Below, one piece after another: positions 1 to 64,000 of a stretch of 64,000 nucleotides of DNA (positions are counted from its first letter, which is position 1; each line of letters opens with the position of its first letter). Source of the DNA: Tenacibaculum sp. (GTDB lineage Bacteria > Bacteroidota > Bacteroidia > Flavobacteriales > Flavobacteriaceae); the NCBI GenBank assembly GCA_018456245.1, contig JAGYHQ010000001.1, forward strand, positions 1-64,000, read 5' to 3'. Position numbers and translations under genes: made by a program. Under the pieces are notes generated by a model. It made no database searches, had not been told where the DNA came from, and worked only from the letters and a program-made list of their open reading frames with translations.

Positions 1-3000
1 GCCTTGTTGATTTCGCCTGAAACAAGCACATTTCTTCTGTTAATCGTTAATGTTGACGTTAAATCTAAATCCTCGTAATTTACTCCCGACAAATGTGCCG
101 TTACGGTGTGACTTCCAATTTGTATTTGTTCATTATTCGTGTAAGTTACAGTTACATCATCAGGAATATTTCCTTTGATTTTCAATGATTTTGGGTTTCC
201 GTCAAATTCAAAAGTTTCATCATCAAAGGTAATTCCTGTGATAGTGGCTTTGGTAATCTCAAACACTTTTCCTGTAACAAAATTGATTTGATAATTATTC
301 CCTGCGGATAAATCACCTTGCGTAATTGTATAATTTCCAACATCTTCACCCACATTACGAGTTAATTTTCCTATGAAATTATCGCCTCTTAATAACTTAG
401 GACTAACCGTGTAAGTGAGCGTCGGGTCAGTGTCTCCATACTCCTTACTTTGATTATAAGGTGTTACTGTTACCAACTTTTTCGTAATTATTCCAACTGT
501 TCCATTTACCGAAGTCGTTGTCAATTTATATTTACTCGCATCAGCACCTTTTAAGGTCAATCCGTTTACGGTTACCGTTTTGTTTGTGCCGACATTTTTA
601 GTATCATAAGTCGCTGTAATATTTACCAAATCTAACGAAACGACATCACTACCTTGAACGCCTGACACTATAAAATCATTTGCTGTAAGTGTTGCTGTAT
701 TATTTCCGTCATAAACTTTACTAATATTTTTTAAGGTAGCGGTTAGTGTTGTTTTAGTTGGAATTGGAGTTGTTTTTGCCTTTGTAATTTCTCCAATCAT
801 TCCACTTATCGAATTGCTTTGTAATTCATAATTATTCGCATCTGTTCCTTTTAAGGTTAGACCATTTACCGTTATCGTTTTACTCGTTCCAACATTTGCA
901 TTGTCGTAAGTTGCTGTTGCGTTGGCAAAATTTACTTCAACGGTATCGTTTCCTACTTTGCCTGTTAAATTAAAATTACCCGCCGTAACGGTTGCCGTAG
1001 TATTTCCGTCGTGAACTTTGGTAACTTTTCCCGTAAGTGTTGCTGTTATCAACTTTTTCGTAATTGTTCCAACCGTTTCGTTTACCGAAGTTGTTGTCAA
1101 TTTATATTTACTCGCATCAGCACCTTTTAAGGTCAATCCGTTTACGGTTACCGTTTTGTTTGTACCGACATTTTTAGTATCATAAGTCGCTGTAATATTC
1201 ACCAAATCTAACGAAACGACATCACTACCTTGAACGCCTGATATTGTAAAATCAGTTGATTTTAGCGTTGCTGTGTTGTTTCCGTCATAAACTTTACTAA
1301 TATTTTTCAACGTAATGGTTAGCGGTGTTTTTGGCTTTGCCGTAATTTCCCCAATCGTTCCATTTACCGAAGTGCTTTGTAATTCGTAATTATTTGCATC
1401 TGTTCCTTTTAAGGTTAAATCACTTACAAATATGGTCTTATTTACCCCAACATTTGCGTTGTCATAATTCCCTTTTGTCGGATTATTTAAAATCAATTCA
1501 TCAGAACCAATAACTCCATTTAATTGATAATTATTTTCCGTAAGTGTTGCGGTATTATTTCCGTCATAAACTTTTGAAACTTTACCGACCAAAGTTACAG
1601 AAACTGGTTTTTTAGTAATTTCTCCAATTTCCTTACTAATTGTAGTGTTTTTTAAGTTATAATTTCCTGCATCTCCCCCTCTTAATGATAAACCTGTTAC
1701 GGTTATCATTTTATTCGCTCCCACATTTTTAGTATCGTAAGTTCCAATATATAAATTACTTAACTCCACCTCATCAGATTCTATAAATCCATTTATTTTA
1801 GATGTAGAATCAATTGTATTTGTAGTGTTAATTGTGATTTTTACATTACTTGAAGAGAAATTATTTTCCCTCCCTTTCGTTCTAAAAAAGTACTCCCCTT
1901 TTTCAAGTCCTCTTATCGTTTCGCCAGTAGTTTCAACCCAAGTATTATCTTCTGCATTGACTAATCTGTATTCGGTATCTCTTGCGTATTTAACAATATT
2001 TATTCCGTTTTCATTCACTACTTTAACCCATTCTGGAACATTAAACGGTCTGTTTATGTATATTTCTTGCATTGCAGAATGGTTGTTTAATTCCTTATTT
2101 CTTACAAATATTTTAGCCTTTGTTGTAGGGGAATGGTAATATATTTTCTCAACTGGATAAACTTTTTCAATTTCATTTTTTGCTGTTACCCAAACTCCTT
2201 TTCCTAAATTATATTGAGTTTTGTTAGGAATTAACCCCGTCAAAATACCATAATTTGCTCCCTTTCCGAAAAATTTTACATTAGGTTTCTCTACAAATGT
2301 TTCATCTGGAAGATTATAAGTTTTTGTTCCATTATTGAATGAATATCCCTCTTTTTTTATAGTAAATGTTATGTCTTTGTGATTACTTGCCTCAAAAACA
2401 AATTCATAGTTAGTGTTGTTTTCATTTTTGAAGGAAGACTCCACGATACTCGCCTCTTCCGAAAAGAAATTAGATGAAACAAGTTCTACTGGTTTGTTTA
2501 AAGTAACAGTTATCTTTAATTCTTTACCTCCTAAATCTGAATAATTTACGGTTACTTCTTCTGTATTAACATTAGAATTACCACTATATTCTACGGTATA
2601 TTCAAAAATGGTTGCTTGTAATTCGGCACTAGACTGTAAAGGTCTGTACTCTATAAACTTAACCCCTTCGTATTGGTTTAGTTTCTCGCCAATTTCATAT
2701 TGTAAATCAGTTTTATCCCAAGGTATATTGATGATAATTTTATTCTTACCTTTTTTTAAGTTTTTAACTTTTTTACTTATTTGTTCATCAACCGACTCGC
2801 CTTTGTAATCGTTATCAATAGAAATCGTATGACCGCTACCATAACCGAGTAATTTTTTACCTAAATTTTCCCCGTCATCTGTCATTTGTCGTGATTGGTT
2901 AAAAAATTCACGAGAGGCAAACAAATATCTATAATCCTTTGCTCGTCCCCTTGGGTCGCCCCAAGTAGCATCAACATAGTACCATTCGCCATCTATTAAT

Positions 3001-5957
3001 ACTCTATTCCAAGCGTGACGAGAGGCAGTTGTTTCTCCTTGAACGCCCTTTTTAACAAATCCCTCTTGATATTCCGAAACAATACCAGACCTTTCCATTA
3101 ATAACTGAAATCCCGTAGCATATCCCTCACAAACAGCCCCTTTTTTGATAAATGTATTATAATAAGTTGCATCTCCATAGTATAAATCATCATAAGTAAC
3201 ATTATCAACCAAGTAGTTAAACGCATAAACCACCTTGTCTTTATCACTTAAATTTTTCATCTTTTCCAAGATTTCCTGAATCTTTTCTTCTACTTGTCTT
3301 TCCCTTTTTTGATGCTCTTCGGACTTTATGTCCACCTCAATTAAATGAGCATATTTATTTTTGTAAATCGCTACTACCCACGCATATACAGTAACCTCTT
3401 TTTTCACTCTTTTTCTGGCAGTTATGGTACTTTGTTCTTCATTGATAATAAGATGACTTGCTACTTGATAAGGAACACCTCCAATGATTTTTGCAGGTGT
3501 ATTTTCCCTACTTTCTTCTGCTGAAAAGAATTTGTCAAATGGCATTGTAACTAAAACACACCATTGTACATCTTTTTCAACTTTATTACCATTATCATCA
3601 ATTAATTTAATTTCTACTGTTTCTCCATCTCCAATTGTTATTTTATCAGGCTCAACATAAAAATTACGATAAGGTTTTATTTTACTTCTATCATTTTCTC
3701 TGATGTATTTCATTAAATTTTTATGCCATTGCTCTTTGTTAAAAGAAATTTCTTCTTCCTCCTCTTCTTCTGAATTTGAAGAAGTGCCTTGCTCTGAACT
3801 AAAAGTATAATTTTCTTTTGTTAGTTTTGCTGTGGTAGTTCCGTCGTAAATTTTACTAACTTTCCCTATAAGATTTACGGTTACTGATTTTTTCGTAATC
3901 GTTCCAACTGTTCCATTTACAGAGTTGCTTTGTAATTGATATTTTGAAACATCTGCTCCTTTTAATGCTAAATTTGTTACGGTTACCGTTTTATTTGTTC
4001 CGACATTTTTATTGTCATAAGTCGCTGTGATATTTGCCAAATCCAACGAAACAACATCACTTCCTTGAACGCCTGATATAGTAAAATCATTTGCCGTAAG
4101 CGTTGCCGTAGTGTTTCCGTCATAAACTTTACTAATATTTTTTAGCATAACGGTTAAAGGTAATTTTGCGATAGGTTTCTTGTTTTTTACCTTTATTTTT
4201 TGAACAAACGACACTTTTTCAGCACATTTATTGGTCGCTGTCCAAATTCTGTTTACGATATATTTAATTTTATCATCGTTTATATCAATTCGTTCTTCGC
4301 TATATTTAATATTTGCAGAACCATCTGAACATTTTGTAATAGCCTTAATTCCCTTTGGAACATCAGGAATGACCTCACCCTCGTAAATTTCAATATTAGG
4401 ATTTGGAGTATTCTTAAAGGTTATACCAAATTCTCGTTCTACTACCTCAAATCCTCCTGTAAATTGATAACGGCTATTCGTAGGTTTTAATGCGGTTAAG
4501 GCGTAAGCAACATGGTCAATAACCTCAATTTTTATAACTCCTGCTCGTACTTTTTGTATGTTATTTTTATACGGAATTTTTCCAATTTCAATATCTGGTA
4601 AAATTACTTCGCATTCGCCGTCATTTTCGGTAGATTCTTTTAAAACATACTTAAAAGTTTCCCCAAAATCATCAGAAAGTAAAATACGAACTTTCGTATT
4701 TGCAAAGATGTTTTTATCAACATTCCACCTTAAATTTATATGTCCTCTTTTTGAATAATAAGGCTTTAAAGCATTTACTGTAAAAGGCGTTCCCTCTACG
4801 ACTTTCACTTGCGTTTTATAACTATCATAACGAACAGCATAATTTTCTTTATAAGCATTTTTTCCGTCATTTACGGCTAATAAAAAGTTGTAAATATCTC
4901 CCGATTTTGCATCAAAAGGAGTTTCTACATACCCCGAACTATCATAATTTTCTTGGAATGTAATAGTACTGTTTTCAGATAGAGGTCTTGCCTTAAACTT
5001 TGCTTTCCTTTTATCTATTTGATGACTTGCATATAATAAATCGCTACTTTCTTTATCCGTTGCCTCTAACTGAAACTGAAAAAATGTATTTTTAGGAATG
5101 GTATAAGATTTTTTCAATTTTTCCTTATTAAATCGTGGAGCAGAATTTTCGGTAACTATTCCCACAGGAAAATTATTTCGTTCGCCTAATGATGGAGAAG
5201 TATTTTCACCTAAATACTTTCGTTCTGCATCCGTATAATATGGATATAAAACCTTTTTACGCATATCCTGAATATTCATAAGAGAAAAAAACATTTTAGG
5301 AGAAGCACCATATCCCATTAAAGATTGCCCAAGTTTAGGTTCTATTTTAAGAGAGTTTAGGGCATCTTGGCTGGCTGTATGTGCAGATCCTAAGAGATGC
5401 CCTAGTTCGTGAGCAATGGTTTCTATGTTTTGTGTGACTGAGAAACTATCCCCTTTGTGTTTGTTGTAATATCCATAGCCAACACCCTTAGCAAGTCCTG
5501 CTGCAATCTTTGGAATTTTGTCCAATTCTTCTAAAAACAGACCAATATCATAGCTCTCAGAACCAATCATTTTATTTATCTCTTCCGTAGATTTTCCCAT
5601 TGAATAAGTAATACCCCAGCCACCGAATATTTCATCTCTAACTGCTTTGTCTTTTTGTATCAATCTTTCATCATCAATAATTTTGAATTTTACACCAACT
5701 TCTCGCATATAGAGTTCGTTCAGTTGCTTTTCAGTAGCCTTCCAAAATTCTTTTACCTTATTGACATCAGAATTCATATATTTAGTAAAATATTGATAGC
5801 CTACTGGTAATGCCAATCGCCAGACTCTTAACACATTATCATCATAAATTTCAGAATTGGTGTTTACCTCTCTTGAAATGGTAATATTAGATTGTTTCTG
5901 CGCATTTACAACTTGAAATGCTAAAACAAAAATCAAAATTATTTTAATAAGTTTCAT
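1..5957 (-). CDS. Giant secreted metzincin protease / transglutaminase / YDG-MBG repeat protein, 3' end outside window
   Basis: The track misses this gene because it runs off the left edge; about 1985 codons are open in one frame. I chose the ATG at 5957 because it begins a signal peptide (MKLIKIILIFVLAF...VNAQ). A metzincin zinc site HELGHLLGSAH (about residues 183-193) is followed by a Met-turn SLMGYG (Met 214), so the N-terminal domain is a reprolysin-like metallopeptidase. A domain with CEGYA (Cys 943), RHAWN (His 981) and VDATWGDP (Asp 996) is a transglutaminase-like cysteine domain. Around it are YDG repeats (KVYDGN...ATLTANDF, then YDTKNVGTNKTV), and at the visible C-terminal end an MBG_2-like and an MBG_3-like repeat. 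It is probably an exported, cell-surface or released enzyme/adhesin. A type IX sorting domain would lie outside the window, so the secretion route is inference. Substrate unknown. Confidence 0.85.
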   Translation of the reverse strand, partial: MKLIKIILIFVLAFQVVNAQKQSNITISREVNTNSEIYDDNVLRVWRLALPVGYQYFTKYMNSDVNKVKEFWKATEKQLNELYMREVGVKFKIIDDERLIQKDKAVRDEIFGGWGITYSMGKSTEEINKMIGSESYDIGLFLEELDKIPKIAAGLAKGVGYGYYNKHKGDSFSVTQNIETIAHELGHLLGSAHTASQDALNSLKIEPKLGQSLMGYGASPKMFFSLMNIQDMRKKVLYPYYTDAERKYLGENTSPSLGERNNFPVGIVTENSAPRFNKEKLKKSYTIPKNTFFQFQLEATDKESSDLLYASHQIDKRKAKFKARPLSENSTITFQENYDSSGYVETPFDAKSGDIYNFLLAVNDGKNAYKENYAVRYDSYKTQVKVVEGTPFTVNALKPYYSKRGHINLRWNVDKNIFANTKVRILLSDDFGETFKYVLKESTENDGECEVILPDIEIGKIPYKNNIQKVRAGVIKIEVIDHVAYALTALKPTNSRYQFTGGFEVVEREFGITFKNTPNPNIEIYEGEVIPDVPKGIKAITKCSDGSANIKYSEERIDINDDKIKYIVNRIWTATNKCAEKVSFVQKIKVKNKKPIAKLPLTVMLKNISKVYDGNTTATLTANDFTISGVQGSDVVSLDLANITATYDNKNVGTNKTVTVTNLALKGADVSKYQLQSNSVNGTVGTITKKSVTVNLIGKVSKIYDGTTTAKLTKENYTFSSEQGTSSNSEEEEEEEISFNKEQWHKNLMKYIRENDRSKIKPYRNFYVEPDKITIGDGETVEIKLIDDNGNKVEKDVQWCVLVTMPFDKFFSAEESRENTPAKIIGGVPYQVASHLIINEEQSTITARKRVKKEVTVYAWVVAIYKNKYAHLIEVDIKSEEHQKRERQVEEKIQEILEKMKNLSDKDKVVYAFNYLVDNVTYDDLYYGDATYYNTFIKKGAVCEGYATGFQLLMERSGIVSEYQEGFVKKGVQGETTASRHAWNRVLIDGEWYYVDATWGDPRGRAKDYRYLFASREFFNQSRQMTDDGENLGKKLLGYGSGHTISIDNDYKGESVDEQISKKVKNLKKGKNKIIINIPWDKTDLQYEIGEKLNQYEGVKFIEYRPLQSSAELQATIFEYTVEYSGNSNVNTEEVTVNYSDLGGKELKITVTLNKPVELVSSNFFSEEASIVESSFKNENNTNYEFVFEASNHKDITFTIKKEGYSFNNGTKTYNLPDETFVEKPNVKFFGKGANYGILTGLIPNKTQYNLGKGVWVTAKNEIEKVYPVEKIYYHSPTTKAKIFVRNKELNNHSAMQEIYINRPFNVPEWVKVVNENGINIVKYARDTEYRLVNAEDNTWVETTGETIRGLEKGEYFFRTKGRENNFSSSNVKITINTTNTIDSTSKINGFIESDEVELSNLYIGTYDTKNVGANKMITVTGLSLRGGDAGNYNLKNTTISKEIGEITKKPVSVTLVGKVSKVYDGNNTATLTENNYQLNGVIGSDELILNNPTKGNYDNANVGVNKTIFVSDLTLKGTDANNYELQSTSVNGTIGEITAKPKTPLTITLKNISKVYDGNNTATLKSTDFTISGVQGSDVVSLDLVNITATYDTKNVGTNKTVTVNGLTLKGADASKYKLTTTSVNETVGTITKKLITATLTGKVTKVHDGNTTATVTAGNFNLTGKVGNDTVEVNFANATATYDNANVGTSKTITVNGLTLKGTDANNYELQSNSISGMIGEITKAKTTPIPTKTTLTATLKNISKVYDGNNTATLTANDFIVSGVQGSDVVSLDLVNITATYDTKNVGTNKTVTVNGLTLKGADASKYKLTTTSVNGTVGIITKKLVTVTPYNQSKEYGDTDPTLTYTVSPKLLRGDNFIGKLTRNVGEDVGNYTITQGDLSAGNNYQINFVTGKVFEITKATITGITFDDETFEFDGNPKSLKIKGNIPDDVTVTYTNNEQIQIGSHTVTAHLSGVNYEDLDLTSTLTINRRNVLVSGEINK
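475..1300 (-). repeat. Higher-order tandem duplication of YDG repeat units inside the giant gene
   Basis: The stretch from about 475 to 724 recurs at about 1051 to 1300 with roughly 90% identity by eye, offset by 576 nt (192 codons). The unit at about 786-1020 likewise resembles the one beginning near 1342. The pattern is an alternating pair of YDG domains copied as a block, which keeps the reading frame and could expand or contract by recombination. Confidence 0.7.
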
Positions 5958-6040
5958 ACATCTTAATTTTACAAATCCTAATTAAAAAATATTAGTACCT
6001 ATAAAGCTAGGATATACTTTTTTAGATACCTACCACATCG

Positions 6041-6048
6041 CAAAACTA
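6041..6048 (-). promoter_or_regulatory. Putative -7 box for the giant surface protein gene
   Basis: On the minus strand the sequence reads TAGTTTTG, a full match to the Bacteroidetes TAnnTTTG box, about 85 nt upstream of the ATG. No convincing TTTG -33 element is at the usual spacing, so this is a tentative call. Confidence 0.35.
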
Positions 6049-6121
6049 CATCTTTTTCTTTATTTTTACCCTCCCTTAATTTTTTCGCAAAAACATAATA
6101 ATCAATACATTAAAATCATTT

Positions 6122-7159
6122 TTAAATAAGAAAACTCCATTGTTTATTCATATTATATTGTAATTTTCCTCTATTCACTTCTAACGGACTATCAAAATTA
6201 TTTGTAAACAACATTCCTGTTCCTAAACCTTGTATTTTATCAGTTTTTAATGAACTAACCCATTGTGCAATAGCATTTAACCCAACATTACTTTCTAATG
6301 CTGATGTTACCCACCACCCTACTTTATTTTTTTCAGCTATTGAAATCCATTGTTCGCAACCTAAAAAACCACCAACTAAACTCGGTTTTAGAATGATGTA
6401 TTGCGGTTTTATATATTCAATTAATTTCGTTTTTTCTCCTAATGATAAAATTCCTATTAATTCCTCATCTAATGCTATTGGTAATGGAGTATTTTTACAC
6501 AAATAAGCCATTTCTTTTAATTGACCTTGCTTAATTGGTTGTTCAATAGAATGAATACTTAACTTTGATAATTCTTCCATTTTAATTAATGCCTCTGACG
6601 GACTAAAAGCTCCATTTGCATCAACCCTAAGTTCTATATCTTTTGATGAGAATTCTTTTCTGATTGATTTTAACAATTTTAATTCAGTATTAAAATCTAT
6701 TGCCCCAATTTTCATTTTTATACATGAAAATCCATTTTTTATTTTCTCTTTTATTTGGTTTTTCATAAAAGTTTTATCCCCCATCCAAACTAATCCATTT
6801 ATTGGAATTGATGATAAACCTTTACTAAAAGAAGTATTAAATAATGTAAATTTATTATTTGATTTTAATGATAAAAAAGCTTGTTCTAACCCAAATTGTA
6901 TTGACGGATATTCCTTACATTCACTTAACAAATTACTTAAACCTAAGTTTATATTATTGCATACCCATTTTAACTTTTCTTCATAGTTTTCATTATCATC
7001 ATAACTCAACCCCCTGAATACTGCACATTCTCCTATTCCTGTTTTTTTTTCGTCAGAAATTATTATAAACCAAGTTTCCTTTGTTTTTAAAACACCTCTG
7101 CTTGTTCCGCTTGGCTGTTTAAAATTTAGAATGTATTTTTTGTATGTTGCTTTTAGCAT
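6122..7159 (-). CDS. menC: o-Succinylbenzoate synthase (MenC)
   Basis: This enolase-superfamily enzyme dehydrates SHCHC to o-succinylbenzoate in menaquinone biosynthesis in the cytoplasm. The 345-residue length is normal. Visible motifs follow the family order: KMKIG (catalytic Lys), RVDANGAFSP and SIEQP (metal ligands), ALDEE, and ILKPSLVGGF (second catalytic Lys), with a C-terminal TSALESNVGL segment. The start is 7 bases from the menA stop and on the same strand, so it is the last gene of a CPBP-menA-menC transcription unit. The flavobacterial partner menE is not in the window. Confidence 0.93.
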   Translation of the reverse strand: MLKATYKKYILNFKQPSGTSRGVLKTKETWFIIISDEKKTGIGECAVFRGLSYDDNENYEEKLKWVCNNINLGLSNLLSECKEYPSIQFGLEQAFLSLKSNNKFTLFNTSFSKGLSSIPINGLVWMGDKTFMKNQIKEKIKNGFSCIKMKIGAIDFNTELKLLKSIRKEFSSKDIELRVDANGAFSPSEALIKMEELSKLSIHSIEQPIKQGQLKEMAYLCKNTPLPIALDEELIGILSLGEKTKLIEYIKPQYIILKPSLVGGFLGCEQWISIAEKNKVGWWVTSALESNVGLNAIAQWVSSLKTDKIQGLGTGMLFTNNFDSPLEVNRGKLQYNMNKQWSFLI

Positions 7160-7166
7160 AATAAAG

Positions 7167-8054
7167 TTATAAAATTTGTCCTACCCCAAATAAAATAGAA
7201 AATAAAAAAGTGCTTAATCCTACTTTTTTTAATTCTCCGTCAAACAAAACTTCTTCTTTATTTTTTTTTACAAAAATAAGATGCTTTATTAAGGGAATAT
7301 AAGCAATAACAAATATAAATTGTTTTATATTTTCATAATGAAAAACAGAATATAACACCGCAAATAACAATGAAAAAATTATTAAAAAATAATGATATTT
7401 TTTTGCTGATTTCATTCCTATTTTAACAACTAATGTGTTTTTATTTGCTTTTTTATCATTAATTCTATCTCTCATATTATTTAAATTAAGAACAGAAGTT
7501 GATAATAATCCCACAGAAAAAGCAGGTAAAAAAACTGAAAAATCAACCTGTTTAGTGAATAAAAAATATGAACCTACAACGGCTACTAATCCAAAAAACA
7601 CAAAAACGAATATATCTCCAAATCCGCTATAACCATAAGCCGATTTCCCAACAGTATATTTAATTGCTGAAATTATTGATATAACACTCATTACAAAAAA
7701 CACTAACGAATATAAAAAATTATCTTTCCCAAAGGCAACATATATTAAAATCAATGAAATTAAAACTGAAATAATTGAAGTAATTATAATTACCTTTTTC
7801 ATTTGGTTTGGTGAAATATCACCTGATGCAACTAATCTTTTTTCTCCTTGCCTATTATTATCAGTCCCTTTTACTCCATCACCATAATCATTAGCATAGT
7901 TTGATAATATTTGGAAACTTATAGCCGTAAAAATTGCTAACCAAAAAATATAAGTTTCGTAAAATTGATGATTTGCTAAAGCACTTCCTACAATAATTCC
8001 TGAAACTGATAATGGTAAAGTTCTTAACCTTGCTGATTTTATATATTTCTCCAA
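7167..8054 (-). CDS. menA: 1,4-Dihydroxy-2-naphthoate polyprenyltransferase (MenA)
   Basis: An integral membrane UbiA-family prenyltransferase of 295 residues that attaches the isoprenoid chain to 1,4-dihydroxy-2-naphthoate in menaquinone synthesis. The first prenyl-diphosphate/Mg site is NDYGDGVKGTDNNRQGEKR and the second is NNMRDRINDKKANKNT; eight or nine hydrophobic helices are evident. The start overlaps the end of the upstream CPBP gene by 16 nt, which suggests translational coupling, and menC follows closely. Family assignment is secure; the isoprene chain length cannot be read from sequence. Confidence 0.93.
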   Translation of the reverse strand: MEKYIKSARLRTLPLSVSGIIVGSALANHQFYETYIFWLAIFTAISFQILSNYANDYGDGVKGTDNNRQGEKRLVASGDISPNQMKKVIIITSIISVLISLILIYVAFGKDNFLYSLVFFVMSVISIISAIKYTVGKSAYGYSGFGDIFVFVFFGLVAVVGSYFLFTKQVDFSVFLPAFSVGLLSTSVLNLNNMRDRINDKKANKNTLVVKIGMKSAKKYHYFLIIFSLLFAVLYSVFHYENIKQFIFVIAYIPLIKHLIFVKKNKEEVLFDGELKKVGLSTFLFSILFGVGQIL

Positions 8055-8815
8055 ATTGTTCTTCTATTTATTTCCAAACTTAAACCTTTTTTCTTCTTGT
8101 AAACTATTGTAAAATATACTACAATTATTATTGTTATGAATCTAAATAAATTTGCATAAGTTCCTCCTAATGCATTATCAGAAACAGCAAAAATTATCCA
8201 AAATAAATTCATAAAAAGATGAAGAAAAATACTAACCCATAAATTATAACTCCATTCACAGAAAACCCAAGCAAATAAAATACCACCAGCAAATGTTGTC
8301 ATAAATATTCCTATTAACTCAACTAATTCTTGGCTTTGATATAAATGCCCCATTGCAAAAATAACTGTACCTATTATAATGGAAGGAATAAATCCTATTT
8401 TTGTTTTTCTAAAAATTAAACCAAATAAGAAACCTCTAAAATATAATTCTTCAAAGAAACCTGCCGATATAGCCCCTATTAAAATATTATTAAAAGTTAT
8501 TTTTGAATTTAAATTAAAAAATATTGAAAAACCAACAAGCATAGGCATTGTAAAAATTAAGGATATTATTACCCCCTTTAAAATACTTTTATTAAGCCCT
8601 AAATTAAGTAATATATTTTTAGGTTTTCCTATTAAAATAGTTCCTAAAAATATAGGAATTCCAACAATCAAATATGTTAATATATGGCTTATACCTATAA
8701 ACTCAATTTTTTCATCTAAAAACTTTCTTATTTCTTTAAAGTAAAAATCATCAAACAAATAATGCATTATAAAAGATATAAAAACTATTAATAATATTTT
8801 TAAAGTTTTACTCAT
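8039..8815 (-). CDS. CPBP family intramembrane glutamic endopeptidase
   Basis: A 258-residue polytopic membrane protein with the three CPBP (Abi, Rce1-like) motifs: EELYFRGFLFG, then MGHLYQ, then FLHLFMN. These carry the catalytic Glu pair and His residues typical of the family. It is first in a unit with menA and menC and overlaps menA by 16 nt. CPBP genes are commonly found among men genes of Flavobacteriia, but the substrate is unknown and a link to quinone synthesis is only contextual. The MSKTLKILL start gives a hydrophobic N-terminal helix. Confidence 0.85.
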   Translation of the reverse strand: MSKTLKILLIVFISFIMHYLFDDFYFKEIRKFLDEKIEFIGISHILTYLIVGIPIFLGTILIGKPKNILLNLGLNKSILKGVIISLIFTMPMLVGFSIFFNLNSKITFNNILIGAISAGFFEELYFRGFLFGLIFRKTKIGFIPSIIIGTVIFAMGHLYQSQELVELIGIFMTTFAGGILFAWVFCEWSYNLWVSIFLHLFMNLFWIIFAVSDNALGGTYANLFRFITIIIVVYFTIVYKKKKGLSLEINRRTIWRNI

Positions 8816-8854
8816 TTCATTTCTTTAAATTATTTCAAAAAACAATCTTTAAAA

Positions 8855-9634
8855 CTACAAATTATTAACCTCAACAATAAGTTCAACAATATCTTTTACC
8901 TGTACTTTATTTTCTTTTTCTTTAAATTTAATTCCGTCAGTAATCATTGTATTACAGTATGGGCAACCCGTTGCTATAATATCAGGATTTGTTTGTAAAG
9001 CATCTTCTGTTCGTAAAACATTAATTTCTTTGGTTCCTTTTTCCGATTCTTTAAACATTTGAGCACCTCCTGCACCACAACATAAAGCCCTTGATTTTGT
9101 TCGTTTCATCTCAGTTACTTTAACTCCTAACCTACGGATTAAATCTCTCGGACTTTCATAATCATCATTAGCACGACCTAAATAACAAGGGTCGTGAAAA
9201 GTCAATCGCTTTCCTTTTAAAACCTCATCATTAATTTTTAATCGCCCATCATCAATAAGTTTTTTTATATATTGGGTATGATGATAAACCATATAATTTC
9301 CTCCTAATTCAGGGTATTCATTTTTTAAAGTATTGAATGAATGTGGGTCGCAAGTTACAATGGTTTTTATTTCATAAGCATTTAAAACTTCAATATTCAT
9401 CATTGCTTGCATTTGAAATAAAAATTCATTTCCTGCTCTTTTAGCCACATCTCCTGTTGATGTTTCTTCTGTTCCTAAAACTGCAAAATTTACCTTTGCA
9501 AAATTTAAAACTTTAACAAAAGCACGAGTAATTTTTTTGGCTCTATCATCATAACTACCAGCCGAACCTACCCAGAATAATATTTCTGGTTGCTTCCCCT
9601 CTGCCATCATATCTGCCATTGTTTTTACTTCCAT
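8855..9634 (-). CDS. CCG-domain (Fe-S) oxidoreductase subunit, LutA/HdrB-like
   Basis: A 259-residue soluble protein with a clear C-terminal CCG domain: HDPCYLGR, LCCGAGGAQMF and GCPYCNTM, the ligands for a [4Fe-4S]-type cluster in heterodisulfide-reductase-like and lactate-utilisation proteins. The N-terminal half keeps the CCG fold signature (WVGSAGSYDDRAKKIT, DPHSFNTLKNEYP, HHTQ), but several positions usually cysteine are serine or aspartate. It lies 6 nt after a membrane ferredoxin-type subunit, forming a two-gene electron-transfer unit. Electron donor and acceptor are unknown. Confidence 0.82.
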   Translation of the reverse strand: MEVKTMADMMAEGKQPEILFWVGSAGSYDDRAKKITRAFVKVLNFAKVNFAVLGTEETSTGDVAKRAGNEFLFQMQAMMNIEVLNAYEIKTIVTCDPHSFNTLKNEYPELGGNYMVYHHTQYIKKLIDDGRLKINDEVLKGKRLTFHDPCYLGRANDDYESPRDLIRRLGVKVTEMKRTKSRALCCGAGGAQMFKESEKGTKEINVLRTEDALQTNPDIIATGCPYCNTMITDGIKFKEKENKVQVKDIVELIVEVNNL

Positions 9635-9640
9635 AACAAT

Positions 9641-10969
9641 TTATTCTTTTAGGGTTTCAGGTTCGTTTTCTTCTGTCCATTTTAGCCTATCCATTTGGCT
9701 ATATTGCCACATTGCTCCATTATTTTCAATATTTGTCATCATTGAATTTAATTCTTGCGGAGCAGAACTTTCTTCCATTACCAAATAACGACGCATATCC
9801 ATAATAATTGACAATGGGTCAATAGCAATAGGGCATTCCTCAACACAAGCATTACAACTTGTACAAGCCCATAATTCTTCAGGTGTTATATAATCACCTA
9901 ATAATTGCTTATTATCAGGCTTAAATTCTCCTTTATTTTTATCAATATTTTTACCAACTTCCTCTATTCTATCACGAGTTTTCATCATAATTGCACGAGG
10001 CGATAATTCTTTACCCGTTAAATTTGCAGGACAAACAGAAGTACATCGCCCACATTCGGTACAGGTATAAGCGTTCATCAACTGTACCCAATTAAGGTCA
10101 AAAACATCTGATGCTCCAAATTTTTCAGGTATTTCATCTTCTTCATCACTTGAAACAGAATAAGGATCGGTCATCATTTTTTTAACCTCTTTGGTAACCG
10201 ATTTTAAATTATCTAACTTTCCTTTTGGCTCTAATTTTGCATAAAAAGTATTAGGAAAAGCCAAAATTATATGTAAATGTTTTGAATAATATAAGTAATT
10301 TAAAAATATTAAAATCCCAATTATATGTAACCACCAAGCGGCTCTTTCAATAATATGGAGTGTTTTTAAAGAAAAACCATTAAATAAAGGAGCAATAAAT
10401 TGAGAAATTACATTTCCTGCTTCTGATTGCTGAAAATGAACATCAGTTGCATTCATTATTAAAAATAATGACATTAATACCATTTCAAAATATAGGATAA
10501 TATTTCCATCTTTTTTTGCCCACCCTTTCATTTCTTTACTTAAAAAGCGTTTCACTTTTTGCATATTTCTCCTAAACCAAAAAATAAAAACAGCCACAAG
10601 AACAAGACAGGCTAAAATTTCAAAAGTACCTATAAGAAATCCGTAAATTTTATCTCCAACAATTGGTTGAAATACTCGGTGTGTACCAAATAATCCGTCA
10701 ATAATAATTTCTAAAATCTCAATATTTATAAAGAAAAAACCAATATAAACAACTCCGTGTAAAACTGCTAACCAAGGGCGACGAGCCATTTTTGTTTGCC
10801 CAAAGGCTAGTTTAGCCATATTCTTCCATCTATCAGATTTCCTGTCATTTCTATCAATATCTTTTCCTAATTTAATATTACGGATAAGTTTACGAATATT
10901 CATTATAAAATATGCGATACCCGATATTAAAATAATTGCAAATACAATATTTGGTAGAAATTTTACCAT
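9641..10969 (-). CDS. Membrane-bound 4Fe-4S dicluster electron-transfer protein
   Basis: A 442-residue protein. The N-terminal half has several transmembrane helices including WWLHIIGILIFLNYLYYSKHLHI, with histidines placed like haem ligands of NarI/HdrE-type subunits. The C-terminal half has two ferredoxin motifs, CTECGRCTSVCPANLTGKELSP and CTSCNACVEECP. It probably moves electrons between the quinone pool and the downstream CCG protein. In Flavobacteriia this pair often sits next to the MlaD and amidase genes, as here. The exact reaction is not known. Confidence 0.82.
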   Translation of the reverse strand: MVKFLPNIVFAIILISGIAYFIMNIRKLIRNIKLGKDIDRNDRKSDRWKNMAKLAFGQTKMARRPWLAVLHGVVYIGFFFINIEILEIIIDGLFGTHRVFQPIVGDKIYGFLIGTFEILACLVLVAVFIFWFRRNMQKVKRFLSKEMKGWAKKDGNIILYFEMVLMSLFLIMNATDVHFQQSEAGNVISQFIAPLFNGFSLKTLHIIERAAWWLHIIGILIFLNYLYYSKHLHIILAFPNTFYAKLEPKGKLDNLKSVTKEVKKMMTDPYSVSSDEEDEIPEKFGASDVFDLNWVQLMNAYTCTECGRCTSVCPANLTGKELSPRAIMMKTRDRIEEVGKNIDKNKGEFKPDNKQLLGDYITPEELWACTSCNACVEECPIAIDPLSIIMDMRRYLVMEESSAPQELNSMMTNIENNGAMWQYSQMDRLKWTEENEPETLKE

Positions 10970-10999
10970 TAAAGAAACTGATATGTTAAAAGATGATAT

Positions 11000-11974
11000 T
11001 TATTTTTTTTGACTATTACTTATGTTCTTATTATTATTTTCTTGGTTATAAGGTTTTGCTTTTTTTCCGAAAAGTGAAAAATGTACAAATCGTTTAGGAT
11101 TTAACTTCATTTCTCGTAATAATTCCTCTAATTCTTTTGATGCATTAGTTAAGTTTGTGTACATTTTTTCATCGGTAATTAACTTACCTAAAGTACCTTT
11201 TCCGTTTTTAGTTTCTGAAAGTAAACTGTTTACATTTTCTAAGGTATTTTCTAATTTTTTAACTGTTTCTCCTAAATTTGCTTTTGCTAAATCATCAGAA
11301 ATATTAGAAAAATCATCAGTTATTTTTTTGGCATTACTAAGTGTAACTTTTAGGTTTGCTTTAGAATCGTTAAGAAGTAAATTTACTGATTTTAATGTTT
11401 TTTGAACATCAAAAATCGTTTTTTCTAAATTAACAATACTACTATTTAAACTTCTACGAGATTTCTTATCTAACACTTTATTTAATCCTAAGAATAAAGA
11501 ATCTGCCCCCACTAATACATTTTCAATTTTAGATTGAATAGGGTTTAATTTCTCCCCAACTGAAGAAAACATGTCAGATTCTACATCTCCACGTAAATAA
11601 TCTCCTGAAACAGCAATTTCTCCTTCATAATTAGGTATAATTCCTATATTTTGCCCCCCCATTAACCCTGCAGGATAAATTTTTGCAACACTATTTTTTG
11701 AAAATTCTAAATCATCAGTTAACCTTAATCTAACCAATAACTTACCTTTTTTTCCTTCCTCTGCATTAAACGAAATTTTATCAACTTTACCTACTTGTAA
11801 CCCGTTAATGGTAACAATACTTGCTCCATTTAATCCGTTAATATTTTCATATTCTACATAAAAAAACCTTGGACTAGGACCAAATAAATCTTTTCCTTTT
11901 AAAAAATTATACCCCCAAATACCTATGGCTATAACAATAATAGCTACTATTCCTGTTTTAAATTCTTTTGACAT
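11000..11974 (-). CDS. MlaD/MCE domain lipid-transport protein
   Basis: A 324-residue protein with one N-terminal membrane anchor (FKTGIVAIIVIAIGIWGYNFLKG) followed by one MCE domain (about residues 35-125, containing NGLNGASIVTINGLQVGKVDKI and a GLMGGQNIGI stretch) and a long helical C-terminal region. It is probably the periplasmic substrate-binding part of an Mla-type lipid shuttle. The likely permease and ATPase partners in this window are the MlaE/MlaF pair at 26.5-28.0 kb, not adjacent. It is co-directional with the upstream amidase, 68 nt apart. Confidence 0.85.
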   Translation of the reverse strand: MSKEFKTGIVAIIVIAIGIWGYNFLKGKDLFGPSPRFFYVEYENINGLNGASIVTINGLQVGKVDKISFNAEEGKKGKLLVRLRLTDDLEFSKNSVAKIYPAGLMGGQNIGIIPNYEGEIAVSGDYLRGDVESDMFSSVGEKLNPIQSKIENVLVGADSLFLGLNKVLDKKSRRSLNSSIVNLEKTIFDVQKTLKSVNLLLNDSKANLKVTLSNAKKITDDFSNISDDLAKANLGETVKKLENTLENVNSLLSETKNGKGTLGKLITDEKMYTNLTNASKELEELLREMKLNPKRFVHFSLFGKKAKPYNQENNNKNISNSQKK

Positions 11975-12042
11975 ATCTTAATTTATACCTAATAATAACC
12001 CGCTAAGTTACTAATATTTTTTAGAGTAATATTTATTTTCCT

Positions 12043-13134
12043 TTAATTCATCAATTTTAAAGCCTCTTTAACTGTTATTCTTTCATCATCTTTAAACGCA
12101 ACTATAAAAGCATCTTTATAACCTACAGATCTTACCTTTTTTAATTTTTCTTTAATTGATTTATAATCGGACGTATTACCATAATAATACTTGTAATAAC
12201 CTTTATCTACCTTAACCCTTTCAACATCAGTTAATCCTTTAAAATTATACGGTTTTATTAAAAGTTTTTTTCTTGACGATGCTATTTGAACCTTAAAATT
12301 AACATTGTTGTTAGTGGTAGTATTTACAACATCATACACTGTATTCTTTTTTAATCTTTCAACATACCTAACAATTGCCCTTGTTAAGGCTTTTGCCATT
12401 TTTTGTTGCCCCGAATTAGAGTTTAAAAATCTACCCTCTCTACTATTACTTAAAAAACCTAATTCCACTAAAACACTTGGCATTACAGTTTCTCTTAAAA
12501 CTAAAAAATTAGCTTGTTTAACTCGCCTATCAAACCTATTTATACTGGCAAAATTTTTCTGCACTAAATCTGCAAATGCCAAACTAGCATCTAAATTTTC
12601 TTCTTGCAATACAGATAATCCTATTACTGATTCTGGAGAATTAGGATCATAATCATAATTTTGTTTATAGTTATCCTCTAATAATATTACAGCATTCTCC
12701 TTTTTAGAAATTTCTAAATTTTTATTATTTCCATTTAACCCTAATACATATGTTTCTGCCCCATGAGGTCTGCTAGAATTATTAGCATTACAGTGTATAG
12801 ATACAAATAAATCTGCATTATTTTTATTTGCAATAGCAGCTCTTTTATGTAGTTCTACAAAAACGTCTCTAGTTCTTGTATAAACTACTTTTATATCTTT
12901 ATTTTTCTTTAATTCCTTTCCCACTTTCAGCACTAAATTTAAAGCTATTTTTTTTTCAATATAATGTTTTTTACAAGCTCCACTATCTTTTCCTCCGTGC
13001 CCTGCATCTAAAACAACAACATATTTTTTGCTGCTTTGTCCCACTGATAAAAGTGGAGATAAGGTTAAAAAAACAATAAGTATTGTTAAACTTATTTCTT
13101 TAAGATTATATTTGTAGGATTTTAAGATTTTCAT
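12043..13134 (-). CDS. N-acetylmuramoyl-L-alanine amidase (AmiC-like) with SPOR-like C-terminus
   Basis: A 363-residue exported zinc amidase that cleaves the peptide stem from murein, acting in the periplasm during cell division. An N-terminal hydrophobic signal ends around SPLLSVGQ. The Amidase_3 domain shows VVLDAGHGGKDSGA (zinc His), the zinc-ligand Glu in HYIEKKIALN, LFVSIHCNA (zinc His) and SVLVELGFLSN (catalytic Glu). Residues from about 280 on (FKVQIASSRKK...) look like a SPOR peptidoglycan-binding domain. It is transcribed divergently from lptD across a 97-nt gap, an order common in Flavobacteriia. Confidence 0.9.
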   Translation of the reverse strand: MKILKSYKYNLKEISLTILIVFLTLSPLLSVGQSSKKYVVVLDAGHGGKDSGACKKHYIEKKIALNLVLKVGKELKKNKDIKVVYTRTRDVFVELHKRAAIANKNNADLFVSIHCNANNSSRPHGAETYVLGLNGNNKNLEISKKENAVILLEDNYKQNYDYDPNSPESVIGLSVLQEENLDASLAFADLVQKNFASINRFDRRVKQANFLVLRETVMPSVLVELGFLSNSREGRFLNSNSGQQKMAKALTRAIVRYVERLKKNTVYDVVNTTTNNNVNFKVQIASSRKKLLIKPYNFKGLTDVERVKVDKGYYKYYYGNTSDYKSIKEKLKKVRSVGYKDAFIVAFKDDERITVKEALKLMN

Positions 13135-13158
13135 CGATAAAAATTAATTACTTTTGGC

Positions 13159-13182
13159 ATTTGAAGTTTATATACTTCAAAT
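13159..13182. repeat. Palindrome in the amidase-lptD divergent promoter region
   Basis: ATTTGAAG and CTTCAAAT form perfect 8-nt arms around an 8-nt TTTATATA spacer, midway between two divergent starts. It could be an operator or simply overlap two back-to-back promoters; the sequence alone cannot decide. Confidence 0.35.
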
Positions 13183-13231
13183 ATTAAACCAAACTTTATT
13201 TAATTAAAACACAAAAATAACGTTTATAGTA

Positions 13232-15901
13232 TTGATAGCAAACAAATTGAACATACATTTATTTTTAATCCTTTTTTGTTTTCAATTAGGTACTGCTCAA
13301 GAACTTACTGAAAATAAGAAGTCTATCAATACGCAATTAAAGGATTCTTTAACCGAAAAAAAAGTAATACCTTTAATAAAAAAAGATACAATGACTTCTG
13401 ACACCACCAAAGTTTCTAAGGAAGTTATTAAAAATATCATTACACACAATGCCGAGGATTATACTCTACAAAATGCAAAAAACAAAACAATAACTCTTTA
13501 TAACAAAGCATATATAAAGTATGGTGATATTGATTTAAAAGCAGGTAAAATTACTATTGATTACAAAAAAAACACCGTTTACGCCACAGGAATTAAAGAC
13601 AACACCAAAACAAAATACATACAACGTCCTGTTTTTAAACAAGGTAATTATGAAACCCAACAAGATTCTATCTTATTTAATTTTAAAACAAAAAAGGCTT
13701 TAGTGTATGGTGTAAAAAATAAATATGGAGAAATGATTACCTACGGAAAAAAAATGAAACGAGTAAATGACTCCACCATATATATGAGTAATCTTAAATT
13801 TACAACATCAAAAAAAACAAATCCTGATTATTACATATCTACCAAAAAAGCAAAGCTAATTCCCAATAAAAAAATTATTGTAGGCGGAAGCCAATTATAT
13901 ATTGCTGATGTTCCTACACCCGTATATTTACCATTTGCTTATTTTCCTTTAACAAAAAAACGTTCTTCTGGTTTTTTAATTCCGTCTTGGGGAGAAAATA
14001 ACAATCAAGGTTTTTTCCTACAAAATGGAGGATATTATTTTGCTATAAATGATTATTTTGATTTAAAAGTTACAGGAGATATTTACAGTAACGGTAGCTG
14101 GGGACTAAATACAGAAAGTAATTATGTTGTTAGATATAAATACTCCGGTAGATTAAGTTTTAGGTATCAAAACTTAACAAACAGTTTAGTTGGTTTTGAT
14201 GATTATTCTAAAGCAACAAATTATAATATTAGTTGGAGCCATAGCCAAGACTCAAAATCAAACCCTAACTCTCGTTTATCGGCATCGGTAAATCTTGGTA
14301 GTAGTAAGTTTTACAGGCAATCAATTAATGAGATTGACCAATCTCAATACTTAACCAATACGCTTACCTCATCAATCAACTATTATAGAAAATTTGTAGG
14401 AACTCCTTTTAATATGAATGTTTCTATGACTCATAGCCAAAATTCAAACACAGGAGAAATTAATATGACGTTACCTTCTTTAACAGTAAATATGGATAGA
14501 ATTTATCCTTTTAAAGGTAAAGGAGGAGTAAAAAGAAATGCTTTTCAAAAAATAGGAGTAAATTATAATATGAGAGGAGAATATCGTATAAATACAAACG
14601 ATGATGAATTTTTCTCTTCAAAAATGTTTAATACTGCAAGAACAGGAATTCAACATAATATAAGTGCTAATACCAATGTAAAAGCCTTCAAATATTTTAC
14701 ATTGTCTCCTAATCTTAATTATAGAGATGTATGGTATTTTGATAAAATTGAAAAACATTACAGCCCTAATATAGTTAATAACAATGGCTCTTTGGGTACT
14801 GTGGTTAATGACACAATTAGTGGTTTTAAAAGGTTTAATGAATACAATGTAGGAGTAACTTTATCTACAACGGTTTATGGTACATTTAATTTTAAAAAAG
14901 GAAGAATTAAAGCTATAAGACACACATTAATTCCTAATATATCTTGGGGATATAGACCTGATTTTAGCAAAAAACACAATATAGAAATACAAAGAAGCTC
15001 AAATCCTAATGATATTTTAACTTATTCCCCTTTTGAGAACGGAATATACGGTACTCCTAGTAGCGGATTGTCAAATTCAATAGGTATTTCATTAAATAAT
15101 GTTGTGGAGGCGAAAGTAAAGGAAAAGGATATTAATAGCGAAAAAGAATACAAAAGAGTAACAATACTTAACAACTTTAACCTTAGCACAAGTTATAATT
15201 TTGCAGCAGATAGTTTACGCTGGAGTAATGTTAATTTTTCTGCAGGAATTCCTATTGTAAAAAATAAATTAAACCTTAACGTTAATGGTTATTTAGACCC
15301 TTATCAAGTAACACAAAAAGGAGTTAGAATAAATAAATTTAACAAAAATATTCTTAGTTTAAGACAAATTAGTTTAACTACAAATTACAGTATTTCTAGT
15401 GCTGATTTAAAGAAGAAAAGTAAAAATTCACAAACTGAAAACCAAGACAATAATAATCCTCCTGATATTTTAGGTACAAAAATTAACCCTACAAATGGTT
15501 TCGCCAGTAGAGCAACTAACAATAATAAGAGTAGTAAAAAAGACATAAAATTATACCATGCCAATATTCCTTGGAGTATTAACCTTGGGTATTCAATTTC
15601 ATATTATAACAATGGGTATAGCATAGATGAAATTCAAAATCACACATTAGATTTTTCAGGAAATATTGAGCTTTCTCCTAAATGGAAGATTGGTTTCCGT
15701 TCTGGTTACGATATAAAAGCAGGTGCTTTTTCTTACACTACTCTTAATTTTTCTAGAGATTTAGATAGTTGGCGTTTTAACTTTAACTGGATTCCTTTTG
15801 GAAACAGAACTTCTTATCATTTCTTTATAGGTGTAAAATCATCTCTGTTAAGTGATTTAAAGTGGGACAAAACCAAACCACCTGACAAAAGATTATTTTA
15901 A
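13232..15901 (+). CDS. lptD: LPS-assembly outer-membrane protein LptD
   Basis: An 889-residue outer-membrane beta-barrel protein that inserts lipopolysaccharide or lipooligosaccharide into the outer leaflet. The N-terminus is a signal peptide (NIHLFLILFCFQLGTAQ). An OstA/LptA-like jellyroll follows (KNKTITLYNKAYIKYGDIDLKAGKITIDY), then DVPTPVYLPFAYFPL, which matches the plug/linker motif seen in Bacteroidetes LptD, then a long series of amphipathic beta strands ending in aromatic residues. The start must be non-ATG: a TTG at 13232 precedes the signal and no in-frame ATG lies between it and the upstream stop. ridA follows 10 nt downstream. Confidence 0.9.
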   Translation: MIANKLNIHLFLILFCFQLGTAQELTENKKSINTQLKDSLTEKKVIPLIKKDTMTSDTTKVSKEVIKNIITHNAEDYTLQNAKNKTITLYNKAYIKYGDIDLKAGKITIDYKKNTVYATGIKDNTKTKYIQRPVFKQGNYETQQDSILFNFKTKKALVYGVKNKYGEMITYGKKMKRVNDSTIYMSNLKFTTSKKTNPDYYISTKKAKLIPNKKIIVGGSQLYIADVPTPVYLPFAYFPLTKKRSSGFLIPSWGENNNQGFFLQNGGYYFAINDYFDLKVTGDIYSNGSWGLNTESNYVVRYKYSGRLSFRYQNLTNSLVGFDDYSKATNYNISWSHSQDSKSNPNSRLSASVNLGSSKFYRQSINEIDQSQYLTNTLTSSINYYRKFVGTPFNMNVSMTHSQNSNTGEINMTLPSLTVNMDRIYPFKGKGGVKRNAFQKIGVNYNMRGEYRINTNDDEFFSSKMFNTARTGIQHNISANTNVKAFKYFTLSPNLNYRDVWYFDKIEKHYSPNIVNNNGSLGTVVNDTISGFKRFNEYNVGVTLSTTVYGTFNFKKGRIKAIRHTLIPNISWGYRPDFSKKHNIEIQRSSNPNDILTYSPFENGIYGTPSSGLSNSIGISLNNVVEAKVKEKDINSEKEYKRVTILNNFNLSTSYNFAADSLRWSNVNFSAGIPIVKNKLNLNVNGYLDPYQVTQKGVRINKFNKNILSLRQISLTTNYSISSADLKKKSKNSQTENQDNNNPPDILGTKINPTNGFASRATNNNKSSKKDIKLYHANIPWSINLGYSISYYNNGYSIDEIQNHTLDFSGNIELSPKWKIGFRSGYDIKAGAFSYTTLNFSRDLDSWRFNFNWIPFGNRTSYHFFIGVKSSLLSDLKWDKTKPPDKRLF

Positions 15902-15911
15902 ATAAACAATA

Positions 15912-16292
15912 ATGAAAAAAATAATAAATACAAAAAATGCTCCTGCTCCTATTGGGGCTTATAACCAAGCTCTTTTAACAGGAAATACACTATATACTTC
16001 TGGGCAAATAGCTATAAACCCTAAAACAGGAGAACTGGTTTTAAATGATATTAAAATTGAAACCAAACAAGTAATGGAAAATATAAAAGCCATATTAACA
16101 GAAGCAAATATGACTTTTAATGATGTTATAAAAACTACAATTTTTATTTCAAATATGAATAATTTTTCAGAAATAAATGAAGTTTATAGCAACTATTTTA
16201 ATGATGAAACAGCTCCTGCCCGTGAAACTGTTGAAGTTGCTAATTTACCTAAATTTGTAAATGTAGAAATTAGCGTAATTGCTGTTAAGTAA
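15912..16292 (+). CDS. ridA: RidA family reactive enamine/imine deaminase
   Basis: A 126-residue YjgF/YER057c/UK114 protein that hydrolyses reactive 2-aminoacrylate and related imines made by PLP enzymes. Family features are visible: NTKNAPAPIGAYNQA, YTSGQIAINPKTGEL, the central KTTIFISNM and the C-terminal RETVEVANLP with the arginine that binds the substrate carboxylate, then VNVEISVIAVK. Length is exactly typical. It lies 10 nt after lptD and is probably co-transcribed, a common order in Flavobacteriia. It is the last core gene before the repeat-rich island. Confidence 0.95.
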   Translation: MKKIINTKNAPAPIGAYNQALLTGNTLYTSGQIAINPKTGELVLNDIKIETKQVMENIKAILTEANMTFNDVIKTTIFISNMNNFSEINEVYSNYFNDETAPARETVEVANLPKFVNVEISVIAVK

Positions 16293-16296
16293 TTTT

Positions 16297-16359
16297 TATT
16301 GCGTATTTTATGTTAATTAATTTGTTATAGACATAATAACCAACATAAAATACGCAATA
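16297..16359. repeat. Perfect 18-bp inverted repeat immediately after ridA
   Basis: The arms TATTGCGTATTTTATGTT (16297-16314) and its exact complement (16342-16359) flank a 27-nt loop and begin 5 nt after the ridA stop. Degenerate second copies of each arm lie at 16407-16421 and near 16441. It may serve as a terminator, or be the variable palindrome that accompanies the first 181-bp repeat, as seen at the other two repeats. Confidence 0.8.
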
Positions 16360-16462
16360 CCATTTACTACAATAAACATCTGTTATTAAATATATTAAAA
16401 CTTATTAACATAAAATGCGCATTTATTTTTAATATACTTGTTATTGCGTATATTTGTGTGAT

Positions 16463-16643
16463 GTAGTGAAATACTCCGCTACCGCTCCGTCTTTCACTAC
16501 ATCGGCTCACGGCTTCGCCGATGATATGCGAAATCCTTTCGCTTCGCTCAAGAACTTCACACATCTTCACCTTAATGCAATTTTGTTTTTTCCTAGATAC
16601 TCCGTATCTTTCCAAAAACAAAACTACATTAAGCCGTGAGCCG
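16463..16643. repeat. 181-bp structured repeat, copy R1
   Basis: First of three identical, same-orientation copies (R1, R2, R3) in 4.3 kb. It starts with a hairpin (GATGTAGTGAAA counting 3 bases upstream, pairing with TTTCACTACATC). A 141-bp core follows, bounded by perfect 13-bp inverted repeats (CGGCTCACGGCTT at 16503 and AAGCCGTGAGCCG ending at 16643). Inside the core are a GCGAAA/TTTCGC hairpin and a long hairpin with 20-nt arms, two mismatches (16571-16590 with 16614-16633). It looks richer in G+C than its surroundings. Right of the copy the sequence continues as GTTATGCG. The stretch 16293-16700 has no gene. Confidence 0.93.
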
Positions 16644-16700
16644 TTATGCGTCATAACACAGAACTTCTAAATAATTGAAAGGATTTAAAGAATAAATATT

Positions 16701-17375
16701 ATGTACATACCATATATACATAAAACATTTAATTGGTACGAATTATATAATGATGATGACCGATTGATTATTGGAAGTAATAATATACAAAAAAATTATG
16801 GGGAATATGGACAAAATATAGAGCATAAAGTGTTAGATATTTGTCGTTATTCATATAATTCAAAAGTGTTGTTAGATAATAATATTATTGAGTATTTAAT
16901 TCCGACAGATACAAAAGTTAAGATTATCAATGGAAAAAATATAAAACACTTACATACACATCACGACCCAAACGATTTAGATGATTTTTTAAGAACAAAC
17001 CCAAACTTAATTTCATTAAGTATTCATATAAAAAAAGGAAAAGAACAGATATTATCAATTCTTCCAGAAACATTGGAATATTTGCGAATTTTCAATCTAA
17101 AAACAGATGTGAGAATATTGCAGAAATATAAACAGATAACAAATCTTCAATTAGACAGGTGTGACATTGTTGATTTTGCAGAATTACAACTTATCCCAAA
17201 TTTACATTCATTGCAAATAAATCGTTGTAAAGAATTAAAAAATGAGGGAGTTTTATTAGAAATGAAAAATATAAAACGAGTTGAAATATCTAATAACAAA
17301 GAAGAAGGCGATATTTATAATGTTCTTGCAAAAATGAGAAAATGTGGTCAAATTCTAAATAATGATATACCGTAA
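16701..17375 (+). CDS. Leucine-rich-repeat-like protein of unknown function, cassette gene 1
   Basis: A 224-residue cytoplasmic-looking protein without signal peptide or membrane segment. I do not recognise the N-terminal 70 residues (YIPYIHKTFNWYELYNDDD...). From about residue 95 there are irregular LRR-like units: NPNLISLSIHI, LPETLEYLRIF, YKQITNLQLDRCDI, IPNLHSLQINRCKEL, MKNIKRVEISNN. It could bind a partner protein, but no enzyme motif is visible. It stands alone between repeat copies R1 and R2, facing the same way as them, and is followed by a palindrome of its own. It looks like a passenger gene. Confidence 0.6.
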   Translation: MYIPYIHKTFNWYELYNDDDRLIIGSNNIQKNYGEYGQNIEHKVLDICRYSYNSKVLLDNNIIEYLIPTDTKVKIINGKNIKHLHTHHDPNDLDDFLRTNPNLISLSIHIKKGKEQILSILPETLEYLRIFNLKTDVRILQKYKQITNLQLDRCDIVDFAELQLIPNLHSLQINRCKELKNEGVLLEMKNIKRVEISNNKEEGDIYNVLAKMRKCGQILNNDIP

Positions 17376-17409
17376 TGAAATTAAAAGTAATATAAAATAA
17401 AAAACGAAC

Positions 17410-17526
17410 GCATAACACAAGTTTTTACGCTATTGCGGGTCAGGTGCTTAAACCAAAATTTAGGTTGTTTTACAAAGTTTTGTGCATAACCGAAAAATGT
17501 CGTATATTTATCCGCAACAGCGTAAA
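17410..17526. repeat. Gene-specific palindromic segment following cassette gene 1
   Basis: It begins with GCATAAC (17410-17416) shortly after the gene. Long-range arms TTTACGCTATTGCGG (17424-17438) and CCGCAACAGCGTAAA (17512-17526) pair with a single mismatch across a 73-nt middle. R2 starts 13 nt later. The layout, a long imperfect palindrome bounded by a short core motif, resembles an integron attC site in form but not in exact core sequence. Confidence 0.7.
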
Positions 17527-17539
17527 CACCCAACCCGAT

Positions 17540-17720
17540 GTAGTGAAATACTCCGCTACCGCTCCGTCTTTCACTACATCGGCTCACGGCTTCGCCGATG
17601 ATATGCGAAATCCTTTCGCTTCGCTCAAGAACTTCACACATCTTCACCTTAATGCAATTTTGTTTTTTCCTAGATACTCCGTATCTTTCCAAAAACAAAA
17701 CTACATTAAGCCGTGAGCCG
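17540..17720. repeat. 181-bp structured repeat, copy R2
   Basis: Identical to R1 over 181 nt by direct reading, with 13-bp inverted repeats at 17580-17592 and 17708-17720. The left flank GATG is shared with R1; on the right the repeat is followed by ATGC rather than GTTATGC. The ORF track extends the next gene's frame back into this repeat through a GTG, which I reject as its start. Confidence 0.93.
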
Positions 17721-17757
17721 ATGCTTTATTAATAAAAAAACTTATAAATCAAATACA

Positions 17758-20379
17758 ATGCCAATACTTAATGATATAATTGATTGGGTTGAATCCAAAC
17801 CAAATTTTTGGAAAGTAGCAATTGACCGATTGATTAGGAATAATGAACTTACTGATGCAGATATTGTAGAACTAAAAGAAATTTGTAAGGTAGATTATGG
17901 CTTATCGGAATTTAAGTTTGATGAAGTAGATTTTGACAATTTACGAGATTTTGTAAATAATTCAACTAGTAGTAATGATATTGTATTATCTAAAGTTTTC
18001 AATATTGATAATGTAAACGCACTTTCAAAGACTTGTGAATTAGAATTTGCACAAAAAGGACTTACTATAGTCTATGGTGATAATGGTTCTGGAAAGTCAA
18101 GTTATGTGAGTATTTTAAAACACACTTGCAATACAAGAGAACATAAACCCAAAATAAATGCTAATCTATATGATTCAACTTGCATTGGAAATGATAAAAA
18201 AGCAGATGTCGAATATACAATTGATGGAATAAATTTTAATACAGTAAACCTTACAAACGAAGAAATAAGTGACACTATTTTAAAAAGTGTAGATGTTTTT
18301 GATACGTTTAGTGCAAATCATTACATTGAAGGAGAAGATGAAATAGCTTTTATTCCACAAGGATTATCTATTGTGGAAAAATTGGCTATTGGTATAAAAA
18401 AAGTTGAAGTGGAATTAAATTCAGAATTGTCAAGCCTAATTTCAAAAAGATTTACATATTCCCTTTTAGATGTTCCAGAAGATTCAACTGCTAAAACCTT
18501 TCTTGACAATTTAAATTCAGAAACTACACTTGATAAATTAAGAGCCGAATCAATTTGGAATACCTCCAAAAGCAATAGACTTGATGAGCTAACTAAAAAA
18601 ATAGATAAATTAAAAGCAACAGACCCACAGAAAACTTTAAAAGATAACGAAGCTAAGATTAAGCGTTTTGAGATTTTATTAAGCAAATTTCAAAATTTAG
18701 AAGACAACTTAACAGGAGATAAATTAAAAGATTTACAGCAAATATTGAATAACTTTGTAATGACAAGGAAAGCTCTTAAAGAAGCTTCAGAAAATGCATT
18801 CTCTGAATTACCAATTGAAGGAGTTGGAAATAGTTCTTGGAAATTGCTTTGGGAAAGTGCTAGAAGGTTTTATAATGAAAGTACTGAAACAGAAACTTTT
18901 CCCAAAGTGGATGAAGGAAGTAATTGCCCTCTCTGTTTTCAAGATTTAGGAGAAGATGCTAAAAACAGATTTACATCTTTTGAAGATTTTGTAAAAAATG
19001 ATATTCAAAAAACTTATGATAAGGCTTCTGTAGAATTTAATTTAATATTCGAAAATTTAAACAGTCAAAATTTTTCTTTTGAAGAACAAAAACCAACAAT
19101 AATCGAGTTAGATGAACTGATTGAGGGGTTTTCACAAAATCAAATACAGTATTTGGAATTACTTTCTAAACAGAAGGATTATTTGATAGGGCTGTTTAAT
19201 TCCCCAAAAGAGGTTGATGCGATTCTCCCAATTAAAATTCAAAATTCTCCTAAAATACAAATTCAAAATTTCATTAAAACTTTAAAAGAAACAAATGAAA
19301 AATTAAAGGTTCAATCAATTGAAGAAGAGTTAAAGCCTCTAAGCAAGGAACTAAATCAATTGTATGGAGAGAAAAAGATTTCTGAAAATAAACAAAAATT
19401 AGAAGAAGAAATAAATAGACAAAAGAAAGTGAAATTATTTGAGCAATGTGTTAGGAAGTGTGGCACAAGAACAATCACTACACTTAGTAACGATCTAGCA
19501 AATAATTATATAAGTCAAAGTCTCAAACAAAGCTTTAAAGAAGAATTAACTAAATTGGGGTTTAGGAATATTAAAATAGAAGCTGAAACAAAGGGGCAAA
19601 GAGGTAAGCAATATCATTATTTGAGACTTAATGAGCAAAATGCAAGAGGAGCCTATTTAAAAGATATTTTAAGTGAAGGGGAGCATAGGTGTATTTCCTT
19701 TGCAACTTTTTTATCTGAATTATCCATTTCAGAACATAAAAGTGCAATAATTTTTGACGACCCAGTTTCATCACTCGACCATAAATGGAGAAATAAAATA
19801 GCCAAAAGGATTGCAGAAGAAGCTTTAGAGAGACAAGTTATAGTTTTTACCCACGACATTACTTTTCTGCTAATGATTCAAGAACATTCTAATAATTTAA
19901 ATTGCAATCTAGATATAAAAAGCCTCACAAGAAAGAAACAGGAAACAGGATTGATTGCAAGCAATCCACCTTGGGATGCTTTATCTGTTGGTAAACGTAT
20001 TGGTCTGTTAAAAAACGCATATCAAAAATTAGAGAAAATAGAAAGAACAGAGACAGAAGAAGTTTACAAGGAAAAGGTGAAAGTTTTGTATGGTAAACTA
20101 AGGGAAACTTGGGAACGTTTTGTTGAAGAGATCTTTTTAAATGGAGCAATTCAAAGGTTTGGTCGAGCCATACAAACTCAACGTTTATCAAAGGTTGTTG
20201 ACTTGACTGATAGTGATTATGATATTGTTGATACAAATATGAGTAAGTGTTCCACTTATTTTACGGGACACGATACAGCAGGAGCTTTAATAGAAGAAAT
20301 ACCAGACTCTGCTGAGTTTCTTGCTGACTTAACTGTATTAGATGATTATATTAAAACAATCAGAAAACGCAGAAAATAA
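17758..20379 (+). CDS. Large AAA_13/RloC-like ABC ATPase with zinc-hook motif, cassette gene 2
   Basis: I place the start at the ATG at 17758 (MPILNDIIDWVESKPNFWK), because the upstream GTG lies within the repeat; this gives 873 residues. Walker A is GDNGSGKSS (107-115). Long coiled coils flank a CPLC zinc-hook-type motif (390-393). The ABC signature is LSEGEH (from 638), followed by Walker B AIIFDDPVSSLD and an H-loop in VFTHD. This layout is that of PF13166-type ATPases such as the anticodon nucleases RloC and PrrC. The C-terminal region has an Arg782-x3-Glu786 and a His838 that could be an R-E-H nuclease triad, but the spacing is not verified. A phage-defence role is therefore a hypothesis. 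It sits alone between R2 and R3. Confidence 0.8.
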   Translation: MPILNDIIDWVESKPNFWKVAIDRLIRNNELTDADIVELKEICKVDYGLSEFKFDEVDFDNLRDFVNNSTSSNDIVLSKVFNIDNVNALSKTCELEFAQKGLTIVYGDNGSGKSSYVSILKHTCNTREHKPKINANLYDSTCIGNDKKADVEYTIDGINFNTVNLTNEEISDTILKSVDVFDTFSANHYIEGEDEIAFIPQGLSIVEKLAIGIKKVEVELNSELSSLISKRFTYSLLDVPEDSTAKTFLDNLNSETTLDKLRAESIWNTSKSNRLDELTKKIDKLKATDPQKTLKDNEAKIKRFEILLSKFQNLEDNLTGDKLKDLQQILNNFVMTRKALKEASENAFSELPIEGVGNSSWKLLWESARRFYNESTETETFPKVDEGSNCPLCFQDLGEDAKNRFTSFEDFVKNDIQKTYDKASVEFNLIFENLNSQNFSFEEQKPTIIELDELIEGFSQNQIQYLELLSKQKDYLIGLFNSPKEVDAILPIKIQNSPKIQIQNFIKTLKETNEKLKVQSIEEELKPLSKELNQLYGEKKISENKQKLEEEINRQKKVKLFEQCVRKCGTRTITTLSNDLANNYISQSLKQSFKEELTKLGFRNIKIEAETKGQRGKQYHYLRLNEQNARGAYLKDILSEGEHRCISFATFLSELSISEHKSAIIFDDPVSSLDHKWRNKIAKRIAEEALERQVIVFTHDITFLLMIQEHSNNLNCNLDIKSLTRKKQETGLIASNPPWDALSVGKRIGLLKNAYQKLEKIERTETEEVYKEKVKVLYGKLRETWERFVEEIFLNGAIQRFGRAIQTQRLSKVVDLTDSDYDIVDTNMSKCSTYFTGHDTAGALIEEIPDSAEFLADLTVLDDYIKTIRKRRK

Positions 20380-20383
20380 CAAA

Positions 20384-20564
20384 GCATAACATTGTGTATA
20401 AGCAATAGCTATTCAGTTGTTTAACTCAAAGTTTGCGCATTTTAACCCGCCAAACCTTATTTCTAATTTTTTGCGTAAATTTGAAAAATTGAAATAAGGT
20501 TTGGCTAAGTGCAGTGCTGAAATTAAAGTTTTCGTTTTTTAATTCGCTACTGCTCATACACTAA
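20384..20564. repeat. Gene-specific nested palindrome following cassette gene 2
   Basis: It begins with GCATAAC (20384-20390), 5 nt after the ATPase stop. Outer arms TTGTGTATAAGCAATAGC (20392-20409) and GCTACTGCTCATACACTAA (20546-20564) pair imperfectly. Inner arms GCCAAACCTTATTTC (20449-20463) and its exact complement (20491-20505) form a perfect 15-bp stem. R3 begins 4 nt later. It is the same kind of element as the segment after cassette gene 1 but differs in sequence. Confidence 0.75.
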
Positions 20565-20567
20565 ACC

Positions 20568-20748
20568 GTAGTGAAATACTCCGCTACCGCTCCGTCTTTC
20601 ACTACATCGGCTCACGGCTTCGCCGATGATATGCGAAATCCTTTCGCTTCGCTCAAGAACTTCACACATCTTCACCTTAATGCAATTTTGTTTTTTCCTA
20701 GATACTCCGTATCTTTCCAAAAACAAAACTACATTAAGCCGTGAGCCG
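20568..20748. repeat. 181-bp structured repeat, copy R3, abutting the gap stop codon
   Basis: Identical to R1 and R2. The left flank is CC rather than GAT, shortening the first hairpin arm to nine bases. The right end falls exactly before TTA (20749-20751), the complement of the gap stop codon, and R1 also continues with TTA at this point. The region 20380-20748 has no gene. Confidence 0.93.
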
Positions 20749-22730
<1,982 letters not shown>

Positions 22731-22868
22731 TCGTTTTACTAATTAATTTTTATGCTAAATTAGTTTTTTTCTTTTAATTAAAAATAATTTTCATCATGAT
22801 TTTGATCTTTTTTATCAAATATTTACTAATTTATGTATCTTTATCGGCTAATTAAATTATAAACCAAT

Positions 22869-24596
22869 ATGGCTTTACAAACAATTGACTATATAGTTAT
22901 CATTGTTTTTTTTCTAATTTCTTTAAGTATTGGAATTTGGTCAGCTCGTTCAGCAGGAAAAAACAGTTCTGAATTCTTTTTATCAGGTAGAAACATGCCT
23001 TGGTGGCTGTTAGGTGTTTCAATGGTTGCCACCACTTTTGCCGCTGATACCCCTGGACTGGTAACTGAACTTGTTCGTAAAAGTGGAGTTTCAGGAAACT
23101 GGGTTTGGTGGGCAATGTTACTAACAGGAATGCTTACGGTATTTTTCTATTCAAAATTATGGCGAAAATCAGGTATTTCAACCGATTTAGAATTTTACGA
23201 ATTACGATATTCAGGTAAAACAGCGGGTTTTTTAAGAGGATTTAGAGCTATTTATCTTGGGGTAATATTCAACATAATTACAATGTCTGGTGTGTGTTTA
23301 GCAGGAGCTAAAATCGCTAATATTTTACTTGGAATATCTCAAACAGAAATGCTAATTTATTCCTCAATAATTGTAGTAATATACTCTTCATTAGGCGGAT
23401 TAAAAGGAGTATTACTTACTGATTTTGTTCAGTTTATAGTAGCTATGGTAGGCTCGGTATGGGCAACTATATATATTATTGATTTACCTGAAATTAACGG
23501 ATTAACAAATTTACTTACTCATGAAAATGTAAGTTCTAAACTAAATTTACTACCTGATTTTTCAAACAAAGAGGCATTAATAACTTTATTTATCATTCCG
23601 TTTGCTGTTCAATGGTGGAGTACTTGGTACCCCGGTGCAGAACCTGGTGGTGGTGGTTATATTGCACAAAGAATGTTAGCTGCCAAAGATGAAAAAAATG
23701 CTACTTGGGCAACATTATTTTTTAACTTTGCACATTATGCCTTACGTCCTTGGCCTTGGATTATTGTAGGGTTAGCTTCTTTAATTTTATTCCCTACTTT
23801 AGAAAGCATTAATACCGCTTTTCCTAAATTATCAACAGAAATGCAAGGGCACGATGTTGCTTACGCAGCTATGATGACTTACTTACCTGCTGGGTTATTA
23901 GGTTTAGTTATAACATCATTAATTGCTGCATTTATGAGTACTATTTCAACACAATTAAATTGGGGAAGTTCTTATATAGTTAATGATTTTTATAGCCGAT
24001 TTATTAATAAAAATGCAACCGAAAAACAGAAAGTAATTGTTGGTAGGTTATCTACCGTTTTACTTATGTTATCATCAGCTGTATTTTCTTTTTACTTGCA
24101 ATCAGCAAAAGGAGTTTTTGATTTATTACTACAAATTGGTGCAGGAACAGGTTTGTTATTTATACTTCGTTGGTTTTGGCATCGTGTAAACCCATATAGT
24201 GAAATATCGGCAATGGTAATATCATTTGCAATTGCTTTACTATTTTTTATTAATGGTAAATTACAAACCCCTATAATAGAAATTGCTGGGTATTGGAAAC
24301 TAATTATTGGAGTAGTTGTTACGACAATCGGTTGGATTTTAGTAACACTTTTAACAAAACCTACCGATGAAAAAACATTAAATAAATTTAATAGTTTAAT
24401 ATTTGATAATGAAGATAAATTTAAAAATATCGGCTTAAAAATAGTAGCATTTTTAATAGGAACGTTAGGAGTTTATAGCTTTTTATTTGCAACAGGTAAT
24501 TTTATTTACGGAAAAACTACTTTAGCCATAGCTTTAACAATTTCAACAATTGCGTCTATATTAATATTAAAAAAACTTTGGAGTAAAATTAGTTAA
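22869..24596 (+). CDS. Sodium:solute symporter family protein
   Basis: A 575-residue inner-membrane transporter with about 13-14 helices. The N-terminus (QTIDYIVIIVFFLISLSIGIWSARSAGKNSSEFFLSGRNMPWW) is the classic SSS-family TM1-TM2 with the sodium-site loop, and later helices contain SSLGGLKGVLLTDFVQF and AAFMSTISTQLNWGSSYIVNDFY, both family signatures. It uses the sodium gradient to import a small solute. The substrate cannot be predicted: related Bacteroidetes members are annotated for sugars, sialic acid or unknown solutes. It is divergent from pfkA across 138 nt and stands alone; no catabolic genes are adjacent. Confidence 0.9.
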   Translation: MALQTIDYIVIIVFFLISLSIGIWSARSAGKNSSEFFLSGRNMPWWLLGVSMVATTFAADTPGLVTELVRKSGVSGNWVWWAMLLTGMLTVFFYSKLWRKSGISTDLEFYELRYSGKTAGFLRGFRAIYLGVIFNIITMSGVCLAGAKIANILLGISQTEMLIYSSIIVVIYSSLGGLKGVLLTDFVQFIVAMVGSVWATIYIIDLPEINGLTNLLTHENVSSKLNLLPDFSNKEALITLFIIPFAVQWWSTWYPGAEPGGGGYIAQRMLAAKDEKNATWATLFFNFAHYALRPWPWIIVGLASLILFPTLESINTAFPKLSTEMQGHDVAYAAMMTYLPAGLLGLVITSLIAAFMSTISTQLNWGSSYIVNDFYSRFINKNATEKQKVIVGRLSTVLLMLSSAVFSFYLQSAKGVFDLLLQIGAGTGLLFILRWFWHRVNPYSEISAMVISFAIALLFFINGKLQTPIIEIAGYWKLIIGVVVTTIGWILVTLLTKPTDEKTLNKFNSLIFDNEDKFKNIGLKIVAFLIGTLGVYSFLFATGNFIYGKTTLAIALTISTIASILILKKLWSKIS

Positions 24597-24693
24597 TGTA
24601 AAGAAGTAAAGATACTTTTACTGAAATTACTAAACTTTCTAATCTTTATTTTATAATACCATAAATCTAACAATATAAATTACCTCATAAAAA

Positions 24694-24719
24694 AAAGCCT
24701 GAATTAAAATTCAGGCTTT
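24694..24719. terminator. Bidirectional intrinsic terminator
   Basis: AAAGCCTGAATT and its exact complement form a 12-bp stem with a 2-nt loop, with A-rich sequence on one side and T-rich on the other. It lies between the convergent symporter and phosphatase genes and can end both. Confidence 0.85.
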
Positions 24720-24727
24720 CGTTTAAT

Positions 24728-26371
24728 TTATTTTAAGGCTTCTGTAATTATTTTACCAGTATTCCCATTAGGGAATTCTATTTGTAATAAGTTTGAAATA
24801 GTTGGGGCTATATCAGTAATATTATACCTTGTTTTAGAGCTCCCTTTTTTAAATCCTTTTCCATAAAAAATTACAGGAACGTGAGTGTCATAAGAGTATC
24901 CAGAGCCATGTGATGTTCCTTTTGTGCTTTTATAAAAAGGAAGTGTAGCAGGGCTTGGTATAAGCATTACATCTCCCGAAATTTTTTGATTATATCCATT
25001 TTGTAATGAATTTAAAACTCCTTTGGTAAAATTAGTTGTTTGTAAAGTTCTTGCTGTAACAGCTTTTTGTATAGCTTTATAGTTTATAATTTTATCAGCA
25101 ATTTTTTGTGCAACAGTATTTACATCTAAATTTAAACTTTCAATTTTATCATGATTTAAAAATATTTGAAAGTTTGAAATATTTTCAACTAATTCCTCTG
25201 AATTGAAGTATTTTTTAGTTATCTCATTTACATAATTTTTTAGTTTTTTACTCTTAATATAATGTGCAGGAATTTTTAATGATTTTAGGTAAGAAGGAAC
25301 AGGAACGGCAGCATGGTCTGCAGTTAAGAATAAAGTATAATTTCCTTTTCCTACTTGTTTATCTAAAAAATTAAATAAACTTTCCAAATCTTTATCAATT
25401 CGTAAATAGGTATCTTCAATTTCTTTTGATGCAATACCAAATTGATGTCCTACATAATCAGTTGAAGAAAAACTAATAGCTAAAAAGTCAGTATATTTTC
25501 CTTTACCAAGATTTTCGCCAATAATGCATGCTTTGGCAAAATCGGCAGTAAATGAATTCCCTGTAGGAATTTTTCTAATAATACTATAATTTTTTTTCTT
25601 TCGTAAAGAAGGAATATCATGAGGAAAAACAGGTTTTTCTTCACCTTTAAAAGTCTGTTCAAAATCATTGTCATCTTCACGGCTTTCGGTATAAGTAGAA
25701 ATATCATATAAAGTATTCCAAGGTTTACTTAAATATTCGTCTGCTTTACCCGATTTGTTAAATTTTTTAACCCATTTTGGCAATTCTGTCATATCATAAT
25801 ATGTAGAGGAAATCCATTGTCCTTTATTTCCTCCGTTAAACCAATAAGCCGCATTAGCACTATGTCCTGCTGGTAGTATAGCAGAACGGTCTTTTAATGC
25901 AATACCAATAGTTTTACCATTCATATTTTGAGCTAAATGGAGTTGATCGGCAATCGTAGTTGTTAGCATTCTTTGAGGAGATTTTTTTCCACTATCGCCA
26001 TTATTTCCTACGGTTTTATAATTTTCATCATCAACACAATAAATTTCTTTTTTTAAGAATTTATCATACCAATTATTAGCAATAATTCCATGATTAAATG
26101 GTGTAGTTCCTGTATAAATAGAAGTATGCCCAACAGCAGTATAGGTAGGAATATAATTATAATGAGCATTTTCTAATGAAAATCCACCTTTTAACAAGCG
26201 CTTAAATCCGCCATCACCATATCTGTTTGCAAAACGAGTAAGATAGTCATAACGCATTTGGTCTATAACAATTCCCACCACTAATTTTGGTTTTTCTGAT
26301 GAATTTATTTTGTTTTGACCGTACCCAACAGTCAAAAATAAAGAAAAAGTAAAAACAATGATTTTTTTCAT
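24728..26371 (-). CDS. PafA-like alkaline phosphatase family protein
   Basis: A 547-residue exported phosphatase of the alkaline phosphatase superfamily. It has a signal peptide (KKIIVFTFSLFLTVGYGQ), the first metal Asp in VVGIVIDQMRYDYL, and the nucleophile region NYIPTYTAVGHTSIYTG, whose Thr replaces the Ser of PhoA as in flavobacterial PafA. It also shows SFSSTDYVGHQFG and LFLTADHAAVPVP metal ligands and a late SGYSYDTHVPVIFYGKG. It probably releases phosphate from phosphomonoesters in the periplasm or at the surface. Flavobacterial PafA enzymes act broadly and independently of phosphate level, but regulation here is not visible. Single-gene unit. Confidence 0.88.
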   Translation of the reverse strand: MKKIIVFTFSLFLTVGYGQNKINSSEKPKLVVGIVIDQMRYDYLTRFANRYGDGGFKRLLKGGFSLENAHYNYIPTYTAVGHTSIYTGTTPFNHGIIANNWYDKFLKKEIYCVDDENYKTVGNNGDSGKKSPQRMLTTTIADQLHLAQNMNGKTIGIALKDRSAILPAGHSANAAYWFNGGNKGQWISSTYYDMTELPKWVKKFNKSGKADEYLSKPWNTLYDISTYTESREDDNDFEQTFKGEEKPVFPHDIPSLRKKKNYSIIRKIPTGNSFTADFAKACIIGENLGKGKYTDFLAISFSSTDYVGHQFGIASKEIEDTYLRIDKDLESLFNFLDKQVGKGNYTLFLTADHAAVPVPSYLKSLKIPAHYIKSKKLKNYVNEITKKYFNSEELVENISNFQIFLNHDKIESLNLDVNTVAQKIADKIINYKAIQKAVTARTLQTTNFTKGVLNSLQNGYNQKISGDVMLIPSPATLPFYKSTKGTSHGSGYSYDTHVPVIFYGKGFKKGSSKTRYNITDIAPTISNLLQIEFPNGNTGKIITEALK

Positions 26372-26461
26372 TTTGTATAATGATTAATTAAATAAAACCC
26401 AAAAGTAAGTAAAAAGATGGTTACTTAATATTACTAATTATACATTTAACATAAACTTTAG

Positions 26462-26469
26462 TACCTTTG
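26462..26469 (+). promoter_or_regulatory. Putative -7 box for the MlaE-MlaF pair
   Basis: TACCTTTG matches the TAnnTTTG consensus 24 nt upstream of the permease ATG. The -33 element is not clear. Confidence 0.45.
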
Positions 26470-26493
26470 CTAAATTAAACGTAACTGAATGAT

Positions 26494-27234
26494 ATGAATT
26501 ATATCGAACATATCGGTAAATATTTTTTAATGTTGAAACAGGTTTTTAGAAAACCTCAAAGGGCTAGTTATTTTAAGGAAACTTTATTGGTTGAACTTGA
26601 AGAATTAGGGCATAAATCTATAGGAATTATAGCGTTTATCTCATTTTTTATTGGTGGAGTTATAGCCTTACAAACAGCTTTAAATGTTGAAAGCCCTTTT
26701 ATACCAAAATCATTAATTGGTTTTGCAACCAAACGTTCAATTATATTAGAGTTTGCTCCTACATTCTGTTCTATTATATTGGCAGGAAAAGTGGGGTCTT
26801 ATATTACCTCAAGTATTGGTATGATGCGCGTTCGTGAACAAATTGATGCTTTAGAAGTTATGGGTGTTAATTCATTAAATTTATTGGTTTTACCTAAAAT
26901 TATAGCTACCGTATTTTTTTATCCTTTTTTAGTAATACTCGGAATGTTTCTCGGAATTTTTGGAGGCTGGGTAGCGGGTGTTTTATCAGGACTTTTTTCA
27001 GGTGTTGATTATGTTGAAGGGTTACAAATGGATTTTAATCCTTTTTTAATAAAATACTCAATTATAAAAACCATTGTTTTTGCTTTTATTATTGCAACGG
27101 TTCCGTCTTATCACGGTTATTATGTTAAAGGAGGGTCTTTAGAAGTTGGTAAAGCAAGTACAAATTCAGTTGTTTGGACGATAGTAGTTATTGTTGTCGT
27201 AAATTATTTCTTAACTCAAATGCTTTTAACGTAA
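26494..27234 (+). CDS. MlaE family ABC transporter permease
   Basis: A 246-residue inner-membrane protein of the MlaE/YrbE family, the permease of the Mla phospholipid transporter. The family core is visible: GVIALQTALN, FATKRSIILEFAPTFCSIILAGKVGSYITSSIGMMRVREQIDALEVMGVNSLNLLVLPKI. The N-terminal amphipathic stretch (HIGKYFLMLKQVFRKPQRASYF) precedes the helices. The stop overlaps the ATP-binding subunit's start (TAATG), so the two are translationally coupled. The MCE partner is probably the MlaD-like protein at 11.0-12.0 kb. Confidence 0.92.
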   Translation: MNYIEHIGKYFLMLKQVFRKPQRASYFKETLLVELEELGHKSIGIIAFISFFIGGVIALQTALNVESPFIPKSLIGFATKRSIILEFAPTFCSIILAGKVGSYITSSIGMMRVREQIDALEVMGVNSLNLLVLPKIIATVFFYPFLVILGMFLGIFGGWVAGVLSGLFSGVDYVEGLQMDFNPFLIKYSIIKTIVFAFIIATVPSYHGYYVKGGSLEVGKASTNSVVWTIVVIVVVNYFLTQMLLT

Positions 27235-27998
27235 TGATTGAAGTAAAAGATATACATAAATCTTTTGGAGATGCTGAAATTTTAAAAGGAATTTCAACAG
27301 TTTTTGAAGAAGGAAAAACAAGTTTAATAATAGGGCAAAGCGGTGCAGGAAAAACAGTTTTTTTAAAATCGTTATTGGGGTTATATATTCCAGAAAAAGG
27401 CTCTATTGTATATAATGGAAAGCCTAATACTGAAATGACCATTAAAGAACAACGAGAGTTAAGAAAAGAAATAGGAATGGTATTTCAAGGAAGTGCTTTA
27501 TTTGATTCTCAAACGGTTGAAGAGAATGTAATGTTTCCTTTAAAAATGTTTACTAAACAATCTAAAGATGAAATGTTAAACAGGGTAAACTTTGTTTTAG
27601 AAAGAGTAAATCTTAATAATTCTAACCATAAATATCCTGCTGAATTATCAGGAGGAATGCAAAAAAGGGTTGCCATTGCACGTGCAATAGTTATGGAACC
27701 TAAATATTTATTTTGTGATGAGCCAAATTCTGGATTAGATCCAAGTACCTCTATAGTTATAGACAATTTAATAAAAGAAATTACCGATGAATTTAAAATA
27801 ATTACAGTTATTAATACCCATGATATGAACTCTGTTATGGAAATAGGAGATAAAATAGTATTTCTGAAAGATGGTAAAAAAGCGTGGGAAGGTAATAGTG
27901 ATGAAATTTTTAAAACTGATAATAAAGCTGTAACCGATTTTGTGTATTCTTCAAATTTATTTAAAAAGGTTCGAAAAGCGTATTTATCTGAAAAATAA
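27234..27998 (+). CDS. MlaF-like ABC transporter ATP-binding protein
   Basis: A 254-residue ATPase that drives the MlaE permease. The ORF track starts upstream at 27174, but that extension overlaps the permease out of frame; the ATG at 27234 (MIEVKDIHKSFGDAEILKGIS) is the natural start. Motifs are Walker A GQSGAGKTVFLKSLLG, Q-loop MVFQGSALFDSQTV, signature LSGGMQKRVAIARA, Walker B YLFCDEPNSGLDP and the H-loop NTHDM. It probably supports retrograde or anterograde lipid traffic maintaining outer-membrane asymmetry; direction is not determinable here. Confidence 0.92.
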   Translation: MIEVKDIHKSFGDAEILKGISTVFEEGKTSLIIGQSGAGKTVFLKSLLGLYIPEKGSIVYNGKPNTEMTIKEQRELRKEIGMVFQGSALFDSQTVEENVMFPLKMFTKQSKDEMLNRVNFVLERVNLNNSNHKYPAELSGGMQKRVAIARAIVMEPKYLFCDEPNSGLDPSTSIVIDNLIKEITDEFKIITVINTHDMNSVMEIGDKIVFLKDGKKAWEGNSDEIFKTDNKAVTDFVYSSNLFKKVRKAYLSEK

Positions 27999-28153
27999 AA
28001 AGATTTATTATTAAAAATGAATTAAATAGGGGTATAATCTTATTTTACAAAAATAAATTCTTCAACACCAAATATTTACATGTGACAAAATTAAGTTTAT
28101 AAGTAAGAATTCTAACACTATATTGAAAAACACAGAAATAATATAATTAAAAA

Positions 28154-28184
28154 TTTGTATATAATAAAAAAGATTATATATTTG
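28154..28184 (+). promoter_or_regulatory. Promoter of the tRNA-Lys/tRNA-Tyr unit
   Basis: TTTG at 28154-28157 and TATATTTG at 28177-28184 are separated by 19 nt, which is the canonical Bacteroidetes sigma-A promoter. The expected start lies about 20 nt before tRNA-Lys. The 213 nt from 27999 to the tRNA otherwise show no coding signal. Confidence 0.75.
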
Positions 28185-28211
28185 CACTCGCAAAAACGAA
28201 ATAATTAAAAT

Positions 28212-28284
28212 GACCTGGTAGCTCAGTTGGTAGAGCATCTCCCTTTTAAGGAGAGGGTCCTGGGTTCGAGCCCCAGCCCGGTCA
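28212..28284 (+). tRNA. tRNA-Lys (TTT)
   Basis: 73 nt fold as a cloverleaf: D-arm GCTCAGTTGGTAGAGC, anticodon stem TCTCC/GGAGA around CTTTTAA (anticodon TTT), T-arm CTGGG TTCGAGC CCCAG, discriminator A, no encoded CCA. The acceptor stem GACCTGG/CCCGGTC has one apparent U-C mismatch at positions 5 and 68. Confidence 0.95.
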
Positions 28285-28335
28285 CTAAAAATATAAAAGC
28301 TTCTCTCTTTTGGGAAGTTTTTGTATGTTTAGAAG

Positions 28336-28418
28336 GGGGAGATTCCAGAGCGGCCAAATGGGACGGACTGTAACTCCGTTGTCTTTCGACTTCGCAGGTT
28401 CGAATCCTGCTCTCCCCA
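28336..28418 (+). tRNA. tRNA-Tyr (GTA)
   Basis: 83 nt, class II tRNA: acceptor GGGGAGA/TCTCCCC, anticodon stem ACGGA/TCCGT around CTGTAAC (anticodon GTA), long variable arm TGTCTTTCGACTTC, T-arm GCAGG TTCGAAT CCTGC. No encoded CCA. It lies 51 nt after tRNA-Lys, probably in one transcript. Confidence 0.95.
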
Positions 28419-28461
28419 CAATCAATTTAATTTATGAATATTATTGAATTACTAAAGAAAT

Positions 28462-28492
28462 AAACACTCAGTATTTTTTATGCTGAGTGTTT
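28462..28492 (+). terminator. Intrinsic terminator after the tRNA pair
   Basis: AAACACTCAG and its complement CTGAGTGTTT form a 10-bp stem with an 11-nt loop, followed by TCTTTT. It ends the tRNA transcript ahead of the DUF389 gene. Confidence 0.75.
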
Positions 28493-28561
28493 TCTTTTAT
28501 AAAAGTATTTTATATTTTTGATTAAGATGATAAATCACATTTTAGTTTTAAACAAAAAATC

Positions 28562-30031
28562 ATGGAAGAAAATAAAGAACCAGAGGTATCAGCAGTACAA
28601 GTAAAAGAAGAAGCTAAAGACTTTTTTCAAAGTTTAAAGATTTTTTTAAAAGAATTACTTGATTTTAGGCATGATACAGATCATCAAGCTACTATGGAAG
28701 CCATTAAAGGAGACATCCCCTTTAAAGGAGCAACTGCATGGATTTTAATATTTGCAGTTTTTGTAGCCTCAATAGGGCTAAATGCAAATTCAACAGCTGT
28801 AGTAATTGGAGCCATGTTAATATCTCCTTTAATGGGACCTATTTTAGGTATAGGTATGGCATTTGCTGTTAATGATATTGATACTTTTAAAAAATCAGCA
28901 ATTAGCTTAATTACTATGATTATTTTAAGCTTATTAACATCTTTTATATTCTTTTATTTCTTTCCCTTAAGTGAAGATACTTCAGAATTAATGGGAAGAA
29001 CAAAACCAGATATTAGAGACGTGTTAATAGCATTTTTTGGTGGTTTATCATTAATGGTTGCCAGAACAAAAAAAGGAACTGTTGCTTCTGTAATTTTTGG
29101 GGTTGCTATTGCAACTGCTTTAATGCCCCCTTTATGTACGGTAGGTTATGGTTTATCTAAATGGGCTTCAGGAAGCAGTGAAGGTTTTTGGAATGCTTTA
29201 GGGGCAATGTACTTATTCACAATTAATACAATATTTATTGCCTTAGCAACATTTATAGTGTTAAAATTATTACGTTTTCCTATGTATAAATATGCAAACT
29301 CAACACAAAGGAAACGTTATGCTTTTTTTGCAACTATATTGGGTATAGGAGCAATGATTCCTGCTATATACACTTTCTTTATTACGTTAGATGAAAACAG
29401 GGTAAATCAACAAATAAGTAGTTATATTTCTAATGAAATAAAAGTAAATAAATCCTTACAATTAATGAATTATGAGGTAAATTTATCAAATAAAACTTTA
29501 TCTCTTAACTTTTTTAATGAAATTAATGATGCTACGAAAAATGATTTATTAAATGAATTAACTAATAATCCAGAATACCCTAAATTAGAAGATTTTAAAT
29601 TAGAAATAAAAGGAAGTGATACAAAAAGTTATGAGCTAATTTCTAGTGCATATAAAGATGCTAGAGAAGAATTAAAAAGTAGTAAAAATATTATTGAAGG
29701 ATTAAATAAAGAGATAGAATATTTAAAAAATGAAATAGCTATTTTAAATGATAGAATAGAACAAGATGCTTTAAATAAAAATAAAACAACTATTGCTTTT
29801 AGTTCTATTGCTAAAGATGCCAAGATACGATATAATACCATTAAATCTATCAGTTTTGCAAATACTTTAAATACAAAAGATTTTATTAAATTTGATACTG
29901 TTCCTGAAGTAAATATTCAATGGGATGCTAAATTACCAGATTCTATACGTGTTAAAAAAGAAATTGAAATTAGACAATGGTTACAAAATAACATGAATTT
30001 AGACACTTTGTTTATTGTTAAAAAACATTAA
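28562..30031 (+). CDS. DUF389 family membrane protein
   Basis: A 489-residue protein with a short acidic cytoplasmic N-terminus, six or so transmembrane helices carrying the DUF389 signature (NSTAVVIGAMLISPLMGPILGIGMA and VARTKKGTVASVIFGVAIATALMPPLCTVGYGL), and a long soluble C-terminal half with a coiled-coil region (DAREELKSSKNIIEGLNKEIEYLKNEIAIL). The family's biochemical role is not established. The ATG at 28562 is the only sensible start. PPK2 follows 24-30 nt downstream on the same strand, so a shared transcript is likely, but no functional link is known. Confidence 0.88.
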   Translation: MEENKEPEVSAVQVKEEAKDFFQSLKIFLKELLDFRHDTDHQATMEAIKGDIPFKGATAWILIFAVFVASIGLNANSTAVVIGAMLISPLMGPILGIGMAFAVNDIDTFKKSAISLITMIILSLLTSFIFFYFFPLSEDTSELMGRTKPDIRDVLIAFFGGLSLMVARTKKGTVASVIFGVAIATALMPPLCTVGYGLSKWASGSSEGFWNALGAMYLFTINTIFIALATFIVLKLLRFPMYKYANSTQRKRYAFFATILGIGAMIPAIYTFFITLDENRVNQQISSYISNEIKVNKSLQLMNYEVNLSNKTLSLNFFNEINDATKNDLLNELTNNPEYPKLEDFKLEIKGSDTKSYELISSAYKDAREELKSSKNIIEGLNKEIEYLKNEIAILNDRIEQDALNKNKTTIAFSSIAKDAKIRYNTIKSISFANTLNTKDFIKFDTVPEVNIQWDAKLPDSIRVKKEIEIRQWLQNNMNLDTLFIVKKH

Positions 30032-30061
30032 GTTTAACATTCATTATTAAAGATATTGTTG

Positions 30062-30919
30062 ATGATTGATATAAATAAATACAAGGTTAATAAAAAAATA
30101 AACCTTAATGATATAGAAACAAAAGAATCTTTTGAAAATGCAAAAAAACGGTTAAAAAAACTTCGTAAAGAAATAAGTAAATTGCAAGATACTATGTATG
30201 CCGAGGGTAAATATAGTATTTTAATATGCTTACAAGGTATGGATACCGCTGGTAAAGACAGCTTAATTAGAGAAGTTTTTAAAGATGTAAATGCACGTGG
30301 TGTAATTGTTCATAGTTTTAAAGTTCCTACGGAATTAGAGTTAAAGCACGATTTTATGTGGAGGCATTATTTAGCTCTACCTCCAAAAGGTAAAATAGCT
30401 GTTTTTAATCGTACACATTATGAAAATGTGCTTGTAACTCGTGTACATCCTGAATATATTTTTGCAGAAAATATTCCAACAGTAAAAATGTTAGATGATT
30501 TAAATGATGACTTCTATCATAATAGAATGGACAGAATTAATGAGTTTGAAGAGCATTTATCAAACAACGGAATGATTATATTAAAATTCTTTTTAAATAT
30601 TTCAAAAGAAGAACAAAAAAATCGTTTATTACGTAGGTTAGATATCCCTGAAAAAAGATGGAAATTTTCATCAGGAGATTTAAAAGAACGTAAGCTATGG
30701 GATAACTACCAAAATTGTTATCAGGATATGATTAATAAAACTTCAACAAACTATGCACCTTGGTTTGTTGTTCCTTCGGATGATAAATTAGCATCTAGGT
30801 TAATAGTAGCAGAGGCGTTATTACAAGAAATGAAGAAATATAATTTTAAAGAACCTAATTTAAATCAAAAAGATTTAGATAATATAGAAGAATTTAAAGC
30901 CCAATTAAATAATGAATAA
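30062..30919 (+). CDS. ppk2: Polyphosphate kinase 2 family protein
   Basis: PPK2 enzymes transfer phosphate between polyphosphate and nucleotides. Visible features are Walker A GMDTAGKDSLIREV, the lid-side arginine region VIVHSFKVPTELELKHDFMWRHYLALPPKG, Walker B-like IAVFNRTHYENVLVTRVHPE, and LRRLDIPEKRWKFSSGDLKERKLWDNY. At 285 residues it is a single-domain class. The TTG at 30056 used in the track is less likely than the ATG at 30062. Whether it prefers AMP, ADP or GDP cannot be told here. Confidence 0.9.
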   Translation: MIDINKYKVNKKINLNDIETKESFENAKKRLKKLRKEISKLQDTMYAEGKYSILICLQGMDTAGKDSLIREVFKDVNARGVIVHSFKVPTELELKHDFMWRHYLALPPKGKIAVFNRTHYENVLVTRVHPEYIFAENIPTVKMLDDLNDDFYHNRMDRINEFEEHLSNNGMIILKFFLNISKEEQKNRLLRRLDIPEKRWKFSSGDLKERKLWDNYQNCYQDMINKTSTNYAPWFVVPSDDKLASRLIVAEALLQEMKKYNFKEPNLNQKDLDNIEEFKAQLNNE

Positions 30920-30959
30920 ATATAATTTACAATAATTATATTTTAAAATTTTTGGTATA

Positions 30960-30994
30960 AAAAACAGGATTGAAAAAATTTCAATCCTGTTTTT
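30960..30994. terminator. Bidirectional intrinsic terminator between ppk2 and the efflux cluster
   Basis: AAAAACAGGATTGAA and its exact complement TTCAATCCTGTTTTT form a 15-bp stem, A-rich on one side and T-rich on the other. It serves the convergent ppk2 and RND adaptor genes. Confidence 0.88.
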
Positions 30995-31001
30995 TATAAG
31001 A

Positions 31002-32273
31002 TTAGTGAGCATGTCCGTGCCCGTCCATTTCTCCAGTGCTTTTCAGTAATTCGCCTTTTAAAATATGACTTCCTTGCTTAACAATTTTAATGTTAAAATC
31101 ATTCCCTTCAATAGTTTTTAATTCAACAAAATCATTATCTTCACTACCAAGTGTTACAACTAAAGGAACAAATTCAATATTATTTTTTTGCTTAAATACT
31201 ACCTTCTTTCCTTCAAAATCAATCACAGCATTTTTAGGAACAGCGTATGCCATATGTTTTGCTCCTAATAAAATTTGAGCATTTATAAAAGTTCCTGCTT
31301 TAATATCTTTATCTTTATTGTTAAATATTCCGTGAGCAATAACACTTTTTGTTTGGTTGTTCATTGTTTGACCAATCAATTTTATTTTACCACGATATTC
31401 TTTGTCTATTCCATCTGGGCGAAATACAAATTCATCTTTTTTGTTTATTTTTCCTATATCGGTACTAAATATATTAAGTTCAGCATGTAAATTATCATCA
31501 TTAATAATTTGTATCATTTCTTCGTTTACGCTTAAAAATTTACCTTTACTTAAATTATTTTGAGAAACATAACCAGAAATAGGTGATTTTACATATATAA
31601 ATTGCTGAATACCTTTATGTGCTACCGTTTTAGGAGATATTCCTGCCATTTTTAGTTGAGAGGCATAGCTTTGGATTAAATTTTTTGCCGATCTATAGCT
31701 ACTCTCTGCTAATAAATATGATTTTTTAGATAAAATATCATTATCAAATAACATCTTTGCTCTCTCAAATGCTTGTTTTTCTACATTTAATTTATTTATA
31801 GCTTCTAAATAATTGTATTGCAATTCTGTAAAATTAGGGTGTCGTAAAGTTGCCACTACTTGCCCCTTATATACTTTATCACCCACTAATAATTTTGTAG
31901 ATTCTACAAATGCTTCTAATGGAGCATAAATTGTAGATATACTTTGTGGTGGTACTTGAATACTTCCCGTTACATCTATTCGTTTCCTAATATTAATTTT
32001 TTCAATAGGTGATATTTTAATTTTAGCAGCTTTTATTTGTGTTTCATTTAAATGAATATCTTTTTTACCTTTCCTGTGTCCATCATCTTTAGCTTCTTTT
32101 TTCTTCTCTCCTTCATGATTATCTTCACTGTGATTATGGTCATCTTTATCATGATCATGTTTTTCAGTTTCTGCGTGAGAATGCCCTTCTTTATGATTAT
32201 GTTCATCTTGTTTGCTTCCTTTACAGCCCACAGTGAACATTACTAATAATATTATTAAAATTATATTTTTCAT
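31002..32273 (-). CDS. RND efflux periplasmic adaptor (CusB/CzcB-like) lipoprotein with His-rich N-terminus
   Basis: A 423-residue membrane-fusion protein linking the RND pump to the TolC channel. A lipoprotein signal ends in FTVGCKGSKQD (lipobox VGC). Residues about 25-75 are extremely rich in His, Asp and Glu (EHNHKEGHSHAETEKHDHDKDDHNH), a probable metal-capture region, and the C-terminus ends in GHGHAH. The HlyD-type biotinyl-lipoyl halves (PLEAFVESTKLLVGDKVYKGQVVATL and VKSPISGYVSQNNLSKGKFLSVNE) flank a helical hairpin. It is last in the cluster, 27 nt after the TolC gene. Metal could be copper, silver, zinc, cobalt or nickel; His-rich tails suit divalent metals. Confidence 0.9.
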   Translation of the reverse strand: MKNIILIILLVMFTVGCKGSKQDEHNHKEGHSHAETEKHDHDKDDHNHSEDNHEGEKKKEAKDDGHRKGKKDIHLNETQIKAAKIKISPIEKINIRKRIDVTGSIQVPPQSISTIYAPLEAFVESTKLLVGDKVYKGQVVATLRHPNFTELQYNYLEAINKLNVEKQAFERAKMLFDNDILSKKSYLLAESSYRSAKNLIQSYASQLKMAGISPKTVAHKGIQQFIYVKSPISGYVSQNNLSKGKFLSVNEEMIQIINDDNLHAELNIFSTDIGKINKKDEFVFRPDGIDKEYRGKIKLIGQTMNNQTKSVIAHGIFNNKDKDIKAGTFINAQILLGAKHMAYAVPKNAVIDFEGKKVVFKQKNNIEFVPLVVTLGSEDNDFVELKTIEGNDFNIKIVKQGSHILKGELLKSTGEMDGHGHAH

Positions 32274-32300
32274 TATTTATTTTTTTAATTGTTAAAAAAT

Positions 32301-33488
32301 TTATTCTACATAGTACTGATATTCAATAGCAATTTGATTATAAGTATTAATAAGTGATAAATAATTTTGCATTACTTCAAAATATGATGCAAAACTTTGG
32401 TTATATTCATATGTACCAATTTCTCCTGTTTTGTATGCAATTTCTAATTTTTCTAAAAATTTTTCTGCTTGATTAAAAGTTGTACTAATTGCATTAATTT
32501 TGTTTTGCATTTCTTTTAACTGATATTCCAAACTTTCTTTTCTTAACTCAATTTCAGTTTTTGCTGATTGATTATAAAAAGCAACCTGCTCTCTATTAAT
32601 CTTTTGTTGTCTTATGTTAGCATTACTTGAACCTAATGGGAAAGGAATTTGTAAGCCAAAGCCAAAACCGGTATAATTTGGATTATTTCCATCTTTCATT
32701 CTAACTATACTTCCATAAACTTCAGGAAAATAAACCGATTTTGCTACTGAAACATTATTTTCTGCTATACGGTAACTTTTTTGAAACGCATCATCAAATA
32801 CTGTTGACGTTTTTTCTGAAAAATTAACAAATAATAATTTTGGAAATTTATCTTCCGGTTTAATTATTTTCTTTAATTGTAACAAGGCTTTCAATTTATT
32901 TTCTGTTTCAAAAAAATCTCTGGTTATAGAACTTTTTTGCGTTTTAATACTTAAAGATTGCATTGTTATCATATCTTTTTCTAACCCTCCAATTTCTCCT
33001 ACTTCATGTTGTTTTTTTGCAAAATTTTGTATTTCATTAATTTTAGTTTGTTGGTCGTCTAGTAACTTTTTTAAACTGTACAAATAATGCCATTGTTGGT
33101 ATAAATTACGTACATTTCTAATTACTTGCTTTTCTGTAATTTGAGTAGTTGCTTTAGCTAATGCTACCTGTGATTTAGCTAATTTAAGACGTTTAAAATG
33201 ACCTAAAATTGAACCAAAATTTTGTGTAAGAGTCATTTCTGTTTCTCCACTGGCTGTAAAAGGAACTTTTCTATAATCAAATTGTAAAGTACCTATATTA
33301 AAAGCCCCTTCAATATTAGCTTTTTGATTACGGATATTTAACTGAGCATTGTTAATGTCTACAGATTTGGTTTTAACCAATTCAATAGCCGATTGCTCAG
33401 TTAAAATTTCAGGTTTTTCTTGGGCATTTGCTATTATACACAACCCCAAGAAAAATACTATTAAACAATAAAATTTATTTATATTCAT
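32301..33488 (-). CDS. TolC family outer-membrane efflux protein (metal efflux)
   Basis: A 395-residue outer-membrane factor forming the exit duct of the metal-efflux complex. It has a signal peptide (FYCLIVFFLGLCIIANAQE), two halves of long alpha-helices and short beta segments, and the family-like SVAKSVYFPEVYGSI and FGFGFGLQIPFPLGSSNANIRQQKINREQVAF strands. It precedes the adaptor gene on the same strand and is probably co-transcribed. It is 219 nt from the next upstream gene, a gap that contains a strong palindrome (33619-33647). The family is clear; substrate follows from the neighbours only. Confidence 0.88.
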   Translation of the reverse strand: MNINKFYCLIVFFLGLCIIANAQEKPEILTEQSAIELVKTKSVDINNAQLNIRNQKANIEGAFNIGTLQFDYRKVPFTASGETEMTLTQNFGSILGHFKRLKLAKSQVALAKATTQITEKQVIRNVRNLYQQWHYLYSLKKLLDDQQTKINEIQNFAKKQHEVGEIGGLEKDMITMQSLSIKTQKSSITRDFFETENKLKALLQLKKIIKPEDKFPKLLFVNFSEKTSTVFDDAFQKSYRIAENNVSVAKSVYFPEVYGSIVRMKDGNNPNYTGFGFGLQIPFPLGSSNANIRQQKINREQVAFYNQSAKTEIELRKESLEYQLKEMQNKINAISTTFNQAEKFLEKLEIAYKTGEIGTYEYNQSFASYFEVMQNYLSLINTYNQIAIEYQYYVE

Positions 33489-33618
33489 TTGTTATTCTTT
33501 TATATTAATCAACATACTATATTATATTTTTAATAAATGCAATTGTAAATACAAAATGAAATTATTAGAAACACTGTACAATAAAATATTTATTTTATTC
33601 TTTATCAATTTTTAGGAT

Positions 33619-33647
33619 GTAAACTGGTCAAATTTTGACCAGTTTAC
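33619..33647. promoter_or_regulatory. 29-bp perfect palindrome upstream of the efflux TolC gene
   Basis: GTAAACTGGTCAAA, a central T, then TTTGACCAGTTTAC: 14-bp perfect arms with a single central base, 131 nt upstream of the tolC-like ATG and about 60 nt past the small His-rich gene's stop. There is no run of T on either side, so it looks less like a terminator and more like an operator or a transcript-processing hairpin. Confidence 0.5.
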
Positions 33648-33707
33648 CCTAATTATTTTATTAAAAATACTATAAAAGTATGTCCAAATTATACTTTTTT
33701 GGATTGA

Positions 33708-33911
33708 TTACTTATGATCATGTCCTTTATGGTCATTTTTTTCATTTTCATGATTATGTCCTTCATGACCATGCTCTTCATGGTTATCATTTTTATGATC
33801 ATGTTGCTCTGTATGGTTATGATCATCATGGTTATGGTTGTCTTTTTTTGTTCCTTTACAACCAACTAAAAATGTACCTACTACTGCTATTGTTAAAATT
33901 AATTTTTTCAT
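33708..33911 (-). CDS. Small histidine-rich lipoprotein
   Basis: A 67-residue protein: a lipoprotein signal (KKLILTIAVVGTFLVGCKG, lipobox VGC) followed by about 48 residues made almost only of His, Asp, Asn, Glu, Lys and Gly (NHNHDDHNHTEQHDHKNDNHEEHGHEGHNH). About a third of the mature part is histidine. It is probably a membrane-tethered periplasmic metal buffer. Its beginning, VGCKGTKKDNHNH, closely matches that of the RND adaptor, VGCKGSKQDEHNH, so it looks like a stand-alone copy of that tail. It lies 38 nt after the RND pump gene, in the same operon. The + strand ORF over it is a shadow. Confidence 0.75.
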   Translation of the reverse strand: MKKLILTIAVVGTFLVGCKGTKKDNHNHDDHNHTEQHDHKNDNHEEHGHEGHNHENEKNDHKGHDHK

Positions 33912-33949
33912 TTTGTTTTCTATTTTATTGATTAAACTTTTTTTATTGA

Positions 33950-36900
33950 TTAAGAATTTTGTGTTTCTTCTAATTTTTTAAACGATTTTCTTTCAAACAA
34001 CATATATAATGATGGTAAAATAAGCAATGTTAATATAGTTGCTGATACTAAACCACCAATTACAACAGTTGCTAATGGTTTTTGTACTTCTGCACCTGCC
34101 GAAGAAGATATTGCCATTGGTAAAAAACCAACTGATGCCACCATTGCTGTCATAATTACAGGACGCAACCTTGTATAAGTACCTTGTTTTACAACTTTCA
34201 TAATGTTGGTTATACCGTCTTTTTTAAGTCGATTAAACTCTGCAATTAGTACAATACCGTTAAGTACTGCTACCCCAAATAAGGCGATAAATCCTACTCC
34301 TGCCGAAATACTAAAAGGCATTCCTCTCAACCAAAGTGCAAATATTCCACCAATTGCCGACATTGGAATTGATGTAAAAATAAGTACACTTTGTTTAATT
34401 GAACCAAAAGTGATATAAAGTAATAAGAAAATTAATAATAATGCTATAGGAACAGCAATTATTAATCTTGCTCGTGCTTTTTCTAAATTTTCAAATGTTC
34501 CACCGTAAGTAATGTAATATCCAGGATCAAACTTCATTTTTTTTTCAATTTTACTTTTTACCTCTGCTACGATACTTGCCACATCTCGTCCTCTAACATT
34601 AAACCCAACAGTTAAACGACGTTTCGCATCATCTCTTTGAATTTGATTGAATGATTTTTTCAGTTGTACATTCGCCACATTAGCAATAGGAATTTGTGTT
34701 CCATCACTCGTAGTTACATACAAATTCTTAATATCATTAATACTATTTCGGTATTGCTTGTCTAAACGAACTACCAAATCATAACGCTTTTCTCCTTCAT
34801 AAACAATTCCTGCACTTTGCCCTGCAAAAGCGGTATTAATAGCATCATTAATATCTTGAATATTTAATCCATAACGAGCTAATTGACTACGATTGTAATC
34901 AATTACTATTTGCTCTAAACCACCTACTTTTTCTACATACAAATCTGTTGCACCTTCTACACTTGGAATAATTTGAGATAATTTATTACCATAAGTTGTT
35001 AATTTATCTAAATCTTCCCCGTAAATTTTTAGTACAACATCTTGTCTTGCACCAGTCATTAACTCATTAAATCGCATTTGAATAGGTTGTTGAAAACCAA
35101 AAGTTACCCCAACCATATTTTGCTCTAAAACACTTTGCATTTTCTCGGCAAGTTCTTCTTTTGAGTCTGATTTTGTCCACTTGTCAGGAGTAGAAAGCAA
35201 AATCATAATATCAGATGCTTCCATTGGCATAGGGTCTGTCGGTATTTCAGAAGAACCTATTTTTCCAACTACTTCAATAACTTCATCAGGAAATTCTTTA
35301 AGTAAAATATCTGCTACTTGCGTAGTTGCATCAACTGTGTAACTAACACTACTTCCTGTTGGCACCATCATTTGAGCTGCAAAATCTCCTTCATCTAAAG
35401 TAGGTATAAATTCTGATCCCATTCTACTGAAAGTGAATAAACTAAATGCAAAAATTGCTAATGTTATGGCAACTACTTTTTTAGCATTATTCAATACAAA
35501 ATTTAAAATAGGCTCATAGAATTTACGAATTGAATTAATAATTTTATCAGAAAAATTAGGTTTGTTGCTAATTTTTTTGCTTAAGAACAATGAACTTATC
35601 ATTGGTACATAAGTTAATGATAGAATAAATGCACCCAAAATAGCAAAACTTACCGTCATTGCCATTGGTTTAAACATTTTTCCTTCAATACCAATTAATC
35701 CTAAAATTGGTAGATACACAATTAAAATGATGATTTCCCCAAAAGCTGCACTTGTTCTAATTTTTGATGCAGATTCATACACCTCGTCATCCATTTCACT
35801 TTGTGTTAATTTTGTTGTGAGCTTACGTACACCTAAATGATGCAAGGTTGCTTCAACGATAATGACCGACCCATCAACGATAATTCCAAAGTCAATTGCT
35901 CCTAAACTCATTAAGTTACCTGATACCCCAAAAATATTCATAAGTGTAATGGCAAATAACATTGCTAATGGAATAACAGATGCTACAATTAAACTTGCAC
36001 GTAAATTACCAAGTAATAATGCCAAGATGAAAATTACGATTAAAGCTCCTTCAATTAAGTTTTTAGAAACGGTGCTAATTGCTCTATTTACTAGTTTTGT
36101 TCGGTCTAAAAATGGTTCAATTTTTACACCTTCTGGTAAACTTTTTTGAATTTGAGTCATTCGTTCTTTAACATTCTCAATTACCTTTGATGCATTTTCA
36201 TCTTTCAACATCATTACAATACCACCAACAGCATCTCCTTCGGCATCACGAGTCATCGCACCGTATCGTATAGCACTACCAAACTGAACTTTTGCAATAT
36301 CTCGTATTAAGATAGGAGCCCCATTAGCAGTATTTTTTACTACAATTTGCTCAATATCTTTAAGGTTTTTAATTAAACCTTCACTTCTAATGAAATATGC
36401 TTTTGGCTTTTTGTCAATATACGCACCTCCTGTATTTTGGTTGTTTTTTGCCAAAGCATCAAAAACATCACTAATACTAATATTTAGTGCTTGTAATCTT
36501 TGAGGTTGTAAAGCTACTTCATATTGCTTTAAAAAACCCCCAAAGCTACTTACATCAGCAACACCTTCTAAACCAAGTAATTGACGACGAACTACCCAAT
36601 CTTGTAACGAACGCAATTCCATTGCATCATATTGGTTTTTATGTGACTCATCAACAACTAAAGTATATTGATAAATTTCTCCAAGACCAGTAGTTACCGG
36701 CATCATTTCAGGTGTTCCAATACCTTCTGGAATTTGTTTTGCAGCCTCTATTAATCGTTCACTAATTTGTTGCCTTGCCCAATAGATATCGGTATATTCA
36801 CCAAAAACAATGGTAACTACGCTTAATCCAAAACGAGAAAAAGAACGAATTTCCTCCACTTCAGGGATATTAGACATCGTCATTTCTATTGGAAAAGTTA

Positions 36901-37093
36901 CTAATCGTTCAATATCTTGAGCCGATTGTGATGGTGCAGAAGTAATAATCTGCACTTGATTATTGGTAATATCAGGTAATGCATCAATAGGTAAATTTTT
37001 CATAGAGCGAATACCTACACCTATTAATACAAAGATTAATATTCCAATTATTAATTTATTTTTTATTGAAAATTTTATTATTCTATCTAACAT
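33950..37093 (-). CDS. CusA/CzcA family heavy-metal RND efflux pump
   Basis: A 1047-residue inner-membrane proton antiporter, twelve helices plus two large periplasmic loops. I start at the ATG at 37093 (MLDRIIKFSIKNKLIIGILIF) and not at the track's upstream 37165, since MLDRIIKFS begins the conserved TM1. Motifs are VQIITSAPSQSAQDIERLVTFPIE, the TM4 acidic pair in LGAIDFGIIVDGSVIIVEATLHH (the proton relay of the heavy-metal subgroup), PTDPMPMEASDIMILL and the C-terminal VGFIALFGVAVLNGIVLIAE. The surrounding adaptor, TolC and His-rich proteins support divalent or monovalent metal export. Exact metal unknown. Confidence 0.92.
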   Translation of the reverse strand: MLDRIIKFSIKNKLIIGILIFVLIGVGIRSMKNLPIDALPDITNNQVQIITSAPSQSAQDIERLVTFPIEMTMSNIPEVEEIRSFSRFGLSVVTIVFGEYTDIYWARQQISERLIEAAKQIPEGIGTPEMMPVTTGLGEIYQYTLVVDESHKNQYDAMELRSLQDWVVRRQLLGLEGVADVSSFGGFLKQYEVALQPQRLQALNISISDVFDALAKNNQNTGGAYIDKKPKAYFIRSEGLIKNLKDIEQIVVKNTANGAPILIRDIAKVQFGSAIRYGAMTRDAEGDAVGGIVMMLKDENASKVIENVKERMTQIQKSLPEGVKIEPFLDRTKLVNRAISTVSKNLIEGALIVIFILALLLGNLRASLIVASVIPLAMLFAITLMNIFGVSGNLMSLGAIDFGIIVDGSVIIVEATLHHLGVRKLTTKLTQSEMDDEVYESASKIRTSAAFGEIIILIVYLPILGLIGIEGKMFKPMAMTVSFAILGAFILSLTYVPMISSLFLSKKISNKPNFSDKIINSIRKFYEPILNFVLNNAKKVVAITLAIFAFSLFTFSRMGSEFIPTLDEGDFAAQMMVPTGSSVSYTVDATTQVADILLKEFPDEVIEVVGKIGSSEIPTDPMPMEASDIMILLSTPDKWTKSDSKEELAEKMQSVLEQNMVGVTFGFQQPIQMRFNELMTGARQDVVLKIYGEDLDKLTTYGNKLSQIIPSVEGATDLYVEKVGGLEQIVIDYNRSQLARYGLNIQDINDAINTAFAGQSAGIVYEGEKRYDLVVRLDKQYRNSINDIKNLYVTTSDGTQIPIANVANVQLKKSFNQIQRDDAKRRLTVGFNVRGRDVASIVAEVKSKIEKKMKFDPGYYITYGGTFENLEKARARLIIAVPIALLLIFLLLYITFGSIKQSVLIFTSIPMSAIGGIFALWLRGMPFSISAGVGFIALFGVAVLNGIVLIAEFNRLKKDGITNIMKVVKQGTYTRLRPVIMTAMVASVGFLPMAISSSAGAEVQKPLATVVIGGLVSATILTLLILPSLYMLFERKSFKKLEETQNS

Positions 37094-37200
37094 TTTATCA
37101 TAATAAATTAGGTTAATATAGCTATATTGTTGTTGACTATAATTTGTACTTATAATCAATAACAATTATTAACTTTTTTAATTTTAAACTAAAAATGTTA

Positions 37201-37548
37201 TTATGAAATGGGAGGACGGAATAAACTTTTTATAAAATCAGTTGTATGAAGTGATTTATAATATTGAATTTTTGATATTTCCTTTGGAATAAAATAATCT
37301 AACGAATACTCTACTGCAGTATGAACAAATGCAGTAAGTGTTACTATTTGTATGTTACAGTGATGATGATGTTTTGTTTGTTTATCTTTATTTGAATCAT
37401 TTTTGTGATGATAATCTTCGTGAAGATGATCCATTTGAGAATGATGATTGTGTGTATTTACATCGTGGTATACCACAGTATCATTATGAATGATTTGTGG
37501 TGGCATTAAAAACATTATAGCTAATATGTAAGTAAATAATTTTATCAC
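37201..37548 (-). CDS. Small His-rich protein upstream of the metal efflux pump
   Basis: A 115-residue protein with a GTG start (an ATG at residue 12 is an alternative inside the hydrophobic segment). An N-terminal hydrophobic helix (LFTYILAIMFLMPPQII) is followed by a His-rich stretch (YHDVNTHNHHSQMDHLHEDYHHK...KHHHHC) and a C-terminal region that ends in FRPPIS. Short His-rich proteins of this kind often precede CzcA/CusA operons in Bacteroidetes, so a metal-sensing or metal-binding role is plausible. No enzyme motif. It is 107 nt upstream of the pump start, same strand. Confidence 0.65.
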   Translation of the reverse strand: MIKLFTYILAIMFLMPPQIIHNDTVVYHDVNTHNHHSQMDHLHEDYHHKNDSNKDKQTKHHHHCNIQIVTLTAFVHTAVEYSLDYFIPKEISKIQYYKSLHTTDFIKSLFRPPIS

Positions 37549-37707
37549 ACTGTAAAATATAAATCACCGCAAAATAATAAAATATTAATTAATAATTCTA
37601 AATTTTAGCTTAAATTATTTTTAGTATTCTATTTTTATATATTCTAAAATATAAAAACACTACCTTTATACGCTGAAAAATTTAAAAGATAATTGAAAGA
37701 GGAATAA

Positions 37708-38535
37708 ATGGAATTAAAATTAACAAAACCAATAGTATTTTTTGATTTAGAAACTACAGGAATTAATATAGCAACAGATAGAATTGTAGAAATATCAATT
37801 TTAAAAGTTTTTCCGAATGGAAATAAAGAAAGCAAAACGTGGTTAGTAAATCCTGAAATTGAAATACCACAAGAAGCATCAGCAATTCACGGAATTACCA
37901 ATGAAAAAGTAGTAAATGAGCCTACTTTTAAAGAATTAGCTCCAAAAATTAATGAAATGATTGCGGATAGTGATTTGGCAGGTTTTAATTCAAATAGATT
38001 TGATATTCCTTTATTAGCAGAAGAATTATTACGTGTTGGAATAGATTTTGATATGAATAATAAAAAGGCTATTGATGTTCAGGTAATATTTCATAAAAAA
38101 GAGCAACGTACATTAAGTGCAGGATATGAATTTTATTGTGGAAAAAAACTTGAAGATGCACATTCGGCAGAGGCAGATACATTAGCAACCTATGAAATTT
38201 TAAAAGCTCAGTTAGATAAATATGATGATATTGAAAATTCAGTTGAAGCATTAAGTAAATTTTCATCACATACAAAAAGAGCTGATTTTGCAGGTTTTAT
38301 ATTATTTAATGAAAATGATGATGAAATTTTTTCATTCGGGAAATATAAAGGAAGAACGGTTGAGGAAGTGTTAAAAGAAAACCCAGGGTATAATTCATGG
38401 ATACAAAATGCAGATTTTCCGTTATATACAAAAAAAGTTTTACGTTTAATTAAAGACCGAATGTCTGAGCCAAAAAATACAATGACCGACGAAGAAAAAT
38501 TACAGGCTTTGCAACAAAAATTTAATTTAAAATAA
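37708..38535 (+). CDS. DEDDh 3'-5' exonuclease domain protein
   Basis: A 275-residue cytoplasmic protein. The DnaQ-type exonuclease spans about residues 5-170: FFDLETTGIN (DxE), AGFNSNRFDIPLL (second Asp) and DAHSAEADTLATYEIL (His and Asp). The C-terminal part (FSFGKYKGRTVEEVLKENPGYNSWIQNADFP) matches a small domain of the DUF3820 type found after exonuclease domains. It may act in repair or proofreading outside DnaE. It is upstream of, and 17 nt from, the GH3 gene on the same strand. Confidence 0.88.
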   Translation: MELKLTKPIVFFDLETTGINIATDRIVEISILKVFPNGNKESKTWLVNPEIEIPQEASAIHGITNEKVVNEPTFKELAPKINEMIADSDLAGFNSNRFDIPLLAEELLRVGIDFDMNNKKAIDVQVIFHKKEQRTLSAGYEFYCGKKLEDAHSAEADTLATYEILKAQLDKYDDIENSVEALSKFSSHTKRADFAGFILFNENDDEIFSFGKYKGRTVEEVLKENPGYNSWIQNADFPLYTKKVLRLIKDRMSEPKNTMTDEEKLQALQQKFNLK

Positions 38536-38552
38536 ATTTAATAATAATAAAA

Positions 38553-41468
38553 ATGAATAAAAACATACTAATTTTCTTATTATTTATAACGAGTGTTTTA
38601 AATGCTCAATACATTAACCCATTAATATCAAAAGACGCTGAAGCCCAAGAAGAATGGGTTAATAACATCATGAATTCAATGACTATTGATGAAAAAATAG
38701 GTCAGTTATTTATGGTGCAGGCTTACTCAAATAAAGATGAAAAGCATGAAAAAATTATGACCGATATGATTAAAAAATATCATATAGGAAGTTTAATTTT
38801 TATGCAAGGAACACCAAGTAAGCAAGCTGAATTAACTAATAAATATCAATCTTTAACAACAAAAGTTCCGTTAATGATTGGTTTTGATGGAGAGTGGGGA
38901 TTAGATATGAGGTTAAAAAACACCTATCGTTTTCCTTGGAATATGACATTGGGGGCAATACAAGACAATAAATTAATAGAAAAATTAGGTAAACAAATAG
39001 GCGAACACTGTAAAAGAGTGGGAATTCACGTGAATTTTGCTCCTGTTGTAGATGTAAATACTAACCCAAATAACCCGATAATTGGTAATCGTTCTTTTGG
39101 AGAAAGTAAAGAAAATGTTGCTGAAAAAGCCATTGCTTTTACAAAAGGAATGCAAAGTGTAGGGGTGTTGGCAAATGCAAAACATTTCCCAGGACATGGA
39201 GATACAGCAACCGATTCACACCTTACATTACCAACAATAAATTTTACTGAACAACGAATTGATTCTATTGAATTATATCCTTTTAAAAAGTTATTTAACG
39301 CGGGGGTAGCAAGTGTTATGACAGCCCATTTAAGTATTCCTAGTTTAGAGGAAAATAAGGCTTTACCATCATCTTTATCAAAAAAGATAATTACAAATTT
39401 ATTAAAAGAAAAGTTAGGCTTTTTAGGGTTAATATTTACTGACGGATTAAATATGAAAGGAGCTGCAAATTATTCAACACCGTCAGAAATAAATTTAGCA
39501 GCGTTTTTAGCAGGAAATGATATTTTATTAATTCCTGATGATGTGCCAAATACAATAAAATTATTTAAAGAATATATTAAAAACGGAAAAATATCAGAAC
39601 AAAGGCTTAATTATTCAGTTAAAAAGATATTAAAAGCTAAATATTTAGTAGGACTAAATAATTATAAACCAATACAAGAGGAAAATATTAATGAGGAATT
39701 AAATACTCCCTACAATGAAATATTACATAGGGAATTGGTTACAAATTCAATAACATTATTAAAAAATGAACAAAATTTAATTCCTATTAAACATTTAGAA
39801 AATCATAAGATAGCATATGTTTCATTAGGAGATGATAAGGGAGATTATTTTGTTAATATGCTTAAAAATTATACTGATGTAACTGTTTTTTCTAATAAAA
39901 ACTTATCTGTTTTAAAGAAAAAATTATCTAAATATAATCTTGTAATTGTAGGTTTTCATAAATCAAATAAAAATCCTTGGAAATCTTATAAGTTTTCAAA
40001 GAAAGATTTATATTGGTTACAAGAAATATCTAAAAAAAATAGAGTTATTTTGGATGTGTTTGCAAGTCCGTACGCATTATTACAGATAGAAACATTTAAA
40101 AATATTGAAAATGTTATAGTTTCTTATCAAAATAGTAAAGAGGCTCAAGAATTATCAGCTCAAGCAATTTTTGGTGCTATAAGTATTAAAGGAAGACTTC
40201 CTGTTTCTATAAAAAATAATTTTGAAGTAGGTAGTGGTTTAACCACGTACCCATTAAATAGATTAGGGTATTCAATTCCTGAAGAAGTAGGTATGTCTTC
40301 TGATAGTTTAAGAATTATAAACAAGTATTTAGATACTATTTTACAAAAAAAAATGGCTCCAGGTGGGCAAGTTTTAGTAGCTCGTAATGGAAAAGTTATT
40401 TTTCAAAAAAACTTTGGATATCATACATCGTTAAAAAAAAGAAAAGTACAATCATCAGATATTTATGATGTAGCTTCAATGACAAAAATATTGGCATCAT
40501 TACCAATGATAATGAAAGCTGAAGAGGAAAAGAAATTTTCTATTTACTCAATGTTACAAGATATTTTACCAAGTTATAAAAATACTAATAAAGATACTTT
40601 AATGGTAAAAGAAATACTGTCTCACACAGCACGTTTACATTCTTGGATACCTTTTTACAAAACAACTCAGAATGAAAAAGGAAATAATTTACCATCATTT
40701 TACAGAAATAGAAAAACCAGAAAGTTTAATATAAAAGTAGCTGATAATTTATACTTAATTAAAAGTTATAAAGACTCAATAAAACATAAAATTAAAGAAG
40801 TAGAACAAAGACCAAAAGTAGGGTATAAATATAGCGATTTAGGCTACTATATTTTTAAAGATATTCTTGAAAAAAAATATAAAAAGAGATTAGATAAATT
40901 AGTTGATGAAAATTTTTATAGTAAATTAGGATTAAACAGAACGAGTTATTTACCATTAACCAAATATAAAAAATCAGAAATTGTTCCTACTGAAATTGAT
41001 ACTTATTTTAGAAATCAATTACTTCATGGGTATGTACACGATATGGGAGCTGCTATGCAAGGAGGAGTTGGAGGACACGCTGGGTTATTTTCTAACGCAA
41101 ATGATGTAGCTAAAATAATGCAGATGTATTTACAGAAAGGTTATTATGGAGGAAAACGCTATTTGAAAGAAGAAACTATTAATAAATTTAACAAACGTTA
41201 TTTTGCAGATCTTGAAATTCGTAGAGGTTTAGGGTTTGATAAACCACAAATAAATTTAGATGAAACTCCTACGTGTAATTGTGTTTCTCACGAAAGTTTT
41301 GGTCATAGTGGATTTACAGGTACTTATACGTGGGCAGACCCTGTAAGTGGAATAATTTATGTTTTCCTATCAAATAGAGTTTACCCAACAATGGAAAATA
41401 GAGGACTGGTAGAAAGTGATATGCGTACTAAAATACAGCAAGTAATTCAAGATGCTATCATCAACTAA
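38553..41468 (+). CDS. GH3 glycosidase fused to a serine beta-lactamase-type hydrolase
   Basis: A 971-residue exported fusion. After a signal peptide (KNILIFLLFITSVLNAQY) comes a glycoside hydrolase family 3 catalytic domain (about 35-380) with KHFPGHGDTATDSHLTLP and the nucleophile Asp297 in FTDGLNMKGA, like NagZ-type N-acetyl-glucosaminidases. A GH3 C-terminal domain follows, and then from about residue 600 a class-C beta-lactamase/DD-peptidase-like domain with SMTK (Ser642, Lys645) and a late GHSGFTG. A joint role in cell-wall recycling or muropeptide cleavage is likely by family, but activity of the second domain is unproven. The fusion is known in Bacteroidetes. Confidence 0.88.
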   Translation: MNKNILIFLLFITSVLNAQYINPLISKDAEAQEEWVNNIMNSMTIDEKIGQLFMVQAYSNKDEKHEKIMTDMIKKYHIGSLIFMQGTPSKQAELTNKYQSLTTKVPLMIGFDGEWGLDMRLKNTYRFPWNMTLGAIQDNKLIEKLGKQIGEHCKRVGIHVNFAPVVDVNTNPNNPIIGNRSFGESKENVAEKAIAFTKGMQSVGVLANAKHFPGHGDTATDSHLTLPTINFTEQRIDSIELYPFKKLFNAGVASVMTAHLSIPSLEENKALPSSLSKKIITNLLKEKLGFLGLIFTDGLNMKGAANYSTPSEINLAAFLAGNDILLIPDDVPNTIKLFKEYIKNGKISEQRLNYSVKKILKAKYLVGLNNYKPIQEENINEELNTPYNEILHRELVTNSITLLKNEQNLIPIKHLENHKIAYVSLGDDKGDYFVNMLKNYTDVTVFSNKNLSVLKKKLSKYNLVIVGFHKSNKNPWKSYKFSKKDLYWLQEISKKNRVILDVFASPYALLQIETFKNIENVIVSYQNSKEAQELSAQAIFGAISIKGRLPVSIKNNFEVGSGLTTYPLNRLGYSIPEEVGMSSDSLRIINKYLDTILQKKMAPGGQVLVARNGKVIFQKNFGYHTSLKKRKVQSSDIYDVASMTKILASLPMIMKAEEEKKFSIYSMLQDILPSYKNTNKDTLMVKEILSHTARLHSWIPFYKTTQNEKGNNLPSFYRNRKTRKFNIKVADNLYLIKSYKDSIKHKIKEVEQRPKVGYKYSDLGYYIFKDILEKKYKKRLDKLVDENFYSKLGLNRTSYLPLTKYKKSEIVPTEIDTYFRNQLLHGYVHDMGAAMQGGVGGHAGLFSNANDVAKIMQMYLQKGYYGGKRYLKEETINKFNKRYFADLEIRRGLGFDKPQINLDETPTCNCVSHESFGHSGFTGTYTWADPVSGIIYVFLSNRVYPTMENRGLVESDMRTKIQQVIQDAIIN

Positions 41469-41506
41469 TTAAAATTTACAACCAGTATTATTACAATTTT
41501 AAATTT

Positions 41507-42265
41507 ATGAAAATAATTATTTCACCAGCAAAATCATTAGATTTTGAAAATAATGCACCAACAACAATACATACGCAACCATTTTTTTTAAATAAATCAT
41601 TAAAAATTAATGAAAGTTTAAAAATATTGTCGGCAAAAGAATTATCTCAATTAATGAAAATATCAGATAATTTAGGATATTTGAATTATGAAAGAAATAA
41701 AAAGTGGAATATTCCTTTTTCATTAAAAAATGCTAAACAAGCTATTTATTCTTTTACTGGTGATGTTTATAAAGGGTTAGATGTTAATACATTATCAGAA
41801 GGAAAAATACCTGTATTACAAGAAAAATTAAGAATACTTTCAGGGTTATACGGAATATTAAAGCCGTTGGATTTAATACAACCATATCGTTTAGAAATGG
41901 GAACAAAATTAAAAGTAGGAAAGTTTGATAATTTGTATAAATTTTGGGCTGATGAACTTGCTAATCACTTAAATAATGAAATGAAAGAAGATGAGTTACT
42001 CGTAAATTTAGCAAGTTTAGAATATTTTAAGGCTGTACCTAAAAAGGCTTTAAAAATGCCTATAATTACTCCTGTTTTTAAAGAATTGAAAGGTGATACT
42101 TATAAAGTTGTAGCCATTTATGCTAAAAAAGCACGTGGACTTATGATACGTTATATTATTGATAATAATGTAGAAACCATAGAAGAATTAAAAGGTTTTA
42201 ATACTAATGGTTACGGTTTTTCGGAAACGTTATCTACTAATGATGAATTGGTTTTTGTTAGGTAA
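41507..42265 (+). CDS. yaaA: YaaA peroxide-stress protein (DUF328)
   Basis: A 252-residue cytoplasmic protein of the UPF0246 family, which in E. coli limits free iron and DNA damage during peroxide stress. Family motifs are present: KIIISPAKSLDF at the N-terminus, AIYSFTGDVYKGL, LRILSGLYGILKPLDLIQPYRLEMGTKL, VNLASLEYFKAV and the basic AIYAKKARGLMIRYII DNA-contact segment. It ends 8 nt into the convergent CPBP gene, so the two overlap tail to tail. Confidence 0.93.
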   Translation: MKIIISPAKSLDFENNAPTTIHTQPFFLNKSLKINESLKILSAKELSQLMKISDNLGYLNYERNKKWNIPFSLKNAKQAIYSFTGDVYKGLDVNTLSEGKIPVLQEKLRILSGLYGILKPLDLIQPYRLEMGTKLKVGKFDNLYKFWADELANHLNNEMKEDELLVNLASLEYFKAVPKKALKMPIITPVFKELKGDTYKVVAIYAKKARGLMIRYIIDNNVETIEELKGFNTNGYGFSETLSTNDELVFVR

Positions 42266-43073
42266 TTTTTTCATTTAACCCTTCTTTAAACCAATTTATT
42301 TTATTTGAGCCGTTTATTTTATTCCAAAAAATAGTAACTATTAAGGCAAATAATAAACTAATTAGTATAGGAAAAGATAAATCGGTCTTAAATAAACAGA
42401 AAGGATAATTTAAAAATGAATGAACTCCTACTAAATAAACTAAATTTTGGGTTTTTATGAACATTAATGATAAAATAATTCCTGCAATAAATAGTTTAAT
42501 TAAATCAAGAAATAAATATTCTGTTTGTCCTAATATTATTCTATTTGGAAGATGACTTAAAGAAAATAATAATTGAGATAAAATTAGAGCTCCGAAGATA
42601 GACAACTTATTATTAAATTTAATTTTTAAAATAAGGTAAATTTGAGTTAAAATAATTCCTCTGTAAACTAATTCTTCCGCAAGAGCACTCCCTAAAAATT
42701 GAGCTGAAAAACTGCCAAATTTATAATTTAATTTATCACTGAAGGTAATACTTCCATTTTGAAAGAATGAAAAAATAGCGCTTGATAAATTTAATAATAC
42801 CCATAAAATTAATGCCCAAAATAATCCTGTTTTAATTTTATTTGTATTTAATAGAAAGTCTTTAAGTTTTATTCTTCCTAATTTCATACTGATAATTAAA
42901 AATAATAGAACAGAAGAAATACCCGCTATTAAAGTTGGAGTTATAAAACCATTTGATTTTTCAGTTATTGAAATAAATGATTTGTTGGTAAATAAGTAAT
43001 TCCACAAAAATGCATTTATTGGGATTAAACAGATAATTAATAGTAAAACTTTATTTGAAATTTTCTTAACCAT
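42258..43073 (-). CDS. CPBP family intramembrane metalloprotease-like protein
   Basis: A 271-residue polytopic membrane protein with CPBP motifs EELVYRGIILTQIYL, LFSLSHLPNR and VGVHSFLNYP. I use the ATG at 43073 (MVKKISNKVLLLIICLI); the track's longer form depends on a TTG that overlaps sdaA. Substrate unknown: members process prenylated proteins or peptides, or give bacteriocin immunity, in other bacteria. It follows sdaA on the same strand, 23 nt away. Second of three CPBP proteins in this window. Confidence 0.82.
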   Translation of the reverse strand: MVKKISNKVLLLIICLIPINAFLWNYLFTNKSFISITEKSNGFITPTLIAGISSVLLFLIISMKLGRIKLKDFLLNTNKIKTGLFWALILWVLLNLSSAIFSFFQNGSITFSDKLNYKFGSFSAQFLGSALAEELVYRGIILTQIYLILKIKFNNKLSIFGALILSQLLFSLSHLPNRIILGQTEYLFLDLIKLFIAGIILSLMFIKTQNLVYLVGVHSFLNYPFCLFKTDLSFPILISLLFALIVTIFWNKINGSNKINWFKEGLNEKIT

Positions 43074-43096
43074 AGTTTTCTGTTTAAGTTTGTCAT

Positions 43097-44524
43097 TTAA
43101 CAATCAGCTAAACCGACCGTAATCGCCAAACCTCCTTCTGATGTTTCTTTATATTTACGGTTCATATCTTTGGCAGTTTCCCACATAGTATCAATTACTC
43201 TGTCTAACGGAACAATTGATTCTTTTGGGTTGGTTTCTAATGCTAATTCAGCAGCATTTATAGCTTTAATTGCTCCCATACTATTACGTTCTATACAAGG
43301 TATTTGAACTAATCCACCAATAGGGTCACAGGTTAATCCTAAATGATGCTCCATTGCAATTTCTGCAGCAACTAAACATTGTGCAGGTGTTCCTCCTAAT
43401 AATTCAGTTAAGGCACCTGCTGCCATTGCAGATGATACGCCTATTTCGGCTTGGCAACCTCCAGCTGCTGCTGATATTGTAGCATTTTTCTTAAAAATAC
43501 TACCTATTTTACCAGCTACTAATAAGAATTTTTTAATATGCTCAAAATCAGCTTTATGATTTTCAATAACTAAATAATACATTAAAACGGCAGGAATTAC
43601 CCCAGCACTTCCGTTGGTAGGGGCTGTAACTACACGTCCTAAAGAAGCGTTTACTTCATTTACTGATAAAGCAAAACAACTAACCCATTTTAGTATTTCT
43701 CTAAATTTAACTTCACTATTTCTAATGGCATTAATCCATTCTTCAGGGTTGTTATATTTTTCTTCTTTTATAAGTTTTTTATGAGTGCTAAAAGCTCTGC
43801 GTTTTACTTTTAGCCCTCCTGGGAGTATCCCCTCAGTATGGCAACCAGTGTACATACACTCTAACATAGTATCCCAAATTCTTTTCAATTCTCTATCAAT
43901 TTCTTCGTCAGACCTTAAAACTAATTCATTTTGAAGTACAATTTCAGAGATTTGTTTTTGTTCATCTTCACAATATTTTTCTAATTCAGTTGCTTTTTTT
44001 ACAGGAAAAGGAAAATTTTCAGAACTAATTTCAGAGCTTTTATCCTCATTCATTGTTTCTTGAATTATAAAACCTCCACCTATTGAATAATAGGTTTGTG
44101 TGCCAATTTCTTTTTTATCTAGTGAATACCCTCTAAATGTTAATCCGTTTGAATGGAAAGGCAAAAAATCACGATTAAAAACAATACTATCAAAAGAAAA
44201 ATTAATCTGTTTTTCGTTGTTAAAGTTAAGTTTAAATGTTGATTTTATAGTGTTTATCGTTGTTTCAATATCTTGTATAGGAATATATTCAGGGTCAGTT
44301 CCGCTTAAGCCTAATAAAACAGCCAAATCAGTAGCGTGTCCTTTTCCTGTTAATGATAAAGAGCCGTATAAATCAATCTTTATACTTGTAATTTTATCAA
44401 AAATATTATTGTTTTTTAAATATTGAATCCATTGTTGTGCGGCTCTCCAAGGTCCTAAAGTGTGTGAACTAGAAGGTCCTATACCTATTTTTAACATATC
44501 AAACACACTAATAAATTGAGCCAT
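43097..44524 (-). CDS. sdaA: L-serine ammonia-lyase (L-serine deaminase, iron-sulfur type)
   Basis: A 475-residue single-chain enzyme that converts L-serine to pyruvate and ammonia with an oxygen-labile [4Fe-4S] cluster. The beta domain starts SVFDMLKIGIGPSSSHTLGPWRAA. The alpha domain shows ATISAAAGGCQAEIGVSSAMAAGALTELLGG and MEHHLGLTCDPIGGLVQIPCIERN, which hold the cluster cysteines, and the C-terminal Cys in GLADC is the flexible fourth ligand known for this family. All key residues are intact. DUF2853 gene lies upstream, on the same strand, separated by a hairpin. Confidence 0.95.
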   Translation of the reverse strand: MAQFISVFDMLKIGIGPSSSHTLGPWRAAQQWIQYLKNNNIFDKITSIKIDLYGSLSLTGKGHATDLAVLLGLSGTDPEYIPIQDIETTINTIKSTFKLNFNNEKQINFSFDSIVFNRDFLPFHSNGLTFRGYSLDKKEIGTQTYYSIGGGFIIQETMNEDKSSEISSENFPFPVKKATELEKYCEDEQKQISEIVLQNELVLRSDEEIDRELKRIWDTMLECMYTGCHTEGILPGGLKVKRRAFSTHKKLIKEEKYNNPEEWINAIRNSEVKFREILKWVSCFALSVNEVNASLGRVVTAPTNGSAGVIPAVLMYYLVIENHKADFEHIKKFLLVAGKIGSIFKKNATISAAAGGCQAEIGVSSAMAAGALTELLGGTPAQCLVAAEIAMEHHLGLTCDPIGGLVQIPCIERNSMGAIKAINAAELALETNPKESIVPLDRVIDTMWETAKDMNRKYKETSEGGLAITVGLADC

Positions 44525-44558
44525 TGTAAAGTTTCTTTTAAAGCTGTAAATATAAAAA

Positions 44559-44588
44559 AATCCTGTTCTGTATAAACAAAACAGGATT
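44559..44588 (-). terminator. Intrinsic terminator downstream of the DUF2853 gene
   Basis: ATCCTGTT and AACAGGAT pair across a 14-nt loop, followed on the minus strand by a run of T. It separates the DUF2853 gene from sdaA. Confidence 0.7.
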
Positions 44589-44609
44589 AAAATTTAATCA
44601 TAAATAAAA

Positions 44610-44951
44610 TTATAGTCCGTAAACTGATTCTTTACCAAATTTTTTAGCCAATAAATAGTAAACAACAGCACGGTATTTATTTCTTTCAGATTTTCCTACT
44701 TTTTCAATTACTTCAGAAATAGCATCATCTAACTGAGGACCGTCTTTTAAACCTAATTTCTTTATTAGGAAGTTTTTCTTAACAGTTTCTAATTCTTTAG
44801 AATCAGATCCTGCAATAGTTTCAGCATCCTTTTTATAGATAGAAGGTCCTAAACCCTTTGTTACTGCTTTTAATAATTCAGCATTGTAACTTAAACCTTT
44901 ACCGTCCATAAATTTTCCGTATACTTCTAATTTTTCATCAAATTTGCTCAT
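44610..44951 (-). CDS. DUF2853 family small protein
   Basis: A 113-residue soluble alpha-helical protein of the DUF2853 family, recognisable by the MSKFDEKLEVYGKFM start, KAVTKGLGPSIYKKDAETIAGSDSKELETVKKNFLIKKLGL and the RNKYRAVVYYLLAKKFGKESVY end. Structure of a family member shows a helical bundle; no function is established. It is monocistronic by its terminator and 189-nt upstream region. It uses common codons and could be well expressed. Confidence 0.88.
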   Translation of the reverse strand: MSKFDEKLEVYGKFMDGKGLSYNAELLKAVTKGLGPSIYKKDAETIAGSDSKELETVKKNFLIKKLGLKDGPQLDDAISEVIEKVGKSERNKYRAVVYYLLAKKFGKESVYGL

Positions 44952-45074
44952 AATTTTCTTTTTTAAGGTTTTAAAATTTTTTAACTCCTCAAATATAAAT
45001 AAATTAAATATTAAATCAAACTAATAATAAGCATGATTAGTGTTAATTAAATTGTTAAAAAACAGAAAGTTTGT

Positions 45075-45108
45075 TTTGTAAAGAGTTATAATAGTTTTAT
45101 TAAATTTG
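45075..45108 (+). promoter_or_regulatory. Promoter of the TPR protein gene
   Basis: TTTG at 45075-45078 and TAAATTTG at 45101-45108, spaced 22 nt, match the Bacteroidetes promoter pattern 33 nt before the ATG. Confidence 0.6.
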
Positions 45109-45140
45109 CAGTGTAATTCAAAACTACAAAATAGCCTTTT

Positions 45141-46502
45141 ATGTCTTTAGTGAAATTTGAATCAATGTTGAAAACTAATAATGTTTATTTTTTCGATTCT
45201 AATGAATTTGAAGATATTATTCAGCATTATTTAGATAAAGGTAAGCATTCATTGGCTTATAAAGCTATTCAATTAGGCTTGGATCAGCATCCTACCTCTG
45301 TGCCATTAAAATTACTATATGTAGAATTGTTGATTTTTGAAAATAAAATAGAAAAGGCTGAAAATATACTTACTGATATTGAAGCAATTGAACCTAATAA
45401 TGAAGAAATTTTTATTCAAAAAGCAACAATATTATCAAAAAACGATAAGCATATTGAGGCTATAAAAATGCTGAAATTATCATTAAATTTTTCTGAAGAT
45501 CCAATAGATATTTTAGCAATGATAGGCATGGAATATCTATACTTAGAAGATTTTGAAAATGCTAAAGCATATTTTATAAAATGTGTTGATATAGATTGTG
45601 AAGATTATTCATCTTTATACAATATTATCTATTGTTTTGAGGTAGAAGAAAAATATGAAGACGCTATCAAATATTTAACTTCTTACATTGATATAAATCC
45701 GTTTAGTGAAGTTGCTTGGCATCAATTAGGGAAGCAGTATTTTGTATTAAATAAATTTAAGGAAGCTCTTGTTGCTTTTGATTATTCAGTTGTTATAGAC
45801 GAAAGCTTTATAGGTGGATATTTAGAAAAAGCAAAAACCTTAGAGAAATTAGAACGTTACGAAGATGCTATAGATAATTATTTAGTAACGTTAGAGTTAG
45901 ATGATCCTACGGCATTTGCATATTTAAGAATAGGAGAATGTTTTGAAAAGTTAGGAATTTTAAATTCTGCCATTAATTACTATGAAAAATCAGTAAATGA
46001 AGATCCTTTATTAGAAAGAGGTTGGCTTTTGCTTACCGATGTTTATTATAAAAAAGGAAATATGCCCGAAGCCTTAATTTGCATTAATAAGGCAATTAAC
46101 AATGATCAAACAAACTCATTATATTGGCGTAAATATGCCGATATTAATATTAAACTTAAGTTTTATGAAGAATCTGTAGAGGCTTTTTATAAATGTATTG
46201 AATTGGGTGATACAGAAATTGAAATTTACATTGCTTTGGCTGATGTTTTAACTTTTTTAGGTAGTTATTCAGAGGCTTTAAATATTTTAGTTAAAGCAAA
46301 GAAAAACTATCAAAAATCTGCTGAAATAGAATACAGATTATTCGGATTATTTATGATTTTAGGCAAGATAAATTATGGTTTATCTCACTTAAAAAATGGG
46401 TTAGCTATTAATTATGGTTATCATAATGTTGTAAGGAACTTATATCCATCAATATTTAAAAATGTTAAGGTTAATAAAATAATTGCAGATTATAAATATT
46501 AA
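45141..46502 (+). CDS. Tetratricopeptide-repeat protein
   Basis: A 453-residue, probably cytoplasmic protein made almost wholly of TPR helical pairs (KGKHSLAYKAIQLGLDQHP, FENAKAYFIKCVDID, EDAIKYLTSYIDINP, FKEALVAFDYSVVIDES, YEDAIDNYLVTLELD, LNSAINYYEKSVNEDP, MPEALICINKAINND, and later ones). At least nine units can be counted. It has no signal peptide, no catalytic domain. Such proteins act as scaffolds; orthologues occur broadly in Flavobacteriia with no assigned role. Confidence 0.88.
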   Translation: MSLVKFESMLKTNNVYFFDSNEFEDIIQHYLDKGKHSLAYKAIQLGLDQHPTSVPLKLLYVELLIFENKIEKAENILTDIEAIEPNNEEIFIQKATILSKNDKHIEAIKMLKLSLNFSEDPIDILAMIGMEYLYLEDFENAKAYFIKCVDIDCEDYSSLYNIIYCFEVEEKYEDAIKYLTSYIDINPFSEVAWHQLGKQYFVLNKFKEALVAFDYSVVIDESFIGGYLEKAKTLEKLERYEDAIDNYLVTLELDDPTAFAYLRIGECFEKLGILNSAINYYEKSVNEDPLLERGWLLLTDVYYKKGNMPEALICINKAINNDQTNSLYWRKYADINIKLKFYEESVEAFYKCIELGDTEIEIYIALADVLTFLGSYSEALNILVKAKKNYQKSAEIEYRLFGLFMILGKINYGLSHLKNGLAINYGYHNVVRNLYPSIFKNVKVNKIIADYKY

Positions 46503-46529
46503 TATCTCACTTATATTCTATTAATTTTT

Positions 46530-47300
46530 TTATAATACTAATCCATCATATGCTAAAAATACATTTTTAGGCAATTCTTTTTCAACTTCACAATGAAAAC
46601 CAAGTAACTCACTAATATGTGTTAAATAAGCTCTTTTAGGTTTTATTTTCTCAATAAAAACTAATGCTTCATCTAAATTAAAATGTGTAGGGTGTATTTC
46701 TTTTCTTAACCCTGTAACAATTAGGGTTTCTAAATTCTTTAATTTTTTCTTTTCCTCTTCTGAAATTGATTTAATATCTGTTAAATAAGCAATATCATTA
46801 AACCTATAACCTAAAATTGGTAAATTACCATGCATCACTTCAATAGGAATTACCTCTACTCCCTCTAAATTTAAAGTTTGATTATGTGAAATAACAATAG
46901 GTTTAACTTTTGGAGCACTTGGATATCTATTTTCTGTTTTAAAAACGTAGTTATATCTTTTTTTTAAATCTTCTAACACTTTATTAGTTAAATAAATGGG
47001 CACCTCTCCCATTTTAAAACTAAAAGCCCTAATATCTTCAAATCCTGCAACATGGTCGGCATGTTCATGAGTAAATAAAATTCCGTTTATTGCTTGCACA
47101 TTTTCTCGCAACATTTGATAACGAAAATCAGGACCACAATCAATTATATAATTTACATCATCCCAAGAAATCATTATTGAAGAGCGCAAACGCTTATCTC
47201 TTGGATCTTTTGATTTTGCCACAGGATGAGTACTACCAATAACAGGCACACCTGTTGATGTTCCTGTACCTAAGAAAGTTATTTTCAGTTGTTTTTTCAT
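46530..47300 (-). CDS. MBL-fold metallo-hydrolase (PhnP-like)
   Basis: A 256-residue metal-dependent hydrolase. The metallo-beta-lactamase motif THEHADHVAGFEDIR is preceded by FLGTGTSTGVPVIGSTHPV and DCGPDFRYQML, the pattern of phosphoribosyl 1,2-cyclic phosphate phosphodiesterase relatives, followed by EVMHGNLPILGYRF, AYLTDIKSIS and PTHFNLDEAL. It probably cleaves a phosphodiester, substrate unknown. The ATG at 47300 is preferred to the GTG two codons upstream. Confidence 0.87.
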   Translation of the reverse strand: MKKQLKITFLGTGTSTGVPVIGSTHPVAKSKDPRDKRLRSSIMISWDDVNYIIDCGPDFRYQMLRENVQAINGILFTHEHADHVAGFEDIRAFSFKMGEVPIYLTNKVLEDLKKRYNYVFKTENRYPSAPKVKPIVISHNQTLNLEGVEVIPIEVMHGNLPILGYRFNDIAYLTDIKSISEEEKKKLKNLETLIVTGLRKEIHPTHFNLDEALVFIEKIKPKRAYLTHISELLGFHCEVEKELPKNVFLAYDGLVL

Positions 47301-47326
47301 TAACACAAAAATAACTTAAAAAATTA

Positions 47327-47354
47327 AAAAAGGGAGTTTTAAAACTCCCTTTTT
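47327..47354. terminator. 28-bp palindrome acting as intrinsic terminator
   Basis: AAAAAGGGAGTTTT directly followed by its exact complement. The T-rich right side fits termination of rightward transcripts. It lies between two leftward genes, 3 nt after the stop of the small gene that begins at 47554. Confidence 0.75.
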
Positions 47355-47356
47355 AT

Positions 47357-47554
47357 TTACCTATTTATCTTTAATATACAGACTCTAAGTTCTGGTTTAT
47401 TAGATGTAAATTTATTTACCCAAATTAATAATTCTTCTATTTCATATGGTAATAAACTCTTTAAAGCCTTGTCTAATTCCTTACAAAATAAATCAGCATT
47501 AAAACTCACTTTTTTTAATACTGTTTTTGTAAATTCAAATACAGCTCTTGCCAT
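47357..47554 (-). CDS. Small conserved Bacteroidetes protein, function unknown
   Basis: A 65-residue protein beginning MARAVFEFTKTVLKKVSFNADLFCKELDKALKSLLPYEIEELLIWVNKF. I recognise this as a short protein conserved in Flavobacteriia, next to similar core genes, without a described role. Predicted all-helical, no signal. It is framed by its own terminator on the 3' side and by another hairpin upstream, so it is expressed as a single-gene unit. The strong conservation of the N-terminal half suggests that it is real. Confidence 0.75.
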   Translation of the reverse strand: MARAVFEFTKTVLKKVSFNADLFCKELDKALKSLLPYEIEELLIWVNKFTSNKPELRVCILKINR

Positions 47555-47647
47555 AATACTTAATTAAAAAAATTAACACTTTTTGATTATTAAAGCGTAA
47601 ATAACCTGAATTTATTGTATATAATATGTTAATTTTAACCAAAAAAT

Positions 47648-47676
47648 AAATCCGATTCTGTTAAAGAATCGGATTT
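47648..47676. terminator. Intrinsic terminator
   Basis: AAATCCGATTCT and AGAATCGGATTT, 12-bp perfect stem, 5-nt loop, A-rich left and T-rich right. It sits 25 nt beyond the stop of the 88-residue gene and can end that leftward transcript. Confidence 0.82.
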
Positions 47677-47700
47677 TATTATTTTTTTATAAAGCAATTT

Positions 47701-47967
47701 TTATAGTGCATTTATTTTATCTATTAATGCTTTTGCTTTAGTTTCTAACTCTACTCCTATTGATTTAAAGTGTGCTTTTTTGTTCTCAACATTTTTAGTA
47801 TGAATTTTTGCTATTAATTCATCAAAAACAGAAATAGCTTCATCAATAATTGCTTCAGGTTTAGAAGTATCTTCTTTTGGTTTTAATATCCCCCAAACAT
47901 AACATTCTTCTATAATATCTCCTAAAATGTAGTTAATGTCTTTTTTTAAGTTTTTTACGCTTGCCAT
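47701..47967 (-). CDS. Small helical conserved protein, function unknown
   Basis: An 88-residue, predicted all-helical protein (MASVKNLKKDINYILGDIIEECYVWGIL...IIDEAISVFDELIAKIHTKNVENKKAHFKSIGVELETKAKALIDKI). It is a short protein seen widely in Bacteroidetes and lacks any domain I can name. No signal or membrane segment. Single-gene unit with a strong terminator after it. Confidence 0.78.
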   Translation of the reverse strand: MASVKNLKKDINYILGDIIEECYVWGILKPKEDTSKPEAIIDEAISVFDELIAKIHTKNVENKKAHFKSIGVELETKAKALIDKINAL

Positions 47968-48048
47968 AATTTAAAATAATTTTTTGCAAAGCTAATTCAT
48001 TTTATTCAATTTATTAGTAATAATTTACAAAATATTACAATTATTAAA

Positions 48049-48744
48049 TTACTTTAAAATATTTACAATTTCTTTTATGTTTAATATTGTATTATAATCT
48101 ACTTCATTTTTTTGTTCCTCACTAACTTCCTCGTGAGACCAAGTGGTATGAAAAGGCACGTGTATTGCTGAAGCCCCTAATTTTACAAGTGGTAAAACGT
48201 CCGATTTTAACGAATTACCAATCATTAAAAATTCTGACGGATTAATATCTAAACGTTTAATCATTTTTTCATAATCAGATACATTTTTTTCTGACATTAC
48301 CTCAATATGATGAAAATACTTTAATAATCCTGATTTTTCCAATTTTCGTTCTTGGTCTAATAAATCTCCTTTTGTTGCTACAATTAACCTATATTTCCCG
48401 TGTAATTCTTTTAAAACCTCTTCTACACCGTCTAATAAATCAATAGGTTTTTCAAGCATATCTTTACCTATATCTAAAATTTTTTCTATTACTTTTTGGC
48501 TTATTTTATAATTTGATAATTCCAAAGCACTTTCAATCATTGATAGCATAAAACCTTTTACTCCATAACCATATATATCAATATTTATAATCTCTTTTTT
48601 AAACAATTCTTGCTCAATTTTATTCTCAGTTTCATAACCTGATAACAATTTTGCGAATTGTTTTTCAGCATCTCTAAAATAAGTTTCGTTTACCCAAAGT
48701 GTATCATCGGCATCAAAAGCAATTACTTTTATATTTTTATACAT
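48049..48744 (-). CDS. HAD-superfamily hydrolase
   Basis: A 231-residue phosphatase-like protein of the haloacid dehalogenase superfamily. Motif I is AFDADDTLWVNE (nucleophile Asp and general acid), motif II is in LIVATKGDL, motif III is the Lys in SDYEKMI, and motif IV is MIGNSLKSDVLPLVKLGASAIHV. It has a C1 helical cap (about residues 20-90). Substrate is probably a small phosphomonoester but cannot be specified. Same strand as manA, 16 nt away, consistent with co-transcription. Confidence 0.88.
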   Translation of the reverse strand: MYKNIKVIAFDADDTLWVNETYFRDAEKQFAKLLSGYETENKIEQELFKKEIINIDIYGYGVKGFMLSMIESALELSNYKISQKVIEKILDIGKDMLEKPIDLLDGVEEVLKELHGKYRLIVATKGDLLDQERKLEKSGLLKYFHHIEVMSEKNVSDYEKMIKRLDINPSEFLMIGNSLKSDVLPLVKLGASAIHVPFHTTWSHEEVSEEQKNEVDYNTILNIKEIVNILK

Positions 48745-48760
48745 TCTTTAGTTATTTTAA

Positions 48761-49741
48761 TTATTCAATATAAACCTCTAACAATTCTACCTCTTTATTT
48801 GGTTGAATTTCAAATTCTTTTAAACTTGCTGGCACTAATAGTGTTTGTCCTATTTTTAAAGATTCTTTATTATCTTCAATACAAAAATCTGCCTGACCTC
48901 CAACACACATATAAATTATAAAACTATCTTTTTTTGTATGATTTGCTTTATAATTATGTATTAAATGTAAAGAATTAGTTGTAAAATATTTACAATTAAC
49001 AATATTTGTAGGAACATCTTTTTTCCTCGCATAATCCTCTTTATAAGTAGGTTTTACAGAATAATCAATTGAGTTTAAAGCCAAATCAACGTGTAATTCT
49101 CGTGATTTTCCATTCTTATCTTTTCTATTCCAATCAAAAAGCCTGTAAGTAATGTCTGATGTTTCTTGAACCTCCGCTAATAAAACCCCTGCTCCTATTG
49201 CGTGTATTCTACCTGCAGGAACCATATACACATCTCCTTTACTTACATTATCTATATTTAATTGTTTTAAAACTTCTCCTTTTTTAAAATATTCAGAAAA
49301 TGTTTGTTTGTTCGTCTGTTCAGAAAAACCAATGATTATATTACCTTTTTCATCAGAGTTTAATACATACCACATCTCAGTTTTACCCAAAGAATTATGG
49401 CGCTTTTTAGCAAGAATATCATCAGGGTGTACTTGTAAACTTAAATTTTCCTTTGCATCAATAAATTTAATTAACAGCGGAAATTTATCACCAAAACGAT
49501 CATACACCTTATTCCCGACTAAATTATGTTTATATTCTGAAACTAAACTACGTAAAGTTTTACCTTTTAAATCACCCTTCTCTACTATTGAAATGTCTTC
49601 CCCCACATCAGATATTTCCCAACTTTCTCCAATATCATCTCTATCTGACTTTTTACCTAACTGCTGTATAAGTTTTTTTCCACCCCAAATTTTCTCTTTT
49701 AAAATGGGGTTAAACTTTAAAAATTGATTTATCTTTTTCAT
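48761..49741 (-). CDS. manA: Class I mannose-6-phosphate isomerase
   Basis: A 326-residue zinc enzyme that interconverts mannose-6-phosphate and fructose-6-phosphate, feeding GDP-mannose synthesis or mannose use. Motifs are NPILKEKIWGGKKL, SWEISDVGEDISIV, FPLLIKFIDAKENLSLQVHPDD (zinc ligands), GKTEMWYVLNS and VPAGRIHAIGAGVLLAEVQETSDITYRLFDWNR. This is the short bacterial/Bacteroidetes form. It may be coupled to the HAD gene downstream. Confidence 0.93.
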   Translation of the reverse strand: MKKINQFLKFNPILKEKIWGGKKLIQQLGKKSDRDDIGESWEISDVGEDISIVEKGDLKGKTLRSLVSEYKHNLVGNKVYDRFGDKFPLLIKFIDAKENLSLQVHPDDILAKKRHNSLGKTEMWYVLNSDEKGNIIIGFSEQTNKQTFSEYFKKGEVLKQLNIDNVSKGDVYMVPAGRIHAIGAGVLLAEVQETSDITYRLFDWNRKDKNGKSRELHVDLALNSIDYSVKPTYKEDYARKKDVPTNIVNCKYFTTNSLHLIHNYKANHTKKDSFIIYMCVGGQADFCIEDNKESLKIGQTLLVPASLKEFEIQPNKEVELLEVYIE

Positions 49742-49787
49742 TAAATTATAATATCCTGAATAGGTTTATTTCTTTGTTACAATTGCT

Positions 49788-50309
49788 CTAAACGTATTCA
49801 GAGATTTTATCATACGATTTTTCAAAAATTATTTTAAACCAAATAGTGTATTTATCAGGGTTTTGTTCAATATCTTTTTTAACATCCTCTAATGGCATCC
49901 ATTTAAAAGCCTCCACCTCTTCTCTATTTATTTTAGGATTATCGTTAAATTTACCTATCATTACGTGGTCAAACTCGTGTTCTGTTAAACCATTATTAAA
50001 CGGAGCTTTATAAATGAATGAAAACACCTCTTTTAACTCACAAACAAATCCCATTTCCTCTTGCAATCTACGTTTTCCTGCTTCAATATTGGTTTCTCCC
50101 TCCCTTTGATGTGAGCAACAAGTATTAGTCCATAACAATGGCGAATGATACTTTTCTTTTGCTCTTTGTTGTAACATTAACTCTCCCTTATCATTAAAAA
50201 CAAAAACCGAAAAAGCCCTATGTAACAATGCCTTTTCGTGTGCTTCTATTTTTTCCATTAATCCCACAGGATTATCTTGTTTATCAACTAATATAACTTT
50301 TTCAATCAT
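49788..50309 (-). CDS. idi: Isopentenyl-diphosphate delta-isomerase, type 1
   Basis: A 173-residue Nudix-fold enzyme that converts IPP to DMAPP for isoprenoid synthesis. Visible are VDKQDNPVGLMEKIEAH, HRAFSVFVFNDKGELMLQQRA, the active-site Cys in LLWTNTCCSHQREGE, the Nudix-like RRLQEEMGF and the catalytic Glu region LTEHEFDHVMIGKF. It shares the window with menA, whose polyprenyl donor depends on this pathway. Single-gene unit divergent from prfC. Confidence 0.94.
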   Translation of the reverse strand: MIEKVILVDKQDNPVGLMEKIEAHEKALLHRAFSVFVFNDKGELMLQQRAKEKYHSPLLWTNTCCSHQREGETNIEAGKRRLQEEMGFVCELKEVFSFIYKAPFNNGLTEHEFDHVMIGKFNDNPKINREEVEAFKWMPLEDVKKDIEQNPDKYTIWFKIIFEKSYDKISEYV

Positions 50310-50383
50310 ATGGCAAATTTACTAAGATTGTTTTTAATGATATTTAAATTATTCTTAAACATTTAATTTATTTCTAAAAAACT

Positions 50384-50391
50384 ATCTTTGC
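50384..50391 (+). promoter_or_regulatory. Putative -7 box for prfC
   Basis: TATCTTTG matches TAnnTTTG and is 18 nt upstream of the prfC ATG, implying a very short leader. No perfect TTTG -33 element is seen. Confidence 0.45.
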
Positions 50392-50408
50392 AACCTTAAT
50401 TTTTACAG

Positions 50409-51998
50409 ATGAGTTTTTTAAAAGAAATAGAAAGAAGACGTACATTCGGTATTATATCTCACCCTGATGCTGGTAAAACAACATTAACCGAAAAACTACT
50501 ATTATTTGGTGGAGCAATTAAAGAAGCTGGAGCCGTTAAAAATAACAAAATAAAAAAAGGAGCTACTTCCGATTTTATGGAAATTGAACGCCAACGTGGA
50601 ATTTCTGTAGCTACATCAGTTTTAGCATTTATTTATAAGGATAAAAAAATAAATATTCTTGATACCCCCGGGCACAAAGATTTTGCAGAAGATACATTTA
50701 GGACTTTAACCGCCGTAGATAGTGTTATAGTTGTTGTTGACGTTGCAAAAGGTGTAGAAGAACAAACTGAAAAATTGGTAGAGGTTTGTAGAATGCGAAA
50801 AATTCCTATAATCGTATTTATTAATAAGTTAGACCGTGAGGGTAAAGATGCTTTTGATTTATTAGATGAAGTAGAGCAAAAATTAGGATTAAAAGTTACT
50901 CCTTTAAGTTTCCCTATTGGTATGGGGTATGATTTTAAAGGAATTTATAATATTTGGGAACAAAAACTAAATCTTTTTTCTCCTGATAATAAACAAAAAA
51001 TTTCAGAAGGTGTAGAATTTAACGATATAAACAACCCTGAATTAGATAAACTTGTAGGAGAAAAATCTGCCAATACACTTAGAGATGAATTGGAAATGGT
51101 GTATGAGATATACCCTAAATTTAATCAAGAAGAATATTTAGAAGGTAATTTACAACCTGTTTTCTTTGGTTCTGCTTTAAATAATTTTGGTGTAAAAGAA
51201 TTATTAGATTGCTTTATTAATATTGCTCCAAAGCCACAGCCAAAAATGTCTGATGTGCGTTTAGTAGATTCAAAAGAAGATAAATTAACCGGTTTTGTAT
51301 TTAAAATACATGCTAATATGGATCCCAAACATCGTGACCGTTTGGCATTCATTAAAATCGTATCGGGTACTTTTAAACGAAATGCCCCTTACTTGCACAC
51401 TCGTTTAGGTAAAAAAATGAAATTTTCAAGTCCTAACACCTTTTTTGCCGAAAAGAAAGAAATTGTTGATGAATCATTCGCTGGAGATATTGTAGGTTTA
51501 CACGACACAGGAAATTTTAAAATAGGAGATACATTAACCGAAGGAGAACAACTAAACTTTAAAGGAATACCAAGTTTTTCACCCGAACATTTTAGATATG
51601 TTAATAATGCCGACCCTTTAAAATCAAAACAATTATACAAAGGTTTAGACCAGTTAATGGACGAAGGTGTGGCTCAATTATTTACAATGGAAATGAACGG
51701 TAGAAAAATTGTAGGTACTGTTGGTGCTTTACAATATGAAGTAATTCAATACCGATTAGAACACGAATACGGGGCAAAATGTACATATGAAAATATTTCA
51801 GTACATAAAGCTTGTTGGGTACAACCTGAAGACCCTAAAAATGACGAGTTTAAAGAATTTAAACAATTAAAACAACGTTATTTAGCAAGAGATAAACAAG
51901 GACAATTAGTATTTTTGGCTGATTCTGCTTTTACAATACAGATGACACAACAGAAATTCCCTACAGTGAAACTACATTTTACCAGTGAATTTGATTAA
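50409..51998 (+). CDS. prfC: Peptide chain release factor 3
   Basis: A 529-residue translational GTPase that recycles RF1/RF2 from the ribosome. GTPase motifs: G1 SHPDAGKTTLTEKLL, G2 region RQRGISVATSV, G3 DTPGHKDFAEDT, G4 FINKLDREGKDAFDLLD. Domain II and III features follow (VDESFAGDIVGLHDTGNFKIGDTL, VGALQYEVIQYRLEHEYGA), which distinguish RF3 from EF-G. Normal length and complete. Confidence 0.95.
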   Translation: MSFLKEIERRRTFGIISHPDAGKTTLTEKLLLFGGAIKEAGAVKNNKIKKGATSDFMEIERQRGISVATSVLAFIYKDKKINILDTPGHKDFAEDTFRTLTAVDSVIVVVDVAKGVEEQTEKLVEVCRMRKIPIIVFINKLDREGKDAFDLLDEVEQKLGLKVTPLSFPIGMGYDFKGIYNIWEQKLNLFSPDNKQKISEGVEFNDINNPELDKLVGEKSANTLRDELEMVYEIYPKFNQEEYLEGNLQPVFFGSALNNFGVKELLDCFINIAPKPQPKMSDVRLVDSKEDKLTGFVFKIHANMDPKHRDRLAFIKIVSGTFKRNAPYLHTRLGKKMKFSSPNTFFAEKKEIVDESFAGDIVGLHDTGNFKIGDTLTEGEQLNFKGIPSFSPEHFRYVNNADPLKSKQLYKGLDQLMDEGVAQLFTMEMNGRKIVGTVGALQYEVIQYRLEHEYGAKCTYENISVHKACWVQPEDPKNDEFKEFKQLKQRYLARDKQGQLVFLADSAFTIQMTQQKFPTVKLHFTSEFD

Positions 51999-52005
51999 AA
52001 AATAT

Positions 52006-52013
52006 TAACTTTG
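52006..52013 (+). promoter_or_regulatory. Putative -7 box for the peptidylprolyl isomerase gene
   Basis: TAACTTTG fits TAnnTTTG 17 nt before the ATG at 52030. A TTTG lies only 12 nt upstream, too near for a standard -33 element. Confidence 0.4.
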
Positions 52014-52029
52014 CCGTCATAAAAAACAA

Positions 52030-52968
52030 ATGATTAAAATGGAAAACGGAATTTACGCAAAATTCACTACTCAAAGAGGTAGTATATTAGTAAAATTAGA
52101 ACACGAAAAAACACCAGGTACAGTAGGTAACTTTGTTGCTTTAGCTGAAGGTGATATGTTTAACAAAGCTAAACCACAAGGAAAACCTTTTTATAACGGA
52201 TTAAGATTTCATAGAGTAATTGCTGATTTTATGATACAAGGAGGGTGCCCTGAAGGTACAGGTATGGGTAACCCTGGATATGAGTTTGATGATGAAATTC
52301 ATCCTGATTTAAAACATGATGCACCAGGTAAATTATCAATGGCAAATTCAGGACCAAATACAAATGGTTCTCAATTTTTTATTACACACGTTGAAACTCC
52401 TTGGTTAGACGGTAAACACACTGTTTTCGGTAATGTTATTGAAGGGCAAGAAGTTGTTGATACTGTTCAACAAGATGATGAAATGAGAGTTGAAATTTTA
52501 AGAGTTGGTGAAGAGGCTGAAAAATGGAATGCAATTGAAGCATTTAGAGTTTTTGACGGAGAAAGAGAAAAACGCAAAGAGGAAGAAAAACTTAAACAAC
52601 AAAAATTATTAGACGAAGTTGCTGCAGGATATGATGAAACTGAATCTGGTTTACGTTATAAAGTTCTACAAAAAGGAGAAGGTAAAAAAGTAAAGAAAGG
52701 CGATAATATTTCTGTTCATTATAAAGGGCAGTTATTAGACGGTACTGTATTTGATTCTTCATACAAAAGAAAACAACCTATTGACCTTACTATTGGTGTT
52801 GGGCAAGTAATTAAAGGTTGGGACGAAGGTATTACATTATTAAACCAAGGAGATAAAGCTCGTTTAGTAATTCCTTCTGATTTAGCCTACGGAAAAGCAG
52901 GTGCTGGAGGAGTTATTCCACCTAATGCAACCTTAATTTTTGATATTGAAGTTATGGACATTAAATAA
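52030..52968 (+). CDS. Cyclophilin-FKBP fusion peptidylprolyl isomerase
   Basis: A 312-residue double PPIase. The cyclophilin domain spans about 1-165 ([63 protein letters not shown]), followed by a charged helical linker ([14 protein letters not shown]) and an FKBP domain (about 200-312; [65 protein letters not shown]). No signal peptide, so cytoplasmic folding help is likely. The ATG at 52039 is an alternative start. It sits 31 nt after prfC. Confidence 0.93.
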
Positions 52969-52986
52969 ATTAAAGTAAATAAGCTA

Positions 52987-53024
52987 AAAAAAGCTGTTTA
53001 AACCTTAGTTTAAACAGCTTTTTT
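52987..53024. terminator. Bidirectional intrinsic terminator
   Basis: AAAAAAGCTGTTTAAAC and its complement, 17-bp perfect stem with a CTTA loop, T-rich on the right. It closes the PPIase gene and, from the other side, the YqaE gene. Confidence 0.88.
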
Positions 53025-53031
53025 ATTTTTT

Positions 53032-53196
53032 TTAAATTTGATATCTTGGGTTATTTAAAATTACTAACGCTCCTATAACACCAGGTACCCAACCACATAA
53101 CGTAAGTAAAAAAACAATAATAAATGAACCACATCCTTTATCTATAACAGATAATGGAGGAAAGAAAATTGCTAATAATACTCTGAGTATACTCAT
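53032..53196 (-). CDS. YqaE/Pmp3 family small membrane protein
   Basis: A 54-residue gene too short for the ORF track. The sequence MSILRVLLAIFFPPLSVIDKGCG, then LLTLCGWVPGVIGALVIL, is the Pmp3/YqaE signature: two transmembrane helices joined by a short loop. Family members in yeast and plants affect membrane potential and salt tolerance; bacterial function is uncertain, and the gene is often stress-induced. Ends in NPRYQI. It is followed by the shared terminator and lies 63 nt from the convergently oriented... neighbouring C1 peptidase stop on the same strand upstream. Confidence 0.88.
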   Translation of the reverse strand: MSILRVLLAIFFPPLSVIDKGCGSFIIVFLLTLCGWVPGVIGALVILNNPRYQI

Positions 53197-53259
53197 ATAA
53201 TAATTTTGGTTTACTAAAATAAGACTGTTATTTTAATATTTTGTTACAAAAAACGTGCC

Positions 53260-54432
53260 CTAAATTTTATTAAGTATTCTTTTAGGAAGTCCTTTTTTAT
53301 TTAGTAAAATAGCAGTTGTTTTATATTGAACAAATGCCTTTGTTACATATAAATACCCTTTATGGTCATTTTTTGTACCCCAAGAATTTTTTACAATATA
53401 ATATTCTTTTCCGTTTTGGTCTTTTGCTAAACCTACTATTTGCATTCCGTGGTCATCAGTAGTTGTGTAATTATCAAAAGCCTCTTGCCTCATTTCATCA
53501 GTAATTACACGTTCTTTTTGTGGTTTATTAAATAATTCTTCTCTTTCTTCCTTACTCATATCAGTATATTCTTTTTTAGGAACAAATGCCACACCGTTTT
53601 TCCAACTGAAATATTTTTCACTAACATCTGTTGCCCAACCTACTGTGTACCCTTCTTTTAAGGCATTATCAATAACATCGGTTAAATCTTTTGTTGTTAC
53701 GTTAAATGTATAATCAAAACTCCAATTATCAGGTACTGGGAAAAATACAAATTCATATAAAGGCTCTGCAGGAATTGCACTTAATTCTATATAATCTTTG
53801 GCATTTAATCCAATAACCTCTTTTGCGAATGATTTAGGTGTGTAAACTTTTCCGTTATAAAAAAATGATTCAGGTACTTTTCCTAAATAAGTATCTAAAA
53901 CTGCGGTAAAAGCAGGTAACCAATTTTTAGTAAGTTTTCCGTTTTTATTTTTAATAATTCCGTCAAGCATTCCTTTTAAAATTGATTGCATTTCAGCAAA
54001 ACGGTTAATTTTTGTACCGTAATTTAACCCCGTATATTCTAAGTAAGGAACAGCCCCATATTTATCAAGAATATTAACAACATCATGTAGCTGACCACCG
54101 TCTCCCCAAGATAAATGTCCGTGCATTTTTACATAATTTCTCGCTTTTTCAATATAAGTACATCTAGCTGTATAAATTTCAGAAATATCAACAGGTTGTT
54201 TACCTTTTTTAATCATTTCTGATTCTAAAAAAGAGTTACCTGAATAACTCCAACAAGTTCCGCTACTCCCTTGGTTTTTTACAGGATTATGGGTTAAGTT
54301 AATAATTGTTGTAAACTTAAATCCTTCTTTAGATTTTTCTGATTTGTTTTTAGATAAAGAGTTTACTAAATCATCTTGTGCAAAAAGTGATGCCCCTAAT
54401 AAAAGTGAAATTGATAAAAATATTCGTTTCAT
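53260..54432 (-). CDS. C1 family (bleomycin hydrolase-like) cysteine peptidase, exported
   Basis: A 390-residue papain-clan peptidase resembling aminopeptidase C. The ATG at 54432 (MKRIFLSISLLLGASLFAQ) begins a signal peptide; the longer track start adds nine residues and hides it. The catalytic Cys is in NQGSSGTCWSYSGNSFLE, the His in DDHGMQIVGLAKD and the Asn in YIVKNSWGTKND. The C1B family is usually cytoplasmic, but Bacteroidetes often have exported versions like this one. Likely degrades peptides in the periplasm. Confidence 0.88.
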   Translation of the reverse strand: MKRIFLSISLLLGASLFAQDDLVNSLSKNKSEKSKEGFKFTTIINLTHNPVKNQGSSGTCWSYSGNSFLESEMIKKGKQPVDISEIYTARCTYIEKARNYVKMHGHLSWGDGGQLHDVVNILDKYGAVPYLEYTGLNYGTKINRFAEMQSILKGMLDGIIKNKNGKLTKNWLPAFTAVLDTYLGKVPESFFYNGKVYTPKSFAKEVIGLNAKDYIELSAIPAEPLYEFVFFPVPDNWSFDYTFNVTTKDLTDVIDNALKEGYTVGWATDVSEKYFSWKNGVAFVPKKEYTDMSKEEREELFNKPQKERVITDEMRQEAFDNYTTTDDHGMQIVGLAKDQNGKEYYIVKNSWGTKNDHKGYLYVTKAFVQYKTTAILLNKKGLPKRILNKI

Positions 54433-54481
54433 AATTAAAATTTTAAATAATGTTTTCAAATATACTGTTTTATAAATATGT

Positions 54482-55483
54482 TTAATGCATAATCTTAAAC
54501 AACAATTCTTTTAAAATATCAGAATGTGTTTGATTTGCTCCTACCCCTTTACTTTTAACGTCTGCCTCACGCAGTAAAGTAATAATTTGAGACACTTTTC
54601 TCATCGGGTAGTTTTTTGATGCCTCAACGTAATCTCCAACAAAATAAGGATTTACCCCCAACGCTTTTGCTACCGATATTTTAGATTTATCTTTTAAACC
54701 ATGATACTGCAAAAGCTGAGTGAAAAAACTATTTAACAATGAAATAGTAACCACCAAAGGATTATCTTTTGGATTTTGAGCAAAATAATTAATAATTCTG
54801 TTAGCCTTTACAACATTTAATTGCCCAATTGCTTTACGTAATTCAAAATTATTAAAGTCTTTTGAAATTCCTATATTTTCCTCTATATGCCCAGCATTAA
54901 TAATAGTATTTTCTTGTAAAACTGATGTTAACTTGTTAAGTTCATTTGCTATTTTCGTTAAATCCGTCCCCAAAAACTCAACTAACATTTGTGATGCTTT
55001 TGGCTCTATTTTATATTTTTTACCTGATAAAACCCTTACTATCCAATCAGCTACTTGGTTTTCATATAGTTTTTTACTTTCATAAATAAGTCCGTTTTTC
55101 GCTATTACTTTATATAATTTCTTACGTTTATCAAGTTTTTTATATTTATAATTAAGCACCAAAACCGTTGTTTGATGCGGATTTTCAGCATAACTTTCTA
55201 ATTTATCAATAGTCTTGCTTAAATCTTGTGCTTCCTTTACAATTATTACTTGGCGTTCTGCCATCATTGGGTATCTTTTTGCCGACCCCACAATATCTTC
55301 AACCGATACATCTCTACCATACAGCACAAGCTGGTCAAACCCTTTATCTGCCTCATTTAAAACATTTTCTTCAATAAAACCGGAAATTTTATCAATATAA
55401 TATGGCTCCTCGCCCATTAATAAATAAATAGGTTTTAAATTTCCATTTTTAATATCTTCTACAATATTTTTTATTTCGTTCAT
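54482..55483 (-). CDS. holA: DNA polymerase III delta subunit
   Basis: A 333-residue clamp-loader subunit. It shows the Bacteroidetes-type HolA features: YLLMGEEPYYIDKISGFIEENVL, a degenerate AAA+ N-terminal domain (KRYPMMAERQVIIVKEAQ, TVLVLNYKYKKLDKRKKLYK), a helical middle, and NPLVVTISLLNSFFTQLLQYHGLK plus LREADVKSKGVGANQTHSDILKELLFKIM at the C-terminus. No intact Walker A is expected in delta. Divergent from the HsdR-N-like gene. Complete and normal in length. Confidence 0.92.
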   Translation of the reverse strand: MNEIKNIVEDIKNGNLKPIYLLMGEEPYYIDKISGFIEENVLNEADKGFDQLVLYGRDVSVEDIVGSAKRYPMMAERQVIIVKEAQDLSKTIDKLESYAENPHQTTVLVLNYKYKKLDKRKKLYKVIAKNGLIYESKKLYENQVADWIVRVLSGKKYKIEPKASQMLVEFLGTDLTKIANELNKLTSVLQENTIINAGHIEENIGISKDFNNFELRKAIGQLNVVKANRIINYFAQNPKDNPLVVTISLLNSFFTQLLQYHGLKDKSKISVAKALGVNPYFVGDYVEASKNYPMRKVSQIITLLREADVKSKGVGANQTHSDILKELLFKIMH

Positions 55484-55545
55484 AAAACATTTTTAACTAA
55501 TTCCTTAAACGGACTTTATTATATTTGTTGCATTATTTTTACAGA

Positions 55546-55995
55546 ATGCAAAAACTTAATCTTCCAACATACAAATTCAACCTCAAAAATAGTGAAAAAC
55601 ATACGCTTATTTTTGATGAATTACGAAAAAAATATATAGTTTTAACTCCTGAAGAATGGGTTAGGCAACATTTTGTTAAGTTTTTAATTAATGAAAAAAA
55701 ATACCCAGTATCATTAATTGCTATTGAAAAACAGATTAAAATTAATAATTTAAACAAAAGGACTGATATTCTTATTTTTTCAAAAGAGGGGTTGCCAAAT
55801 ATTATTGTTGAATGCAAAGCACCACATATTAAAATAACACAAGATACTTTTGACCAAATTGCCCGTTACAACCTAAAATTAAAGGCTAATTATTTAATTG
55901 TAACCAACGGATTACAACATTATTATTGCCAATTAAACGCAAATGAACAGAGTTATATTTTTTTAAAAGATATTCCTTCATATAATAAATTGTAA
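55546..55995 (+). CDS. HsdR N-terminal-like PD-(D/E)XK nuclease-fold protein
   Basis: A 149-residue stand-alone protein with the nuclease domain found at the N-terminus of type I restriction HsdR subunits. The core is RTDILIFSKEGLPNIIVECKAP, giving the D and ExK residues. I start at the ATG at 55546 (MQKLNLPTYKFN) rather than the track's TTG. It lacks helicase and specificity domains, and no HsdM or HsdS is near. In Flavobacteriia this short protein is a common neighbour of holA, so it is probably a resident gene rather than a broken restriction system. Target unknown. Confidence 0.85.
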   Translation: MQKLNLPTYKFNLKNSEKHTLIFDELRKKYIVLTPEEWVRQHFVKFLINEKKYPVSLIAIEKQIKINNLNKRTDILIFSKEGLPNIIVECKAPHIKITQDTFDQIARYNLKLKANYLIVTNGLQHYYCQLNANEQSYIFLKDIPSYNKL

Positions 55996-56005
55996 TTTTG
56001 TAATA

Positions 56006-57001
56006 TTGAAAACAGCAATAGTCATATTAAATTGGAACGGAAGAAAACTACTTGAACAGTTTTTGCCATCTATCATTGAAAATAATTCAAATGATGCTGA
56101 AATTTATGTGGCTGACAATAATTCAACCGATACTTCAATTGATTTTGTTAGGAAAAATTTTCCTACTGTAAAAATTGTAAAAAACGAATCTAATGGCGGA
56201 TATGCAAAAGGTTATAATGACGCTTTAAAACATATAAAAGCCGATATTTATTGCTTAATTAATTCAGATATTGAAGTTACAAAAAATTGGTTACCTCCTA
56301 TTTTAGAAGTTTTTAAAAACGAAGAGAATACAACAATAATTCAACCTAAATTATTAGATTTTAAAGATAAAACTAAATTTGAATATGCAGGTGCAGGTGG
56401 TGGTTTTATAGATAAATTTGGCTACCCATATTGCCGTGGACGCATTTTTAATACTATTGAAACCGACAACAAACAATTTAATGATATTACAGAAATTTTT
56501 TGGGCATCAGGCGCTTGTTTATTTATTAGAAGTGAAGTTTTTCATAAACTAAACGGATTTGATGAAGACTATTTTGCTCATCAAGAAGAAATTGATTTAT
56601 GTTGGAGGGCAAAAAACAATGGTTATAATATTAAATATGTTGGAAACTCTACTGTTTATCACGTAGGTGGAGCTACTTTACAAGAAAGCAACCCTCATAA
56701 AACATATTTAAACTTTAGAAATAGTCTATTCAATATTTTAAAAAATACACCAAGTAAAACATTAATATTTGTTATTTTAACTCGGTTAATTTTAGACGGA
56801 ATTGCAGGAATAAAATTTATAATAGAACTTAAACCTATTCATTTTTGGTCTATTTTAAAAGCCCATTTTAGTTTTTATAAAAACTTACCTAAATTTGTAA
56901 AAAAGAGAAAAAAACTACAACAAAAATCGGGCTATTACAAACATAAATCTATAGTTTGGCAGTATTTTATTTTAGGTAAAAAAATGTTTAAAGATTTGTA
57001 A
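56006..57001 (+). CDS. Family 2 glycosyltransferase
   Basis: A 331-residue GT-A fold transferase of the rhamnosyltransferase/WbbL-like kind. Motifs are KTAIVILNWNGRKLLEQF, VADNNSTDTSID, NGGYAKGYNDALK, the metal-site INSDIEV and an EEIDLCWRAKNNGY acceptor-side motif. A C-terminal hydrophobic stretch may associate with the membrane. The start appears to be TTG at 56006, 11 nt after the HsdR-N-like gene; no ATG is in reach. It probably acts in surface polysaccharide or O-antigen synthesis; sugar unknown. Confidence 0.87.
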   Translation: MKTAIVILNWNGRKLLEQFLPSIIENNSNDAEIYVADNNSTDTSIDFVRKNFPTVKIVKNESNGGYAKGYNDALKHIKADIYCLINSDIEVTKNWLPPILEVFKNEENTTIIQPKLLDFKDKTKFEYAGAGGGFIDKFGYPYCRGRIFNTIETDNKQFNDITEIFWASGACLFIRSEVFHKLNGFDEDYFAHQEEIDLCWRAKNNGYNIKYVGNSTVYHVGGATLQESNPHKTYLNFRNSLFNILKNTPSKTLIFVILTRLILDGIAGIKFIIELKPIHFWSILKAHFSFYKNLPKFVKKRKKLQQKSGYYKHKSIVWQYFILGKKMFKDL

Positions 57002-57037
57002 TTTACATAAAACCCTACCTATAAAACTATAAGTAGT

Positions 57038-58342
57038 TTAAAAGGCATTAGTGTAAAAATCTAATAATTTTAAACTAAAAATATAATTATACTTTGCTTG
57101 AATTAAAGAGCTTTGAGCATTTACGTAATTATTTCTAACCCTGTTTAAATCATAAATTGTTGTTCTTCCTGCTGAAAAACTTTTTTGAGCAAAATCATAA
57201 GATAATTTTGCCAATTTTTCACTTTCTAAAAAGGCTAAATATTTTTCATAATTAGAATTAATATTAAAATAAATGGTTTGTATTTGTTGTTTTAACTTCT
57301 GTTTTTTTAATGTTAAATTGTTAGATGCTAATTGTTCTTTTTTTCTAAACTGTTTAATTTGTAAATTAGTTATCCCTTTATTAAAAATAGGTATTTGAAT
57401 ATTAATCCCTACTTTTTGTATAAAATTATTATCATATTGTTTATGAAAATCAATTTGTTTTTTGTGGAAATTATCTAAATAATTAGTAGAAACACCAGTA
57501 GTTAAATGAACTGATGGATAAAGATTTGTTTTAATAATTTCAGTTTGTTTTTTAGCTGAAAGAACACTAAGTTCGGCAGACTTTATATCAGGTTGATTTT
57601 TGTATGCTAAATTTAGCTTTTCATCTATTGGTTTTAGCTGGTGATGTAAAGAATTAGGTATTATAATATCTTCTATATCAAATGTTTTATAATTATCTAA
57701 TTGTAAAGTAATTGCTAAATTAAAAAGAGAACGATTAATGTCTATTTCAGCATTTTTTTGCTTCTGTTTTTCTCGTGCTAAATTAGCAAATGCTTCTACT
57801 TCTACAATTTTTGCTGTAGTTCCTATTTTGGTTGTTTTTTTAGCTCTTTCTAAAATTTTTTCTGAATTTAAAACGGACTCGTCAGCTATTTTTTTAACTT
57901 CTTTTTTTAATAAAATTTGTAAATATTGCTGAATAATTTGCAACCTTATTTTATTTTTAATTTGTTTCAAATCATAATCTGTAGCAGATAAATCATACTC
58001 ATTTTTTTCAATATTTTTATTAACTTTACCTGCATTAAAAACTAATAGTTGAGTGTTTAATGATAAATTATTAGAAAATAAATCATTCCTCATATGTTCT
58101 TCCTGAGGTGTTTTAAGCGTTCCAAATTGAAAATTATTGGTAATATTTCCTGTAATATTAGGTAAATATTCTCTTTTAGCAATCTTTACATTTTGTAATT
58201 GAATTTCTTTATTATACTTTCCTCCAATTACTTCTAAATTATTTTCAAATGCATAATTAAAACATTCTTCTAAACTCCATTTCTTTTGTGCATTAAGAAA
58301 TGAACAACAACTTAAAAATATTATACAACAAACCTTTTTCAT
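57038..58342 (-). CDS. TolC family outer-membrane channel of the peptide exporter
   Basis: A 434-residue outer-membrane efflux protein with signal peptide (KKVCCIIFLSCCSFLNAQK). It has two copies of the OEP pattern with long helices (TDYDLKQIKNKIRLQIIQQYLQILLKKEVKK..., and KKQTEIIKTNLYPSVHLTTGV). The start is the ATG at 58342; the track's first codon is a TTG. It lies 12 nt after the C39-ABC exporter on the same strand. With the HlyD adaptor and the ABC exporter it completes a type I secretion conduit across both membranes, here probably for the short GG-leader peptides at 62.9-63.4 kb. Confidence 0.9.
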   Translation of the reverse strand: MKKVCCIIFLSCCSFLNAQKKWSLEECFNYAFENNLEVIGGKYNKEIQLQNVKIAKREYLPNITGNITNNFQFGTLKTPQEEHMRNDLFSNNLSLNTQLLVFNAGKVNKNIEKNEYDLSATDYDLKQIKNKIRLQIIQQYLQILLKKEVKKIADESVLNSEKILERAKKTTKIGTTAKIVEVEAFANLAREKQKQKNAEIDINRSLFNLAITLQLDNYKTFDIEDIIIPNSLHHQLKPIDEKLNLAYKNQPDIKSAELSVLSAKKQTEIIKTNLYPSVHLTTGVSTNYLDNFHKKQIDFHKQYDNNFIQKVGINIQIPIFNKGITNLQIKQFRKKEQLASNNLTLKKQKLKQQIQTIYFNINSNYEKYLAFLESEKLAKLSYDFAQKSFSAGRTTIYDLNRVRNNYVNAQSSLIQAKYNYIFSLKLLDFYTNAF

Positions 58343-58353
58343 CAAACTTTTTT

Positions 58354-60510
58354 CTAATTAATTGAAACACTTTGCTTGTCCCACATTGTTTTATAAACCG
58401 AATTTTTAGATAATAATTTGTGATGAGTTCCTTCCTCAATAACTTTTCCTTCTTTAAGAACTAAAATTTTATCCGACTGAGCAATTGTACTTAACCTATG
58501 AGCAATTACAATCATTGTTTTACCTTGGCTTTTAAATTCGTTTAAAGTTTTTTGAATTACTTGTTCAGATGCTGTGTCTAACGAGGAGGTTGCTTCATCT
58601 AAAATTAAAATTTCAGGATTTTTATATAAAGCCCTGGCAATAGCAATACGCTGTTTTTGCCCCCCAGAGAGCAGAGCTCCATTTTCTCCAAGATAAGTTT
58701 GAAATCCGTCAGGAAGTTTTTCAATAAAATCCAAAATATCTAACTTTTTGGTAAGTTCAATAATACGTTGATGATTTGGAAAATCTTCTCCTAAAGCAAT
58801 ATTTTCTATTACATTACCCGAAAATAAATCAATTTGTTGAGGAACTACAGAAATCAAATTTCGTAAAGAATAATTTGAAATATAATTAACATCATAATCG
58901 CCAATCATTATTTTCCCTGATTTTAGGGTGTATAAATTTTGTAATAAGGCGGCTAAAGTTGTTTTTCCACTACCACTTTCTCCAACAATAGCAGTAGTTT
59001 TTCCTTTTTCTATTAGGCAATTAAAATCATCAAAAACATCAACCCTACTTCCATAACTAAAACTTACTTCCTTAAACTGAATATCACCAATTGCATCAGG
59101 TGTTAAGTCCATTTTATCCGTATTTTCTTCTCGTTCCAAATCCATAATTTCAAATAAACGGTCAGCGGCAATTAAAGCATTTTGTATGGTTTTATTCATT
59201 CCTATTAATTGAGAAATTGGGCTAGTAAAATAACCTATTAAAGCATAAAAAGACATTAGCTCCCCAGGGGTAATTTCTCTATCAATTACATATCCTGCAC
59301 CTACCCAAAGCAGTACAATTGTAAAAATTCTTGATAAAAATTCTGATGAATTTTGAGAGAATAAAGAATTTAAAATAGATTTATAAAAAGTTTTTAATAA
59401 AATAGAAAAACGATTATCCGTTTTATTATTAGCGAAAACCTCTACACCAAATTGTTTAATAGTTCTCACTGCTGTAATAGATTCTACCAAATGAGACTCT
59501 AATTCAGCACTTTCTTCCATTAATCTTCGTTCTACTTTTTTATTTAATTTGTTAGTTACCCAATATACTAAAAAATACAATGGTACAACTAAAACCATTA
59601 TTATTGCCAACTTCCAATAATACGAAAACATTAAAGCGAATGAGAAAATAACAATAAAAATATTAACAAATATTTGTATAGATACATCATTAATAAAAGC
59701 TCTAATTTTTACAGCATCATTTACACGAGAAATAATTTCCCCTACTTTCATTGTATCAAAAAAGCGTTGGGGTAATGAGAGTAGATGTTTATAGTAACCT
59801 AAAATTAAATATTTATCCATTTTTTGCCCCGTTTGTAAAACAAAAATACTTTTCATTACTCCTATAAATATTTGAAATAAAAGAATAACAATCATTCCTA
59901 AAGAAAGTAAATTTAATAATCTTCTATTACCGTCAATTAAAACATAATCGGTTATTTTTTCAATATAAATAGAAGTGGAAAGCCCTAAAATAGTATAAAT
60001 TAAAGCACCTACTAACGCTTGTAATAAAACACTTTTATGTGGCTGTACCAAGTTCCAAAATCTACTATAAATACTAGTGCTTTCATCTTTTTGCTGAAAA
60101 TATTCATTAGGCTGTAAAAGTACTAAAACACCAGTCCAAATTTTTGAAAAATCCTCAATGGTATATTCTTCTATTTTTCCGTATGCAGGATTCATTACAA
60201 AAACTTTTCCTTTTGCTACTTTATAAATAACTACAAAATGATGATATTGCTGATTAACTACAGTATGAGCAATTGCAGGAAGTGGAATGTTAGGTAAAGC
60301 ATCAACTCCACCCTTTACACCTTTGGCATTAAAGCCTAATTTTTCCAAACCTTGTACCAAGCCTAAAACATTTGTTCCTCTTGTATCAGTATGACAAAGT
60401 TGACGAATTTTGGCAATAGGCATTTTTACCCCATAATGTGCTGAAACAGATGCTAAGCAAGCCGCCCCACAATCTTTAATATCGTGTTGTTTTATTAAAA
60501 TATCTTTCAT
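58354..60510 (-). CDS. C39 peptidase-containing ABC exporter (bacteriocin processing)
   Basis: A 718-residue inner-membrane exporter. Residues about 1-135 are a C39 cysteine peptidase: catalytic Cys in IKQHDIKDCGAACLASVSAHYG and His/Asp in YHHFVVIYKV...VMNPAYG, which cuts leaders after a double glycine. Six helices follow (about 160-430), and then an ATPase with Walker A VGESGSGKTTLAALL, signature LLSGGQKQRIAIARA and Walker B ILILDEATSSLD. It cleaves the leader and exports the mature peptide. The likely substrates are the precursors at 62.9 and 63.2-63.4 kb, which have matching leaders. It was probably once directly downstream of hlyD, now separated by an inserted element. Confidence 0.93.
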   Translation of the reverse strand: MKDILIKQHDIKDCGAACLASVSAHYGVKMPIAKIRQLCHTDTRGTNVLGLVQGLEKLGFNAKGVKGGVDALPNIPLPAIAHTVVNQQYHHFVVIYKVAKGKVFVMNPAYGKIEEYTIEDFSKIWTGVLVLLQPNEYFQQKDESTSIYSRFWNLVQPHKSVLLQALVGALIYTILGLSTSIYIEKITDYVLIDGNRRLLNLLSLGMIVILLFQIFIGVMKSIFVLQTGQKMDKYLILGYYKHLLSLPQRFFDTMKVGEIISRVNDAVKIRAFINDVSIQIFVNIFIVIFSFALMFSYYWKLAIIMVLVVPLYFLVYWVTNKLNKKVERRLMEESAELESHLVESITAVRTIKQFGVEVFANNKTDNRFSILLKTFYKSILNSLFSQNSSEFLSRIFTIVLLWVGAGYVIDREITPGELMSFYALIGYFTSPISQLIGMNKTIQNALIAADRLFEIMDLEREENTDKMDLTPDAIGDIQFKEVSFSYGSRVDVFDDFNCLIEKGKTTAIVGESGSGKTTLAALLQNLYTLKSGKIMIGDYDVNYISNYSLRNLISVVPQQIDLFSGNVIENIALGEDFPNHQRIIELTKKLDILDFIEKLPDGFQTYLGENGALLSGGQKQRIAIARALYKNPEILILDEATSSLDTASEQVIQKTLNEFKSQGKTMIVIAHRLSTIAQSDKILVLKEGKVIEEGTHHKLLSKNSVYKTMWDKQSVSIN

Positions 60511-60518
60511 TTTCTTTA

Positions 60519-60582
60519 ATTAGGAATTAGAAATTAGTAGTTAGCAATTTCTAATTACTGACTACTAATTGCTAATTAATTC
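60519..60582. repeat. AATTAG-rich palindromic repeat, left flank of the IVP-like gene
   Basis: The stretch reads as short alternating units (ATTAGAAATTAG, GTTAGCAATT, CTACTAATTGCTAATTAATT) that pair with each other. A matching block lies on the other side of the four-helix-bundle gene (about 60997-61060). Such runs are known to surround IVP-type genes in Bacteroidetes. Confidence 0.7.
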
Positions 60583-60639
60583 ATATTTTTACACCATAAA
60601 TTACTCATTTCTAATTGCTCATTTCTAACTACTGATTGT

Positions 60640-61002
60640 ATGAATAAAGTTTTACACGTAAAATCTAAAAAAATTGCCATTCGTATTATTAATTTATATA
60701 AATTTTTGATTGAGAATAAGAAAGAATTTATTTTATAAAAACAACTTTTAAGGAGTGGTACCGCCATAGGGGCTTTAATAAAAGAAAGTGAATTTGCCCA
60801 AAGCAAAAAAGACTTTCTTAATAAATTGTACATCGCATTAAAAGAAGCAAATGAAAGTTTATATTGGTTAGAATTACTATCTGAAACAACATACATTAAT
60901 CCAGCAGAATTCAAATCACTTTCAAAAGATAATACCGAACTTATAAAACTTCTTGTATCCATAACAAAAACTTTAAAAACACAATTGGGAATTAAGAATT
61001 AG
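60640..61002 (+). pseudogene. Four-helix-bundle (23S rRNA-intervening-sequence type) protein gene with one in-frame stop
   Basis: Reading the plus strand from the ATG at 60640 gives VLHVKSKKIAIRIINLYKFLIENKKEFIL, a TAA at 60736-60738, and then in the same frame KQLLRSGTAIGALIKESEFAQSKKDFLNKLYIALKEANESLYWLELL, ending at a TAG at 61000. This is the four-helix-bundle family (TIGR02436-like), and the expected length of about 120 codons is kept. The single stop falls between helix 1 and the RSGxxIGA motif where family members have a serine or similar. It is on the opposite strand from the flanking operon, between AATTAG palindromes. Either a pseudogene or readthrough; the track's minus-strand ORF here is a shadow. 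Confidence 0.8.
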
Positions 61003-61060
61003 CAATTAGTAGTTAGGAATTAGAAATTACTAATTGTTAACTACTAATTGCTAATTAATT
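60997..61060. repeat. AATTAG-rich palindromic repeat, right flank of the IVP-like gene
   Basis: Reads AATTAGCAATTAGTAGTT then AACTACTAATTGCTAATTAATT, a palindrome, with a middle AATTAGAAATT. It supplies the last codons and TAG stop of the hlyD gene (KLISN then stop at 61044-61046) and the last codons of the four-helix-bundle gene. It resembles the block at 60519-60582. Confidence 0.7.
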
Positions 61061-62132
61061 TAGGGTTTAACCAATCATCTACTCGGTCAAACAATAATTG
61101 CCATAATGTTCTATCAATAAGATGAAAACGAGTAGTTAATGTCATTCCTTTACCTATTTGCCCTTTATAACCATTTTTAAGTTGCAAATAATCTTTATCC
61201 ATTGTGCAAAGCACACGGAAAAAAGCCTCCCCTGTTTGTTTATTAACCGTAATATTTTGGTTTATTTCTTTTACACTCCCCTCTAATAGCCCCCATTGAT
61301 TATAATTATAAGTATCTACTTGAAATTTTACTTTTTGTTTTAGGTTAATAAACCCAATATCTTTTGGAGATACAAAACACTCTACCACCAAAGATTCTTC
61401 TGGTGAAATTTCACCTACACTTTGCCCTTGTATTATAAAATTATTTTTTTGAAGACCTGAAAAATTAACCAATCTACCCGAAATAGGAGCAGTAATAACG
61501 TAATTTTTTTGTTGTTGGGTTATTTTAGTAATCTCAGAATTTAACGAACGAAGTTGCCGTTCTACTTGCCTCTTTTGGGTTTGCCATTGTGCCATTTGTT
61601 GTTCTTTAATACTTGTAACTTGGCGGGTAAGCCCCTTGTAATTATAATAAAACTTGTCATACTCTGCTTTGGGTATAACGCCTTGTTCGTACAAAAGTTT
61701 GGCTCTGTCATAATCTTTTTTTGATAAAGACAATTGAGTTTTTACTTGTGCTATTTTTTCTTGCATTGCAGAAAGTTCTTTTTGGTATTGCCCTGTTTGT
61801 AAGCCTTTATAATTATTTTTAGTTAATTTGTTAAGGTCATTAAGTTGGGCTTTAAAATCACTTAATTGGTTTTGTTGTAACGTTTTTTGTGTAACCAATT
61901 GCTCAGAAATAACAACAAAAAGTGTGTCTCCTTTAGTTATTTTTTGGTTATTTTTTAACAAGTTACAAAATACAACTCTTCCGCTAACCACTGCATTAAT
62001 TTTAGTATTTTCAGTAATAGAACGCACCGTACCACGAGAAGAAGAAGTAACAGGAATATTTATAAAAGGCAACAAAATAAAAATTGCTATGATGAATAGC
62101 AATGATGATATATAAATAATCTTTTGAGACAT
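61044..62132 (-). CDS. HlyD family adaptor of the peptide exporter
   Basis: A 362-residue membrane-fusion protein. One N-terminal anchor (IIYISSLLFIIAIFILLPFINIPV) is followed by a split biotinyl-lipoyl domain (GTVRSITENTKINAVVSGRVVFCN and TAPISGRLVNFSG), a long coiled-coil hairpin (LQQNQLSDFKAQLNDLNKL...VERQLRSLNSEITKITQQQ) and a beta-barrel part (GEISPEESLVVECFVSPKDIGFI). It links the C39-ABC exporter to the TolC channel. Its stop and last few codons lie within the AATTAG repeat, so the C-terminus may be altered by the insertion. The CPBP gene is 39 nt upstream. Confidence 0.9.
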   Translation of the reverse strand: MSQKIIYISSLLFIIAIFILLPFINIPVTSSSRGTVRSITENTKINAVVSGRVVFCNLLKNNQKITKGDTLFVVISEQLVTQKTLQQNQLSDFKAQLNDLNKLTKNNYKGLQTGQYQKELSAMQEKIAQVKTQLSLSKKDYDRAKLLYEQGVIPKAEYDKFYYNYKGLTRQVTSIKEQQMAQWQTQKRQVERQLRSLNSEITKITQQQKNYVITAPISGRLVNFSGLQKNNFIIQGQSVGEISPEESLVVECFVSPKDIGFINLKQKVKFQVDTYNYNQWGLLEGSVKEINQNITVNKQTGEAFFRVLCTMDKDYLQLKNGYKGQIGKGMTLTTRFHLIDRTLWQLLFDRVDDWLNPKLISN

Positions 62133-62171
62133 AATTAACTTTATTTACTCATCTTTTCCTATAAAAATAGG

Positions 62172-62783
62172 TTAATGGTATAAAATATGATTTAAAATTA
62201 ATGTAAATAAATTATCCAATGAATGTAATAAAATAGCATGAAGAATACCAAAATTAACCCTTAAATATATTAAACAAATAGATACAGGAACATAAGTAAT
62301 AAATAAAATAAGAATTTTTTGATATGAATTGATAGATTCATCATCAAGATAAAATGTATGACAAAGACTAAAAATTAAACAATTTATAATCCACCAAAAG
62401 ATTTTATTATTCTCATAAACTAATTCTAAATTTTTAATATTTCTTATAAACAAAAAAACAGCGTAAGAAAAAATTATAAAGGGAATTAAAATCAAATTTT
62501 TAAAATAGTAATAAAATACAATAAAATTAATTATAATAGGCATAAATTGAAATATAATAGCACTATTATTTTTTCTTAACCCAAATCTAAAAAGTATTTC
62601 CTCAACAATAGGTGCTATAACAACAGCAGATATAATAACACCAAAACCTACCTTAGCCCCATTGTAAGGAGAAATTCCCAACCAAATTTTAAAGTTATCT
62701 ACAATTAAATAACCATAGAGTAATGAAAAAATTAAACAAAAAATAAGAATTATAAAGGGGCTTTTAATAATATTTTGTTTCAT
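62172..62783 (-). CDS. CPBP family protein in the bacteriocin locus, possible immunity/processing factor
   Basis: A 203-residue polytopic membrane protein with CPBP motif 1 EEILFRFGLRK, a later CHTFYL (motif 2 His) and LLHSLDNL (motif 3 His). I use the ATG at 62783 (MKQNIIKSPFIILIFCLIF); the track's TTG lies within a terminator-like hairpin. CPBP proteins act as self-immunity proteins for class II bacteriocins in Lactobacillales (PlnI, SkkI types), so its place directly after the precursors suggests that role. This is contextual. It could also be a general protease. Confidence 0.75.
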   Translation of the reverse strand: MKQNIIKSPFIILIFCLIFSLLYGYLIVDNFKIWLGISPYNGAKVGFGVIISAVVIAPIVEEILFRFGLRKNNSAIIFQFMPIIINFIVFYYYFKNLILIPFIIFSYAVFLFIRNIKNLELVYENNKIFWWIINCLIFSLCHTFYLDDESINSYQKILILFITYVPVSICLIYLRVNFGILHAILLHSLDNLFTLILNHILYH

Positions 62784-62805
62784 ACTAAAATTATTTTTTA
62801 ACAAA

Positions 62806-62843
62806 ATTAGGCACAACTTATATACTATTAAATTGTGCCTAAT
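62806..62843 (-). terminator. Hairpin between the peptide genes and the export genes
   Basis: ATTAGGCACAA and its exact complement TTGTGCCTAAT form an 11-bp stem with a 16-nt loop. On the minus strand TTTTG and then an A-run follow. It lies 20 nt past the first precursor's stop and would let the short peptide transcripts end before the CPBP-hlyD-ABC-tolC genes, with readthrough supplying the latter. Confidence 0.6.
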
Positions 62844-62863
62844 ATCTTTTTGAAAGATTAATA

Positions 62864-63001
62864 TTAACCTAACACTACAGATGACTTATCATATCTAAAA
62901 CATTTAGCTATAACCCCAATCCCAACAGCCATGTAATCTAAAAAGTCTTTTCCTCCTTCAATATTAGTTAATTCATCTTTTGATAATTCTCTTAATTCCA
63001 T
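62864..63001 (-). CDS. Double-glycine leader peptide precursor 1 (bacteriocin-like)
   Basis: A 45-residue gene missed by the track. The leader MELRELSKDELTNIEGG has the ELSxxEL..I.GG pattern recognised by C39 peptidases, and the mature part is 28 residues (KDFLDYMAVGIGVIAKCFRYDKS...) with an AVGIG (AxxxG) motif, one Cys and a cationic end. It lies upstream of CPBP, hlyD, C39-ABC and tolC, all on the same strand. The peptide is probably secreted and antibacterial, but a signalling role is equally compatible. Confidence 0.75.
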   Translation of the reverse strand: MELRELSKDELTNIEGGKDFLDYMAVGIGVIAKCFRYDKSSVVLG

Positions 63002-63005
63002 TATA

Positions 63006-63164
63006 TCAATTTAAAAAGTTATTTAATATATTTTTTATATTTAACAAAAATTTATCAATATCCATATGTAATATATTACTAAGTACTGCTACAATAATAA
63101 TCTTAATTATACCTTTAATAATTTTTTTGTATTTTGTATTGTATTCAATGTTAAATATATTCAC
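63006..63164 (-). CDS. Possible very small hydrophobic ORF between the precursors
   Basis: A 52-codon frame with only a GTG start and no ATG before residue 34. The sequence (VNIFNIEYNTKYKKIIKGIIKIIIVAVLSNILHMD...) has one hydrophobic segment and a basic N-terminus. Position between two peptide genes would suit a small immunity protein, but AT-rich DNA gives such frames by chance. It has no homology I recognise. Confidence 0.2.
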   Translation of the reverse strand: MNIFNIEYNTKYKKIIKGIIKIIIVAVLSNILHMDIDKFLLNIKNILNNFLN

Positions 63165-63184
63165 AATAATTAATTATGTTATTA

Positions 63185-63352
63185 CTAAAATGAATTATAT
63201 CCTTCCATAAATGAAGCTCCTAATTCATCAAAATCTTTAGCCATTAATGATCCTACAAAAGCTCCTAATAAAACATACCAAATTCCCCCATCAGTTTTTC
63301 TCATTTCTGTAGCATTCAATTCTTGAACGCCTAAATTACTTAAATTTTTCAT
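63185..63352 (-). CDS. Double-glycine leader peptide precursor 2 (class IIb-like bacteriocin)
   Basis: A 55-residue gene missed by the track. MKNLSNLGVQELNATEMRKTDGG is a leader of the kind seen in Bacteroidetes peptides annotated as class IIb bacteriocins (lactobin A/cerein 7B family), ending in GG. The mature part IWYVLLGAFVGSLMAKDFDELGASFMEGYNSF has a GAFVG (GxxxG) motif, an aromatic hydrophobic start and an acidic C-terminus. It is the promoter-proximal gene of the locus. Export by the C39-ABC/HlyD/TolC set downstream is expected. Confidence 0.82.
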   Translation of the reverse strand: MKNLSNLGVQELNATEMRKTDGGIWYVLLGAFVGSLMAKDFDELGASFMEGYNSF

Positions 63353-63534
63353 AATATATAAAGTTTAATTAGTTAAAAAATATTTTTTGTTAGAAAACAT
63401 AAAATTGTGCACATAATTATGTTTTTGTAACACCTCAAAGATGAGTATATAAAAACAAACTACCTATTCCAAAAATTATAAAAACTATTCTAAAAAGAAT
63501 ATTTTTTAAATTTTTTATATTTAACTAAAAAAAT

Positions 63535-63542
63535 TACCTTTG
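63535..63542 (+). promoter_or_regulatory. Putative -7 box for the XRE regulator gene
   Basis: TACCTTTG matches TAnnTTTG 33 nt before the ATG. The 222-nt divergent region (63353-63574) also holds small palindromes such as CATAATTATG and GTGCAC that might be operators; nothing else is evident there. Confidence 0.45.
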
Positions 63543-63574
63543 TGGGTACTATATATATTATTAGGTAATAAATT

Positions 63575-63931
63575 ATGAATATTGGTACTAAAATAAGACA
63601 ATTAAGAGAGGAAAAACAAATGAGCCAAACAGATTTAGCTTATATGTTAAATATTGAGCAAGCCACCTTATCTAAAATAGAAAGTAACAAAACTGAAAAA
63701 TTAAACTTTTTTACAATTGATAAATTATGCCAAATATTTAATAAAAACTTTGATTATTTTTTACCAACACAAGGAAATACCTATAATGTAGAAACTAATA
63801 ATGGAGTTGTTGTAGGAACTTATAATAATTTTCCCCCAGAATTATTAAATTTAGTAAAAGATATTATACACAACCACGAACAACAAACTCTTAAAATAAA
63901 AGAATTAGAAGAGCAATTAAAGAATAGATAA
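63575..63931 (+). CDS. XRE family helix-turn-helix regulator
   Basis: A 118-residue DNA-binding protein. The HTH (MNIGTKIRQLREEKQMSQTDLAYMLNIEQATLSKIESNKTEKLNFFTIDKLCQIF) occupies the first 60 residues, and the C-terminal part contains a Tyr/Asn-Val-rich middle (NTYNVETNNGVVVGTYNNF) and a helical tail ending in KIKELEEQLKNR. It is divergent from the peptide precursors, so it could regulate them. Many similar XRE genes occur independently in Flavobacteriia, so the link is inferred. The last 69 nt of the window show no gene. Confidence 0.85.
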   Translation: MNIGTKIRQLREEKQMSQTDLAYMLNIEQATLSKIESNKTEKLNFFTIDKLCQIFNKNFDYFLPTQGNTYNVETNNGVVVGTYNNFPPELLNLVKDIIHNHEQQTLKIKELEEQLKNR

Positions 63932-64000
63932 TTTTTAATTTAATCAATAACAAAACTTCTACAAAACATCCAAACTTCCTTTCCCCTCTCTTAAAATTTG

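Follow-up and report, generated by a model that had tools for sequence, protein, structure and literature searches.

Near one end of a 64,000-nucleotide stretch of DNA from Tenacibaculum sp. (the window), two short double-glycine precursor genes stand beside an exporter, which raises the question of whether their products act together as a two-peptide bacteriocin and which gene might protect the producer. Both precursors, proposed in an earlier sequence-only reading, proved genuine; the two frames lie on the minus strand, with leaders that end in TDGG (peptide A) and IEGG (peptide B). The complete C39-ABC/HlyD/TolC exporter claimed for the same strand was likewise confirmed by family profile matches of all three genes (Table 1). 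That reading overlooked the gene that fills the gap between the peptide genes (ORF52), the CPBP gene before hlyD and an element that parts hlyD from the C39 gene; nor did it recognise the cassette as acquired. The minus-strand order is peptide A, ORF52, peptide B, CPBP, HlyD, C39-ABC and TolC, with an XRE-type gene divergent from them. Judging from sequence comparison, the locus, a complete cassette gained by horizontal transfer, is likely to encode a class IIb-like bacteriocin of two unmodified peptides; immunity would come from ORF52 and perhaps also from the CPBP protein.

Table 1 Features of the acquired segment and look-alike ORFs of related loci
Feature	Position	Strand	Remarks
Acquired segment	57002..63958		about 6.96 kb; between convergent glycosyltransferase gene and Sua5 gene
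TolC-family outer-membrane channel	57038..58345	-	PF02321
C39 peptidase/ABC exporter	58354..60510	-	PF03412, PF00664, PF00005; TIGR01193 543 bits (cut-off 524)
Inserted element with IVP gene	60516..61058	+	overlaps hlyD 3' end
HlyD-family periplasmic adaptor	61044..62132	-	PF13437
CPBP/Rce1-like intramembrane protease	62172..62816	-	PF02517 27 bits (cut-off 22.4); candidate second immunity gene
Peptide B precursor	62864..63001	-	45 aa; IEGG peptide of the earlier reading
ORF52	63006..63164	-	52 aa; GTG start; one hydrophobic helix, no double-glycine leader; candidate immunity peptide
Peptide A precursor	63185..63352	-	55 aa; TDGG peptide of the earlier reading
XRE-type regulator, divergent	63575..63931	+	PF13443, PF01381; inside acquired segment; candidate regulator
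Small leaderless single-helix ORF next to a double-glycine pair, resembling cognate mature peptide; candidate decoy	L011 1026-1157		
Same	L042 6533-6667		
Same	L088 3383-3499		
Same	L025 6419-6526		
Same	L040 6317-6445		
Same	L034 5571-5750		
Same	L073 10632-10733		

The three small genes and the exporter

Peptide A consists of a leader of 23 aa, MKNLSNLGVQELNATEMRKTDGG, and a mature part of 32 aa, IWYVLLGAFVGSLMAKDFDELGASFMEGYNSF, with a calculated mass of 3579.1 Da, a net charge of about -3 and no cysteine. In peptide B, a leader of 17 aa, MELRELSKDELTNIEGG, is followed by a mature part of 28 aa, KDFLDYMAVGIGVIAKCFRYDKSSVVLG, with a calculated mass of 3095.6 Da and one cysteine. The precursor of B exceeds the cut-off of NCBIfam TIGR01847, a leader domain (17.1 against 15.7 bits); that of A shows a weak likeness to TIGR03949, the lactobin A/cerein 7B family of class IIb bacteriocins, under its cut-off (14.4 against 21.5), which is reached by peptide A of the relative L024. 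When the 64 kb were scanned with a loose leader pattern, just two further ORFs were obtained, neither of them plausible as a precursor, and hence the leaders of A and B go beyond chance. A TAnnTTTG promoter was sought upstream of peptide A and was not found.

Conservation of the frames, on which the earlier claim depended, was found in a single F. glaciei locus (L052 5424/5635), whose peptide pair is the closest to A and B and homologous to them in leader and mature part alike. None of 5000 shuffles aligned as well at full length for either peptide; for the mature parts, the figures were 0/5000 for A and 4/5000 for B. Conservation between the two organisms was highest at codon position 2, and dN/dS between two Chryseobacterium-type loci was 0.12 for A and 0.27 for B, indicating purifying selection. 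A genome of the window's own family (G318) was 100% identical to the F. glaciei locus, which identifies that family as Flavobacteriaceae.

ORF52 begins 20 bp downstream of the peptide A gene and ends 4 bp ahead of the peptide B gene. Its homologue is a 30-aa ORF directly after the F. glaciei pair, which aligns without gaps (17/29 identical, 0/5000 shuffles as good), is by far its best match among small transmembrane (TM) ORFs (75 against 38 for the next) and shows codon-position identities of 0.62/0.83/0.34, a coding signature. Three Weeksellaceae loci (L024, L098 and L100) also carry a single-helix ORF of 38-42 aa between peptides A and B, as in the window; the order is A, small TM gene, B, CPBP, HlyD and C39-ABC in the former two, and the same without the CPBP gene in L100. 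The dN/dS of this small TM gene in Weeksellaceae was 0.74, a value drawn from 42 codons. The opposite strand of ORF52 is open too (76 aa), but the homologue in F. glaciei and the ORFs at the corresponding place in L024, L098 and L100 led to the rejection of a chance frame. A, ORF52 and B are thus coding sequences that form a conserved trio, in an order met again in Chryseobacterium-type loci, and ORF52, whose place and sequence are both conserved, is probably the immunity gene of the cassette.

The exporter has the parts expected for type I secretion, a C39-ABC protein, an HlyD-type adaptor and a TolC-type channel together, and the peptidase cysteine and histidine are present (Cys14 and His91). 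The third catalytic residue of the C39 domain is Asn107 (60190-60192) in place of Asp; among 96 relatives, this position is Asp in 90 and Asn in 5. The inserted element has imperfect terminal inverted repeats of about 62 bp (85%) and a gene for a 23S rRNA IVP/four-helix-bundle protein with an in-frame TAA; no second whole copy was found in this genome. It separates hlyD from the C39 gene, which in close Weeksellaceae-type relatives are only about 12-125 bp apart, and could lower the expression of C39-ABC. It might be argued from the position of this element, from its overlap with the 3' end of hlyD and from the rare Asn107 that the cassette is decaying, its exporter operon split and the system no longer expressed. 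This is unlikely, since every cassette gene is open, the stop lies in the element and not in the host genes, and Asn107 occurs in a few relatives too.

Borders and origin of the cassette

The cassette was horizontally acquired from another bacterial family. Its HlyD protein is 69-71% identical to those of Weeksellaceae, as against 36-40% in its own genus, where only a few congeners have any relative (37-40%) and, among 168 genomes, only this one has a match at E <= 1e-85; the family was recognised as Weeksellaceae by loci that are 86-88% DNA-identical to Chryseobacterium loci. The neighbouring Sua5 gene shows the opposite trend, with up to 85% identity within the genus and 59% in that family. 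The gap between the glycosyltransferase and Sua5 genes, 6.96 kb here, is at most about 175 bp, and often 10-35 bp, in 11 of 14 congeners that were searched with the two genes. At the same junction (57001-63959; L125, L126), other genes are inserted in two congeners (about 3.8 kb in G002 and about 2.0 kb in G012), which marks it as a site where insertions vary within the genus. In a tree of the adaptor, the window falls inside a Chryseobacterium/Cloacibacterium-type clade (support 0.99), although the donor is not fixed by this, because one member (L010) comes from a genome labelled Flavobacterium sp. UBA6195.

A plasmid origin found no close source, all plasmid HlyD matches being under 60% identity. 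A mis-binned contig was rejected as well; the flanking genes are typical of the genus, with identities of about 75-85% and 69-77%, and lie side by side in congeners. The XRE gene, preceded by TACCTTTG 40 bp upstream of its start, was rejected as a conserved part of the system, as weak similarity was seen in only two of 80 named loci.

The same genome (1.59 Mb at an estimated completeness of 96.5%; other sampled genomes of the genus that are more than 90% complete have 2.1-5.5 Mb) carries a second C39/HlyD locus with a double-glycine peptide (..VITGGKGILDKIKDIVDDINLLCSNGNCGCPA) (L102, G000:C43, 1071-8118). This also encodes a likely radical-SAM/SPASM-type protein (CxxxCxxC), a TonB-receptor-like protein of 776 aa and a C39-ABC protein truncated at the contig end; read by eye, it is probably a modified-peptide system.

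Pairing of the peptides and comparison with known systems

It had been suggested earlier that the differing leaders might mark two independent peptides. This was not borne out. When 80 related exporter loci were scanned together with further relatives, pairs of double-glycine peptides were seen to adjoin the exporters, the two genes lying a median of 18 bp apart. The leaders differ systematically by gene position, the first following approximately NLNxxELNAQExxExxGG and the second LxxxELxxIxGG. On leave-one-out scoring over 39 non-redundant tandem pairs, the first leader scored higher as first type in 32 (AUC 0.80), and the window leaders, at +8.6 for A and -2.9 for B, were squarely of the first and second type. 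As differing leaders are the rule in related tandem pairs, the difference is no argument for independence. That A and B are one-peptide bacteriocins with a common exporter is accordingly improbable; the mature parts are dissimilar and some related loci have single peptides or multiple pairs, but the tight tandem pairing, the gene-1/gene-2 leader types of the 39 pairs and the joint occurrence of A and B homologues in F. glaciei speak against it.

The GxxxG and AxxxG motifs to which the sequence-only reading pointed do exist, GxxxG in peptide B and only AxxxG in peptide A, but the motif of a single peptide was rejected as evidence; both are common in shuffles, and GxxxG appears in 31% of those of peptide B. 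Taken over 78 mature peptides, GxxxG was observed 78 times against 35.5 expected, with a z of 8.1 that is optimistic because the peptides are partly related, whereas GxG, GxxG, GxxxxG and GxxxxxG showed no enrichment in the same set, with the same kinship bias. Hence, it is the family-wide enrichment that counts as evidence.

In having adjacent precursor genes with double-glycine leaders and GxxxG/AxxxG motifs, the window resembles class IIb systems such as lactococcin G, the plantaricins and especially gallocin A, with which it also shares a small third gene (immunity there, a candidate here), a C39-ABC exporter and CPBP/Abi proteins. It is unlike them in being Gram-negative (Bacteroidota) with HlyD and TolC, in its unrelated mature sequences, in its two leader types by gene position and in the small TM gene between the peptides. 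Class IIb peptides are usually cationic, and the acidic peptide A, unlike the usual, counts against the class IIb-like reading.

Cdz of Caulobacter is a contact-dependent, two-protein type I-secreted bacteriocin with a small TM immunity protein (PMC5380434). Its likeness to the window extends to two small glycine-zipper proteins, type I secretion, a small TM protein and horizontally acquired islands, but CdzC and CdzD are larger (86 and 84 aa) and remain on the cell surface, and CdzI is predicted to have three TM segments, unlike the single-helix ORF52 (PMC5380434). The bacteroidetocins, too, are double-glycine peptides of Bacteroidetes with a C39-ABC transporter; unlike the window peptides, they are single, class IIa-like cysteine peptides accompanied by a 5-TM protein and a thiol oxidoreductase, and no immunity gene was found for them (PMC6671954). 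No gene for a thiol oxidoreductase or 5-TM protein was found in 57002-63958. Class II bacteriocins of Bacteroidota and other Gram-negative phyla have been predicted in bulk (PMC12648078). Few have been characterised, among them the single-peptide bacteroidetocins (PMC6671954). A search of the open-licence literature, which is not proof of absence, gave no account of this family of pairs, nor of guards that resemble the toxin in sequence.

Proposed mode of action and self-protection

To judge from the protein families named above, the ABC exporter would recognise the precursors of A and B by their double-glycine leaders and cut them with its C39 domain, and secretion would proceed via HlyD and TolC. 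The mature peptides, as short helices with GxxxG/AxxxG faces, would jointly enter the envelope of close relatives and make it leaky. ORF52 would remain in the inner membrane of the producer and stop the A/B complex from assembling, and the CPBP protein may be a second, Abi-type immunity protein or an accessory protease.

Double-glycine/C39 systems export pheromones too, and with a divergent XRE regulator inside the segment, the peptides could be signals read by this protein or by a receptor elsewhere. We regard this as doubtful, as similarity to the XRE protein is so seldom seen in the named loci, no histidine kinase lies in the segment, and the family-wide GxxxG zipper with recurrent membrane proteins is better suited to a membrane-active toxin with immunity. 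Gonococcal Naps are double-glycine peptides encoded on an island and linked to C39, for which no antimicrobial activity could be detected (PMC11798529), and the window peptides might likewise act on the producer's own population (autolysis); this is very improbable, as the cassette has candidate immunity genes of its own and a full exporter. The bacteriocin reading is preferred, and two kinds of candidate immunity gene come with it.

The CPBP protein has the motifs EEILFR, FSLCH and HSLDN and probably starts at an ATG at 62783. Of 33 pairs, 15 have a CPBP gene in the 2 kb downstream, as compared with a background of 4% at random places, a count somewhat favoured by a profile seeded partly with genes adjoining pairs; on an independent Pfam check, 7 of 10 sampled proteins passed the cut-off and two more scored under it. 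CPBP/Abi proteins have been tied to bacteriocin self-immunity (Kjos 2010, as cited in PMC8692603). The presence of the gene does not settle this role, because the CaaX protease gene neighbouring Cdz is dispensable (PMC5380434).

Small leaderless TM ORFs adjoin 24 of 54 non-redundant pairs, as against 5 in a mirrored opposite-strand control. They resemble the mature peptides of their own locus best, with a mean normalised rank of 0.19 (0.5 expected) and 10 of 26 in the top 5% (p 2.5e-7); 452 hydrophobic ORFs of the same loci gave a mean rank of 0.48, with 5.8% in the top 5%. Two mimic candidates were left out of the final test, L191, which is really another double-glycine peptide, and L143. The clearest candidates for toxin look-alike guards are in L011, L042, L088, L025 and L040; the small TM protein and the peptide read ..FVGYVTGKVFYYCTH and ..GAGYVCGKAYYYATH in L042, ..GGYAIGKFMAHWENSK and ..TGYAIGKFHAHSENNK in L011, and ..FSYNLGKDLYHIFN and ..FGYSMGKDLYHIIN in L088. 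ORF52 aligns with peptide A without gaps over 29 residues, with a shared DxD, but the likeness is weak and only suggestive (rank 5.5 of 59, shuffle P 0.05), and ORF52 was not established as a clear mimic.

That the small TM ORFs are closer to their own toxin than to those of other loci suggests immunity by decoy. It is conceivable, though we put it forward tentatively, that self-protection in two-peptide loci of Bacteroidota is often provided by a leaderless single-helix decoy which copies the tail of one mature peptide. Such a protein would be retained in the inner membrane of the producer and bind the other peptide, preventing an active complex from forming; ORF52 would be a diverged example. 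Decayed duplicates of peptide genes are a less favoured origin of the look-alikes, because many loci have such ORFs, which carry an additional charged N-terminus. For gallocin A, an immunity peptide that is a predicted structural look-alike has been described and competition proposed (PMC10100652).

The analysis yields a layout that can be tested across a widespread family of flavobacteria, namely which peptides pair and which gene, tiny and unannotated, is likely to confer immunity. The loci in which the tail of the guard matches that of the toxin make the decoy model directly testable.
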